DNA of 64,000 nt, from the NCBI GenBank assembly GCA_023897205.1, contig JAHWDD010000008.1:3038001-3102000 (forward strand), given 5' to 3'. The DNA is from Exophiala sp. HKRS030. Lineage: Eukaryota > Ascomycota > Eurotiomycetes > Chaetothyriales > Herpotrichiellaceae. This document shows, piece by piece, positions 1-64,000 of the stretch. Numbering within the stretch: position 1 is the stretch's first letter; every line of letters starts with the position of its first letter. A program made the position numbers and the translations under genes. The notes under the pieces are model-generated. The model did no database searches. It worked only from the letters and a program-made list of their open reading frames with translations, and was not told the DNA's origin.

Positions 1-1405
1 TTATCTCTCTCACGCTGTCCAACCAACAGACTTTTGCCCAGCACTTCTTTTATAGTCCCTCCGCGAGCAGCTGGGTAGGCGACTGACTAACTAAACTTGA
101 TGCAGGTCTATCTTCCCTTGATGCGGCTTTCATGCGCCTTCACGGAGGAGCCACAGGGGGACCACCCATTCAACTACCGTACCCGTCACAGTAGTTGTCG
201 TCTACTGAGTATTCCGTATGCAGTATCAAAATGTCGGTGAGGCTCCTTCAAAGTATGGAGTAGCTAGCTGGCAAACCTCGATCGACCATGGCGCACAAAA
301 TATTTTGTTTTTCTTCGGCCACGATGTTCGACTTGATACCGTCATTCGTTCGCCGTCCCACTGCGAGTACCTTTTAGTCGTTGTGATTGAAAACGAATTG
401 TCTCATGTCTTGCACTTGTACGGAGGACGTGGCACACCTCATGTGTGAGACATGGACGGAGTACTTGTACAGTAAAGCTCTCCGCCAAAATTTTTGTGGG
501 TTTGCCAAAGGCTTTTGGAAAAACCCGTTGAAACAATGACGTCGATGCTTCTCATACCCTACTTTAAGTACAAAGTACCTTCTCAGTAAAAACATTGGAC
601 ATTGCGCGCGCCAGCTCTACTGTACCTACAGAGTCGAGTAAGCTCCATATGTGTACGGCAGAAGAAAAAGATACGAAAACTACCCACGACAACACGTCGC
701 CAAAAACATCCCACGCGCCTACGGACTAAGGTCACCCACATTTTCATGGGACCCTTTCTGATGGAATAAACATACGGTGAGAGCATCCTCAACCATAGGA
801 CAGTCAGAAAGGAAAAACAACAACAAAAGAAACAACCCCCAATATTTCCGCGCCCGTGTGACAATGGGAGCTTTCTCGCTACTATTCTTCGTTGCCACTG
901 CACATCAGTCGAGGGAACAGATATTCTGCTCTTTTTGGATATTGATGATACATAATGATATCCATCTTTTGTATCGAGGACGAAACCTCGTCTTTTCGAC
1001 ATCAACATGGGTTCTCTTCCCTTCTGGATATCCAAAGGTGGGCATTTTTTTTTCTCATAGAAAAGACTATCGTTATCCTGATGACTCTCGAATCTTTTTC
1101 TCTCTCTCTCTTCTCTGGCTCTTATAGCAGCACTTCGAAACGCCTTGCTTTCATGATCCCCCATGCAATGCCATGCCATTCCATGTCAATCGCGGGCTTA
1201 GTCAAATACTAATCAATACCCATACCCATGCCAATGTGAATCTTTCCCCTACCTCGATATGCCAACTTTTCTTTCCAGCTCCTTCTCTCGTCGGTTTGGA
1301 CCCCAAGGCGAATCCAACCTGGTCAATCCCAAACCCTTTGTCTTATAGTCATTTCAATCATCGAACGCGTTGGCGTCACCAGTCGCCCGCAAGCCTCTGA
1401 TTTGG
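1..1405. other. Non-coding stretch downstream of the HECT ligase
   Basis: I see no gene that I can support here. Open frames on both strands are short, use poor starts and lack recognisable domains. The part next to 1406 will contain the 3' untranslated region of the HECT ligase gene. CT-rich runs occur around 1100-1130. Confidence 0.5.
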
Positions 1406-4400
1406 TTACTTCAATCCAAACCCTTCACTTTCCGTAACTGCCGTCCAAAGCTTTTGTTCCAATTTCTGACGACTGCTATATCTGTACAAGCTCAAGGTGT
1501 TGAAGCATGTCCTGGCAATTGGAAACCTCTCGATGCTCTTTCTAGGCGGCCCCCGGCCAAGACCGTCAACCTCGTCCTTGAGGCGGAGCAACTGAATGCG
1601 AATGATCAGGTTCGTGGCCCCCATGGCCGGGATGCGATCGCTGCCCGTTATGAAAGTCAATATCTTTCTCTGGTCGCCTGGAGTCGCTCGCCCAAAAAAG
1701 TCCCAGAACCAGATGACCTGGGGCTGTTTGTCCGGTGGGCCTTCATTCTTGGACCATCCTTCATACGTGGCGACTGCACGAAGACTAGCAATGTCCAGCG
1801 GCTCATCAGAACCACGTATCAGTAATTCAATTTCCTCAGGTCGGAATAGCGACAGCGCGTTGCCTCCACAGACAGTAAAGAAGCCGCGTTTAAAGGGCTC
1901 ATATTGTCGAGTGACCGATGTATCGAGGAGATAATGGATGTAGAGATCCACAAATTCTCTCCGGTTGGAGTTTGTCACTGGTCGTTTCTCCCCGCCAGGA
2001 CACAAGGGAACCCGGATGACCTCGCCATATCGCTCCATTTCCACAACGAAATCTCGATAAAACGTCTCTTCAACATCACCTTCAAACTCAAGAAGTTGCC
2101 GCAACCCTCGTGCAAGTGCTGGGCGGAATTCTGCCAGGTCTTCCAAAGTGTAGCTGTGGCCGACCCTTGTGGTAGATGTGAGTTTGTCCCCTGTCATCGG
2201 AGCGGACGCGAGCATCTTCTTGAAGACGAAAGGAGGAAATGCGATATCGAGGATGGTCGAATTGTATATCGCCAGGCCCAAGAGTACCCCGACTAGGAAG
2301 AATTGTTCCGAGGATTCGAAGCAATAAGGGTTAAAGTAACAGAAGTGGGAATCGTCATCGTATACGAAGAGACCGTGGTTAGGATCGAAAATCTCCCGTA
2401 CCAACAGAAGAAACCATTCTTTGCGAAGTCCTCCAGCGTCAACGCCCTCCTCTCCTTGAAAGTCGATGCGTAGGCCCTTCTTAATGTCGCTGCCACCAGA
2501 GCCTACGACCTCGGAAACATTGCGCAGGCTGTCTTCGACCAGGCATTCTCGTCGGACCTTCAGCACAAGGTATTGGCTGACAGCCCTCCTACTTAGGATG
2601 CTGTCGAAAAAAGCCTCCTTTGCCTTGAGTTCCATTTGCCTTCGAGCATCGTGTTCGAGGATGTGGATTTTGGCATATATGCTGAGGAAGAACGGGTACT
2701 GGCAAAAGGTGAATTTGGTCTTGGTTGTCTCCCATGTCTCAAAGTCAGCAACCAAATCCGCATAGTCCAGCATTGTGTTGTAAAAGTTGCTAATTGGTAC
2801 GATCTGACCATGACGGTTTGCTTGATGTCTAGCATTCTGACCCGGACTCTGATGCCTTTGATCGTGGGTATTGTGTGCATCCTTTTTTCGAGCTGCATGT
2901 CCAATGTTTGCTTGAAACAGGAGAGCCATCACCCTTGCTGCTGCACGAACCTGCCAGTCTTCTCCATACAAGGCGAGTTTAGGCTTGCCATCGTTGTCGC
3001 CCCCTGATGTAGACGACGCTCGACCCCCTAGAGCTGCGTGGATTTGAGACGCATGTTGCATCCCACTGCCCGAGAAACTGGGAACAAGACCAGCGGTAGG
3101 ATTGATCGGCTCGTGCGTAGGACGCTTTTGTTGCCGCGACAAGCGGTACGTGACGAAACTTCCAACCAGCTCCACGGTACGTTGAAAATGGCCATCAGAG
3201 TATTTGGCAAACCAAGAAACAAGAGACTGATGTATTTCGTTGGGCAAATTAGAGAGAAGGCCTAGAATGCGCTTGATGATTCCTGAGTGATGGCCAAGAC
3301 TTCCAGGCCGCCGACCAGAGCTCGGATTACGTCTGGCTGGGGAGCTTCTAGCTCTATCTTCATTTGATCGGCTCGCCGCCGTAGGTGGATGCGATAAAGT
3401 TGTACCGAACATCTTCCCAGCTTCCAGTCTTTGCGGAGTTAGCAGTGGGTTTGAGAGCAATATCAAAAGAAATCGACAATCTTCTGGATGCTTCAGAGGC
3501 TGTCGTGGCCGTTTCAGTAGATTCTCGGTCATTTTCAATAAGCTCCGGTGGAGATGGATACGAGACTCGATGATGTCTCGCTGCAGACTCTCGAGAGGTA
3601 TCGACTGGCAATGTTGTTGCACTGTGCCTTCTGTGTGGGACTTCATTTCATTCCAACTCTGCTCCCATCCCTCACCAGCATATATTATGCAACGATACCA
3701 CTCGGCGAGCTCTAACCAATTGATCCTGACATTTCGTGAACTATTGGAGCCACGCACTTTGTCCGGAGAGCGATCTCGGTGATGTGATGCGTCTGATCGT
3801 CCGCCTGGTGCTCCCAGCCACCAAGATCCATTCTCAGCGACATCTCCTAAGAGCAAAGTTTTGGCATCGAGATCTGACAGGAAAACTTCTGATTCAAATT
3901 GCGGAGCAGATATCGGCTCAGACATTTGTCGTCTTTGCTGCGTGCTCGAACCTGTTCTGGGCTTTGGCTCGCCCTTGGACTCCTGGGGAGGTCTCGGGGT
4001 AAGAAATGAGTTGTTGAGATTAGCGCACCCGATGAAAGAGTTAGCTACGTAATTCTCGACCATACGGAAGATGTCATTCGTCATTCCAGGGGTGTTGCAC
4101 GCTGCGTCACGGGCGCTGCTCTCCGGCAGCCGAGTTTGCGCTGGAACGGAGCTTGAAAATGGATCTGATGCCTGACCTTGAACAAATGGAGATAGACCAT
4201 TTGACTTTGATTTGAACGTGGTCAAGGTCGAGTCCGAGGGGCTTCGTGGTTTCGTAGGGGGTCGCGGTGAAGGCGGAGGAGAGTCTACATCATCCTGAAG
4301 CTGTCCAAAGAGAGCTCTTTCTGGAGGAGTTCCTGCTAGGAGAAATGATTCTTCAGGTGGTGAGTGGGCTTGAACTTCAACCGCCCGCTCTTGTTCGAAT

Positions 4401-5038
4401 TTTGGTTCGAGAAGTCGCTCGAGATATTCCCTCATACATCGATCAATAAGTGATCTTGTTCTGTCCAGGGACAACGGCATCGATCGGCGAGGTGGGCCAG
4501 AGACGCTCGCGCCATCAGCTGCTTCTCTCTCCGGGTTGAACTCGAGATCGTTGATTGTTAAACAAGTAGTACATCGGAACACTTTGAGCCCTTGAGGCCA
4601 GCGTACAGTCGAGTCACAGGTCATGCATTTCCCCGTCACAGGCTGTCGATCCCCGCGATGCGCAGCGGCTTCAGTGGTGGGAGGCTTGGATCTATTATCC
4701 TCCTGCCGGTTGTCCTTGCTACCACTTGCTGTGACCTCGGGCTCTCCCCGTGCGTTATGCTTTTTCTCAGATCTCTTAGAACCAAATATCGAAGGGAATG
4801 GGTGACTGAACGACCGGTTGTGGCTGGGTTTGGACGACTCCGGCTCCAGTTGGCCGGGGACAGGCTTTCTCCGAAGGCTCGGGATCTCGTAGGTCTCGAT
4901 CGAAGCAGAGGCGGGAGGTGGAGGAAGGGGACGGTTCAGGTCGGTGGTGCTCTGCCGGTCCTCGTTCGGGGTCAGGTGCGTTTGGATGTTTCGTGGCACC
5001 GAGCGCCCTGCCTTCTGATGGGAGGGAACAGGCGCCAT
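1406..5038 (-). CDS. HECT-type E3 ubiquitin ligase, Hul4-like
   Basis: This single-exon gene encodes about 1210 aa. The C-terminal third is a HECT domain. It has the N-lobe signature FQGEEGVDAGGLRKEW, the Asn-Pro-rich segment ending in YFNPYCFESS, and a C-lobe ending TCFNTLSLYRY, where Cys1178, 32 residues from the end, is the expected ubiquitin-thioester cysteine. The final residues SEGFGLK are usual for this class. Near residues 138-161 there is a CxxC-x(15-18)-CxxC element (CMTC...RCTTC) resembling an LSD1-type zinc ribbon, as in fungal Hul4-like proteins. The middle is low-complexity and probably disordered. The open frame extends upstream to a TTG at 5152, but the first ATG is at 5038 (MAPVPSHQ), so I start there. 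The family transfers ubiquitin from E2 to substrates; the substrate cannot be read from the sequence. Confidence 0.93.
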   Translation of the reverse strand: MAPVPSHQKAGRSVPRNIQTHLTPNEDRQSTTDLNRPLPPPPASASIETYEIPSLRRKPVPGQLEPESSKPSHNRSFSHPFPSIFGSKRSEKKHNARGEPEVTASGSKDNRQEDNRSKPPTTEAAAHRGDRQPVTGKCMTCDSTVRWPQGLKVFRCTTCLTINDLEFNPEREAADGASVSGPPRRSMPLSLDRTRSLIDRCMREYLERLLEPKFEQERAVEVQAHSPPEESFLLAGTPPERALFGQLQDDVDSPPPSPRPPTKPRSPSDSTLTTFKSKSNGLSPFVQGQASDPFSSSVPAQTRLPESSARDAACNTPGMTNDIFRMVENYVANSFIGCANLNNSFLTPRPPQESKGEPKPRTGSSTQQRRQMSEPISAPQFESEVFLSDLDAKTLLLGDVAENGSWWLGAPGGRSDASHHRDRSPDKVRGSNSSRNVRINWLELAEWYRCIIYAGEGWEQSWNEMKSHTEGTVQQHCQSIPLESLQRDIIESRIHLHRSLLKMTENLLKRPRQPLKHPEDCRFLLILLSNPLLTPQRLEAGKMFGTTLSHPPTAASRSNEDRARSSPARRNPSSGRRPGSLGHHSGIIKRILGLLSNLPNEIHQSLVSWFAKYSDGHFQRTVELVGSFVTYRLSRQQKRPTHEPINPTAGLVPSFSGSGMQHASQIHAALGGRASSTSGGDNDGKPKLALYGEDWQVRAAARVMALLFQANIGHAARKKDAHNTHDQRHQSPGQNARHQANRHGQIVPISNFYNTMLDYADLVADFETWETTKTKFTFCQYPFFLSIYAKIHILEHDARRQMELKAKEAFFDSILSRRAVSQYLVLKVRRECLVEDSLRNVSEVVGSGGSDIKKGLRIDFQGEEGVDAGGLRKEWFLLLVREIFDPNHGLFVYDDDSHFCYFNPYCFESSEQFFLVGVLLGLAIYNSTILDIAFPPFVFKKMLASAPMTGDKLTSTTRVGHSYTLEDLAEFRPALARGLRQLLEFEGDVEETFYRDFVVEMERYGEVIRVPLCPGGEKRPVTNSNRREFVDLYIHYLLDTSVTRQYEPFKRGFFTVCGGNALSLFRPEEIELLIRGSDEPLDIASLRAVATYEGWSKNEGPPDKQPQVIWFWDFFGRATPGDQRKILTFITGSDRIPAMGATNLIIRIQLLRLKDEVDGLGRGPPRKSIERFPIARTCFNTLSLYRYSSRQKLEQKLWTAVTESEGFGLK

Positions 5039-6057
5039 GAAGGAGTCGGAAGCCCTCAGACAAGCCTTCGTCGGGTGGTGTTTGTACTTTTTGAGGTTCA
5101 CAGAGCCTCTCTTCGGCTGGGCTACGCGGACCCCTTGTTGAACGGGCTGCAATTAGCGCAAAAGCGTAGGATGAAACCCGAGCCCAGTTGAACAAATGGT
5201 AGATGAGGATCGTCTAAAGAAATGCATCCGCCCCCAAGCAGTCAATCACCTGGAATAGTCTCGCAGCCTGGATGGTCGACAAGACCGAGCATATTGTCTG
5301 TCAACCGGTGCAGACACTGCAAGATGGGCAGGCAGGGACGAGGGGTAAAGATATTTGACTATGGGAACGGGATTGAGATAGAATCGAGGGCTGCAAAAAA
5401 GACGTCGCAGCAGCCCTCCTCACTGTTGTTGTTGTCGTCGTCGGCACCGCCGATGAGGGAAGTTTGAGAGATGGGGTGATCTACAGAACGAGTTCGGGTC
5501 GTGGTCAATCCGTCGTTGTACTGTAGTACTCGTACAAAGGGCAGTTTGACCTGCGGCGTCGATGTGAGGCACACGCCAAGCTGGAGAAACAAGGACAGGG
5601 TCTTCGGCTGCACAGTTTTAGGCATGGCGGCCTCTACTGTTCGGGATATTTCCAGGGGCCTCTAAGGTCTACCAAATGCATTGATGCTTGTGCGACAACC
5701 TAGAGAACTCCACCACATGGGCGCTAGCCTCTAAACATTCCCCCCTCCAGAGCCCTTCCACGGGTACTTTATTCGCCTAGAAAGCTTCGAGCGGCCTCAG
5801 ACAGGTCCCCGTAGCTATTTTTGGAGCCCACTAAATTTGTTAATCAGAGACCAGGTGTTTGATCCCACCACCCGCAGCAAGAATATCTACCTCACTATCA
5901 GATGAACCTCTCCAGCATACTCCGTACGGCCCGTGTGCGTGACTGTCCAAGCTCCATTCAAATTCCACCAACCCGACCTCGACATGAGACATGTTCTCAT
6001 GCTAGGCGGTAACGAGGCAATGGATCTGGGTACGAGCATCGACGAGTGAATGCTCAC
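5039..6057. other. Intergenic region between HECT ligase and GMC oxidoreductase
   Basis: No supported gene. The right part is the 3' side of the GMC gene and the left part is the promoter side of the HECT gene. One exact TACTCCGTA motif lies at 5918-5926, the same motif that is frequent in the last 8 kb of the window. Confidence 0.4.
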
Positions 6058-7812
6058 TCATCCATCGAGGTTATATTCAGCAACAAGCTTGTCTCCTGCC
6101 GTGAGACCAGTAAGGTATGCCGTCGTCTGCGTGTGACAGCTGTAGCATAGACGTCAGTATGTTCCACACCAACGGGACTTTTTCGAGACTTACTTGACGA
6201 CGATGGGAATGACGCTCATGTCTACAATGCGGAGATTTTGTACACCAAAGACTTTGAAGTCGTGATCCACCACTCCCTCAGCTTCGGTCTTGCCCATCCG
6301 TGCTGTACCCATCATATGCCAGGTGCTGCCAGATGATTTCTTCCAGAATTCTACAATATCCTCGTCCGATTCACTCTTGGGGACCACGGTCGTGGCAACA
6401 GTGTCCTTGCTGAATTGAGGACTCTTGGTCACTCTCAGTATCTCCCGCGTGGCCTCGATAGCGGCGCGTCTGTCGTACGGGTGGGAGAAGTAGTTGGGGT
6501 AGAATAACAATGGCTCTCGGGGGTCGGACGACTGAAGGACCATGGATCCATTGGATTTCATGTTGAGGAGAAAGACAAAGATCGAGGTGCCCGCTGGCGT
6601 ATGTTCAGGATCGAGAAGATGAGGAACATGCACACCGTTGACAAGATACTCGTAATGAGGTATTGTCGGCTTTCGCAAGTGCTCTTGTTCTGCTGGCGAC
6701 AAGGCTTGAAACTCAGATGAATCATACAAAGCTTCCAGCTTCTCATAGCCCAGACCCATTGCACATGCATACTCTGCCAATGGTCCTGAACCGTCCCTTT
6801 CCCATTGAACTCTGGCGGCTGCTTGCAACTCCTTGCTGGCGTAAAATTCCCGTCGCTTGGACGTATGATCGGCCCGGTCGTATGATAACAAGACATGATG
6901 GTGGTCCTTCAGATGTTGGCCAACATTCTCATTCGCCTTCAAAACAGGGATATTGAACTTGGTCAATTGGTCATGGGGACCAATGCCCGAGTGCATCAGA
7001 ATTCTAGGAGTATCCAGACTACCACAGGAGAGGATAATCTCCTTCTTGGCACGAATGGTCATGCCCGCAAAGGTTTCGATAGCGGTCGCCTTCGTGCCGT
7101 CAAAGACCAGGCGACGGACTTCGGTATCTGTCAAGATATGCAGATTGTCTGGTGCCCCGACTAATGCATCGGCCGAGGTGGAACGGACGCCGTTGTACGC
7201 CGTGTTTGTACAGGCGGACAGGCCTATAGGATCACCAGAATTGTGATCTGGGTTCACCTTGGAGCCATTGTCGATCCAAATATCCATGAGATCCTTTACA
7301 GACTGCTCCCAGACTCGAGGAAAACCCGTGTGAATGGGACCAGTGTGACCGTGATCTTCTGGCCGCGGATTCAAGTACTTTTGCACGTCGCCCGGCACAT
7401 CTGGTGGAACACCATGGTACGCTTCGATCCTCTTGTATCGCTCCTTAGCATTCGTCCATTTCCACGCCTCATCACCAACAACACGAGCAATCTCGTCATG
7501 GTCTTCTTTGGGACCGATCGTCCAGCAGCAGAAGTTGATAGCGGTGCTGCCTCCGAGGCCTTTGCCACGATCGTAGTCGACAATACTGCCGTCGAAGCCG
7601 CTGATGGGAGCAGATTTGTACGACCAATTTTGTCCTGGAACCATGCGATGTAGCCACCTTTCTGCATCGATACGAACAGACTTGGAGTCATTCTTTCCAC
7701 CCGCTTCGACCAGGAGGACCGATGGAGACCTTTTGGAGTGTGCCAAACGCCATGCAAGGATGGCACCTGCTGCACCAGCTCCCACAACAATGAAGTCGTA
7801 GTTGTCTGACAT
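6058..7812 (-). CDS. GMC-family FAD-dependent oxidoreductase
   Basis: Two exons, 6194-7812 and 6058-6139, joined over a 54-bp intron (donor GTAAGT, acceptor CTACAG), give 566 aa. The N-terminus has the dinucleotide-binding motif GAGAAG at residues 11-16 and the ribose-binding Glu in LLVEAGG. Further on are the GMC segment GKGLGGSTAINF and the C-terminal catalytic region STWHMMGTARMG. Without splicing the frame stops after IPIVVK. Splicing restores the family ending NCHTQTTAYLTGLTAGDKL, which carries the second conserved histidine and strongly supports the intron. GMC enzymes oxidise alcohols, sugars, choline or aryl alcohols with FAD; the substrate is not predictable here. There is no signal peptide, so it is probably intracellular. 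Confidence 0.93.
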
Positions 7813-9036
7813 GACGAAATCGACAAGAGTCTGTTGCCCCGACTAAATTCCAGGGTATTCGCCTAGTAAGAGGAAACGAACGTCGGAGGGACGCGACTTT
7901 GGGAAGTCGGCCGTTTTTAAACTTTATGAAGTGAGCCACATTATATGTATATCTTTTGGCTCATCCACAGACCGTGACCTTAGTCAATGTGATATCAGCA
8001 TTTGACTGAAGGATTTGGGTTTCTTGGTTGATTTGGTTTTAGGCTGACGCTGAAGCAGTGTTTCCCAGTCGGTGAGACCGTGATATGTGGTGCAGGGGTC
8101 GGTTCCATGCTTGATCCCATCATCAACGTCGTGGTGACCAGGGGTTTCATCCAACGAAGTAATCACGACAGCTGGTGATCATCATGCCTTGAACAAGCGA
8201 TCGGAATGGAGCGTCTCATTGTGTAGACGTGTTTTACAACTAACACGGAACTCCAGGTTTTCAGCGTCACCAAACTACCGTACCGAGAAGAATGGAGCAG
8301 TGTTGGGTGGACTCTGATCATCCATCGCACGACCCCGAGGAACGAGAACTGTGGTGTGGTCGCCAAAAGAGGACTACTATTTGCTACGGGGAGAGCGATT
8401 AGCATGTTCTTAGACTTGGGTGAGATGGTTTCATTGGGACTCGGACCTAATATTCTGCAACAGGTGGTTTTTCGATTTCAGACTGCACAAATTGGTTTGC
8501 GGCGACTATGTGGAATCATCACACGTTGGCCACGGTGGGTTGATATGCTGGACGTTGTTTGGAGCAAATGCGCGGAGTATCACATAATCATGGGTCGTTC
8601 CGTGCACCAGCTGGATAGATGGTGAGAAAGAGAGATCTCTTGGCCTCATCAGCTGCGTCTAGCAGCTTCAAGCTGTGTAATGTCGTGGGGGCGAAGAAAA
8701 GGCGTCAGCAAAAGGTATTTGTGTAGAAAGTGAGATGGTCATGTCAGGCACAGGGCGGGTAAATACTTCTTAGGTCGAGTTTCGCCGTCGATATGAGTTC
8801 GGTACGTCCGTATGGCTTATTCAGAAATGTAAGAGACGCAAGGACACGGATGCGTGAATGAGTGAATGAATGAATGCCATGCGGAATCTGGTCAGCGGAT
8901 TTCAAAATTGCATACCTGTTCAGAGACTCTGACACTCTTTGAATGGTTGAAGCCTTGTCAGAATGCCGCTGACAACATGGCCAGCGTCTTAGCTGTGAGA
9001 TCGTAGAATGTCTAGCTGTTTACCATGGATTTCGTT
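7813..9036. other. Intergenic region upstream of the GMC gene
   Basis: About 1.2 kb without a supported gene. It holds the promoter of the GMC oxidoreductase on the left and the 3' side of the ketopantoate-reductase-like gene on the right. Open frames here are short and have no recognisable domain. Confidence 0.4.
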
Positions 9037-10047
9037 TCATCCTCTACGTGCCTTTTGTTCTCGAACCATGGCATCGAAACGTGCTTTTCCCAGGGCGTAC
9101 AATGCCTCCATCAAGGGCATCTGAACACCATGCTTTTTCCCCAGCCGCACCGTGTTGCCAACAATGGCTTCAATTTCAAACAGACGGCCCTGTTGAATGT
9201 CTTGGAGCATACTGATGGCTCTGCCTTGGCCAGTCTCGGACCGTCGCTTCGCAATGGACAATTTCTGTTCGGCAACCTTTTCATCAATACCTGGAATGCC
9301 GATCTTCTTAGCCAGCGCGATGATTTCCAGCATCACAGACCAAACCAGGTCATATGCTTGAGGAGACGTTCCCAGGAAATCCCCATCGGTGCACATTGAA
9401 AGGGCGCAAATCGGATTCCAGGCACCGTTCAACAACAACTTGGACCACCGAGCAATCTGTATATCATCGTGGACTTCAGCTTGTCCACCACCAGCGACCA
9501 CCAGGTCTGCCAGCCTCGTGGCGGCCTCCTTGTGAGATGGCGGAGCATTGGCAGGAAAGGTCCCGATCTCAAGGAGGTTCAGCATCTCCGGATATTGGAT
9601 GACGCCCTGATCGGTTTGGGTCGCTGGCATGTACACGGCACAACTCAGCAGAGGGTTGTTCGGATACACTTGTGCAACTTCATCTTCGATCGCGATCCCA
9701 TTCTGGGCCAGCACAATGGCGGTATGTGGCCGCATCGCCGGGCGGATCATGTCAGACAGCAGAGGTTTGGTGCCCGGGAAAGATTTGCTGGCGACGAAGA
9801 TGTAGTCGTACGAGACATCCTTGGGGCAGTCTTCGGCCTTTCGAACGACATGTTCGGGACGAAACTTGACATTACCGAATCTCTTGCTGATAAGAGTGAA
9901 GCCATCGCGGTTGACCGCATCATAATTCGAGCGACATACAGCTGTCACTCGACATCCGGCACGTTGAAACTGATACAGATGGACTGCGCCTACGCTACCA
10001 GCTCCGAAGAGTAGGATGTTAACAGGACTGCCCACGTGTGCCCTCAT
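9037..10047 (-). CDS. Ketopantoate reductase family (PanE/ApbA-like) oxidoreductase
   Basis: A single exon of 336 aa. The Rossmann motif GAGSVG is at residues 15-20, right after a beta strand (VNILLF). The C-terminal helical domain has the family pattern WSKLLLNGAWNPICAL, whose Lys and Asn are the catalytic and substrate-binding positions in 2-dehydropantoate 2-reductases. The family reduces 2-dehydropantoate to pantoate with NADPH in pantothenate synthesis. Moulds carry several paralogues of this fold, some tied to secondary metabolism, so the substrate is uncertain. The open frame reaches back to a TTG at 10068, but the first ATG in frame is at 10047 (MRAHVGSP), placed immediately before the Rossmann strand. 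Confidence 0.9.
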   Translation of the reverse strand: MRAHVGSPVNILLFGAGSVGAVHLYQFQRAGCRVTAVCRSNYDAVNRDGFTLISKRFGNVKFRPEHVVRKAEDCPKDVSYDYIFVASKSFPGTKPLLSDMIRPAMRPHTAIVLAQNGIAIEDEVAQVYPNNPLLSCAVYMPATQTDQGVIQYPEMLNLLEIGTFPANAPPSHKEAATRLADLVVAGGGQAEVHDDIQIARWSKLLLNGAWNPICALSMCTDGDFLGTSPQAYDLVWSVMLEIIALAKKIGIPGIDEKVAEQKLSIAKRRSETGQGRAISMLQDIQQGRLFEIEAIVGNTVRLGKKHGVQMPLMEALYALGKARFDAMVREQKARRG

Positions 10048-11362
10048 ATCCGACGAGGCGTTGTGCAAGGGACATTAATGAAGGATGACAAGCACGAATT
10101 CCACAACATCATCGCTAAGCTGGGAGGGAGATTTGCCGGCCTATGTCTACTAAACTTAGGGCTGAGATCCTGGACCCATTGACCGAGTAAGGAGTATCTG
10201 GCCGATCTACAAGATACCCAGGTACACAAGGAGTACCGGTCCTTGTCTGGGACCTTCGAAAGTCGGTGTTATCACCAGGCAGATTTGAGTATCTGAGAGC
10301 AGTTCCTCAATACTCACCTCCTCCGTTTAGGACTGGTTTGCCATTTAGAGTACCTGACCGGCGAGGAACCCAACAACTCATTATTAAGCATCTCGGATAC
10401 GCGCGGATATAGTGGCTTCAATTGGAGCACAACCCTTGAGACACACCAGACTCCATACGACCATCTGACTCGACTATTGCATGAAGGCACAGTACAAAGC
10501 CCTGCATAATTGTGTGCTTTGGTAAAGTTTGTCACTAGCAGATTGACGACTTTGAAAGGCGCGGTCGGCGAAACAGGAGACAGTAACCAGGTGTACGCAA
10601 TGGTCTTTTTCTTTTTTGATTTCACATCGCAGACGGCGATAATTCAAGCGCGAGGTCCGACTTTCTTGTACAATACCGAAGTACAGGGTACGCCAGTCGC
10701 AAAATGGACACTCATAATGGCTAGGGGTATCATACGAGGTTACTTCGTAGGGGCCATTGCGAAGCACATCCCATCTCCACCAACTAGCACAAGCATTTGG
10801 GATTCGGGCACCAATGTCCGGAGTAGACGTAAGGGATAGCAAAGGATTCCATCCCTTTACGATACTTCAGACTTCGGCAAACCACCAAAACAAAAGACCA
10901 ATGTACGCAAAGATATCAGACACATGTAAAGAGCCATGGGGACAAAGATGCTCAGCCTCGACCGCGTATTCCACGTGCATGAAGATGAAGATCCCTTTCA
11001 GTCTCTCCCTCAACTAATAAATAATATGGGCCTCGGTGTTATGATTCCCAGGAACATGGCATGGCAAGCTTTTTTGGCTTTAACACGGACATAGTGATGA
11101 ACAGAGACCGGTGCCGGATAGCCGAAACTACCTGGACATGATCGCCCAGGGTATCCAGGAGGGAGGAGGGGCGTATTATTACTAAAAAGTCCCTGGTGGA
11201 CCAATACGTATGTCGTTGCCCTTTTTTTTTCATTTCTCGAATATATACGTCACGATAGGAGTTGCTGTTGTTGTTTTTCGATGGTGTTTTGCGGTCACTT
11301 TCTTTCCTTTTTCCTCTTCTAGTAGAGAAATCGACTTTCTCTTGTCCTCGAGACACCTCACA
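10048..11362. other. Intergenic region and 5' leader of the MFS gene
   Basis: About 1.3 kb between two divergently transcribed genes. No supported gene. The last 150 bp are pyrimidine-rich (T10 run at 11220-11229, CT tract near 11305-11320). This looks like a typical CT-rich fungal promoter and 5' leader for the following transporter. Confidence 0.4.
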
Positions 11363-13048
11363 ATGGACGCGATAGAACGAATTCTATCGCGGCCAGTGGC
11401 CAAACCATATCGATCCGGGAAAATCGACCCTTCAGCCAGGCCGCATCTCAACGAAAACGGCCATGTCGATTTCGCCCCGGAGGATGTCGAGAACCCCAAA
11501 CAATGGTCGACCCCACGACGATGGTACTGTACCGTGGTGGCCATCATGCTCGTGGTCAACGCCACCTTCGCCTCGTCGAGTCCGTCGGGTTGTCTTCGAG
11601 GCATCGCGGCGCACTTTCATGTCTCGGTGGAAGCCTCTGGCCTCGTCATCACCTTGTTCCTCCTCGGGTACTGTGCAGGGCCACTGATCTTCGCGCCCCT
11701 CTCTGAATTCTACGGTCGACGATGGGTGTTCTTGACGACCTTCACCGCCTACAACGCCTTCAACTTCCTCTGCGCATTCGCACCAAACTTTGGATCCCTC
11801 CTCGTCGGCCGTCTCCTCACAGGGACGTTCGCGAGCGCGCCGTTGACGAATGCCCCCGGAGTCTTGGCCGACATCTGGGGACCTATCGAACGAGGCAACG
11901 CCATGGCCGTCTTCTCCATGATGACCTTTGTCGGTCCGGCTCTGGGTCCCGTGGTCAGCGGGTTCCTCGAGCTCAAGGAAGATTGGAGGTGGAATTTTTA
12001 TGTTTTGTTGTGGCTCGGTTGGTTCACTGAGGTTCTCATGTTCACCATCCCCGAGACACTACCGTCGGTGGTGTTGATCAACAAAGCTCGAAGAATTCGA
12101 GCGACTGGTAACCCGGAACACGCCGAGCTCAAGGCACCTGCGGAAGCCGACACCAGAGAACTGAAGGCCATTTTCAAGATCGCCCTCATCCGACCCTGGA
12201 AGATTTTGTTTGATCCAATCTCGTTCCTGGTGGCAATCTACCTCTCCATCGTCTATGTCTTGCTGTACATGCTCTTCACCATCTACCCCATCGTCTTCCA
12301 ACAAAAACGAGGCTGGAACTCGGGAGTTGGTGAACTTCCACTCATCGGCACGGCCATCGGATCCAGCATCGGCGGTTGCGTCATCTTCTACATCTCATCC
12401 CGCGACAAGAAGAAGATGCTCGCCGGCGTGCCTCGCACCCCCGAAGACCGTCTCCCCGTCGCCATGATCGGCGGCATTGGGTTCGCCGTCACCATGTTTT
12501 GGTTCGGTTGGACCGGCCAGTACAACAGCATCCATTGGATCGTGCCCACCCTGGCCGGGACCTTCCTGTCCGCTTCCATCATGCTGATCTTTGTCTCCTA
12601 CCTCAACTACCTCACCGACACCTACCTCATGTACACCGCGAGCGCCATGGCGGCCAACACCATCTGTCGGTCCGCGTGCGGGGCCGCGGCGCCGCTGTTC
12701 ACGCAGTACATGTTCGACGCCCTCGACGTGGGCCCCGGAGCGTCCTTGATCGGAGGCGTCGCCTGTCTCCTGGCACCCATCCCGTTTGTGTTTTACAAGT
12801 ACGGGAGGCAAATCCGGGAGAGGAGCAAATTCGCCCCGACTCCGTTGCCGAAGCGGGACGACGAGGAAAAGCAGAGTGACGTTGATGTCGTACGAGGAAA
12901 TTCGAATTCGAGTTCTTCTGTCAGCATTGAGAGTAGCAGTGGTGCTTCCTCGATTGGACATGAGAGTCCGCATGAACTTGGTCCTGGTGATGAGAAGCCG
13001 AAAAATGAAAAGACTGATAGTGACGCGACACCGGAAAAGGACCGGTGA
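11363..13048 (+). CDS. MFS transporter, DHA1 (drug:H+ antiporter, polyamine-type) family
   Basis: A single exon of 561 aa with about twelve hydrophobic segments. The N-terminal cytoplasmic part contains the family phrase DVENPKQWS just before the first membrane span. The loop after span 2 reads PLSEFYGRRWVF, which is the MFS motif A region. GRLLTGTFASAPLTNAPGVLADIW and GPALGPVVSGFL are typical of the DHA1 group that exports drugs and polyamines. The C-terminus is hydrophilic and serine-rich, probably cytoplasmic. The same frame is open upstream to 11210, but the ATG at 11363 sits in a good context (CACAATGG) and starts the usual N-terminus, while the upstream residues do not look like a transporter start. 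Confidence 0.92.
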   Translation: MDAIERILSRPVAKPYRSGKIDPSARPHLNENGHVDFAPEDVENPKQWSTPRRWYCTVVAIMLVVNATFASSSPSGCLRGIAAHFHVSVEASGLVITLFLLGYCAGPLIFAPLSEFYGRRWVFLTTFTAYNAFNFLCAFAPNFGSLLVGRLLTGTFASAPLTNAPGVLADIWGPIERGNAMAVFSMMTFVGPALGPVVSGFLELKEDWRWNFYVLLWLGWFTEVLMFTIPETLPSVVLINKARRIRATGNPEHAELKAPAEADTRELKAIFKIALIRPWKILFDPISFLVAIYLSIVYVLLYMLFTIYPIVFQQKRGWNSGVGELPLIGTAIGSSIGGCVIFYISSRDKKKMLAGVPRTPEDRLPVAMIGGIGFAVTMFWFGWTGQYNSIHWIVPTLAGTFLSASIMLIFVSYLNYLTDTYLMYTASAMAANTICRSACGAAAPLFTQYMFDALDVGPGASLIGGVACLLAPIPFVFYKYGRQIRERSKFAPTPLPKRDDEEKQSDVDVVRGNSNSSSSVSIESSSGASSIGHESPHELGPGDEKPKNEKTDSDATPEKDR

Positions 13049-14008
13049 AAAACAAACAGCCTGCGACTCGGTTACGCTGTCGAATAACGAATGCGAATAG
13101 AACACACGGGACTAACGAAGTACCCCACTCAGTATATGTATGATCAAGGTGTCCCTGATTGAGCACGGAAACACTTATCACTCGTACGCAACATATTCGG
13201 ACTTTTTTTGGGCGATTCGGAATGGGAGTAGATTCAAAATCGAGATCGAAAAAGACCTGCTTTTTACCAATCCACTATTGAACAGTCAGTGCTGACCAGC
13301 AAATATACCAAGGCCATTAGGAGTACGACGAATATCTATTTTCATTCGTACTCTGTGAACGGACCCGAGTTTTGGGGACGGGGAGCTTCTCCTTGACGAT
13401 AGTACCCTCAGTAACTACTGTACGGGCACACCACACTTGAGAGATCCGGAATTCAATTTGTCGCAGCACCGGGCGCTGTGCTGTTTGCTGTTCACATACT
13501 TCGTAACACGAGAGATTTTTCTCCTTTTTCTCGCTGTGGATACGGGATTAAGGAGTGGCTCGAACGGAGACAATTTACGGATCACACGGACTTTGGTATC
13601 CGCTGTCGACGATAGGTTCTGGCTCTGTCCGAGGTCAATCCAAACGGAGTTAACGTCGACGTTGAGAGCAGTATGACATACAGAGTAAAACTGCGAGGCC
13701 GATGTCCAGTCAGCTCCGTTGTTTTGCAGAAGTATCACAGAGGACACTCATGGCGAAACAACGATTGGAGACCTTGTTGATGCAAGAAGGCCACTGTAGG
13801 AAGTACTATGGAAAAGCATTGAAGTAGAGAATAGTTGGTACCTTGGGAGTGATATTTCACCTAACGTTGGGTCATCGCCCTCACCATCAACCAAAGAATA
13901 GAAATATTCAAATACGCATGCTTTTGTACATTCCTCGGCCATTGTCGCAAGTACTCGTCGTGATTTACACCATGTATTGAGACCGTGGACCTCTGTTTCT
14001 CAGGTTCA
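13049..14008. other. Intergenic region between convergent MFS and GH32 genes
   Basis: About 1 kb between the 3' ends of two convergent genes. I see only short frames without recognisable content. Confidence 0.4.
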
Positions 14009-16069
14009 TCAAAGTCCCGTCCACCATGTCCCATTGTTTGTTTCTGCATCCGTATCCCAGACCAACAACGAACTCGAGTTTCGTGGTCTACTGGGCCACA
14101 CATCTTTCAACCCGTCCCAGACCTGAAGTGGTCCAGAGTAAGTCACTTCGACTCCCTTGGAGGCAAACAGGCCCACCCCCGTACTGTCCAGTCTGCTAGG
14201 ATAGACCCTGGTCGTCAGAGCGAAACGATCATTGACAAAGATTTCGACCAGTGATCCGTCCACGAACACATCGAATGTGATGGTTTCAGGAACGGCGACG
14301 CCGGAACCGGATCCGGTTTCGTCGTGAGTGATGACGTTGTATGGTTCGAAAAACCCTAGGTACGTCGTCTTGAGAAATTCTGGGATGGTCGAAGATTTCT
14401 TCCTGTCGCATGCAATCGTCGACGTCGTGGGGTCATGGTATATCGAAGTGTACTCGAGGAAATCGGGAGACGCAAGGATTGTCAAACCCGCTCTACCGGT
14501 CGTGCTGGCGACTGTGAACGAAATTTCGTACGAAGATGAATTCAACTTGTTCAAAAGCATCATAGACCCGGAGCCGGCACCGTTGCCTTTTATTGTGTTG
14601 TTGTCGTTGTCGCCGCCTACGGTATGGTTTGTGGCGTGAGAACCTTCGCGGAGACCGGCGACGACATCCCGGGCAGGTCGGATACCCAGTGTGCGTGCCG
14701 TGCAAGTGCCGTTGGGGTTTGACGTGTACACCGAACTACTGTTTCTCATGGGCGAAGGTGGTTTGACGTTGGGCGTGTACAAAACAAACAGTTCTCGAGG
14801 GATTGACAAGGCCCCTTGATACCCCTGTTGAACGATCCCAAAGTTGTTCATGTCTTCTGGTGACCAACCTATCTGAATGCGACGGTCACGTTTGGTGTCG
14901 TTGAATGATGTTACCTTGAGAGACTCCAGTATCAGAACAGCACACATACAGAGAGATCATGGCGCTTTTCCCTCATCATTGAGACTCACAGCGTAGAGAT
15001 TACCCCAATCCACCGCACCCATCGATACCGGTTCGAATGCAATGGATCCATTCGGTCTGGCACTGACAACCCCTTCATTCCAAATCGACCAAGTCTGTTC
15101 ATGATAACTTCTATCGCCTCCTTGTACTCCAGAACTGAAGAACCAGTGGCCATCAAGATCGAAGAAATTGGGAACTTCAAAATTCCATCCCCAATTACCC
15201 ACCTCGTACGGCCGACCGAGGGAAGTGTTGCCATTGGGTTCCCACAATGCTCCCAGGAAAGTCCAATCGGTCAGGTTCGACGCTAGTGCGGTGTACAGAG
15301 GTGCTCGGGGCCCAACGTCGCCTATCCCGGAACCAAAGACAGAATAGTAATGCGGCTCGGAGTAGTTGAGCATGCGATCCAACTCCGGCGACTCATGAAA
15401 GAAAGGATCTCGGAACCCGGTAACGTTCCAACCCTCTGGTGGCTGCGATATCACTGGATTGCCATCGTATTGCGTCCAGCTGAGACCGCCGTCCGTAGAG
15501 TATGCCAAACTCTGACTCTCGGTTCCCTTGAGGTACGGTGCGTCCCAACTCGTGGGAAGGCGAGAGACGGAGGTGTAAAAGGCGAGTAGTGTACCGTCGT
15601 CGACTTCTCCGGTCAAGTTGACGGGTTGTGCAGTGCCCGTGAAGATTCCGAGGTGGTTGTACTCGCTGGGACCATGGTGGGAGCTGGTCAGATTGGTCGG
15701 TCCTAGTGATTGTGCTCGACTTCCTGACCAGGCTTGGGCTGCTGCTTGGGATTGATCGCCAGAGAAGTGGTCGACATCAATCCATGTCACTAGATCTTCC
15801 GACGAGGCATGACCCCAAGAGATGTTGCCCCATTCCACATGGTTGACGTGCCACTGGTAGTGCAGATGGTAAAGGTCGCCGACGGGGTCATAGAGTGGTC
15901 CACATGGGTCATTCATCCATCCGGCAGGGGCGGAGAAATGTGAGTAAGGACGCCATCGATCGAATAGACTGTTGTTGCTCATCCCTTCAATCATACTTGA
16001 TGCCAATGTCAATGTCTGGCCATGAGCCATCATGGCTGCAAAACCAATGACTGGTAGAATCAACATCAT
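14009..16069 (-). CDS. Secreted GH32 glycoside hydrolase (invertase/fructosyltransferase-like)
   Basis: Exons 14990-16069 and 14009-14914 join over a 75-bp intron (donor GTGAGT, acceptor CTCAAG, phase 0), giving about 661 aa. The hydrophobic N-terminus (MMLILPVIGFAAMMAHG) is a likely signal peptide and there are many N-x-S/T sites, so the protein is probably secreted. The three GH32 acidic motifs are present: WMNDPCG at residues 51-57 (nucleophile Asp54), FRDP near 219-222 (transition-state Asp), and NFEVPNF with Glu298 as acid/base. The C-terminal domain has GWSPEDMNNFG and a beta-sandwich with VFVDGSLVEIFVND. The family cleaves or transfers beta-fructosyl groups of sucrose, inulin or related fructans. 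The Cys in WMNDPCG and EVP instead of ECP suggest the fungal fructosyltransferase-like branch. The frame opens with a GTG at 16078; the first ATG is 16069. Confidence 0.93.
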
Positions 16070-16499
16070 GTTGAACACCGTTGACGTGATAAAGAGACAT
16101 TACAGCACACACATTGTCGGATGCAAAGCAACATTCGAGGAGTTGTGAGCGGATGTTCAAGTTGCATTATTGATCGACAACAGTCGGTACACATCATCGT
16201 GCATTCGCTCCGTTTGTGGGGATCCCCAGTATGGATCGATCACGAGTAAGAGGTACTTAGGTACCTGTAGTTGGCCTTTTGTCCGTACTATCCATGCACT
16301 CTTCCCCGGATGAACTGCGGACATGATGGGAATGAGTTGGGAAACGGAAACGACAATTTGCAAGGCAGCACTGCGCAAAGATCGGCACGAAGTTTTGATA
16401 GCATATGTAGCCCATTAATCTTTTTCTTATTAATCTTTGGTACTTAAGACTATGACATGTGTAGCTCTCAGTCCTTGCACTGCTTAGAGCAGGTCCTTC
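16070..16499. other. Promoter region of the GH32 gene
   Basis: About 430 bp between the GH32 start and the end of the permease gene, which is transcribed in the same direction. It must carry the GH32 promoter. I see no gene in it. Confidence 0.4.
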
Positions 16500-18157
16500 T
16501 CAATGTGTGTACACAAAGAATGGGTTCTCCCGATCAGTCTTGTCTGCATAAGCCAATTGCTGTCGTAATGTCTCTTTCTCATCCTCACTCATCGAAGCCA
16601 GTTTCTCACGGTTTTTCTTGTTCAGCCGATCATTCCGATACCTGAGCAGCAGACAGATAAAGACCTGCGCAGATAGTGTGCTCATAATAGCTGCCTTTCC
16701 ACTGATGTACCCTGGAGCCTCTGCGGCTCTGAAGCTTTCAGTACCGGCGATATTGCCAGCACAATATAAGACCAGCGTCAGGGCGTTGACCGTGACCTTC
16801 TTCGTGTGTCCACCTAGATTGGAGGCATTCCAGACCAAGAGAAGCATAAAAGCCGAAGTGAATGAATTGGCCAGATACAAAGCAAACAAGAGAGCTCCCT
16901 TGCTTTTTGGAACACCGCCAGGGTCAAGGCCGATCATCATGGCGAACGCTGCAATAGTCGGAAGTATACTGACAATCATGACCGAACTTCGATCGTTCCA
17001 TCGGTCGCTCAACCATCCAACCAAAATTGTGGAGATGGCACCAACGACACCTCCGGGGATGTTTAGAATCAGTGCTTCTCGGGGAGTGTACCCGAAGGTA
17101 GTCAACAAGATGCTGGAAAAGTTGGGGATAGCAGTAGGCACGCTCAAGCATACCACGCTTACAGCAATCAACCAAACGCCCGGGTCCTTGAACACCAGCC
17201 GTAGTTGGTCTGTCTTGATCTTGGAGTTTTGGGTACCGGACTGGTTGTCTTTGACACGGAGCAAGGTTGCGACCTTTTCAGCATCTGTGAAACGTCTGGC
17301 TTTGACCGGTGAATCCGGCAGATAGAGAAAAACGACAAATCCAATGGCGACAGTGGCTAATCCAATGGTGAGAAGAAAGATTCGCCAGCTTGCAAGATGG
17401 CCGTTGTCAGAAAATGAGGCTCCATAAGATACCAGACCAGCAAAGATGGAAGTCAAACTAGATAATACAAGTCAGACACATCAATACAACTCAGCATGCG
17501 ACCAACTAACCTGTTGCAAACGTAGACATAGGAGATCCTTCGTCCCTGCTCGGACTTTTTGTACCACATGGCTACAACAAGAACAAGTGTCGGTGTGACG
17601 CATGCTTCAAAGATACCCAGAATTGTGCGACAGATCATCAGACCAGCGTAATTCTGACAAGTGGCATGTGCAGCTAGGACAGCGCCCCAGCACATGATGT
17701 TGGCTCCGAGATATTTCCCAAGTCTCGAAATGCGTTGTGAGAGATACTGTGTAGGGAATTCCGCGGCTAAGTAGCCAATGTAGAATATCATGGCCACGTT
17801 GGAATAATCCTGACCCTTGAGATTGGTGTCTTCTCGGAGGCCCATGACTGCGGTGTAGCCGATTGTAGTCTTGTCAAGGAACTGTAGGAAATAAGTTGCA
17901 ATCATACATGGAAGAATAGCCCAGTCGATCTTCCTGAGGAGTTTTTTGGCTTTGGCGTCATCGGCCAGGATGGAGATGGCTTCTTGAGTAACGCCATCGG
18001 CATTCGGGTGGTCCCTCAAGAAGGTGAATGCCTCGTCGGCGTCCTTGGGATCAATTTGAAGGGTTGCCAGTGCATCTTCGAGGTGGATGACAGTCTCCTC
18101 AACCTGTTTCTCGGGATCGAGATCAGATTGAGGAGCGTGTGAGATCTCCGCAGACAT
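16500..18157 (-). CDS. MFS permease, anion:cation symporter (allantoate/nicotinate-type) family
   Basis: Exons 17511-18157 and 16500-17457 join over a 53-bp intron (donor GTTAGT, acceptor ATCTAG, phase 2), giving 534 aa. The join creates the family phrase YVYVCNSLTSIFAGLVSYG. Other signatures are LRKIDWAILPCM and FLQFLDKTTIGYTAVMGL at the first membrane span, GYLAAEFPTQYLSQR, and WGAVLAAHATCQNYAGLMICR. This group (Dal5/Tna1-like) imports small organic acids, vitamins, ureides and dipeptides; some relatives take up sugar-type substrates. The long acidic N-terminus is cytoplasmic. The gene lies directly behind the GH32 gene on the same strand. A shared nutritional role is possible but is only an inference. 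The frame is open up to 18283, but the ATG at 18157 (MSAEISHA) fits best. Confidence 0.92.
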
Positions 18158-19242
18158 GATGAAGATGTGGTACAGCGGAATGGACACTGTATGTAGCACT
18201 GTTCTGTATCTTTCTAACCCTTTCCTCGTGAGGTAGTCTGAGTATGGGTAATGAAGAGGCTTAAGAATGTTCTTGAGAGGCAAGCAAACGGCAAGTGTAT
18301 AGGCACAACTGCCGTGATCGACATCAACGGAGATGGATCAAGACTCATCTCAAGCAGTTCTAATTGCTTAGATCTGCACAAGTTACCTTGAAGTTGCTTG
18401 TCATCCTCCCAGGTTTCCGTGTACTATGCGGGGACTGAACGGGGATTGTGGAGAGTTCGCGGTAGCAAGACTCGTATCATATATTGGTTTGGAATTGTCC
18501 CATCGCGCCAGCTTCGTATTAGCGATTGCATATCGTTTACTGGCGAATGGTAAAACACCGAATACAGAGCCAGAGGTATCTGTTATTCGTTTGATAGACC
18601 TTTTGCCAAGTATCTTCGTGCCGTTCCCACTGACAAGTGTCCAGGCTGCGGCGAGAATCCACCAATGATGGTGATCGTCTTCGTGAGCATTGCTACCTGC
18701 TTCCCTTTCTCCAAAGACGCCGAGAACTTGTCAGAGCTATGTGACAGGATATTTACTTTGGGATATTATAGTGGGATTCATCGGCAGTTCGATATTGTGA
18801 TCTGATATAGCACAGAACCGGTACGAGTGCTGTACATGTCAGGATGGAGATATGCGGAGGGAGTGGTATCCGAGGTTAACATCATCGACAGAGATGGAGG
18901 CGGAGAGGCGATCTCAGTTCCATCTCAAGATCTCGAACCACTCTGGCGAGAATTAGGAATTGGCTGGTGACATGTGTAAACACGACCGATAGTTGTGTTG
19001 TAGAGAAGAATGGACAAAGCTTCGGGAATCGATACTCGTATTCGTAGTCGGATTCGTACCTTGTAAAATGCGCTTTTTGATCATACAGAACGCCGAAGAA
19101 ATCGGAACTACGTTAGATCATTGATACAACAATTTCGAGATGCTCATTTCGGGTCAAAGGTTCACCACATTCCTATTTTGGCCTCTTCCATCTTGACCTT
19201 CTTTCATCTTTCTCGCTCACTCTGTATGTATCTCGCTCTCTA
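18158..19242. other. Intergenic region upstream of the permease
   Basis: About 1.1 kb. The left part carries the permease promoter, the right part the 3' side of the next minus-strand gene. No gene supported. Confidence 0.4.
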
Positions 19243-20968
19243 TCATACATTTCTCATGCCATCTAGCTCAAAATGAATCTGTAACATCAATCTTTCATAC
19301 CTAAACTCCTCGATAAACCCACATTCTTGAGGGAACATCCACTCTGTCAGCTGCTTTGACAATGAGTCTATCGTTGAGACATTCAGATGCTTGATCTCAT
19401 TCACCATTTCTACAATCGGCCAAGCTCGTGGATGAAGCTGAACACGTGGCACCTCTTTCTCTGTCATCAAGATCTGCCAGGTCTTTTGTGGCGAGCCTTC
19501 CTTGTCGATGTTATGTTGCTCTAGTCGCTCCTGAAGCCTCATCAATTCCTTTTGCCGGTTTCCGGGTGTTTGCACGTTTGTATTGCTGCCTCCGAGGAGT
19601 ATGTCGAAGGCGAATAGCAAGATTGAGAGCATACTCGTCGACCTCATCATACTCTTCAGTGCTGTCCTTTGATTTGTAGCCGTCTGTACTAATCGCAGAA
19701 AAGAGTGTTTCATTAGGCTGAAAGATGCCTCTTGCAGTATGCCAGGTTGGAAGTCCGCCGACGAGGCAAGTCGCTCAATTCTTGCCAGGAAATCCACCAG
19801 TCGTGTCAGAGAGCAATGGTAACCAGGATCCACGCAAATCTTGTCAGAAGACGAGCCACCAATCACTCTTGTATCGATGGCCCAATAGCCGGGAAGACTT
19901 CCTACGCACCTACAAAGTCAGATTCAGATCCAGAAGAGTATCGATGTGTCCCTACCATGCCACGGACCACATTGCCTCTGGTGGAAGATGATTTAGGCCA
20001 CCCATATGCGTGATCGATCGCCGCAGCCCGTCGATATGGGTTTGAATACTTTGCAAAGAAGCAGCAGTATTTGCCCTTGTTGACTGTGTGGTCATGTTAT
20101 CGACAATGTCGAAACCTAGCACGGCTTCATACGTCCACAGGTTGGTCATTGTTAAAATGCTATCCCCGTTGATACCGTCAGACTTCTGGAGTTGCTCTTT
20201 GAGCAGCAATATACCTCTCAGCATGAGTGCGATGGTCTCAGAGGTGGGCTGTTGGTGACCTGCGTCATGGTCACGACAGAGACTTGAAATCGCAAGGAGG
20301 ACTTGAGAAGGAGATTTGCGCTCCAATATGTGACGAGCCATGATCGAGCCTGGCCATGCGATGTTGTCGAAATGACCTGTTTCTGAGACCTGGCCCAGGA
20401 CATTTCTAAACACTAACGGAGAGTTAGCAAAATGAGTCCCGCAGAGAAAGGAAGCCAACTTACAATAGTCCAAAAGATCCCAACGCTCGTGGCAGATATC
20501 CGAGAAGGACTCCAACGTGGATAGCCTGGCCAAGCCATGGTGTGAGAATGTTGAGCACGATGTGCTGAATGCTGTTGGTGAAAAGTCATCCGTTGCAATA
20601 CTTCCATTTGTCCATTGAGATGCTTGTGGTGACGTGACAGCCGAGCTGGACACGTACGAAGACTCTGGAGAAGCACTAGTGTCTTCCGCAGGCGCTTCAG
20701 TGGGTTGTGGTTGTGGTTTCATGTCTTCTCGACGGAGCCACGGAAGGACTCGACTTTGCGATCTCGTGGCCAACTGTTTCTGGCGTCGTATAGTATTCCG
20801 CTTTCGCAAAACTTGTGGATGTTAATATGGATGACCTGCAGAACGATCGGACTCCTCACATTCTTTCATGACATGACTTTTATATGTCCCTGGTTGTTTC
20901 TCATCTGATATGAAGAGATATTTCGGCACGTACTCCAACTCAGAGGTCGGCATGAGAACGACACTCAT
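19243..20968 (-). CDS. Fungal-specific transcription-factor-like protein (no visible zinc cluster)
   Basis: Four exons, 20860-20968, 20464-20811, 19956-20412 and 19243-19909, give 526 aa. Introns are 48, 51 and 46 bp, with donors GTGAGG, GTAAGT and GTAGGG; intron 2 has a textbook GCTAAC branch. The joined N-terminus reads KYLFISDEKQPG...YKSHVMKEFLRKRN followed by a basic stretch. This is the opening found in a large family of mould proteins that have the C-terminal fungal transcription-factor-like helical domain but lack the Zn2Cys6 cluster. A Ser/Thr-rich linker follows, then an all-helical region from about residue 120. DNA binding is not proven for this group. The start could be the ATG at 20968 or 20953. 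A related gene lies divergently at 21849. Confidence 0.82.
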
Positions 20969-21848
20969 ATCGTGGAAGACAAATCCTCTACTCGACGAGA
21001 GGCGAAATGAAAGTTGTAAGAGAGATCGTAAGCTGGGTAATAGGAGTAACAAGACACAAGAGAACTCCCTGCAAGATCGCTGGGAATATGAAGATGATCA
21101 TGACGAGTCAGCGTACCAAAATCATACTCATCGCTCTGGTCATGATCCCAATAACGTTTACGAGGTCCGTCATTCGATTTCCAGGGGTACGACGCTCTAT
21201 CACGCTGGGTTACATGGGTCATCCCATTTTCTTCCTTCGACCCTGCATCTCACCCCGAATTCAGCGACATGGTTCGATGAGATTGGCTGCATCCTCCTTC
21301 CCAAACAGGCATGCAGTGTCGACCAATACCGACAGCCGCCGACTGCCGTAGACCTCAAGCTGTTTGGGTGAGAGAGAACGAGCTGAATGCCTCGTGCATC
21401 ATGGTGCGTACGAGCTCGGCTTCAACGGATCTAGTGCTTACCAACACCCCATACTAGCGCCTTTATTGAGCAAGAATTGTCAGTCTAGACTTAATTGGAC
21501 TCGAGGTAATTTTGGGACTCGCGGATTCAAGGAGCATGCTACGGCAAAACGATACAGCAGGGTGAGATTCAAAAACCGGGCAACAAAGTGTCTTGTTGGA
21601 GGATGATGATTGACTGACCATCGGTGCACGGACCATCTCGTCTACCTGGAGGAGATATGAGACTGCAGCAATCTCAACCTTTGCATGCTGGCAGAAATAG
21701 CTTCGTTTTGCCAACTCTCTCCTGCAGTGGTGCAGCAATAGGGCGAAAAAGGCGATGTCTTCCTTGCGGAGCCCGCCTTTCGAGTGATGACTCCGAGTGA
21801 TGATTCAGGTCTATCTCGACAATCTGCTGCGCCGTTGCCTCTTTGAGA
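20969..21848. other. Shared divergent promoter of two related regulator-like genes
   Basis: An 880-bp region between the starts of two transcription-factor-like genes of one family that are transcribed away from each other. I see no supported gene inside. It is a candidate shared control region. Confidence 0.45.
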
Positions 21849-24037
21849 ATGGCTGAAGGTCGACCATCAAGTCAAGCTCGACAAAATATCGCGACTGATC
21901 TTGACAGAGGCAGTACCTCAGCCGAGCCAGATGACGAAAGTGAGAGCGGCGCGTCTTCAGCCCCTAAATATCGAAGATTGAATCGCGATGGTACCAGAGC
22001 CTCATCCACGACTGACCAAGGAAGTCGGTTCTTGTTTGTCGACTCGTCATCGGCCGGGCAAAGACCACGTTCTGATCAACGTGCGATCAACGCACATATT
22101 CAACAGAGTGCCTATCGCAGCCGGAGACAAGCTGCTCGACAGCAGAGGGGTTCCGACGCTGCCAATGTTGGCCGGCATCGCGGTGCGCCTCAGCTTCAAC
22201 CGCGTCCCATTGAACCCTATCCGACTGTTGAGCATCGGCGGGCTTCACCATTGATTTCACCGACTTCGACACCTCATCAGCAGGCCAGCCGCCCACAAAT
22301 ACCGACTCTCACACCGACGATTTCGCCCGCATCGTCTCCAGGCCTGCCCACAGCTGTTTTGCCCGGATCAGATATCGACCAAGACCAGATCTCGAGGCTA
22401 CGATACTACAGCAATGTCCGAGGATCCGAGGTGCGGCAAGCAGTCGAGGCTCAGCGTGGAGATGATAGACAGGCTCTCAGTGAGCGTCGTCAGGGCACAG
22501 TTCCAGAAGAGGATCGTGCTTTGGTAGAAAATGCAAGCGTCAGATCGATGCTTACGCAGATTCTTCAGCGGCTCGACGCTGGAAATGTTGGACAACCTCT
22601 TCATGGGCCGCCGATCTCAGCTCTGAGGAATTCAGTCCTTGACCCTTTCAGTCCGAGCTCGATAGCGATAACTCCTGCCATGGACGCAGTGTTGCGACAT
22701 TGTGAGTTGTAGAAAATCACAAGAAAACAGGACTATACTGACCATCTGGGTAGTTTCGGATGTCATGATACCAGCAGTTTTCCCGACTCGGCAACAAGGC
22801 GACATCCAGACGCGATGGGCTTTCGAAAAAGCTTCTGAAGAACCCTTGGTGTTGTATTCTTTGTTGGCAATCTCCTCTGCAGAGCGAGGTGCTCGGCTAG
22901 GACAGCTAAGAAGCGGATCGCAGGAGACCACGTTCACCGAGGAGGATCTCCAGAATCGACTCGTGCCAGATTTCGTGTCGTACAAAGTGAATGCGGTCAA
23001 ACTTGCCAACGAGACGATGGAGTCGATGGAGACGGCGGCCAAGGCTTCCACAATATTCGCCATGATGTGTTTGTTATCTATCGAAGTCGGTGATGCTTCA
23101 ACATTTCTTTTGTTCGATTTAACTAATATGTGCCTGCAGGTCATCACGGGCAACCAGAAGGAGATCTTTGCTCACGTCAGTGGTCTGCAGAAACTGATAG
23201 CATGGCGAGGCGGATACCACGGGATTCCTCCCCATGCGACGGAACTCATATTGTCGTAAGTCAAGAGTAGTCCGTATGAATGACAGGTAGACTAATATTC
23301 ACCACAGCACTTCGTACATGTGCGCCGCAATGACGAGAACCCTGCCTGCGTCACCACCTACATCTGTCTTAGCCTCCCTACCGCCCAGCCTGACGGAAGA
23401 CATCAATCGAACCTTGGCGGATGATACCAGACAGATGGGGACGGGCATTCTGACGCAAGATGTTGACACAATTCTCGACTGGAGAATATCTCAGGCTTTC
23501 AGAGACATGACGGACGTCGTTCGGTATCGAGAATATTATCACGAAAAACAAATGCAGCCAGCAGAGGAAGAGGTCGAGTACATCAATGCGAAAAGCTATC
23601 AGTTTCGATACGCAGTACTGTCGGCCCCATTTGAGCCTCGAGCACCCGCGAGTGACAAAGAGGAAGCGTGTCGACTGGCATTGTTGATTTTCTGGTTCAC
23701 AAACTACCAAATGTCGCAGCCCGACTCGGCCTTGAATCGGACTTTGACGACCCAACTCAAGAGTGCCTTGCAAGCGTCCGACCTAAAGGGCCTCTGGGGC
23801 CCGTTCCATGAACTTCTAGCTTGGGTGTTGCTGTTGGGAGCATTCATTTCTGCTGGGCAAAGAGAAAGACCATGGTTTGTCATGAATCTCGCCAAAGTCT
23901 GCAAGGTACTTCGGCTTCAAGACTGGAGTGACGTCCGATCTGTCCTGTTGAAGTACTTTTACCTTGACCGCATCTATGCCAAGGGGATGCAAGCAAGCTG
24001 GGAAGAGGCCGCGATGATTGCAGAGACAATGGAGTGA
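21849..24037 (+). CDS. Fungal-specific transcription-factor-like protein (second copy of the family)
   Basis: Exons 21849-22701, 22754-23255 and 23308-24037 give 694 aa. Intron 1 is 52 bp (GTGAGT...GGGTAG) and intron 2 is 52 bp (GTAAGT...CACAG, branch ACTAAT). The N-terminus contains RFLFVDSSSAG followed by a basic AYRSRRQAARQQ segment, the same architecture as the neighbour at 19243-20968. A long Pro/Ser-rich linker follows, then a helical domain with LSIEV, VSGLQKLIAWRGGYHG and the C-terminal half. A third, in-frame 54-bp intron at 23086-23139 is likely: it has a TTAAC/CTAAT branch region and a TGCAG acceptor, but a weak GTCGGT donor. Removing it would give 676 aa and join LLSIE to VITGNQKEI. 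The true start is the ATG at 21849; the frame opens with a TTG at 21843. Confidence 0.82.
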
Positions 24038-24476
24038 TGAGCTGGCGTTGGGTTTGCAATCCTGTCGTGGTATGGTATGATGCCTTCAAACCGAGTCAGG
24101 TAGTTTGAGCCGAGCAGGTGAGTATTGGGCCAGCGAATATCGAACGTTCGACAAAGACATTGGACTTCTTGTTCACATATGCCACCTCATAAGTGGGACG
24201 AGCCACTTGTCATACGCATCTTCGCTTAAGGCGGAGAATTCCACCTCCTCTTTCTCATCTTCAGAGCGTAATCTTCACCGACCGTGTTACCACGACTGTT
24301 CATGATATTGATATCGTTCAAGATCCGGCCCTTTCTCAATCACTGTAGGAATTCATCGTGTGATATCTCCTGTCTTTACTAAGTACCACTCATTCCTGCT
24401 TCAGCCGTAAGGGACTTCATCGCTGATGCTAGCCTGGAAAAGTCGTTACACCGCTCATCGTGAATAGGTGCTCGGT
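24038..24476. other. Intergenic region before the amidase
   Basis: About 440 bp between two genes on the same strand, containing the terminator side of the regulator-like gene and the amidase promoter. No gene seen. Confidence 0.4.
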
Positions 24477-26504
24477 ATGGCTGTTCAACAACAACAACAT
24501 ACCGTTGCTGAACATGGCAGAACAAAGAGCCATGACTTTGTTATGATCTCGGAGACACACTCAACAGCTCAAAATGACATGCCGGAGATATTTCTTCTGC
24601 CATCTTGTAATGGTCACAACCTCTACGAAATTTCGGTCGATGAACTACAACACCTTTTCACCTCGGGATCGCTATCCTCAGCTGAATATGTCCAGTTTTG
24701 TCTGGACAGAATCCAAAGGGTAACAGACACGCTTATCAGCTGGTCATACGATCAAGGCACCTAACAATGTCAAGATTAATCCATACCTCGAGGCCGTGAT
24801 CGAAACCAACCCCGAAGCCCTCGGTCATGCAAGGGCTCTTGATGAGGAAAGGGAGAAGGGAAAAATCAGGGGACCTCTACACGGAATCCCGGTCTTGGTC
24901 AAAGATGTTCGCTTGTTCTTGAATTTGTCAGGTGACAATGCTTACCTGAACGTAGAACATGGCAACGGCGGATCGAATGCAGACGACGGGCGGATCGTGG
25001 GTGTTACTCGGTTGCGTTGTACCAAAAGACGCTCACATCGTTCATCTCCTGAGACGAGCTGGTGCCGTTATCCTCGGCAAGACGAACCTGGACGAATGGG
25101 CTGGTATGAGAGGTAGCATCTACTCTTTGGGTTACTCGGCTCGTGGTGGACAGTGTCGAAACCCGTATCTTCTGAATCGATCTCCCAGTAAGAACTTTCC
25201 CAGGTCCATCCCCGAGAAACATATTCTCTCCTGACAAGCCTCAGACGGTAGCAGTTCCGGCAGTGCAGTGTCCGTCTCGGCGAATATCGTGCCGCTCGCT
25301 TTCGGAACGGAGACGGACTGCAGCGTCATCAGCCCGGGCATGGTGAACGGTGTGGTTGCCATCAAGCCGACCGTCGGCCTCACTTCTCGTGGCGGAATCA
25401 TTCCCATCTCCGAAACTCAAGACTCAATTGGTCCGTATGGACGAACCGTAGCCGATGCGGCTCGAGCACTGGACGTGATTGCCGGTCCCGACCCCGATGA
25501 TAAGTTCTCGGTCGTCTCCGAGAGACGACAACCCAAGAGCTACTGTGACTTCCTCGTCGATCGACATGCGTTGAAAGGGGCGAGGTTTGGTCTTCCCATG
25601 AAACGCTTCTGGGATGTTGCACCGTACCCGCAAAAGGCCGTGGGAGAGAAGGCTCTGAAGCTGATCCGGGAGGCAGGTGCGGAGATCATACCGGTCGACA
25701 TGCCCTGTGCCGTTGAGAGGTTGGATGAAGAGGGCATCTGGGATTGGTAAGATACAGCAGTGTAGAGAGTGTTTCGCAAAGCCTGACTTGACTAGGGAAC
25801 GATATGGTGAAAGTCGACCAGAAATTTCCGAGATCACAGTCAGCAAGGTCCAGACATACTACCTCATGAACGAGTACCTGGGCAAACTCAAGAACACGCC
25901 CATCAAGACACTCGAAGACGTGGTGCGGTTCAACGACGAGAACCGTGGTTCCGAAGGTGGACACGAAGGGGACCTCCCGGCTTTTCCTGACGGTCAACGC
26001 TTGTTTCGCAAATGCGTCGAGACAAAAGGCATCAAGGACGAGACATATCGTGCCGCGTTGAAACATATTCAGACGCAGTGTCGCGAGAATGGCATTGATG
26101 CGGCATTGAAATGCCCCTCTGACAAGAATCTCCAAGGATCTCGAGACGAAACCCTGGACGCTTTGCTTTTCTTTGATGTCAAAGCTGGTGGCATCCAGAT
26201 TGCAGCGCAGGCCGGATACCCCGTCATGACGATCCCAATCGGACTCGATCCGGATGGGATGCCGTTGCCGTTGACGCTGCAGCACACGGCGTGGATGGAG
26301 GACCAGCTGGTCAAATGGGGAAGTGCGATTGAGGATCTGTTGAAAGCCCACAACGAGGAGGGTGGTATTTCGGTGTCTGAGAGGGCGGAGAGGATGGGGA
26401 GAATCCCTCCGACGTACAAGAATCATTTGAGAAAGAATATTCCCATTGAGCCGGATTATGAGTGGCCTGGGAGGCACCGAGACCAAGGTGCGCCTATCAA
26501 TTGA
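24477..26504 (+). CDS. Amidase signature family hydrolase
   Basis: Five exons, 24477-24719, 24775-24906, 24956-25187, 25245-25746 and 25796-26504, join in frame to 605 aa. Introns are 55, 49, 57 and 49 bp; three have clear GTAA donors, while the second has a weak GTTCGC donor and a GAACGTAG acceptor. The protein has the Ser-cisSer-Lys triad of the family: Lys124 in GIPVLVKD, cis-Ser205 in NGSSSGSA and nucleophile Ser229 in GTETDCS. The segments DRMQTTGGSWVLLG, GAVILGKTNLDEWAGMRG and GLTSRGGIIPISETQDSIGP are typical of fungal amidases. Such enzymes hydrolyse carboxylic amides and release ammonia; the substrate is unknown. The frame starts with GTG at 24468; the first ATG is 24477, though a later ATG could also be used. 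A neighbouring regulator-like gene on the same strand might control it (inference). Confidence 0.92.
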
Positions 26505-27077
26505 TAGAGATTGAACAAGGTGTAGTATACCTGTTCTGGTGTGGGTTCATCATGGACTTGATGGACATCTTCGTGTTCACAATGGGCGGACTGTACATGA
26601 GTGTATTGCGGTACTTAGTCTGTACATATATATATGTCGTTGTCTGAGATCTTAAAGATAGAGAACTGAGCTAATTTATTTAGATCTGAAGTCTAATAAC
26701 ATTCTCCTTGGAACCAAAAATGAGATCAATCCAAAATATACCATCATCACAATTTCTAACGAGAACCTGAGATTGTTCCTTCCATTCGTTGAAAAGAATA
26801 CTTCCATGGTTGCCAGAGGAGCGCGTAACGGCCCAAGAACTGCTCAAGGGTCCTAGGCTATGTCCATGAGCATCACGCAAATTGAGGAACTTTTGGTCAC
26901 CAGACAAAGCCCCCTGGAAATTCACATTCGTAACGATGAGGTCCACAGGGAGGTCCATGGTGATGATGGGTCTGGACCATCGATACATACTTCGTCCGAC
27001 AAAATGAATCCAACAATGTGCGGACAGTCAGTCCACATTTCTCTCTCGAACAGCCCTATCCTTGAGATACTTCGTTT
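26505..27077. other. Region between amidase and small conserved protein
   Basis: About 570 bp. A 102-aa frame on the minus strand (26680-26988, ATG start) has a protein-like composition (IVTNVNFQG, FGSKENVIRLQI) but I do not recognise it. It could be a small gene, a degraded exon or chance. Confidence 0.3.
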
Positions 27078-27533
27078 TCAACGCGGCTTGATTATGCCAT
27101 TTTGTAACAGGGCGGGAATCGCCTGCCTTTCTGTCCATTCCGTACACTTGACCATTGGAGATCTCATTTCACCTTGTTCGTAAAATGACCCGTCTGGCTT
27201 CATCTGCTCTGTTCTGTGGGTGGCCGGATTGAACCTCTTCTGCCTCGGTGGTGGAGGCTGCTGCCGGCACGTTTGATCAAACACACCGGGATAATCTGTT
27301 GGCTCCACCACACCAAGGAGCTCTTTGCTATGGAACGTCTGGGAGTCTTCGGGTCTTTTGGCCGGTCTAGACTGGTACTGCATGCCCGAAACGATGTCTC
27401 CAGTCACGTGATGGACGATGCCGTCGCCATTGGTTTTTGTTCGAACGAAGAGGACGGTGTGGTATCGTGGTCCTGGAATGTCGGGATCGGCCAGGGCAAG
27501 CTTGTATGCAACTTTGTAGACTTCCAAAGGCAT
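27078..27533 (-). CDS. Conserved small fungal protein of unknown function (DUF6914-like)
   Basis: A single exon of 151 aa with an ATG start. The sequence runs from VAYKLALADPDIPGPRYHTVLFV through IVHHVTGDIVSG, SFHSKELLG-type and KCTEWTERQAIPAL phrases. This is a pattern I recognise from small uncharacterised proteins that are common in moulds. I see no signal peptide, membrane span or catalytic motif. No function can be assigned. It lies between an amidase and a phosphotransferase-like gene. Confidence 0.7.
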   Translation of the reverse strand: MPLEVYKVAYKLALADPDIPGPRYHTVLFVRTKTNGDGIVHHVTGDIVSGMQYQSRPAKRPEDSQTFHSKELLGVVEPTDYPGVFDQTCRQQPPPPRQKRFNPATHRTEQMKPDGSFYEQGEMRSPMVKCTEWTERQAIPALLQNGIIKPR

Positions 27534-27848
27534 TTTCTTTCATCCTCTGACTGGCGACCACTAGATTCTGTGCAGGATTGAGGTAACGTGAGAACAGTAT
27601 GAGCGTCGGCGGTTTCGACGTGGGCACTATATAGATTGTAGTAAGCGCCAAGCATTGAAAGTAAGGACTTCTCGCTTGTTTACTGGCACTTTACATACCT
27701 GAACTTTGAGGCAGGGGTTAGAATGTGAGTAGTCGCGCGCTAATCAGGGTTCTGTCTCGCAAGAGTCTCAGCTAGGGTGTGGGAAGGAAGCAGTGTCAGA
27801 CGTCGGATCTTGTGCTACCTGTGAGCTGCATCCCTGAAACACAGCGCT
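27534..27848. other. Short intergenic region
   Basis: Promoter side of the small conserved gene and 3' side of the phosphotransferase-like gene, about 315 bp. No gene seen. Confidence 0.4.
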
Positions 27849-28745
27849 TCAAAACCATAGATCTTGATGGACCAGCCTCAGCATTGCTGCCTCTGGAGCG
27901 CGTACAGGAATGAAGGCCTCTACCCTGTTTGGCCAGTCATCTTCGTCCCATTGGAAGCTCAAAAATGCAGCGGCATACTCCCAGTAGCTGGGATACCAGC
28001 CAGCAATCTCCCAGTCAATAATCGTTATCGAAAAAGCTTTGCTCTGCAAAGTATCTTCTTGTGCCATGTCGACAATGATGTTCTTTGGCTGCACGTCTGA
28101 ATGACAGAAGGTAGGTGAATAATCGTCAAGCGCTGGGGCTATATGCCTCTCGAAGAATTCCGCCAAGTATGAATACTTTCCATTCGACGCTGAATTTGCT
28201 CGCGATCTTCTCGCCAGGCCGAGGATCATCTCACGTCCATGGTTGAATGGGCCAGTAATCGCTGGGTCATTATCTGCGTCCCAAAATAAATGATAGGGGA
28301 TCGGCCCATGATGGATACTACCAAAGAATCCTGGTGATGGCAAAGAGTGAAGTGATTTAAAAATATCTCGCAGTATGTTGACAATTTGGGTCTTGTCCAA
28401 ATCTCCTAGTGTTGACCATAATTCGTTCAGTGGTTTACCAGGTATGAAGTCCATGACCATAAAAAGATCGGAGTTATCACCGTTTCCACGCCACATCGCA
28501 TAGAGCCTCGGGGCAGGGATATGAGGTGCAAATCTCTCGAGGAAAAGTAGATTTTCTCCCTCTAACTGACTCAAGTACTTCCCATATTTAATCGCATACG
28601 GGCCAATCACAGCCACCTTCTGATCTGCGAAAGTTTCCTTCCCGTGAATGATGTTTACGCAATCGCGAATCTGATCTTCGCATGGCAAGGGAGCAGGTAG
28701 ACTCTTCGAGTCCTTTCTGAACGGGATTGCAACCTTGCATTCCAT
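27849..28745 (-). CDS. Aminoglycoside-phosphotransferase-fold kinase-like protein
   Basis: A single exon of 298 aa. It has the protein-kinase-like fold of the APH/choline-kinase superfamily: a hinge-like region LFMVMDFIPGKPLNELW, a Brenner-type catalytic loop FCHSDVQPKNI near residue 210 (Asp base and metal-binding Asn), and the metal-binding IIDWEIAGWYPSYWEY. The usual glycine-rich loop is poorly defined; VAVIGPYAIKYG supplies the likely ATP-contact lysine. These genes are abundant in moulds. Few have known substrates, and antibiotic resistance should not be assumed. ATG start at 28745. Confidence 0.88.
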   Translation of the reverse strand: MECKVAIPFRKDSKSLPAPLPCEDQIRDCVNIIHGKETFADQKVAVIGPYAIKYGKYLSQLEGENLLFLERFAPHIPAPRLYAMWRGNGDNSDLFMVMDFIPGKPLNELWSTLGDLDKTQIVNILRDIFKSLHSLPSPGFFGSIHHGPIPYHLFWDADNDPAITGPFNHGREMILGLARRSRANSASNGKYSYLAEFFERHIAPALDDYSPTFCHSDVQPKNIIVDMAQEDTLQSKAFSITIIDWEIAGWYPSYWEYAAAFLSFQWDEDDWPNRVEAFIPVRAPEAAMLRLVHQDLWF

Positions 28746-29350
28746 CAGAGCCTCAGGCTATAGGCCTCAGATGGAAATTCGTGTTCGTTGACGGGACGAT
28801 CGCTGCGACCGGCCGAGCATGAGATGGATGGGTCGATGGAGAGTTTGATAAGAAACACACAAGAATCTTTGAAGCGATACATGAACTGTACACACTCCCG
28901 TAGTGAAGTTTAGCTCGGTCCACGGACTATCATTGTTCCGAAGATGAACAATGGGGAAACTTCGGGACTTTGGAACTCACTTGACTTGTCGTTTCACATT
29001 CACAGGCTCAACTCAGCACCACGACAGTGACCAAAAAAGAAAACGACGCCCTCGCAGATACACACAATCTTAAACGTCAAGCAGCAGAGAACATCTAGCT
29101 ACAAATCGCCGAGACACAAACTCTCCAACCGGAGACGTTTGGAGGTGGCTCTGGTAGTGGTAGAGGGCGTCGAGATTGGACCAATACTCATACCACTGCG
29201 AGTCCCAAAGAAGAAGAAGAGGAGAGATAATCATCGTCAGAAGAGTCGGACATTGATGGACACATCCTCCATAACTGGGTGACTGTTCTGCCTATACACA
29301 CTCGTTCCTCGTCCCTCTCCGTCTGCGTCTCCGAAGACACCTCCAAGAAA
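28746..29350. other. Divergent promoter region
   Basis: About 600 bp between a minus-strand and a plus-strand gene. No supported gene. The frame of the next gene is open upstream of its ATG from 29279, but without an ATG. Confidence 0.4.
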
Positions 29351-30285
29351 ATGACAAACAACACCACGTCCAACGCCTTCCCTCCTCTCGACACGACCAA
29401 CATGGGCGGCGCAGGTGGTCAAGTTCGCAACAATAACATGTCTCCCACCACCAGTGGCCACGCAGGTAGTAGCGCAGCAAATGGGAATGGCGCAGGAGGA
29501 GCGGCGTCGAATTACATGGCTACCCTCCCCGTCGGACATCAGCAAGATTTGAATTATCTGTACAATCAGATTCAAGAGCTGGGTGCGATTTTGAGGAGCA
29601 ATCGTGAACAAGTTAACACCATCACGAGAACTGCCGAAGAAGTTGCTGTATGTGTTTGTTTTTGACATGACACGCACCTGCGCAAACCTGACATGTCAAT
29701 AGAACCGCACAAATCCTACTGGTGACGATGGAGGAGAGATTCCAGAAGCTGAGAGTGAGTCACCTCTGACAATCCTTTGTCCTGGCGCAGTCAGAGTTAA
29801 TTTTTTTTTTAAAATTTGTCACAGGAGCCAAAATGAGACAAGTCCAACGTGAATTGGCCAAGGCAAAACACCTCGTCGAACTCTACAAGCACGAACAAAA
29901 GGAAAATACCAATCTCATCGCCATGTACGAGGACGCATTGGGTACGGCTACCGAACAGATTCGCAATTATTGTTCCGGTATGGAGGCACGATTCCTCGAA
30001 CAACGTCGTCACTACAACGATCTCTTGCAGCAGGAAAAGGATGATCATCTTCGGAGTCGGTTGGACCGGGATCATTGGTTCGCGCAAACCTTGAAAGTGT
30101 GTGAGATGATCCGTACCGCCTACCGCCTACGCACCGACGAGTGGGGTGAAGAGTACGCCATCATCTCCGGTCTTCAAGCTCAAGTTCGTTGTTATCGACG
30201 TATCTTGGGATGGGAACCAGAGGAACTCCAAGAGGAAATTGGTTGGCCGTATCTCAAGGATCTCCCGCTCCATGATAAGAGTTGA
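29351..30285 (+). CDS. Conserved coiled-coil protein of unknown function
   Basis: Exons 29351-29647, 29703-29754 and 29825-30285 join to 269 aa. Introns are 55 bp (GTATGT...CAATAG) and 70 bp (GTGAGT...CACAG). The N-terminus is Asn/Gly/Ser-rich and disordered. From about residue 56 the phrase NYMATLPVGHQQDLNYLYNQIQ opens a helical region. After the small second exon a strongly heptad-like stretch begins (MRQVQRELAKAKHLVELYKHEQ), followed by a conserved end with RILGWEPEELQEEIGWPYL. It looks like a conserved filamentous-fungal protein, perhaps a scaffold, but I cannot name it. Confidence 0.78.
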
Positions 30286-30342
30286 GATGATGATTGCCTC
30301 TGCATCTGCGCACACAAAAAGGAATGATGATAATGAGCCAAC

Positions 30343-30371
30343 TGATTGATTGATTGATTGATTGATTGATT
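30343..30371. repeat. (TGAT)n microsatellite
   Basis: About seven tandem copies of TGAT just after the coiled-coil gene, probably in or near its 3' untranslated region. Confidence 0.9.
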
Positions 30372-30856
30372 CGATTTTTGATTGAGTCATATGGCATAGC
30401 GATGGCGTCTTGAGGAGTTTTCTAGATGATATGATGGCTGTTCTAGGAAGCTGGAAACTAAAGGGTGATTCTTGATCAGCTAGGAACTCATTCGAACGAG
30501 TAAGGATGACCTGGGATTCTATTTTTCACAATCAAGAGTATCGAGAACGAATGACATGAGTTGTCAACAGACATTTTCAGCTTTGACGAGACATGGAAGT
30601 CTCCGTGACCCTGACGATCAGGGGAACCTTTACGAGATGAGATAAAGTCATGATAGATACGAGTTCTCGTAAAAAATGTCAATTGATAGTCTGAAGAAAG
30701 AACCAGTTTTTCTGTGACTTGACCTGTCCGAAGGGTGGAAAAGGTAGTCTTGGTTAAGGGTTGATAAGGGTCAGGAGGGCCTTTGCCAGGGCTTAGACGC
30801 AGGGAGACAAGGGGTCAAGAGGGGCAAGGATGTAAGCAAGGACATGTCATTGAAGT

Positions 30857-31003
30857 GTGTGTGTGTGTGTGAGATCTATAGGTAACAAAACCTTTACCTG
30901 CCATCTTTACAGGGGAGACAGGGACGGGAGGGGATGGGGAGGGGTGTGTGTGTTGTATGTAAGGAACAAGAGGGGGACAGGGTGTGGGTGGGTGGGTGGG
31001 TGG
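30857..31003. repeat. GT-rich and (GGGT)n simple repeats
   Basis: A (GT)n run at about 30857-30871, a second short (GT)n near 30945, and a GGGT array at about 30982-31003 with five or more G-runs, enough for a possible G-quadruplex on the plus strand. Confidence 0.8.
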
Positions 31004-32781
31004 AGTAACTCGTATATGTAGGTACAGTCCGGGAGGAGGTACAGGGTACAGGGTACGAGTACGAGTATGATGGGAAAGTGTAGAAACTCCCATACCCTGA
31101 AACCCTGGGATTTCAAGACCCGGCGACTTTCAGGGACTCCAGGGACTCTCACTCATGTTGCAAGGGTCTATATTTATGGAGTATGAGTAAAAGACTGGGC
31201 AGGGTCATGGATTAAGAGACAATGATGGTTCTGGGAATACTCTACTGTACATGGTACTCCACGCTCAGCACTTGGATACTTGGCGAGTACAATTAACAAT
31301 CATGTCGTGAGGAGGAAGGGAGGGGTAGGGAAGGACTTGGTAGTGTTGTGCACAAGATATGCATGCCTACGCACAGAATTTACTCCCTACAGAGGAAGAA
31401 TGCATGTGAATGATCGGAGGCGAGACCGAGAACGAATGCATAAGGTGACAACAGATGAATGGAGAATTGCCGTGTTCTTCTTTGGACTCAGTACCGCGTA
31501 CTGATCGAAAAGAGACGGCCGAGTGGGATTTTATTTTTGAAGGATTGAAAGATAGATGCCTTTTGCCTTGGCTGCATGAAAGGATGGGAACCCGAGATTT
31601 CTTCAAGGCGGAGCGAGCACGGAGTACGCGGCACTTTAGAGTCTGGCCCAGATATGAAGAGGTTGGGAAAACATATTCCGCCAGACAGATCTGGATGGTT
31701 GTAGTAATAACAAGTGACCAGGGTGATGAATCGGGACGGATCATTCGATTCTTACAGAAGCGACAAATGAATCAGGCAAGTGGAAAAGTCAACCTTGCAC
31801 CCGGTCAAACCATAGCTAGGGTAAGGAAATGCTATGAATGGAATGGCTGGGTTATCGAAGCGAACCAACAGACCTTTGATAGCCGTACGGATTGATCTAG
31901 GTACGGATTATGAGGTAATAATAAGAGTGCGAGTACCAAGTACCACTCACAAAGTTATCCGACTTTGTGGTAGATTTCTTCGGAAGGCTCGAGTTAGGGA
32001 ATTGTATGTATGCTACTGCAGGTGTCAGATACGCGAGAGAAAACAACCCCGTCAAAAGGTTCCGTTTGAAGACGAGAAAAAGTCAGACCCCACTGTAAAG
32101 AGACAGAAGAGATGGGGAATATTCAAGCTACAAAATAGGTTAGTATTCTCCGGCATGACATGGACCTATACGGGAGTTACAGTAGACGCGTTCTGTCGTT
32201 CTGGCTGTCGTTCTTACTTACGGAGTCCTGGAGGTAGGTATACACGAGGTTTTGCCCTCTACAGTGACCCATGGGTGGTGCCTAAACCTCGAACATGACT
32301 ACTGTGCTATACTGTAGGGAGAGGCCGGAGGAGAGCCACTTACGCGTTTGCATGAATATGGTACTCCATACTCCTTCTCCTTACAAGACAGAGCAAAGAG
32401 GTGGCTTGATCAATGACATTCGTGATACCGAGTACCATCGATCATGATCCCAGGGTTTATGTAGGGCTCTCAAAAGGTATTTACTGGTGACCCTTCCCCA
32501 GAGGGAACAGCCGTTGAGGGTTTACCCTGATCTACATACAATTCCATCACAGGGTCTTTTGTTCAATACCCAGGGTTAAGGGTAAACGAAGGTAGGGTTT
32601 CTTTGTAACCACTCAAGATTCTTCAGGGTCTGTCTTATCTGTAGTTACAGGATTGTACCAACCACTACAATTCCCAACCCCTACAAGAGCCATAATCTTC
32701 AACTTAATGGTGGCATATGGATCAAAGGGAGGTTTTCCCGAGTTTTGACGTCTGTCTGTTTATTGACGTCTCACCCAAAAC

Positions 32782-32828
32782 ATCCAGACACCCAGACACC
32801 CAGACATCCAGCAGACACCCAGACAACT
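32782..32828. repeat. CCAGACA-type minisatellite
   Basis: Imperfect tandem units of about 7-9 bp built on CCAGACA, five or six copies, followed by a short poly-C run. Confidence 0.75.
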
Positions 32829-34168
32829 CACTGCCCCCCCCATTTACCGTCCCCATAATTCTTCGACAGTTTTTGTTGACATGGGCTTCATCCACCTACG
32901 TGTTTGTGCTCCGTTATGTGGTGTTTCAGCACTCGTATCAACAGCCTCTTTTTGTTGCCATCTCCTCTTTACGCTCTTGACACCACAAAGCATAGACCAT
33001 TTCTTCAAGCCTCTCTCGCTTTCTTGCACTGCAACTCTTCATATCTCCATGTATTCATCTAAATTCTCCATCACGATCTCCCGATCCGAATCAATCCAGC
33101 CCGAGAACAAAAATTCAAGACCAAACCTCTTCCATCTTGGTGTATGCGGTCCAGGCCTGTCACTTTTGCTTCCCCGTCCGCATCGCCACCAACACTATTT
33201 TCTTTCTGTCCATACACTTTCTTTCCCTCTTACATACAGTACACCTACGGAGGACCGTCTCTGCAAGTGTCATCTCTTGGAGGATTCCTCCCACCATGGC
33301 CTGATTCAGCTCCCTTGCCTTCCGTCGCTTGCATGTTGATGGGATCCACCACACCAATTCAGTCTTCTTGCCAGTACAGTCTCTTCCCTTTTCGACTTGT
33401 TCCATGCATCCCTCTACTGCAACCACTACCGGTATCCCTGCCAAACCCTTACCTAGTTTACATCCTTATGCACTTCAAAACCTCTTGACATCAACTCTCT
33501 TACTATCTGGGAGCAAGAGAGTACATGTCACTCCATTCTAACCCGTCTTCTTCTTCTTCTACCACTACCAACTGTCTCTTTCAACATACATCACTGGCGT
33601 CTGTCGAACTTCAATCTCGCTCCCTGTCAATGTGACGCCATGCCTGCCATCAGACCCGTGTCAAGCCCAGAGCGCTCGAGAGTCTCCTCCTCTCATTCTG
33701 CCATCGTTCCGTGCACATACCCATACCACGACTTTTTCGTGTTCCGTCCGTGCTGTCTAAAAGCTCATGCCACATGGAGTCTTTAGCTCTACCTTGGCTT
33801 CACCTTTTGTTTTTAAGAGATCGGCCTTTTCCCTTGGTTTTCAGCAACACACAACCATCCTGGGTTCCCGTTTGCCGCACTGATCAGGTCTAGTCTCTTC
33901 TGTCTCCCCTACCATCTGGGATCTTTCATTCTGTCATTCCTGAAGTCGGTGCATAGCAGGAGTCAAAAACAAACAAAGATCGCTCCAAGGGTGGAAAACA
34001 ACCTCCCCCAATCATCATCCCTCACTTCAGCCCTCGCTGTCTACTCCCTAGCCACCACATCTCATCCCGACGCGTTGGACATGTTTCTGTCGTGACTTAT
34101 ATGAGGGGCATTCGATCCTCACTACGTTTTGGTCTGAGGTCACTTTCTCTCATTCACCCCCCTCCGTC

Positions 34169-36673
34169 ATGTCTACCACAGCATCTTTTCCCCGTCTACC
34201 GTCGCCGGTTGTGGAACAGTCAGGCTGGTATCCCTCGGAACGAAGTGCAAAGTCTCGCCTCAGATCCTTCTTCAGTAGGGCCAAGTCGCAAGACAAGGTC
34301 CCCAGACAGTATGTCGAGACCTTTCCTCCTCACCCAAGTGTAGCACCCTTGGAGCACACAAAGAGATCTCGCAGTACCACATGGTCCAAGGGGCCTCTTA
34401 GACAACCGTCTAGGAATGTCGCCGCCGACCCTCCTCCCTTGTTCCATGCATACTCCCAGGCAAGGAAGCAAGAGTTCCTCGACATCCCATCGTCATTCAC
34501 AGACACTCTCTTCCGAAATGGCCACCCTCGACGGAACAGTGTTTCAAGTGAGACCCCGTCACGGTCGAGCTTGGACAAGTTCCCGGCAGATGGTACTCTG
34601 CACAAACGAAACTGGTCCGGAGCCAGCATCTGCTCTCTCAGCCAGAAGCTTTTCGTCCTGACCACGAGCGGTTACGTCTTGCAGTATTCTGCCGATGGGT
34701 TGAACGACCGTCTCCCAGAGAAGATCCTGGAACTCGGACCTGGCTCGGTGGCCTTTGCGAGTGATGCCATCCCAGGTAAACACTGGGTGCTTCAAATTTC
34801 TCATGATGGTGCTTCGGACCACGGTGCCGCTGGTAATAAGGGCTCCTGGTCCAAGTGGTCATTCAAGCACGCCGATAACAAGAGGATTGTCACCGATCTT
34901 TTCCTCGTTTTTGATGACGCCAGATCTTTCAAGGATTGGCTTCAGGTCGTTCGCAAGGAGATTGCAGAACTCGGTGGTCTCGAGTATCGTCCTGATTCTA
35001 AACATGAAGATCAGATGCTTCCAGAGCGTCGTTCCCTCAAGGCACAAAGGAGCCTTCCCAGTCTGCCTAAGTCATCATCACCAACTTCACCCAATGACCT
35101 TCCTCCCCTACCACTCCGTAATCCCTCTCGACAGATCTCACGCTCAACCACCGACTCTTCCATCCACACATTGAATGACCTCGACCAACTTCGCAAACCA
35201 TCCTTCTCCGACAGTCAATCCATTTCAACCACCCATACCAGCTTCACCAGCTCTGTCATGTCTTATGGTGCAGAGTCCTTCACCAGTGTTGATGAACCTC
35301 CACTCCCGGTTGGACCTCAATCGCGACTGTCAACACCTACTCAGGATGATATCGGGGAATTGTCCATGTACATGGCCACACCTAGGAAATCAATCAGCAT
35401 CCCAAAGCGAACGACCTCGCTGGAAAACACCAACGATATCATTCCCCACGATCTTTTCGTGCAGAAGAACGATTCTTCCAGCACCACCGGCACTTACAAG
35501 TCGAGACCAATCTCCACTGTTGCTCCTCTCCCCGAACCGGGACATATCCGAAAGGTCTCTGCTCGTCATCGATATGATCTTCAAAACTTGCCGGTTCAAC
35601 CTGCCACACCTGCACCTTCTCGACCCTCGAGCACACGAAGCCGGAGTTCGTCCCACACCTCGTATAATTATAGTACCAAGGAACATTCTCCAGATGCACT
35701 TCACCGACGAGCTGTATCTTATAGCCTCTTCCCCAAGACTCCTCTCAGTGATGCACAGGCTGCAGCCGTCCTCCCATCACCACCTGCTACTACCCCAGGT
35801 GCCGCGTACGAGAGCATGTGCAATTATCCTTTGACTCCAGGCTCTGAAGGGGACAAGTCTCGTCCTTCGTCGAGAGTCGGCAGGGTCTCTTCTTGGCGGA
35901 GCAACAAGATGCTCTCTGTTGATTCTCAGATCGCTCAATCAACCACAACCGAAGGACCTCAAAGGTCGCCTGTCGTCGCCGACTCTCATTTCGACACTTG
36001 CTTTGGCACTCAAGTACACCCTGATGCCGCTGCTCGTCGGAAGCTCTCCGACCATAGTTCGATTGGTAAAATTACCACCACCACCCTTCAACCTTCTGCC
36101 ATGGATGGCCCTGTGCCCAGGATCGGCCAGCCTCCACGGAAGACTCGTCACGTCAAGGGCCAGAAGAGCATGCCTGCCTTGCCACGAAGCGTGGTCATGC
36201 AACCTCTAGGACCTCCACCCAGTGGTCCTCTCCCGGCGCTGCCCGCCGAAGCACCTCTTTCTTGTCTGCCCTTGAAGAAGTTGAGCTGCATGTCGGGACC
36301 GGAGAGGAAGCCAAAGCCACCTCCCAAGCACATGAAGGCAGAATCTTCAGACGCTGTCATGACACTACGAAAGCTCGGCAAGGAGCCTGCACCACCAAAG
36401 CCTCTCTCGTTGACTCTCAAGCCTCTGCCAGTGCCAAAGGCCAAGATTGAAGGCGAGAAGAGTGCACCCCAACATACGAGAAACATGTCTTCGATCTCGT
36501 CTGTCGGCAGTGTCACCGCTTGGCTCGCAAGTCCTCGCGTCGCTGAATTCTCCGCCAAATACGGCTTGGATGACAGTGACAAAGAGAACGAAGGTGATGG
36601 CAAATTCTTGCAAGTCGCATTGACCAACGGTGTGGGTTTTAGTGCCGAGTTCGAGGGTTACATGTCCCCTTGA
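34169..36673 (+). CDS. PH-like-domain protein, low-complexity, unknown role
   Basis: A single exon of 834 aa. Residues of roughly 145-285 look like a pleckstrin-homology-like domain. They start at LHKRNWSGASICSLSQKLFVL, include strands such as YVLQYSAD and HWVLQISHDG, and end in a C-terminal helix DARSFKDWLQVVRKEI. The rest is Ser/Pro-rich and probably disordered, with proline clusters (PPPSGPLPALP) that could bind SH3-type domains. A short conserved C-terminal block (SVTAWLASPRVAEFSAKYG) precedes the end. PH domains usually bind phosphoinositides or proteins at membranes; a signalling or cortex role is plausible but not shown. The first ATG of the frame is used. Confidence 0.88.
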   Translation: MSTTASFPRLPSPVVEQSGWYPSERSAKSRLRSFFSRAKSQDKVPRQYVETFPPHPSVAPLEHTKRSRSTTWSKGPLRQPSRNVAADPPPLFHAYSQARKQEFLDIPSSFTDTLFRNGHPRRNSVSSETPSRSSLDKFPADGTLHKRNWSGASICSLSQKLFVLTTSGYVLQYSADGLNDRLPEKILELGPGSVAFASDAIPGKHWVLQISHDGASDHGAAGNKGSWSKWSFKHADNKRIVTDLFLVFDDARSFKDWLQVVRKEIAELGGLEYRPDSKHEDQMLPERRSLKAQRSLPSLPKSSSPTSPNDLPPLPLRNPSRQISRSTTDSSIHTLNDLDQLRKPSFSDSQSISTTHTSFTSSVMSYGAESFTSVDEPPLPVGPQSRLSTPTQDDIGELSMYMATPRKSISIPKRTTSLENTNDIIPHDLFVQKNDSSSTTGTYKSRPISTVAPLPEPGHIRKVSARHRYDLQNLPVQPATPAPSRPSSTRSRSSSHTSYNYSTKEHSPDALHRRAVSYSLFPKTPLSDAQAAAVLPSPPATTPGAAYESMCNYPLTPGSEGDKSRPSSRVGRVSSWRSNKMLSVDSQIAQSTTTEGPQRSPVVADSHFDTCFGTQVHPDAAARRKLSDHSSIGKITTTTLQPSAMDGPVPRIGQPPRKTRHVKGQKSMPALPRSVVMQPLGPPPSGPLPALPAEAPLSCLPLKKLSCMSGPERKPKPPPKHMKAESSDAVMTLRKLGKEPAPPKPLSLTLKPLPVPKAKIEGEKSAPQHTRNMSSISSVGSVTAWLASPRVAEFSAKYGLDDSDKENEGDGKFLQVALTNGVGFSAEFEGYMSP

Positions 36674-37285
36674 GTGTTGGTGTCAGTACCATCCACCGCT
36701 GTCAATGTATATTATGATTTTCTTGCTGGTCATGAGTTATGGCGTATGGGTCACGATTACGGGATCCTGGTTTGATGTTTATGGACTCACGGATGATATG
36801 AAATCACTCATGTTTATGCGGGCATTTTTTTGAAAAAACTTTTGAAATGGAAACCGAAATGGAACTGGAATGGGACAAAGCATGAATGAAATGAGACAAC
36901 CACAGAACAGAACTGGATGTTATGATTTGAATTGTTACGGAACAGGGGATTGGTGTTTTTGTTTTTTTGCAAGAGGTTCTCTCCAAAGGCATTCACTACT
37001 TATGCCAATAAGTAGTAGTTTTTGCCTGTGCACAATGGATGCACACGAGAGAGACACCAAGAAGACCTGCTACTTTCCAGGTCTGGCGTTGATTAAAGAG
37101 GGATTGATTTTGGGGATGATGAATGAATGAAAAAATAACCCTTGTTCAAGGATTAATATTTTGTTCCAAGATACTTTTCCATTTTTTTCGCATCTTGGTT
37201 TTGTTTTTTGTAGCATGACTTTCCCGGATGATTGATCCCTTCAGTAAAAGTCGCCCACGTGATTAATGTCACGAGGAAACTCGCC
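36674..37285. other. Intergenic region between PH-domain gene and tRNA-Trp
   Basis: 3' side of the PH-domain gene and the region downstream of the tRNA. AT-rich with T runs. No gene seen. Confidence 0.4.
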
Positions 37286-37294
37286 AAAAAAAAA
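37286..37294 (-). terminator. Pol III T9 terminator of tRNA-Trp
   Basis: Nine consecutive T on the minus strand, starting 15 nt after the discriminator base of the tRNA. This is the usual kind of RNA polymerase III stop and supports that the split tRNA gene is a transcription unit. Confidence 0.8.
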
Positions 37295-37326
37295 TATGTG
37301 AGAGGAAATGAACCCCACCTGATTTG

Positions 37327-37379
37327 CTGTGACATTGTTAGACATCGTCTGGAATAACCAGTTCAAGAGAGAAGCTCAC
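37327..37379 (-). other. Intron-like insert 2 in the T loop of tRNA-Trp
   Basis: 53 bp between T-loop nucleotides 55 and 56. It begins GTGAGC, has a perfect CTAAC branch-like element at 37337-37341 and ends TGTCACAG. Removing it restores TTCAAAT between paired T-stem strands. Length and signals match the mRNA introns in the neighbouring genes. Confidence 0.78.
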
Positions 37380-37410
37380 AACAGATAACCTTTCGATCTG
37401 GAGTCGAACG

Positions 37411-37465
37411 CTGGAACATCAATCAGTACACCGTATGGTTGTGCTCCTACGCGGTGTATACATAC
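37411..37465 (-). other. Intron-like insert 1 in the D arm of tRNA-Trp
   Basis: 55 bp between tRNA nucleotides 24 and 25. It begins GTATGT and ends TTCCAG. A CTGAT branch-like element (37422-37426) has its candidate branch A 12 nt before the 3' end. A 7-bp hairpin TACACCG/CGGTGTA (37452-37458 with 37427-37433) sits just before the branch site. The grammar is that of an mRNA intron. Confidence 0.75.
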
Positions 37466-37488
37466 CGCTACCGTTGCGCCAGAGGTCC

Positions 37489-38070
37489 CAGAATAATTGG
37501 GCTAGAAGTAGACCGCTTATTTGGTGGATAAATTGAGGTTATTATTATATTACCGGCTGAAAAGATTGGGGGCGGGAAAGGCGTCACCTACACTATTTTG
37601 GATCGCCTGTTTCGGCAGCTGTTTCTACTGCCAGTCATTTTGGCCGCTCAAAGCACTCGACAACTTCTGTGCACAGTTGTACTGTCTGGAGACAAGTCAT
37701 CTCTTGGTCATCGACTTTATGATTTGATAACGACATCAACTGTAGATCTGGACGGTGAACGTAGGTGCCATACAGGTGAATCAACTCCCCCGTAAAAAAT
37801 GTTCATACTGTGGAGTGTAAACACCTGAGGATGGATCCAACTCTCGACTGCGCCCCAATTACTCCCGTAACAAACATCCGAGCATTAATATCGAGGTCAC
37901 AGTCACGGAGGAATCCAACCAACTCCGTAGAACCACGGGACGGTTGTTGACCAAAAGTCGAGACGACTTGAAGCCCTCGAGCTTTTTCTTGCTTTGTTAC
38001 GGTTTGTATTGGTTCCCAAAGTTCCCGTGCTTGTTTGTAATTTACATTGCCTCGCCTCACCCCTCTCGAG
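37489..38070. other. Divergent region between tRNA-Trp and SDR gene
   Basis: 5' flank of the tRNA gene and promoter of the SDR gene. Open frames on both strands here, including one antisense to the SDR start, show no domain. Confidence 0.4.
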
Positions 38071-38847
38071 ATGGGTCGGATACTGATCACAGGTTCTTCC
38101 GACGGGCTCGGTTCCCTGACGGCGCGGGCCCTGGTCAAGCGAGGCCATTCGGTCGTCCTGCACGCGAGGAACGACCAACGTGCCCGGGACGCGAGAGCTG
38201 CCTGTCCCGAAGCCGAAACCTGCCTCGTCGCGGACCTGTCCGACGTCTCGCAGACCGAGAAACTGGCGAGGGACGCGAACACGCTCGGGGCCTTTGACGC
38301 CGTCGTCCACAACGCGGGCGTCTACACGGGGCCGTACGGAAAGACAAAACAAGGCTGGCCCGGCATCTTCGCGGTCAATACCGTGTCCCCTTACATCCTC
38401 ACCTGCCTGATCAACCCGACCCCGAAACGACTCGTGTACGTCTCGTCGGGTCTGCACAACGGCGGCGATCCTTCCCTGGAGGACTTGACGTGGCGGCGCC
38501 GTGGGGAACGTCGATTTTCCGACTCCCAAGCCTACGCCGACACAAAGTTGCACAACGTGATGCTCGCGGCCGCGTTCGCGAGGAGGTGGGCCGGCGGTGG
38601 CGTGCAGAGCAACTCACTCGATCCGGGTTGGGTGCCCACGAAGATGGGAGGCGGTCATGCTTCCGGGGACATCGACGCCGCCGTCGAGACCTACGTCTTG
38701 TTGGCCGAGGGACCCCCGGACGGTGTCTCGGGGAAATATTGGTTCGGCAGTCGAGTGAGGTCGCCAAAGGCACAGGCGGACGATGAAGCCCTTCAAGATA
38801 GACTGATCGAGCAGTTGCAGGAGATTACGGGTGTACGGATGCCGTAA
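38071..38847 (+). CDS. Short-chain dehydrogenase/reductase
   Basis: A single exon of 258 aa. It is a classical SDR fold: cofactor loop TGSSDGLG at residues 7-14, VADLSD (Asp contacting adenine), NAG at 81-83, catalytic Ser in LVYVSSG (about 125-126), and Tyr155-x3-Lys159 in YADTK. DPGWVPTKMGG follows the active site as usual. The substrate is unknown and the cofactor is probably NADP(H), from the Arg-containing HARND after strand 2. The coding sequence is visibly richer in G+C (many GCG, CTC and GGC codons) than the surrounding DNA. The frame opens at a TTG at 38047; the ATG at 38071 stands directly before the Rossmann strand. Confidence 0.9.
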   Translation: MGRILITGSSDGLGSLTARALVKRGHSVVLHARNDQRARDARAACPEAETCLVADLSDVSQTEKLARDANTLGAFDAVVHNAGVYTGPYGKTKQGWPGIFAVNTVSPYILTCLINPTPKRLVYVSSGLHNGGDPSLEDLTWRRRGERRFSDSQAYADTKLHNVMLAAAFARRWAGGGVQSNSLDPGWVPTKMGGGHASGDIDAAVETYVLLAEGPPDGVSGKYWFGSRVRSPKAQADDEALQDRLIEQLQEITGVRMP

Positions 38848-39460
38848 AAGAGATGGGGTTTTGTTGTTGAAATAGCACAGTTCAACATCAATGGAGGTGT
38901 CATATGTAAAGTGTAACGGATTACAAGTCTATTTCTATCCTTTTTTTCCAACAAGATGTCATTTCTGTAGGCCTTGCTCTGTGATCTAGGTGAATTTATG
39001 TTTCTTTATACTCTTTATAAGAAGTTACGTTCACTTGAAGACTGGGGAAATCGGGTTGAGTGGTGGAAATGCCCGTGATCATGGTCGGCTCGTGTTACGT
39101 TGTTACCAATTCGTCCCTGGATTCGCTCATTTGACACCACGAATGGATTAGCACAAGGTAAGAATCCTGAGGGATGAAGAGGGTGACCGTTTTGCCATGT
39201 CACCATTGCTGTCCTCACCAATAGTGACTAGATTGTGACTACATATGCCTATGCTTTGTACTCTTGTGACACTCTTTCGGTTTCAGGGGGAAATATTTCA
39301 ACCCGGCGACTTCAGGCCTCCCACAAACCGGGAGTATTATGAGAAGGTCAATCCCAATCTCACCACTCGAGTCGATTACTTTTTTGAGATACCAGAAAAA
39401 GCCCCTTGGAATTTCATGCTTGTCCACAACGCTCTTCAACCATCATCGTAACCAATCACC
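38848..39460. other. Intergenic region before the P450
   Basis: About 610 bp between two plus-strand genes. A frame of 68 codons (39245-39451) is open but I do not recognise it. Otherwise promoter sequence of the P450 is expected. Confidence 0.35.
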
Positions 39461-41232
39461 ATGCTCCTTTTGGTGATGTCCTCGGTGGTGATGGGATACT
39501 TTTCATGGTCCGTCGTTCGGTTCGTGCAAAACTACAATGAAGCGAAGAGAACGGGTCTCCCCATCGTCTTCACACCCATCAATCCGCCAGGACCACTGTG
39601 GATGACATTTAAGGACCTCTTGATTCCGATCCTTTCCAAATTACCGTTTGGTCTTGGGGACTGGGCTCTTCGAGGTGACGTCGGATGGACCTTTCCGTTC
39701 AAGTATCGGGACCACGCCAGATACGGAGACGCCTTCATCATCGTCGGACCGGGCGAGCTTGAACTCGTCCTCGCCGACCCTCCGGCGACGGAAGAAGTGA
39801 TGAAGAGGAGGAACGATTTCATCAAGAACCCGGCCATGTACGGAATGTTGGACATTTACGGCCCCAACCTGGACACGGTCAACGGTAAAGTCTGGGATCG
39901 TCACCGCAAAGTCACGGTCCCTCCTTTCAACGAACAAAACAGTGCTCTGGTGTGGAGAGAGGCGGGGGAACAGGCCGACCAGATGTTGGCCGTGTGGTCC
40001 AAGCAGGGCACGGTCAGAAGTACACAGAGAGATGTACACGCGTTGGCATTGAACGTCCTGTGTGGAGCCGGGTTCGGAGTTCAGAGCACCTTTGTGGACG
40101 ACACGTTGCCACCCACCGACGATGAAGACCAACAAGACAATCTCGGTCCCAAAAGACTGGGGTACCGAGAATCCCTTCGGTTGTTGTTGGGAGACATTGT
40201 CCAGGTGATTTTGTTGTCGTTGATCAAGAATGTCGGATACCCTCCGTGGGCCTTGTTTGGAGGTATGAAGAAATTAAACATGGCCTACGAAGAGTTCAAG
40301 TTTTACATGGGCGAGATGATATCGAGAGAAAAACAGGCCTTTGAACAAGGCGACCTGTCGAGACACAACCTGTTGAGTGAGATGATTCGAGCCTCCGAAG
40401 GGTCAATCGCGGGAGCGGGATTGTCGGACGAAGAGGTGTACGGGAATTTGTTCATTTACAATCTGGCAGGACACGACACCACCGCAGCAACCCTCCATTT
40501 CGCCATCACTCTCTTGGCCGCGTGCCCCGAATGGCAAACTTGGATAGCAGAAGAGATCGACGCCGTTCGCAAGGCCGACGACACTGGACTGTCCTACTAT
40601 GAAGATATATTTCCCAGACTCAAGAGAGTTTTGGCCTTGATGGTATGTTTTTCTGCTCCAGTTCCAGAATCTCGAGCCACAAAAAAACAGCCCCTCGTCC
40701 CCGTATGCTGACAGGAAGAGAGGAACAGTATGAAACGGTTCGACTATACGGTCCGGTCGCGGTCATGCCACGATACACGGCCGACAGTAGACAAAAACTC
40801 GTTGTTCAAGATCGAGTTCACATTGTCCCACCTCGCACGACCATCTCACACAACTTTGTGGGTCTACACCGACATCCCAAGTATTGGGGCGACGACGCGG
40901 ATGAATGGAGACTTGATAGGTGGATAGTGGTGTCGTCGGACGACTCGTCAAACGAGACGTCAATGTTTCAACCTTTCCCCGGATCATTCGTCCCTTGGAA
41001 TTCAGGACCTAGAGTATGCCCGGGCAAGAAATTTTCACAGGTCGAATTCACAAGGGTGATGTTCAACTTGTTCTCCGACGGATCGAGAGTGAGACTTGTG
41101 CCGGAAGGAGGCGAGAGTTATGAAGACGTCAAAACTCGAGCTTTGCGAACCGTAAACAAGGCCAAAGTGATTGTCACCCTGAAAATGTCCGGGACAGAAC
41201 GGATCGGATTGAAATGGGTCAAACAATCTTGA
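39461..41232 (+). CDS. Cytochrome P450 monooxygenase
   Basis: Exons 39461-40642 and 40729-41232 join over an 86-bp intron, giving 561 aa. Near the N-terminus is one hydrophobic segment (LLLVMSSVVMGYFSWSVV), a likely ER anchor. The helix-I oxygen-binding motif AGHDTT is at residues 336-341. The ExxR motif is created right at the splice join (ALM-YETVRLYGPV). The heme-binding loop is PWNSGPRVCPGKKF with Cys491 as iron ligand. The intron has two AGs close together: the first (CTGACAG) directly touches the CTGAC branch element and is out of frame, while the AG at 40727-40728 restores the frame. P450s hydroxylate or otherwise oxidise hydrophobic substrates with a reductase partner; the substrate is not predictable. 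Neighbouring SDR and NmrA-like genes suggest an oxidative module. Confidence 0.92.
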
Positions 41233-41309
41233 TTTGTGGTCTCTGATATCGGTCTGTTACTTCATTCTGAAACAAGACTAGACACTTCGGCTGGCTACAT
41301 CCCGGTCTT

Positions 41310-42476
41310 CTACAACAATGCACTCCAATCTTGTTTCTTGATCCAATCCTCCACAGTAGGCAAATTGACGGGAACACCGAGCTAGGGTCGTCAGCGTCAT
41401 CGTCATTGTCAGTAGCAGTAGTGGCAGGAGCATGGGTTGTGCAGAAAGGGGGAGAAAAAAAAATAATACTCACATCCTTTGGATGAACCACTGTAGGATC
41501 ACCACCGTCGAAACCGAACTCACCGATATAGTCGGCACACTCTTCTATGTCTTGTCTCAATTCCGGTATATCGACCCAGATTTCTTCGGGGCCGGTGACC
41601 TCATATTTGGTTTCGACACTGTTGACTCGACCCCAGACGGTGACAAATTCTTGGAGGGTGATCAATTCACGAAATGCCAATAGATTTTTACCGGGTTCGA
41701 CCTTGACCAGGGCGAGTGTCAATGGACCGGTATCTTCATCCGTGGCGATCAATGGTACCTTTGCATCCGCCGGGATTCTCGTCCTCAAGACATGTATACC
41801 ATCAGAGTTCTAGAGAATGTACAGTCAGTGACGGTAGCATCGGACAGTATACGACCGCTTGCTGGTCAGGTGCCGAGTGGAAAGTCCACAAACTCACCTT
41901 GTGTGGTTGATAATGTGACATCCAAGTTGTATTGCTCAGATACATTCCGATCTGAATGATGCTGGTTCGCTTCATGAGGTCGGGATAGATTGTCGTTGCA
42001 TACTCGACCGCCCTCGCCTCACTGTCAAAATGATAGACGTGTTTGTATTTCCCTCCCGACCACTTTGTGACATTTGACAGTGCAGAATAAACCAATCTTT
42101 CGAGATTTTTGGTCTTGTCGGCTGCCTCGAAAACATTCTTCCCTTGTTGTAATTCATAATCGTGAGACCATTCCATCAGAGATTGACCGGGCTCGAGCTT
42201 TTGGAGGGTAGAAGGATCACGAAATCCGGTCCAAAAGTCGGTGACGCTGAAAACGACCTGTGCCCCGTCAAAGGCCCGGACGAGTGAAGAAACGTCGTCC
42301 AGATTGGCCTCGACCATTTCCACACCTTTCGAGGACAGGGCTCGAGATTTCTCCGAGGTGATATCTCTTGTGACGCCACGAACTCTCCAACCAGACTCGG
42401 AGAGAAAAGTGTCGACGACGGAACCACCTTGAGTGCCCGTGGCTCCGATGACGACGATGAGTTTTGTTGAAGACAT
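41310..42476 (-). CDS. NmrA-like NAD(P)-binding protein
   Basis: Exons 41898-42476, 41474-41809 and 41310-41381 join in phase 0 to 328 aa. Introns of 88 and 92 bp begin with GTGAGT and end in CTCTAG and CCCTAG. The Rossmann motif GATGTQGG is at residues 11-18, and VTRDITSEKSRAL follows strand 2. The remaining sequence matches the NmrA/HSCARG-type atypical SDRs, which bind NAD(P) but often lack the catalytic Tyr/Lys pair and act as redox sensors or regulators. The end is restored only by the last small exon (LGVPVNLPTVEDWIKKQDW). The start ATG at 42476 sits directly before the Rossmann strand; a longer frame upstream is proline-rich and probably leader. It is convergent with the P450, with only 77 bp between the coding ends. 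Confidence 0.9.
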
Positions 42477-43753
42477 GTCTTTGTATTGTTTGTGGGGGGG
42501 AGGAGGGGGTTTGGATGGTGATGGATTCAAAGTAAAACCTCTGGTGGTGTTTTGTCCCTTCTTTTCGACCGAAAGTCAAGTACACGAATATCTCTTGTCT
42601 GTCAGTAGGTTGATCGGGTGAGTGCGGTAGGAAAACAAAGCAAAATATATACATCCTCATCAGTGTGGTTTTTCTTTTTCTTTTTTGTTTTGCCAATCGT
42701 GAATCTGAAAGGTCCGGTCGATGAATCCATTCATTGATGGTTCCATTCCTTTTGCTTACCAATTAACCTGACCAGGTTTTGAAAAAGCTGGTCGGGCTCT
42801 AGATACATTTTGGACCCGACCACGATTCCAAGAACCGTGGCCTCGCCGTGTGAGAGAGAGAGTGTGTGTGTTTTGTTACGTGGAGAAGTAAGAGTGCTGT
42901 GGTTGTCGAGAGTCGTCAAGATCCCAGAGAGAGAGATCCGTGGTCCGGTTTGCCCACTCCCCCCCCCCCCTCCGTGGACGCCCGCGGAGGGGAATCCACA
43001 TTTTCCACTTCAGCACAAGTAATCTCACCCCGTCGATTACAGAGCATCACCACGGATCAATGTCCGTAATGTACTTTCGGAACGTTGTGGCCAAAGGATC
43101 AAGGATAACATACGGTTCCATTCGAAATCTCTCTTCTTGGTCATCGTGGTGTCGGGAAACGGGTGACTTTCTCTCCGTTTGTTGTACATGACACCGTACC
43201 GAGTATGTACCCGGGGAACTGGACTATACACCACCACCACCTTGGAGGATCACCAAACATCAATCGTCAAATATCCATGAAATAAACATACATAAAAAAA
43301 ATATCTTCGGACACCTGTTCTCGCATGGGAAATCTATCCCAGACACCTTCGCATACGCAAGTAGCATCTTCGACCAATTTATGCCGAAAATCCTGCCTTT
43401 TTGTATTGGGAAATCTTCCAACTAAATATATATATACTCATCCTCGACGGTTTGATTGAACAACAAGGTACTCTGTATATTCGGTACACTAGGTACGATA
43501 CAAAAAGACATCATTAACATCATCATTTCCAGTACAATCTCAACCTGGTATCAAATAAGAGACACTCGAAAAGAAAGAAAAAAACAATACACAATTGCCA
43601 TTTCCTGGTCAATCAAGAAAATTCGCTCAGAACGCACAACATGCACACGCACGCCCAAAGCCATTCCGTTCGTTGTTCCTCCTCCTCCTCCTCCTCCTCC
43701 TCCTTTGGCTGAAAGAAAACAGCAAAAGAAGCAAAAAAAGAAAAAAAAAAGAC
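42477..43753. other. Intergenic region with simple repeats
   Basis: About 1.3 kb between two minus-strand genes. No supported gene. It contains a poly-C run near 42959-42970, a (TCC)n tract at about 43678-43703 and A-rich tracts near 43734-43750 that form the 3' side of the following gene. Confidence 0.4.
43678..43703. repeat. (TCC)n microsatellite
   Basis: About eight tandem TCC units, close to the 3' end of the leucine-rich-repeat-type gene. Confidence 0.85.
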
Positions 43754-46700
43754 TCAAACATCGACAAGACCACTGTTGATGGCTGCAGCCATCTGAGACT
43801 TTCGAAAAGTTTCAAACCCTTCTGGGTCTGTATCTCTCAGGGCCAACAACTCCTCAGCGTTCAAACCAATCTCTCTGAGTACCTCATCCGCACCATCCCT
43901 TTGTACTTTTGCCCTTATATCCTCTCCGCTGAGTGCTTCGAGTTTCGCCCGGAGAGCCGCTATATGGGGAGGTTCCGGATGATCACCATTGCTCGTACCG
44001 TGGAGGTTATCCTCCATGCCCGTGGGTTTGAGCACTTCTCGGCGAATACTCTGTCCCAAACGGTGCATCCGACCTTCTTCATCCGTGAACGCTTTGGCAG
44101 CCAGAGAGGTTTCTGAGGTGGTGCGAGATAATTTGATGGGCCGAGACGAATCCTGCTCGTCGTTTTGGGTGGGGAAGTATTCATCTGCCGAAGTCATCTT
44201 GGTCAATCCATCGGAATCGACAGACGCCGAGAGCATCGAAGGATCGGCCGTCGAAGGACCTGGAGAGGGCGAGCCACTGGCAGACACGAGTCCTGGATCT
44301 GTAGCTTTGGTTTCTGGGTATTCGTCCTCGAATCTTTCAATCATACGCTGCAAGGTTTGATCGAGGTTGAAAAGACGGCCTGTGACAGTTTTAGCACATT
44401 TTAATATAGAAGACGACCCCGAAAACAAACTTACGGTAGTTGTAGTCATTCCCAGCACGATCTTCCCTGATCAGGACCGGCCGTAATCTCATTCGAATCT
44501 TCCTTGCACTGTCGCAAAGCTGCAAACTGACGTCCCGCGGTTTGACACCATGGGTCGCACCTTGTCTCGGTGTTGCTGTGCCACTGACACTCGGACTGAT
44601 ATTCCTTGAATGTGCCCGGCTGGTACCATCTTTGCTCGTCAGACAAACGTCCAAGGCTTTGACTATACCCGTCGACGCGATCAGATAATCTTCGTCAGGA
44701 GCCGGCTCATCATTATCGTGATTGTCAGAGTATCCGTCCATGTGTCCGACAAGGTGAAGAAGCACTTCAGGAGCATCCTTGTCATTTGTGTTGGCGGCAT
44801 GGATACCCATGTCATCGAGAGTTGTCCGTTCCATGTTCCGAAGACTGTATGCCACAACCTGTGACGCCAATGCCTTGACAACTTCACTACTGTCGGCACC
44901 AGGAACTTCAATCTCCACCGCACATATGGTCTCTGACACTCTCACTGCTGTCATCAACGCCGCAAAGAAAGCGCAAGCTTCTTCTTGAGCACCTTCCTCT
45001 TTGGAGTTCATGGCATGCAATAGAGGCGCATTGTCCAAGATACTAATATGCATCATGTTCGGACAGTCGGGTAGAATCTCAGACAGCGCCACCACTTGAT
45101 CGGGAGTTAGGTCTACATCAGACAAGTGGATGCGTCTGAGCTCCGTCAGTCTGGGCAGGAACTTCCGCAAAACTGGTACAGCATTCGGTCCCCCGGAAAA
45201 CAACGCCTTGTTCTGTGACAAATCCATAAATTTGAGGTTCGTGAGTTTGCCAAATGGAATCAAGATCGCGCTGAGGTCGGTCGGTGTCAGGTTACAAGCC
45301 GAAAGACTAATAGCGAACAGGGGGCATGTGTCAGTGGCAACTTCTGCCAATGTATGTGCAATACCTCGCAAGTCATTCCCACCGAGGTCTAGACCTTCAC
45401 AGCTACCAGACTTGACATAGCGAACGAGATGTGCCAATGCTTCTTCGGTGACGTTGTTGTCGGCCAGTCCGAGGCGACGGATCTTGCATTTCATAGCACA
45501 TTCAACAATGTCTTGGATGTTTTTGGTGGAGAGTCCACACCGGCCGAGTATAAGTTCCTCCAGTTTGTCGCCCAATCGTACCGTCAGTGCGTGGATGATC
45601 AGAGTACCCAAATCGACCATCTTGGAATTTGTGTCGGCATTACTGACTGAACTGTTGCCCGAGGGTGTCCTCGATAGATCGCCTGACTTCGGAAATTGTA
45701 ACCCAGAAAGATCAATCGCCTTGAGAGATGTCGACATGTGGAGGAAAAGTCCTATATGCTTCCAACCCAGGTTGGTGATGGCAGGATTATCTTTCAACGA
45801 CAATTTTTCAATGACACCCATCTGTTCCATACCACGTTTTCCGGTATATCTTTTGGGGAGTTTTCTGTTTTGCCGAGCTTGCTCTATAGATTTGCAGCTT
45901 GAGAGTCCAGATAGAATCACTCTAACTCCCTCGTCCGTCAAGCCACAATTTTCCAGGATCAATTTTCGAACGGGCACGATGGCGAGCCAGTCGCCCAACG
46001 TGTTGATGTCTTGTAACGACATTTGGAATCCGGTCAGATCCATTACCGCCACTGTTCCAGGTGCTTCTGCCAGGGTCGCTGATGGTTTCGTAATCTGCTC
46101 TTTCATCTGAGGAAGGATGGAGGTCTCGCGGAGTTGACAACATCGTTTGTAGATTCGTAGAGGGTCTATCGTGGGCCCGTCCATTGGTCGTCTCGGAGTT
46201 GAAGCGCCTGGGGGAGTGTTGCTGGAGTTTGAATCCGAATCATCATCATCTCTGGTCAACTCGAGCGGTACGAGTCCGTTGGCCTCTGCATGCCGCCGTT
46301 TTTTCTCCTTTCGTTCTTTTCGTTCGGCTTCGGACCGTTTCTTCTTTTCCTTTTTCCTTGTTGTCGTAGGCGGAGGTTGGTTCTCCGGAGATGTGGTGGT
46401 GGCCTCACTCAATGAAACTTTGACATCTTGTTTGTCTTTGGATTCTTCAGGCGTCGGCTCAGGCTTGACTGCTGGCTTTTCCTCCTTTGCTTCCGTGGCG
46501 GCCGCCGGGTTTTTCAGAGCAGCACCCTCCCCTATGTCCTTCACTTTTGCATCCTTGACGTCTTTTTTGTTGGTGGACTCCTTTTCTGTGGTGAGGCTTT
46601 GTTTCTGCATGTTCGACGTGGTAGGACGGCTGAACTTGTCAGGCTCCTCGTCGGCTGATGCAGAAAACCCGGCAATCTCGACATCAACACAAAAAGCCAC

Positions 46701-47636
46701 TCGTTTGAGTTTGGCCTGATCGAATTCGTTGATCTTGATTCGCTGTCGATTTTGGTCAATGTTCATGACCCTCCTCGGACAGATCGCCCCGGATGCACCA
46801 CCACCTTTGCCCATGGTCGCATTGGAAGACGATGAGAGTCTCCGTAAAGCGCTCGAGAGGAAGCCTGGGTGCTCCAGTTTCGTTTCCTTGCCCGCGGCAA
46901 CCAGAACCGACGGTCGACGTGGGCCAGCATGTACAACTGGGGTCGGTTTTTCCTCTTTCGCGGTATCGCTGTGTCCGTCTTTGACTGATTCCTTCTTGTT
47001 GAAAGGATTCGACAACTCCACCTTTGGGCTGGGCTGTGGCGATGGCACGTCGGGTTTGTGAAGGCCTTGTCTGTCGTCCATGCTCGACTGGCGGGAGGGT
47101 GTAGGAGAGGTCGACGAGGAGAATTTCGAACTGATACTCGAGATCCATGAGCTGCGTCTGCCATCTCTTTTGCCATTGGGTGTATTGGTCTTCAAGTTCT
47201 TCTTGTCCTCGGCACTTTGTCCCTTGGGCAGTGTAGGTCGTGCATTCTGCGGCTGGCTCTTCGGCTGAGTCTGCGCACCTCCAGCCTTTGTCGCATTCGC
47301 CTGTGCGGTACCAGTCGTGCCGTTCGGCGTCGACACAGGTTTCTGAGGTGCAGCTACAGAGTCTGCATCTCTTTGCGCCTTTTTCGGCTGCTTGTGATCG
47401 GTAGGTGTGGACGGCGGAGTTGGTTCGGTCGATTTGATCTGAGGCGGAGATTGCGATCGCACTTCGTCTTTTTTGTTGTTCTTGTCGCCCAAGGATTGCG
47501 AGAGTTCTGGGACTTCATCAGCACCACCGTCGGGTTGTAGAAGGCCTCGCTGAGATGCAGCGAAGCTCGGCTGCTCACCTTTCTTCGAATGCAAGAGCCA
47601 GTCAACGTCGAGATTGTGCCCGACTGTGCTCGCCAT
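43754..47636 (-). CDS. Large RNI/leucine-rich-repeat protein, fungal MHP1-like annotation group
   Basis: Exons 44435-47636 and 43754-44379 join over a 55-bp intron (GTAAGT...GTCACAG, phase 1), giving 1275 aa. The first 250 residues are low-complexity and Ser/Pro/Lys-rich, opening with VGHNLDVDWLLHSKKG. A conserved block follows (ICPRRVMNIDQNRQRIKINE, VAFCVDVEIAGF), then an acidic/basic linker with KKEKKKRSEAERKERKEKK. Residues of about 500-900 carry leucine-rich repeats of the ribonuclease-inhibitor type (KLILENCGLTDEGVRVIL, LGLADNNVTEEALAHLV, LDLGGNDLRGIAHTL). The C-terminus has a helical end with FETFRKSQMAAAINSGLV. In mould genomes such proteins are often labelled cell-wall-biogenesis or Mhp1; I rely on memory for that label and it is not proof of function. 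Confidence 0.85.
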
Positions 47637-48886
47637 GGCTGCGGCAAAGATTCGGCATGCAGCCGTAGATTATTTCAACTCGGGCCCTGATCACAGAAAT
47701 ATGTATTCAGGCTGGAGCAAAGACATGATGGAGAGTCATGAGTGCAGTGTGAAGCTGAGGAGCGATGGAGCGACGGCGGGGTTCAACAAGACTTGTTTCC
47801 ATTCGGCTGTGGTAATGATGGCGACCGGGATATGATGGAAGAACGTGGGTGGCTGTAGTCAGTGTGAGAGTCTAGACACATTGACTTGCCCTGTGGGCGG
47901 GAGTGAGAGGGGCAAACCACCATTGATTCCCTTACCTGGGTACTCCGTACAGAAGCTCTACCAGCCTATTAATTTGAATCAGGCCCGTGTGGCCCAACGA
48001 TGCGGTCATCGGTCATCAATCACCCAACAGTTGGATACAAGTACTGAGTACCCTATAGGACGAAGTACCCAGTTACCCTGCAGCAGTTAGTTCAGTTGAA
48101 ATGGTGGCCACCGCCGATGATTCTCTCATCAGAAGAACACTCCGTGGCTCCATCGCACAATTACTCGTTACTGGAGATCCATCATCACACCGGGCTTTTA
48201 TCTGGCATGAAGTCAATAAAAACCCTTGCTCGGTGGTATGACCGTGAAGGTTTTTATCGCTTGCATTGAGATGTTTCGCCGACACGGTGTTTGTGTGTCC
48301 TTGTAAAGCACAGTTGATATGCCCACTTCTACTGTCCAGTATCTCCATCAATGACACTTCCTGCATCTGACTCAACCCAGGGCAGCAGTTCGCCTGGGAT
48401 CTGCAGTACGAGAGTCCCTCGTAAAACACAGTCAGTATCTCTTACATACTCTAGGTACTCCATAGGCGACTCGGTTTAGGTAGTCAGCATCTTATGTCAG
48501 AGTTGCCAAACGGCCATTACTCAGCGGTCACTCCAAATAGCCTGAGGCTCTGTCATGGCAAATGACATTTCTACACTCAGGAGTATCTGACACGAAGAGG
48601 TAGAACAAGTTCCAATACGTCAAAATTCTTTGGTTATCATTCTTTGATTCATCAACATATGCAATCACTCTGGCGGCGGCAATTTTTTTTTGATTTGCCT
48701 ACGGCAGGGCCATTGTGAATGGGCCGGACAAGGACACAACTTTTCTTCTGCTCACTATGCTGAGGCTGAACCAATCTCAATTGTTTCTCCATGTCATATC
48801 CCCCCCGAGTATGGTAATCAACTCACTCCGAGACTCCATTGACATCGACCAGATGGTGGGTAAGCAGGCAGATAGATAGAAAGGCT
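47637..48886. other. Intergenic region upstream of the LRR gene
   Basis: About 1.25 kb with no supported gene. It contains an exact TACTCCGTA motif at 47941-47949 and, at the right, the 3' side of the RPL5 gene. Confidence 0.4.
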
Positions 48887-49917
48887 CTATTGTGCAAGAG
48901 CAGCAATCTTTTCCTGGATTCTCTTCTCCTTCTCAGCCTTGGACAACTTCGAGACCTTGTGCTTCTTGCCCTCTGCCTTCCAGTGAGCCTTGTCCTTCTT
49001 CTCACCCTCGTCGTCATCCTTCTTGAAGGGGTCCTCGCGGATGGCGGCGTGGGCCTCGCTGTACAGCTCCTCCAGACCATCGGCCTCGACATCGTTGTCA
49101 AGGTACTTGACGAATTGGGACTTGTAGCGCTCCTCGTCATCGTCGGCCAAGGTCTCCATGTACTCGGCGACGTGGCCACCGAAGATGTACCGGCGGAGGG
49201 TGTCGGCATCGAGTTCCTTGGATTCCTGGTCGTAGCCGGGGAATCGCTTCTCGTTGTGTGGGATGAAGAGACCGCCGTCGGAGGCACCCTTCATGGCACC
49301 AAAGACACGGGCACCGGTCGAGGTTCGGTGGAGACCGACGTCGAGGAAGCACTTGAATGGGCGGCGCTCCTCTCCGTCAACCTCGGCGGCTTCGGTGAGC
49401 TTGTACTCACCGTCCGCCTCTTCAACACCGGTGAAATCCTCGTCCAGGTTGAGCTTCTTGAGAGCACGGCGGGCCAGGAGGAGACCGGTGGCGTAGGCAG
49501 CGGACCAGTTGGTCAGACCGTTTTGGATTCCATATCTCTTAAGCTCGTGTGCGTAGGCGGCGCAAAAGACCTTGTCTCCCGAGAGTTCGGCGGTGATCAG
49601 TTGGCAGATGATGTCGCGGTTGGTGAAGCGCACGACCATTCGGTACTTGGGAGCGTTGTACTTGTTCTTGGCTTGGGCGATCAATCGCTTACGAGCATAG
49701 TAATCGGTCTGCAAGTAGTGAGAAAAGTCAGCGAGGTTGGCCTCAAAAGTCGTCGACCGAGGGCGCAGTCAGACACATACCTTTCCGGCTCTTCTACGCT
49801 TGTACTTGGTCTGGAAGCGCGAAAAGTACGGCGAGTTCTTGACTCTGCAAATGACTTTGTTAGTGATGATCTAGACTCCGAAGGCAGAAGGTGGACAAAC
49901 TCTTTGGTGAAAGGCAT
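48887..49917 (-). CDS. RPL5: 60S ribosomal protein L5 (uL18)
   Basis: Exons 49901-49917 (17 nt), 49781-49844 and 48887-49708 join to 300 aa. Introns are 56 bp (GTTTGT...TTTGCAG with a CACTAAC branch) and 72 bp (GTATGT...CTTGCAG). The joined N-terminus [36 protein letters not shown] is that of eukaryotic L5, and the body matches throughout ([43 protein letters not shown], lysine-rich tail). L5 binds 5S rRNA and, with L11, forms the 5S RNP of the large subunit in the cytosol after assembly in the nucleolus. Codon use is strongly biased to C/G-ending codons, as expected for a highly expressed gene. Confidence 0.97.
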
Positions 49918-50458
49918 TGTGGCTTCTGATCAAGACGAATCTCGGAGTTCACTGTACATCCTTAGAATCAGCATGCTGCAGACCAATTTCCGCAGCGATA
50001 TGCAGGGATTCTCACATCTTTCTCTGAAGGTTGGTGCAGACCACGGTTGTTCAAAGGTCTGAGTGTGTTGGGAATTTGAGAGATTCGCAGTTTGTGAGAA
50101 GTCCGCACTTTGAGTCTTGAACGGTGGTCACTTTTTTTGTGCGCATGCCAAGCCATCGCGAAGACGAAGCCGGGGGAGAGAGTTGGGTGGGGGACCCTCG
50201 CTCTCTACCCACGATCTAGAGGATTCACAGTCTCATACATGGTACCCAACCTCAAAACCGAGTAGGAGCATTTAATAATCAATCTTTTCATTATCTCTCT
50301 ATAACAAATATGCAGCATCATCAAATCATTACTCATCAGCTAGTTTGGTCATGGTTTCGTATCAATTCATCATCTTCATGAAGCCAGGCAGTCTATCCAG
50401 GACACACCAAAAATAAGATCTCGTCTCACACATTCCGTACAACGATGACGGCTTCCTT
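49918..50458. other. RPL5 promoter region
   Basis: About 540 bp between RPL5 and the next minus-strand gene. No gene seen. An additional intron in the 5' leader of RPL5 cannot be excluded. Confidence 0.4.
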
Positions 50459-51766
50459 TCACTTGGGCGACCGTGGTCCTATTTTATCTGTCGTGGTACG
50501 AAGCAACGTCGAGAGAGCGCTCCGGCTATCCCAATTGCGAATCGTCCAGACCTCGACCACCTTTTCATTGACCGTCTTCGTACTCGACTTCAGAGGCTCA
50601 CCCAGTGCGGCTTCTTCTGCTTCGTTCAGCCAGTCGTTCCATGCCGGAGTTCTGGGAGCCCACCCAGCCTCTTTGACCCAGTTACTCGTGCCTGTAACCG
50701 CGATCGCCTTCCACAGGGCTTCAGTGTACGTGGGAGAATAGTTGTCGATCTTCGCCGTGCGCGGTGGTGTACCGCCATGGACCTCGATGTGGTCAACCTC
50801 CAGCCGAGAGAGGTCCCAATGTTGGGCAGGAGGCAGAGCGGCGCCGATCCAGTAGAAGATGTTGATGAGCATGTACGCTCCGGCAAATGCCGTCTGGGTC
50901 TCGATCCTGGCGTTGGCCAGTGAGATGACACCACCCATCAGCAACAGGGTCGAGACTAGAGACAGTCCTCGGTAGATGGCTGTGCCCTCCACGGCATAGA
51001 TGCATCGCTCGCTGGGGTTGAAATACAGATATCGTGCCGTCCTTTCCTCACAGCTCACCACAATAAACGCCCCCTGAGGGTACTTGATCACCACGTCGCC
51101 GGGCGGAGAGTGAGGGTCCGGCTTTGGGTCGTTCGGGGTGGGTGACCATTTGTTAGCTGCACCGGTGACACTGCTCAGTGAGGATAACAGGACAGTAGCC
51201 AACAACGACATCCTAGTCCACGTCAGCAGGTGTTCCAAGTCCGCGCGCAATCGCCCCATCCTACCCATCCTGATAGTATATAGACAAGCCCAGTAATCCT
51301 GCACTCATGACGAAGCCTATAAAGGCCAGTATGGCCAACGGCCCAAAACGCTTGATGGACGGTCGAGGCCGGTCATTTTCTCTCACCCTCACACATGTCA
51401 CGGTGTTCGGGGCAAGCTTGTCTCCACGGTGTAACGCATGGGCCACATGGTGTATATCTTCGCCAGTGTTGCCTGAATGAACCCCAATGACTTTTGCTCC
51501 CGAGGTCGTCTCGAGCTTCTCCGGTCTCGAGGGTCTGATAAAGATCTGAGGCGCAGGCAGGAGTCGAGGGAGGTATATCAGATAACTCAAGGTCACGACT
51601 TGAGCAACAGTCTCGACGGAACCTTCTCCAAGGATAGCAAGGAAACCTGGAGAGCGAATCGGGTCAGCAAATTGGATCTCAGGTACATCTCAGGTAGATG
51701 CTACATACCGACGATGTCAAGCTGGAATGAGTTGTTTTGGTTTTTAAAAGATTGAATGAACCTCAT
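50459..51766 (-). CDS. Predicted multi-span membrane protein, unknown function
   Basis: Exons 51709-51766, 51265-51646 and 50459-51212 join to 397 aa. Introns are 62 bp (GTATGT...CTCCAG) and 52 bp (GTAGGA...GGACTAG with a CTGAC branch). The first exon brings the ATG (MRFIQSF) and joins to GFLAILGEGSVETVAQVVTL, the first hydrophobic span. Further spans are FGPLAILAFIGFVMSAGLLG, SLLATVLLSSLSSVTG, LSLVSTLLLMGGVISLA and GAYMLINIFYWIGAALP. The remaining parts are hydrophilic and end in an acidic/Lys-rich tail. The pattern suggests a conserved filamentous-fungal membrane protein; I cannot name it or assign a transported substrate. Confidence 0.8.
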
Positions 51767-52739
51767 CCTGCTCCCTCCGAGTGATGGAGAGACTTGAAAA
51801 GTCTTGCCGAATCAAAGATCCCTTGGGGCTGAGACCACGGAGGGCGCGGGTTTTCTCCAGTGTTAGCAGAACTGTTGCAGCAGCATTTTGATCCGAGGGA
51901 GGCACAGAGAAAACGACGCAGACACTGCCACTGGTAAAAGAGACCTAAGAGGTCTCAGGATAGAGATCGAACATAGACAAGTCTCTTGTAGTGGAGTGGG
52001 AGGATTGCCAGCACAAAATGCGGTCTCTGCAGTGGTCGATGCTGCAGAGTCGAGCGGCTGAGCCTCCGGTGAACTTTGTCTGGGATAGAATGACGGGCTG
52101 TCAATGCCGTTCATATTGTGCAATACAGAGTGAGTTTTGTGGTGATGGCTGGAAAGGCCGTTGTCAGACCTCGGACATTATGTGCATAAGTCACTACTGC
52201 AGAATAGCAGTTTAGTCGGTGAAGGACTCGACTGGACTGGATAAGATCAACTGCAAAGTCAGCACCAAGAGCATTCTATTGATTCTGGGGGCATGCAGCT
52301 CGATTCTTGTTTCCAATCAGATGTAGACCTAATGTTTGCAAAAACTACCAAGTATCAAAGATCAACAGATATTCCCATGTACGTCTCCAGTCAATGTTAT
52401 ACCCAAGTCGACCCCGTCATCAAAGAAATAAATTGTGACAAAATGAACATCATATTCCAACAGAGAGAAAGAAATAGCCCTCAAGGTCTATATAGATATG
52501 GTACATAGAAAATAGGTGGTAGGATAAGGTAACAGTAATCAACACCCGTCCAGCTCCTTTGACCTCCAAATACAAAAAATAAAGACTGTTAACACAAGAA
52601 ATCATGTCCGTTGCCAGACGGGGTGAATCTAATCAATGTCGTCACGGTCATATATGCTTTTGGGTATCTCTTTCGAATATCAAATTCCCGCGCCCTGCGT
52701 TGATACAATTAATGCCGGTGCATTAGTGCGTATGCAATC
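51767..52739. other. Intergenic region between membrane protein and phospholipase C
   Basis: About 1 kb; promoter of the membrane-protein gene and 3' side of the phospholipase C gene. No gene seen. Confidence 0.4.
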
Positions 52740-55700
52740 TCATCGTCTAGCGACGGTTTCTTCAATCTCCCGGTTCAGCTTGGCTTGACGGGAGGTACGT
52801 TGATCCTCGATACTGGAAGCTCGGGATCTGCCACGGTCCCCAGAGAGGCCTCGAGAGAGTATGCCTCGGAAGACATTGGCCCTGGGTGGTCGTTCGCTCA
52901 CATCTTGGAGCGACCACGGCATGAGCTTGGATTCTTGTTTGACCACCTTGCAGAACAACGTGGAGAAGATGAACTCCTCGCCGTGGCCATTGTACAGAGG
53001 CAAGTGTCTGTAACCCTTTTGAATGCTGTCGAGTTTGGCTGTAAAGGCGGCGAGCTGTCTGATGCCCTTGCCATTGTGCCTGCCATCGTCGGAATTATAG
53101 ACGATGAAGCGAACAAACACGAGTTCGGGGTACTTGGTTTCCAGGGACAGTTCGATGCTATCGCCAAATTGGGGATTGAAACCATTTCCAAAACAGATTT
53201 GTGTCTGACGACGGTATGGCGAACCAATTCCATGGTAGCCGTTCGAGTAGGTCTCTTTGCCACCAGTGCCATTGGCAATCCCACGAGCTCTGTCTTCGGC
53301 GCTGAACATCTGTACCTCGATGAAGGGGTTCAAGGGAGTTTCTCTGCTCATGTTTGGCGGTCGAGGTAGCTGCTGAGCTGATACAATCTGAACCGAGAAT
53401 TTCATCTTGTACCGTGGGAGTTTGACACGATGTTCAAAGTCGCCATGCTTTGTCCGAGGTTTGCGAAGGTATTCTGGTTTGAGCACATAGCCATAGGCAT
53501 CCGTTCCAGCGGCGAACATGGCTTGGTTCATTTGCATATGCGCGTCGAACGTTTGCCAATTAAGGGCAACCATTTGCACACCTCTTCGCCAGAATGTGTT
53601 GGGATCAAAGTTCGATGATTGAAAGCGAAGGTTCTTGGGATAAACACGGCACAAGTACTCCAGATTGTGGTCCTCGAACCTGGCTTTGTCTTCTGGAGCA
53701 TGGCAGAGTTCCATGGCACGATTTTCGCTTAGTGAGAAAATGTGGTTGTACTGTTGGAAACCGAGATCTCGAGCCTCACGGAGGGTATAGCCTTTCATAT
53801 ATACACCAAGGGCGGACAGGAGTGGACCAACCTTGCTCGACTTGGGAGTGCGTTTGGCATTGTCTGCTGCGAGCGAGGAAGATGTAAGAGCGACATCACT
53901 TTCTTCGTCAGCGCTGCTCGCACTAGTCGCCGTTACTGATCGATCAGTCGGGGAGTAAATGGTTTCTGGTGGCGTTATCATAGAAGGACTTGACACTGTT
54001 GACAGACCCGGAACAAAGCCATTAGTAGGGCCATGGCGGTTAGGCGAGCTGGCACTTCGAGTGCGGCTGAGAGTTGCAGACCGACGCGAAGCTTCGAGAT
54101 CAGCGTGTAGCTCGGTAGATTTGACCTTGATCAAGAATTTGTATTTCAGTTGCTCAGGCGATGGCAGTTTCGCCGCAAATCCGGGCAATGGATGAGCAAG
54201 TAACCGGTCGCCGAAGACGGAGCTCATAATATCGACCATCTTAGCCTGCTGCTCACTATCACAGTGGACCTCAAGCGAGATGATGACCGGGTAGGGGGTA
54301 ACGTCAAAAGCACATCTCTGAATAGCATTGATGCAGTCAGAGAAAAGCACCGAGGTCGTGCGAGTTCGACCGTGTGTAACTCTCGGGTTACCATCTTGGC
54401 CGTTCCAGCAGTCGATCTCGACACAGCGGCACCCATGGCGCAGCGCCGTGATGTAAGCTTCTGCCGAAGACGTACCGTTGACTTGCCAGCCTGTAAGATA
54501 GGTGTTGTGAGAAGATGAGATGAAGTACTCGTTCAGTGGTCGATCAAAGATGGGTACTGATTCCTCAGGCCTCGAGTAGACATGACAGTCTTTGGACATG
54601 AGAAAGGTAGCAAAGGCATTGGCATCAATGAGATCTCGCTCACGAAGGTCTGGACGGTTTGGGAACGAAGAGGCAACCAGATCATTCATCTTCTGTTCCC
54701 AGGCAGCTGGTTCAGATAGGTCACTGAGGCTCATTCCTTGAACGTCTTCAAGAAACGAAACGAACTTCGACCGGCTTACGCCGGCGGCGTGGTCATCCTT
54801 GAGATCGTTGAAGATCTTCTTGATGTCGCTTCTCTCGCGCAAGCGTTTCAGAAACTCTTTGAACTGCTCGTACGTTAGGCGCCTCGACTTGTCAATGTCC
54901 GCGGAGTTGAAATGGTGTTCCAGTTCTTTTTCAGGGGCGTGAATATGTAGTTTACGGCAGAGAGACCGGATGGCAGGCAAGTCAAGACCGTCAATCTTAG
55001 TGTCGGGACGTTTTGCCATCTCGCTCTCCCAGTGAGCCCTCATGACCGATTCGCGCTCTGAAGAGCGGACAGTCATCAGCTCCTCGCGGTGTTTGGCCAA
55101 GCTCTCGAGGGTGTCGACCCACAGCTTGAGGTCGGCAGGTGTATGAGCAACAAGATGCAAGGTCTTGACCTGCTTTGAGGAATCCGATGCCGCATAGTTG
55201 ATGGTGAAGCAGAGCTCTGGGTCAACAGCTTCACCTCGTAGCTCCTGTTGATAGCTGGCAGCTTCTTCACCACTTCGGATGCTCTTTATATTGTCGATGT
55301 GGAAGACCTTCATGGTGACTGCTCCTTTCCAAGAGACCCTCGAACCCTCGACATCGAGGAAGAATAATTTCTCCTGCTTTTTATTCCGGGTGATCTTGGT
55401 CAAGAGGCAGCCTCCCACGAGACGTTCAGGCACGCAGGGGGCCTGGCCTTCTGGGCTGGTATCGAGGAGAGTTACTGGCTCGCTGGATATGCTCATGGTG
55501 TCGAAAAGACCCAGACCGGGATGGATATCCATGGGCAAGGTATCGAAAGAAGGTGACTCAATGCTGCTGCTACCGCCACCACTAGGCAGTGCATTCTTGC
55601 TGTCACTCCTTCGGCGAGCGATAGGTCCGGTGCTTTCGTCCCGGCGATTTTGGTTCGACGACGTTTTCCTCCGTAGAATTTGCCGGGTGGAGGAAACGCC

Positions 55701-56075
55701 ATCCTTTGCGCTCTGGGACAACTTGCGCATGAGACCCACTGACTTGAGGCTCACAGACGGATCTCGCTGCGGAGGCGAGGCATGAGCAGCAGAGACTAGG
55801 GACTCGGGGAGCTCAAGAGGTCCCGGTGTCCCTAGGTGGTGGTAGTGTGTTTGAGAGACCAGCGGGGATGACTGAAGAGAAGAGATATGGGGACTCGGGG
55901 CGATAGAAGAGGTGCTGTTGGCGGAAGCAGGGGTCACCGACAGCACCTGGTGTGGTAGGGAGGTGTTGACGCGCTGGAAGGCAGACATGTGAGCCATTGG
56001 GCGCGGACGAGGCGAAGGGGAGCTTTCCCGGCTCCGCAAGGGCCTGAGAGCAGGCGATGGTGATGCAGAGATCAT
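52740..56075 (-). CDS. Phosphoinositide-specific phospholipase C
   Basis: A single exon of 1111 aa with the full domain order of delta-type fungal enzymes. After a Ser-rich N-terminus comes a PH domain (about 215-330, LTKITRNKKQEKLFFLDVEG). EF-hand pairs follow (about 365-480, DIDKSRRLTYEQFKEFLKRL). The catalytic X box has both histidines (ISSSHNTYL and VTHGRTR) and CVEIDCWNG. After a Ser/Thr-rich linker comes the Y box (SLSENRAMEL, LRFQSSNFDPNTFWRRG, VALNWQTFD), then a C2 domain (RYKMKFSVQIVSAQQLPRP) and a basic tail. It cleaves phosphatidylinositol 4,5-bisphosphate to inositol trisphosphate and diacylglycerol at the membrane and needs calcium. It fits the Plc1 branch of moulds. ATG start at 56075; the leader upstream is open in part but is not protein-like. 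Confidence 0.96.
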   Translation of the reverse strand: MISASPSPALRPLRSRESSPSPRPRPMAHMSAFQRVNTSLPHQVLSVTPASANSTSSIAPSPHISSLQSSPLVSQTHYHHLGTPGPLELPESLVSAAHASPPQRDPSVSLKSVGLMRKLSQSAKDGVSSTRQILRRKTSSNQNRRDESTGPIARRRSDSKNALPSGGGSSSIESPSFDTLPMDIHPGLGLFDTMSISSEPVTLLDTSPEGQAPCVPERLVGGCLLTKITRNKKQEKLFFLDVEGSRVSWKGAVTMKVFHIDNIKSIRSGEEAASYQQELRGEAVDPELCFTINYAASDSSKQVKTLHLVAHTPADLKLWVDTLESLAKHREELMTVRSSERESVMRAHWESEMAKRPDTKIDGLDLPAIRSLCRKLHIHAPEKELEHHFNSADIDKSRRLTYEQFKEFLKRLRERSDIKKIFNDLKDDHAAGVSRSKFVSFLEDVQGMSLSDLSEPAAWEQKMNDLVASSFPNRPDLRERDLIDANAFATFLMSKDCHVYSRPEESVPIFDRPLNEYFISSSHNTYLTGWQVNGTSSAEAYITALRHGCRCVEIDCWNGQDGNPRVTHGRTRTTSVLFSDCINAIQRCAFDVTPYPVIISLEVHCDSEQQAKMVDIMSSVFGDRLLAHPLPGFAAKLPSPEQLKYKFLIKVKSTELHADLEASRRSATLSRTRSASSPNRHGPTNGFVPGLSTVSSPSMITPPETIYSPTDRSVTATSASSADEESDVALTSSSLAADNAKRTPKSSKVGPLLSALGVYMKGYTLREARDLGFQQYNHIFSLSENRAMELCHAPEDKARFEDHNLEYLCRVYPKNLRFQSSNFDPNTFWRRGVQMVALNWQTFDAHMQMNQAMFAAGTDAYGYVLKPEYLRKPRTKHGDFEHRVKLPRYKMKFSVQIVSAQQLPRPPNMSRETPLNPFIEVQMFSAEDRARGIANGTGGKETYSNGYHGIGSPYRRQTQICFGNGFNPQFGDSIELSLETKYPELVFVRFIVYNSDDGRHNGKGIRQLAAFTAKLDSIQKGYRHLPLYNGHGEEFIFSTLFCKVVKQESKLMPWSLQDVSERPPRANVFRGILSRGLSGDRGRSRASSIEDQRTSRQAKLNREIEETVARR

Positions 56076-59000
56076 GGTGGACGGGCCTCGGGTCTGTCCA
56101 AGAACAGTAGAGAACGATCAAGAAAAGGTTTGAGAATGGTCAGAATGGTCAGAATGAGTCCAGCTCTGTATATGGTCCTTTGACGACTTCATAGTGGTCT
56201 TGTAGGGAGAAGACAAGAAGCGGTCGTGTAGAGGAGAGGGAACCAGGGCGGTCCATCAGGCTCGGATACCGGCCATGTTTTATGGCCAGGAGCGTCGCCT
56301 GATATCGCAAAGGATCGGATCGGTGCTGGTGCAGCTGCAATGCAGGGAGGGCCCGTCTGGAGGAGGAAGTACAACGCGTGGGCTCTAGGCGGACTCGAAA
56401 TGACGGGGTGCGTAAGGCGCTGGCCTTGCAGATCGAGGCTCGGGTCGGAGTCGAGGATGCAGACGGACTGAAAGGGAGGCGGTGGCAGACTTTGGACTGG
56501 GATGCAGTCAGACGACAGGCGACCGACCTGGTGCGGTTGCAGAGCCTCGAGTCGAAGAAGCGGGCTATGTGTGATTTTGTATAGGTTGGGGAGGGTGGAC
56601 GTTCGCAGGGGGGTTGATCGGACAAAGGAATGGACGAGTCAGAAGCAATCCAGCTGTCCGCTCAGAAAGGATATTCAGATGAGTTGTCGGGGAGTGGTGC
56701 GCAGCACAAGTGAGCGATTCGAGGGATGGTACGTTCGAGCGACCAGGGAATGACTGGATGGCGCGATGCAGTAGTATGCAGATGTATGCGAGAGTGTGGG
56801 AAAAAAAGTGCGTGGTGGTTGAGTGGCAGCGGCGGACGAGGGAAAAATAGTGTCGTACAAATACGGAGTAGGACGAGGGTTGATTGATGACTATTTGGCG
56901 GGAGAGAGAGGAAAAGACTGGGTCGTCAATGTTGGTCGGCGAACTGGGGTACTTCGTATTGTTGCTTTACAGTGCTCGTTCGTTCGCTGGCAGGGTACTT
57001 GTATTATTCAGGATTTCAGGGCACAGACAGCAGAAATCGGACAGATGTCAGAATGTCAAAATGGTATGTTGGTTAGGCCCAACACGTAGGGGTCGTATGT
57101 AGAGAGAGGGTTTCGAGGAAGCTGAAGGCAGAGAGGATCTTTTCTGTATCGAGGAAGTTGGGAGGTTTTTGTTGATTGACGTGGCCCTGTTTTTTCGTAA
57201 GGTACCTGGGTATTTTTTATTTTATTTTTGGTGACGAGGAGAAAAGAAAAGTGCTGAGAAGCGGGTGACTGACGAGGTTACTCCGTACAGTACAGTGAGT
57301 GCTATGGAGTCATTTCCCAAAGTACCAATACCAGTAGGGAGTATCTAGGACCCAGTGAAAACAAGGACGGGAAACCAGACAAAGTACCCAGTTGTGTCCG
57401 GAAATTTTGGACTGATGGGCAAATACTCATACGAGTAGAGGGTCGATGTTGCGAGAAAAAACGCCTTGGGGGGAAAGTGAGTCGTACTCGTATCATTACG
57501 ACTTAACAATAACTGGATGCGTACAAGTACGATTACGAGTACTCGGTATCGAGGTGGAAATGAAAAGGGTCAAAGATGGAATATTCTTGTAACAGGGATT
57601 TCCTGGTCACAGGTCAGACTCGACACTTTTTTCTTCTGGAGCTTAAAGAGTCATTACAGCGCAATACCGACTACAATACAACGTCCCCTATAATCAGAGC
57701 TCCGACATGGGCCAACAATGTTCAATCGATCCAGCTCAATAATACTTCATTCTTTGTCCCCTTCTCTTCAACTAAAAGATATGTGCAATTATCTGGTACT
57801 CGTAGAGAATATCTTACAAGGGCATATCCCAACAAGGGGCGTTTCAACCCTTCAACGAGCCAGACCTTTTCCCGTCTTTGACACCAGGATGACCTTGATT
57901 GAATTGATGGGTGCCGTTCTTCCGCCTCGTTCAGTACTTCTTACTGCCCTTATTTCCCCATGTTCCTTTTCTACAGTTTTCTAGGGTCCTACTCGCTACA
58001 AGGTCTCCCTGGTCAGTTCACCCTCTCGTTTACTCTCGCCTCCCGCCCACATCTCCTCGAATCCCTCCCTAGCTACTCCATGCAGTAGTTTCCTTGCCAA
58101 CGTGCATAGCGCCCTGAAACCGAGTTGTAATCTATTCTCATCTGACCGTCACGGCTGGTACGAACAGCATTGTATCGCAGATGACTCGTAATCTCTGGCT
58201 TCTAGAACCACTTGAACCAGCCTGTTGGAATGCATCTGACGCCACTATCAAAGACGCAATCTGGCGCATGACTAGGTACAGAGTATGATTGTCACCGACA
58301 GAACTCCAGTCTACGCCCAAATTCCAGGCGATATGCGGCCAACCACTTCAGCTGACGGCATAAACGCTTCGCTGTCGGTGAAGTGCACATATCTCATTTC
58401 TCACCGTCAAACCAGGCCAGAAATGGTCAATCGCAAACAATCTTCAACAATAGCTTCAAACCCTCTTCCTCGGCAGTGACCCGTGGTTGCTGCACCGTGC
58501 CGAAAACTGTCGATAGTGAGTCTGCTGACGGTCATCTTTCACATATCACTTGCAGACACGAACACCCAGTTTGCAGATTATCTGCGGCCTGCCTTTCGCG
58601 CGCATCGTGCCGTCCAGCTGCACCCTGACCTTGATGCTTTCGTCGGCCTGCATCTAATCCAAATCGTCTATTCGCTTCGTAGAGCGGTAGCGGTGGCGAT
58701 GAGGTGCAGAAGCATGGCATATCAACTCCACGACCGCGGCATACGTGGCCATCGTTTTATCCAATGCTACGAGCTGCATGACAGACACCAACCTCCAGAA
58801 ACCCCACGCCATCGCTGACCAACAAGGCAACCTCCGTCGACATTGCAATTCCGTCCTACCATGATGCCATGAAGGAGGAAGGTCGTAGGGGCAATCGAGG
58901 ACATGCCAGTTCTACTGATGGAGTCGCGTGCAGCACCGTCAAAAGAGGAAGGGAGGTCTCGATATACACGATACAGTAAAGAATACACACAGTCAGACCA

Positions 59001-62000
59001 TCGTCTTTTTCCCCCCAGACTTCGGACTCGCATCAAGTCCATCCCCTTGACGTCACATTGGAGCATGGTTCCACGCTCGTCCGGATACTGAAATGACTGG
59101 TAATATTTGGTATCGACAATTGGATCCATTCTGCTGGATCCAAATCCCGGTCCCCTCCTTTGCTCGGCCTCGCTGTCAAGGTGGCACAGCTGGACTTTCA
59201 TCCTCAGGAACACCCGAGCCCATCCGTGCATAGCGACGCCCCCCTTCGTGAACTTGGCACCTCTTGACAGCTGCGTTCGCGCTGACTGCTCCTCAACTCC
59301 CGTGTCCGGCACTCTTTCCCACCCGCTCCCCTCTACGAGTACATGCCACCCACCCACCCTTCGACCGGACAAAGACCAAGTTTTGGGTTACTCGAACGAG
59401 TTCCAAGCCCGCTTCTCCGGTTAGTTACTTGTACAATACTGTAACTGGTAGAAGTACGACTAGGATAAACTTCCTTCACCCGTCGGCTGTGCGAACCGCA
59501 AGGTCTGTCTATTGCTCATCCACTTTCCTTGCCGTCGTGTGCCGCGCTTCCCACGACATGGACCAGTACTCGTACAATGATACGGAGCGTGTCTCTACGA
59601 GTACCACTTGAGGTGTCGGTATCCGTCTCGACTTCCTATCCCTTCCTATCTCGCGGGCCCAATTTACTCTCCCTGACGACCGCTGCGCGAACCTTTTCTC
59701 CGCAAGGAAAAGGGACACTGTTGTCAAGGACACAAAAGAGCACAATGAGCGGGCCGCTGGGATCTTTCTCGAAGAGTTAGCGTACCTGTTTCAGGAGTCA
59801 ACCGGCGCCATGAACGATAACCGGATCGGTGGTGGAGATGTGTTGACGTCGTTGGTGCATCGCTTGACAGGATCCTCGGCCAATGTGAGGCGGTAGTACA
59901 CCAAGAGTGTCAGGGAGACCAGTGAAGGCCAAGATGCACCCCGGATTTATTTAAGTCCATGCACCTCATTTCGTTTTTTATGCAACCCATCGCTGCACGC
60001 GCCCTCCCCCCCCCTTCGGTAGCCCGGGGGGCCGTTTCTGACGTGGCCCTGAGTGGGATAAGGATCTTTATTGGCCCGACACGATAACATCCCAAGGGGC
60101 CAAAGTTGCGTGAACATGGAGGGAAACTTTGGCAATAATAATACGAGCTAGCTACCAGTTGTGTTTCGTGCGAATCTCGCTGCGAGGGAAGAGTATTGGC
60201 TTTTCTTAAGTCTTTGGTGATTTGCCCCCGTTTGTCTGGGACAGAGTTGCGAAAATATGACCCTGTCTGTACCGCCTTATTCGAGGGAAACAAGAAATGC
60301 CCCGGGTTACCAATAAGGAGTTGTGTCTACATTTCCCTTGCCATCACACCGCTCATCGGTTTGATCCAGTGATTTGACTCCTTGCTGACTCCGGCGCATT
60401 GTTACCTACGGTAGGTATGTTATTCGCCAGGGGGCCAGTCAATAATCTTTCTTTCCTTCCTCCTGAATTTGCGCAAAAAGGTGAAGGCGGTCACGAGGTG
60501 AATTTTGGGGGTCGTCTTTTTTTCCTGGTCTGGCGAATAACAATCTGGTCTAGGGATGAACGAATCCTGGGTTTCCTGCACAACATACCTGAACCTGAAC
60601 CTGAACGCGCCGAAGAAGAGCCCCCTGCTGATTGTCCGTCTGCGCTGGCAAGCGAATTGTTAGCCCCCTTTGGTTCCATAGAGAGTAAGCGCTGTGGGAT
60701 GGTACTTGTTACGACTCATCAACCCCCTGCTTGGAAATCCCAAATCCCAATCCCAGTCCCATTCCACCCGAGAAATGAGATGACCAGGTGACCATCTACG
60801 GAGTACTGTTAATGACTTTGTCCGTAGCATGGAGATGTCCACGACTTTTTCGTTTCTTCCCCCCCCCTTGATCACGATAATTAATGTCGGGACCCCGGGT
60901 TGCGATGGACGACTAATCATACTCCTGTATCGTAACAGCAATCATATCACGGGCTGATAACTGCAGCAATAATCATCACCCATCACCAGCTGATCTGATC
61001 TGACGATGACGACGTGGGTTCGCTACTTGTACAGTAGTACGACGATCCCTGTCCTTTAAGATTGAAAGGTGTCGTTTCATTTACGGAGTAAATGTGATTG
61101 ATGATACAATAATATCTCCTGGCGAGCAGAAAAGGGTCCCCACGTGCTTTTCTTTTTTTTTGTGGAATCCACACTGTCGGGAAGAGCCAAAGCCAAGGCT
61201 CATCTACTCCCCCTACAGTACGGAAGTACCTACAATAGGTATAGGTAGGTAACTATCATTCCGCCCTTCCCGCCCGACACCGAAACACCTCGGGGGATGA
61301 GCCCAGAACTTGGGTGTCTGCCTTGGGTCTCCGTCTGATCCTTCTGAGTATGGGTAGTTGCCGTCGGTGATAATAGAAACACTCTTTGTACCCATCGTTT
61401 AGCACTCGTACTACAACGTAACAAACGAGCTTCGTGTTCGGAACCAGAATTTCAGACGAACCGAAGCTTCAAGGCCCCTTTCTGCGGGAAAATACAGTCA
61501 TTGATGTTTTTATGATGCTTTACACCCCCTTGCCTGGAACATATTTGGGGGAAACCTATCAAATTGTGATTGTCCGTCCTTTTCAGCTGGTTTCGCGAAT
61601 GATTGTCATTATTGTTGCGCGCATCAACGACGATTGATATCCGAAGGTACGGAGTACTTGACCCTTATGACGTTGTTACGTGGTTGACGTACCGAGTACT
61701 GAGTACTCCGTACAATGATCACAATTTCGCCGATTGCGCAATAATGAAAAAAAAAGCCGTCCCATGTCACATTGAAAGGGTCCCATTCGCAATAATATTG
61801 TATAATCTTGGTGACATGGTGAAACTGTCAACCCCCCAACATGATGATCGGACGGGAGACCCAATGAGACACTACTGGCGCGTCAAACGGCAATGTCTAC
61901 GACTTCGAGTACTGGTACTCCGTATAGTTGCCCTTTGAATGTCCCGGCAGGACCCCTGGAGATCAAACAATTCAAAGTTCCCAGGGCCAGGGTCTTATGG

Positions 62001-62866
62001 GGAGAGAGATCAACAACAACAAAAAAACAGGGGGATGTGTACGGAGTACGGAGTATCCTTTTCGTCAATCTGAACGGGTTCTGGTGGAGCCGCATTTCGA
62101 AAAGTACGATGATCTTTTTATGGCTCTGCCGTCAAGTTAAACAAACCCCTAATTTATTTTCGACGGGAGTACGAAGTACAACACTATTACAAGTTACGTC
62201 CCGGCCGGACTTGGTCCCACGGAGTAACTTTGTAGCAAGGCAGATCAAGGAGTTTCGTGAGAAATGGAGCGGACAGCATTTCGGGAGTATAGATTAGTGG
62301 AACCGGCGTTTTCGACGACGTCGGTGGATAACAAAAACAAAGCCAACACTACCGAACCTGAAAATAGATCTCCTAAACCAATTCTATCCAACTGGAGGGT
62401 TTGTTACTTGTACAGTACAGATTGCTTTTTTGGTCTTGGCAAGTACAATGAATGGAATCGCGCGTTTTGAACCTGCACGGCGCGGTCGAAATCGTGTTCC
62501 ATGGTTCCATGATCCATGTTTGTTCCCGCCGACACACATACTCCCTCCCAGAATGGAATGGGGTCTGAATTTTGTTGTTAGGTACGTTTCAACTTTTTCC
62601 ACCTTGTACTGTAGGTACGGAGAAAGGTAGATCAGTTATGCAGGGGGGATCATGGCCAGGAAACCCAGCCTGACGACCTTGTGTAACGGATGTCGGCGAT
62701 TTTATTACAGTACAACCACCCTAGAGCGGGTCAGTCTGGTCAGGTCAGTCCAAGGTTTAGGGAGATCAAGGGTCAAGAGTTCACGACAACGGTCTGCAGA
62801 CTTTGTCGGCATCCCTTACCTACCTCATCACCTTATCATCGGTCGGATCCACGGTCGCAGGCACAC

Positions 62867-62894
62867 AACACACACACACACACACACACACACT
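62867..62894. repeat. (CA)n microsatellite
   Basis: About 13 CA units, interrupted once. Confidence 0.9.
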
Positions 62895-63407
62895 ACAGTA
62901 CTGTCTACTGCAGGTCAGGTAGGTATGTGACACGAAAAGGCGTCGACCGTGCTCAGTATTGTACTGGGACGTGGCGGAAGCAAGTGGGGAAAAACCCTCG
63001 TTCTGTACATGAGCATGCTGGCAACGATCCCCTAGGAGTCTTGAGGTGCAGCCGGCCGTGAAAGGGGGTCAAGGGGAAGAAACGCAGGATCTAAGTTGTT
63101 GACAACAAAGCGTTGCATGCATGCACACTTTACACATTTTGCTACCTGCCTACCTACCCGACTAACTAGGTGCAAACGCAAATTGAGTCAGTCATCCATC
63201 AGTCGATTTCCGATCTTTACCTACCGTTCCAAGTGAATCATGCAGCAAGCCCTTTTTGGAGGGGTTTCTCTCTTGGGTGGTTTTTTGGCCGTTTCATGCA
63301 GGTGTCCGGGGGAGGTAATGTCGCTTGAAAATCCTTTTTTTTTCCTTCTTGCCTCGCCCGCGCAAAGTTTCTTATTCCTAGAAAGGATATTTTGATGCAT
63401 CCATCCC

Positions 63408-63410
<3 letters not shown>

Positions 63411-63451
<41 letters not shown>
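63411..63451. repeat. (GA)n microsatellite
   Basis: About 20 GA units in an uninterrupted run. Confidence 0.9.
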
Positions 63452-63453
<2 letters not shown>

Positions 63454-64000
63454 CTCGAAAGTATGTGTTGTCGTTGTTCGTTGAAATTCGAACCACCAGG
63501 GCTGCAGGGAATCAGACTCGGACTTGGATTCGGATGCCCTTGCTAGGAAGTAAACATGAGAAACCAACCCTCTGACCCTCCCCTTGACTGACTTTTTGGC
63601 TGCAAATGCAAGTAGCCGGATGAAGCTCTTTGCTTCTTTCCTGATGGGCTGGTTCGGATGGAAGGAAAACGCTACGGTGCTGGGATGATACGATTCATGA
63701 CGATGACTGACGCTGATTGATTTCTCTACTCGGTCTCGCCATGATGCGGCTTCGATCGATATCAACCACTGAAATCATGTCGTTGGTTTGCTGACTTGCA
63801 TCAGACTATCATATACACGGTCCTTTTTTCCCCGTCTTGAAACCGGTGAGCCGGTGGTGTCGAAAGACTGATCGACCGACCCCTAGCTTGGTAAAGAGGC
63901 TTGGGTCAGGGTCCGGCCATGCAACCTCTGCGGACAACAAGTCCTGGTGAGTTCTTATGCATCCAAGCTGTATTCAGTGCTGAGTCGAGACGAGAATTGG

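Follow-up and report, generated by a model that had tools for sequence, protein, structure and literature searches.

A twice-interrupted tRNA-Trp gene

The window, meaning here the whole 64,000-nt stretch of Exophiala sp. HKRS030 DNA that was analysed, carries a tRNA-Trp(CCA) gene on its reverse strand, divided into three exons by two mRNA-type introns. Proteins encoded nearby match those of Rhinocladiella similis (95%), Exophiala oligosperma (97%) and a record labelled Knufia peltigerae (95%), which places the fungus among the Chaetothyriales black yeasts, close to the Exophiala oligosperma group. The parts of the tRNA gene are listed below in the order in which the gene is read.

37466..37488, reverse strand: tRNA-Trp(CCA) exon 1, 23 nt (acceptor 5′ strand, A box, D stem to nucleotide 24)
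37411..37465, reverse strand: mRNA-type intron 1, 55 nt, between nucleotides 24 and 25 in the D stem; GTATGT...CTGAT...CCAG
37422..37426, reverse strand: branch-point-like CTGAT in intron 1, with its branch A 12 nt before the end of the intron (by visual inspection)
37380..37410, reverse strand: exon 2, 31 nt, nucleotides 25-55 (anticodon arm with CCA, variable region, T stem 5′ strand, first two T-loop nucleotides)
37327..37379, reverse strand: mRNA-type intron 2, 53 nt, between nucleotides 55 and 56 in the T loop, splitting the B box; GTGAGC...CTAAC...ACAG
37337..37341, reverse strand: branch-point-like CTAAC of intron 2 (from the sequence)
37309..37326, reverse strand: exon 3, 18 nt (rest of the T loop, T stem and acceptor 3′ strands, discriminator A)
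37286..37294, reverse strand: run of nine T, resembling a Pol III terminator and beginning about 14-15 nt past the tRNA end

The intron positions, 24/25 and 55/56 in standard numbering by our own reading, are both away from the canonical TSEN position 37/38. For intron 1 a scripted scan chose as branch motif the TTGAT that follows the one listed, 8 nt from the end. An A box and the T9 run are present, and the B box is divided by intron 2.

Joined, the exons form a 72-mer that ARAGORN calls as tRNA-Trp(cca) and whose minimum-energy fold is a full cloverleaf with the CCA anticodon, which bears out the original prediction that three blocks would join into a 72-nt tRNA with all helices paired. The coordinates and letters that it gave for inserts of 55 and 53 nt, starting GTATGT and GTGAGC, containing CTGAT and CTAAC and ending CAG, were confirmed as well. 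In the raw window neither ARAGORN nor Rfam at gathering scores reports a tRNA, and none is called by ARAGORN, under four option sets, in a precursor from which neither or just one of the inserts has been removed.

The borders were also searched for blindly, by scoring every deletion of 35-120 nt by the tRNA that results, ignoring the letters of the deletion and with the other insert removed. Insert 2 is the single best deletion and insert 1 is best up to a 1-nt slide that leaves the same product, both bounded by GT-AG. That a test blind to the letters returns exactly these two inserts, both GT-AG, argues that they are not chance features.

Other tRNA-Trp loci in the genome

A search of the genome (59.8 Mb in 50 contigs; the related R. 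similis is given as 34.7 Mb, PMC11775710) with the spliced 72-mer returned two loci, the window gene and a gene on contig 4. An uninterrupted tRNA-Trp gene elsewhere had been named as the check on the original prediction; the second gene found is complete, but has a GT-AG insert of its own in the T loop. A third, partial copy also exists on contig 3, and its absence from the 72-mer results indicates that this search can miss short pieces.

Contig 4, starting at 348384, reverse strand: second complete tRNA-Trp gene, D arm uninterrupted, 33-nt insert at 37/38
Within that gene, between nucleotides 54 and 55, reverse strand: T-loop intron, 51 nt, GTGAGT...CTAAC...GAAG, one nucleotide off window intron 2
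Contig 3, 1478383, forward strand: tRNA-Trp relic, a 5′ fragment with exon 1 only, ending at the D-stem break of the window gene

The blind deletion test gives exactly GT-AG borders for the contig-4 T-loop intron too. Once spliced, the two paralogues agree at 70 of 72 positions, and both differences lie in the acceptor stem with pairing kept. In the relic the upstream flank is similar to that of the window gene and the sequence after the break is unrelated.

A contiguous Trp T arm has zero matches in the genome (25-nt pattern, up to 3 mismatches), and the only contiguous stretch from the Trp D arm to the anticodon is that on contig 4. The exact 17-nt Trp anticodon arm occurs a single time, in the window gene. 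Allowing up to 3 mismatches, this short pattern matches 740 places, many of them by chance, as a reversed control matches 426; among the places with at most 1 mismatch only the window gene lies within a tRNA, and the closest other matches, six of which were re-read, had no A box or T arm nearby and are not tRNAs. As expected of a fungal gene, the exact anticodon arm is absent from public prokaryote and viral collections. Among the copies found, both complete tRNA-Trp genes would need removal of the T-loop insert; a strongly diverged or unassembled copy may exist.

mRNA-type introns in other tRNA genes

The phenomenon is not restricted to tRNA-Trp. We read 17 mRNA-type inserts, at many positions and in genes for 11 anticodons, in 16 of 66 readable tRNA genes, a fraction that is not an unbiased rate since the census is incomplete and the search patterns were partly aimed at missing tRNA types. 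The 66 genes comprise 42 hits of a CM search, of which 2 are interrupted, and 24 genes recovered by pattern, of which 14 are. The CM hits came from 63 scored among 1,707 candidates; 40 of them were fetched (the other two are L083 and L146), and 39 of the 40 could be parsed, L071 being read by ARAGORN only. One pattern search gave 6 places (2 known, 2 new tRNAs, 2 uninspected), two further ones gave 14 (4 uninspected) and 68 (some inspected), another gave 55 places whose 32 new regions held 11 tRNAs (one a CM hit) and 21 regions with no readable tRNA, and a search with 10 places gave 3 known and 7 fetched, that is, 4 tRNAs and 3 unreadable regions. Elongator Met and Phe genes are not among the 66 readable genes of this incomplete sample, and a query in which nine yeast tRNAs were joined end to end had no match, which says nothing about their absence.

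Pattern searches for the missing types added interrupted genes for Lys(CTT), Lys(TTT), Gly(TCC), Asp(GTC) (three), Ala(AGC), Pro(CGG), Leu(CAA) (two), Leu(TAA) and His(GTG). For several isoacceptors all the copies found are interrupted: Trp (2/2), Asp (3/3, plus one truncated relic), Arg-TCT (2/2), Leu-CAA (2/2) and the single genes for Lys-CTT, Lys-TTT, Gly-TCC and Ala-AGC (1/1 each). Copies are mixed for Pro-CGG (1/2 interrupted), Leu-TAA (1/2) and His-GTG (1/3). The two Arg(TCT) genes carry GT-AG inserts of 54 and 58 nt in the variable loop and keep the T arm, with its B box, intact.

An insert at 37/38, the ordinary endonuclease site, accompanies the mRNA-type intron in 14 of the 16 genes, the exceptions being the window gene and one Arg gene, so that many precursors would need two different splicing systems. 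The Arg(TCT) gene with the 58-nt variable-loop intron (contig 3, 1653175-1653312, reverse strand) has at 37/38 an insert of 8 nt, very short for an endonuclease intron. Asp copies stand in tandem on contig 2 (904949 and 905164, reverse strand); the downstream one, at 904949, is a 5′-truncated relic that misses its 5′ half and carries a separate GT-AG insert, located in its anticodon stem. Four further regions (L160, L161, L163 and L141) have tRNA-like T arms and 5′ parts that are unreadable even when up to two mRNA-type introns are allowed, and are possibly more broken tRNA genes.

Borders, paralogues and intron sequence

Across the 16 blind deletion tests, GT-AG was among the best deletions in nine. 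It gave the single best product in six of these (three Trp, two Lys, Ala), and in the others it was one of 11 and one of 11 tied deletions (the two Arg genes) or two of 28 (Gly). It was not among the best in the remaining seven (Asp three times, Pro, Leu three times), where the insert lies in loops whose length the tRNA score hardly constrains; the borders given for these seven genes stem from paralogues and from the choice of GT-AG. Borders fixed independently thus carry GT...AG in all three Trp introns, and paralogues serve for Asp, Pro, Leu(TAA) and His.

These paralogue comparisons do not involve any tRNA score. The three Asp genes have their intron after base 17 or after base 24, yet once spliced they share every base over the first 37 and the last 34 nt. 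Interrupted Pro(CGG) equals its uninterrupted paralogue over 37 nt, interrupted Leu(TAA) does so over 40 nt save one base, which falls inside the 37/38 insert, and interrupted His(GTG) over 37 nt save acceptor base 7, a compensatory difference (the pair is A-U in the gene with the intron and G-C in its paralogue). With an anticodon-loop intron allowed, ARAGORN calls the expected anticodon in 12 of the 16 genes after removal of the mRNA-type intron, vs 1 of 16 before; the four failures include the contig-4 Trp gene, in which it places the 37/38 insert differently.

The 17 inserts measure 47-65 nt (median 55). A G at position +5 is found in 16 of them, vs 24% of random GT..AG pairs of the same lengths drawn from the window, and +5G, CTRAY near the end and a final YAG occur jointly in 13 of 17, vs 0.8% of 6,800 random pairs. 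All 17 contain [CT]T[AG]A[ACT], and 15 the strict CTRAY within the last 30 nt, but since a branch-like motif was part of the parser's search filter these frequencies are not independent and +5G is the cleaner figure. In the nine inserts whose borders come from the blind test, +5G and CTRAY are each present in 9/9.

For comparison with protein-coding genes, the P450 gene of the window has an mRNA intron at 40643-40728 (GTATGT...GCTGAC...ACAG) fixed by three homologues. It is the sole mRNA intron fixed by homology, and its grammar agrees with that of the tRNA inserts, but at 86 nt it is longer than all 17. Together with two inferred joins (52 and 53 nt) it makes up the whole mRNA-intron reference set, which is too small for a firm comparison of grammar and length. 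The GH32 gene, examined for further mRNA introns, has none, and scanning for them de novo with codon statistics gave sets that were empty or too noisy. The GH32 gene, an invertase gene at 16030-14012 on the reverse strand, follows one frame against three homologues, with an in-frame TGA at 14957-14959.

We also considered that one intron might recently have been copied among tRNA genes, and rejected this on comparing three intron pairs, whose interiors are not clearly alike. Over whole introns, 3 of 500 shuffles (Trp), 0 of 500 (Arg) and 0 of 500 (Asp) reach the observed similarity score; over interiors stripped of splice signals, 343 (Trp), 38 (Arg) and 146 (Asp) of 500 do. The interiors of the two Trp T-loop introns are therefore no more similar than shuffles, and GTGAG and CTAAC are kept between them despite this divergence: splice signals and exons are constrained, and the rest of the intron has diverged.

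A bulge-helix-bulge was looked for at all 17 junction pairs, taking the best arrangement of each, and a full 4-bp central helix was found in none. Junction pairing averages about 5.2 of 10, vs 5.16 for shuffled introns; window intron 1, with 7/10, is among the highest, and intron 2 has 5/10.

U6 and Pol III signals

Two U6 genes were found, one uninterrupted and one (contig 5, 2143871-2144024, reverse strand) with an mRNA-type intron, GTTCGT...CTAAC...ACAG, lying inside ACAGAGAAG/ATTAGC, the ACAGAGA...AUUAGC region. Among the 16 interrupted tRNA genes, 14 are followed by a run of at least five T within the letters read, and one further gene (L078) has a T6 slightly further on.

In both Trp genes the T-loop intron splits the B box, so TFIIIC binding should be hindered. 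Taking GWTCRANNC to be the B-box consensus, as we assume here, a perfect match, GTTCGACTC, lies within the Trp anticodon arm (window 37409-37401, reverse strand). It stands at position 80 in the window gene, about 60 nt past the A box, and at position 25 in the contig-4 gene. Intron 1 moves the match to a normal distance from the A box, while in the contig-4 gene it is close to the A box, which allows us to speculate that in the window gene it could act as a substitute B box.

A proposed maturation route and its alternatives

We consider it very probable that the window holds a working nuclear tRNA-Trp(CCA) gene whose Pol III precursor contains two U2-type spliceosomal introns, and that the gene is one of a class. 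In the route that we propose, Pol III would transcribe the gene, the spliceosome, U1 included, would recognise GTATGT and GTGAGC together with the branch sites and excise both introns, the D and T arms would be able to fold only after both are gone, so completing the cloverleaf, and end trimming, CCA addition and modification would then follow as usual. Where an anticodon intron is also present, the D and T introns would be expected to leave before it, the order described for Cyanidioschyzon merolae. What the sequence shows is the structure of the gene, the intron grammar, the constraint on exons and splice signals and, within the search, the lack of a contiguous Trp T arm; transcription by Pol III, splicing by the spliceosome and function of the product are inferred. 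The spliceosome is proposed as the remover since the introns lie outside 37/38 and are devoid of a bulge-helix-bulge. The suggestion already made for this locus, that the tRNA may need the spliceosome twice, gains support from the GT-AG borders found blind, from the mRNA-intron grammar, from junction pairing no better than in shuffled controls and from the persistence of the 5′ splice site and branch motif between the Trp paralogues. Our estimate for spliceosomal removal rests on the blind borders and the paralogues and not on a match in length with mRNA introns.

Three other explanations were weighed. The inserts might mark old, disrupted and unexpressed Trp genes, with the true tRNA-Trp gene outside the assembly or too diverged for our searches. 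Truncated relics do exist here (Trp on contig 3, Asp on contig 2), and eukaryotic D- or T-arm insertions are supposed to mark pseudogenes (PMC4090602). Against this, all stems of both Trp products are paired and their two exon differences keep pairing; removing the inserts, which carry splice grammar, restores the tRNA to the nucleotide. Moreover, neither complete Trp gene is free of inserts, the search revealed no contiguous Trp T arm, and the six anticodon-arm matches that were re-read are not tRNAs. The three complete Asp genes found are interrupted in the same way, as is the only gene found for each of Lys(CTT), Lys(TTT), Gly(TCC) and Ala(AGC); unless copies were missed, a living cell could not have lost all of these. 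We regard the pseudogene explanation as highly improbable.

Ectopic introns cut by the tRNA-splicing endonuclease, as in C. merolae, nucleomorphs and archaea, would account for the positions, D- and T-arm introns being known in those organisms (PMC3978253, PMC4090602, PMC9602550), and the enzyme has many ordinary 37/38 introns to cut in this genome. Some nucleomorph introns also have no defined bulge-helix-bulge (PMC3978253). Against this explanation stand the 0/17 central helices and the junction pairing equal to that of shuffles; GT-AG borders, +5G and a branch motif are not expected of endonuclease introns either, and this explanation seems to us less credible still than the preceding one. 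The least probable of the three is that the inserts are self-splicing introns of group I or II, or small transposons that tRNA genes tolerate. Self-splicing introns and transposons can interrupt structural RNA genes, but 47-65 nt is far below the size of a self-splicing intron, the window has no Rfam match, and the three paralogous intron pairs are not copies of one another beyond their splice signals.

Returning to spliceosomal removal, both complete Trp genes and all three complete Asp genes are interrupted, so the cell would require the spliceosome to read these codons, and the best reading is that mRNA-type introns are compulsory for Trp and Asp among the copies found. More broadly, and with less assurance than for the window gene, we think it likely that tRNA maturation in this fungus, and probably throughout Chaetothyriales, has the spliceosome as an obligatory enzyme, with all tRNA-Trp, all tRNA-Asp and several other tRNAs passing through it, often together with the endonuclease, and that this explains the gap at Trp in the tRNA set of Exophiala dermatitidis.

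The usual teaching is that nuclear tRNA introns form essentially a single class, located at 37/38 and removed by an endonuclease made of protein. In the ordinary ascomycete studied here, a share of tRNA maturation seems to have passed to the spliceosome. If this is true, whole isoacceptors escape the standard tRNA finders in genomes of this kind, as Trp would in E. dermatitidis, splicing of uncapped Pol III transcripts is widespread, and the supply of tRNA, hence translation, depends directly on pre-mRNA splicing; the order in which spliceosome, endonuclease, end trimming and modification act becomes a question. Intron gain could then also be studied in genes whose mature product is known exactly, and a single genome offers paralogues that differ in whether they have an intron or in the nucleotide at which it lies.

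Comparison with known systems

In 2015, tRNAscan found every tRNA but Trp in the related black yeast E. dermatitidis, and the accessible part of that report gives no cause (PMC4463862); mRNA-type introns interrupting the Trp genes would explain the gap. A later annotation of the species counts 64 tRNA genes, with no isotypes in the portion available (PMC10484061), and R. similis and Fonsecaea erecta are credited with 51 (PMC11775710) and 30 (PMC5640708) tRNA genes, all of which is neutral on the question.

Eukaryotic tRNA introns lie mostly at 37/38, with nucleomorphs and C. merolae as exceptions that are handled by the splicing endonuclease (PMC4090602, PMC3978253). The canonical fungal type is present in this genome too, and 14 of the 16 genes with mRNA-type inserts have an insert at that site; it differs from the mRNA-type inserts in position, sequence rules and enzyme. 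C. merolae tRNA-Ile(UAU) has introns at 12/13, 37/38 and 53/54; its ectopic introns have been attributed to a bulge-helix-bulge and the tRNA-splicing endonuclease, and those of the Guillardia nucleomorph measure 3-24 nt. In C. merolae the T-arm intron blocks pseudouridylation at position 55, and the introns of the D and T arms are removed ahead of the one in the anticodon loop (PMC9602550). Unlike these, the inserts described here are 47-65 nt long, follow splice-site grammar and have no bulge-helix-bulge.

Among the matches listed in open-access titles and abstract openings, a coverage with subscription papers and preprints mostly outside it, there was no report of spliceosomal introns in nuclear tRNA genes. 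As far as we found, then, a spliceosome acting on Pol III transcripts is known from U6 and interrupted tRNA genes are known, while nuclear tRNAs dependent on the spliceosome are undescribed. The closest relative is the mRNA-type intron of Schizosaccharomyces pombe U6 (Tani and Ohshima 1989, 1991, cited in PMC10484740): in both cases a Pol III gene for a non-coding RNA has an mRNA-type intron, removed by the spliceosome in S. pombe and presumably so here. U6 itself is a component of the spliceosome, and reverse splicing near the catalytic site is the presumed origin of its intron, whereas tRNAs are not part of the spliceosome; and, unlike in U6, the introns described here are found in many tRNA genes, at many positions and, in the window gene, twice in a single gene.
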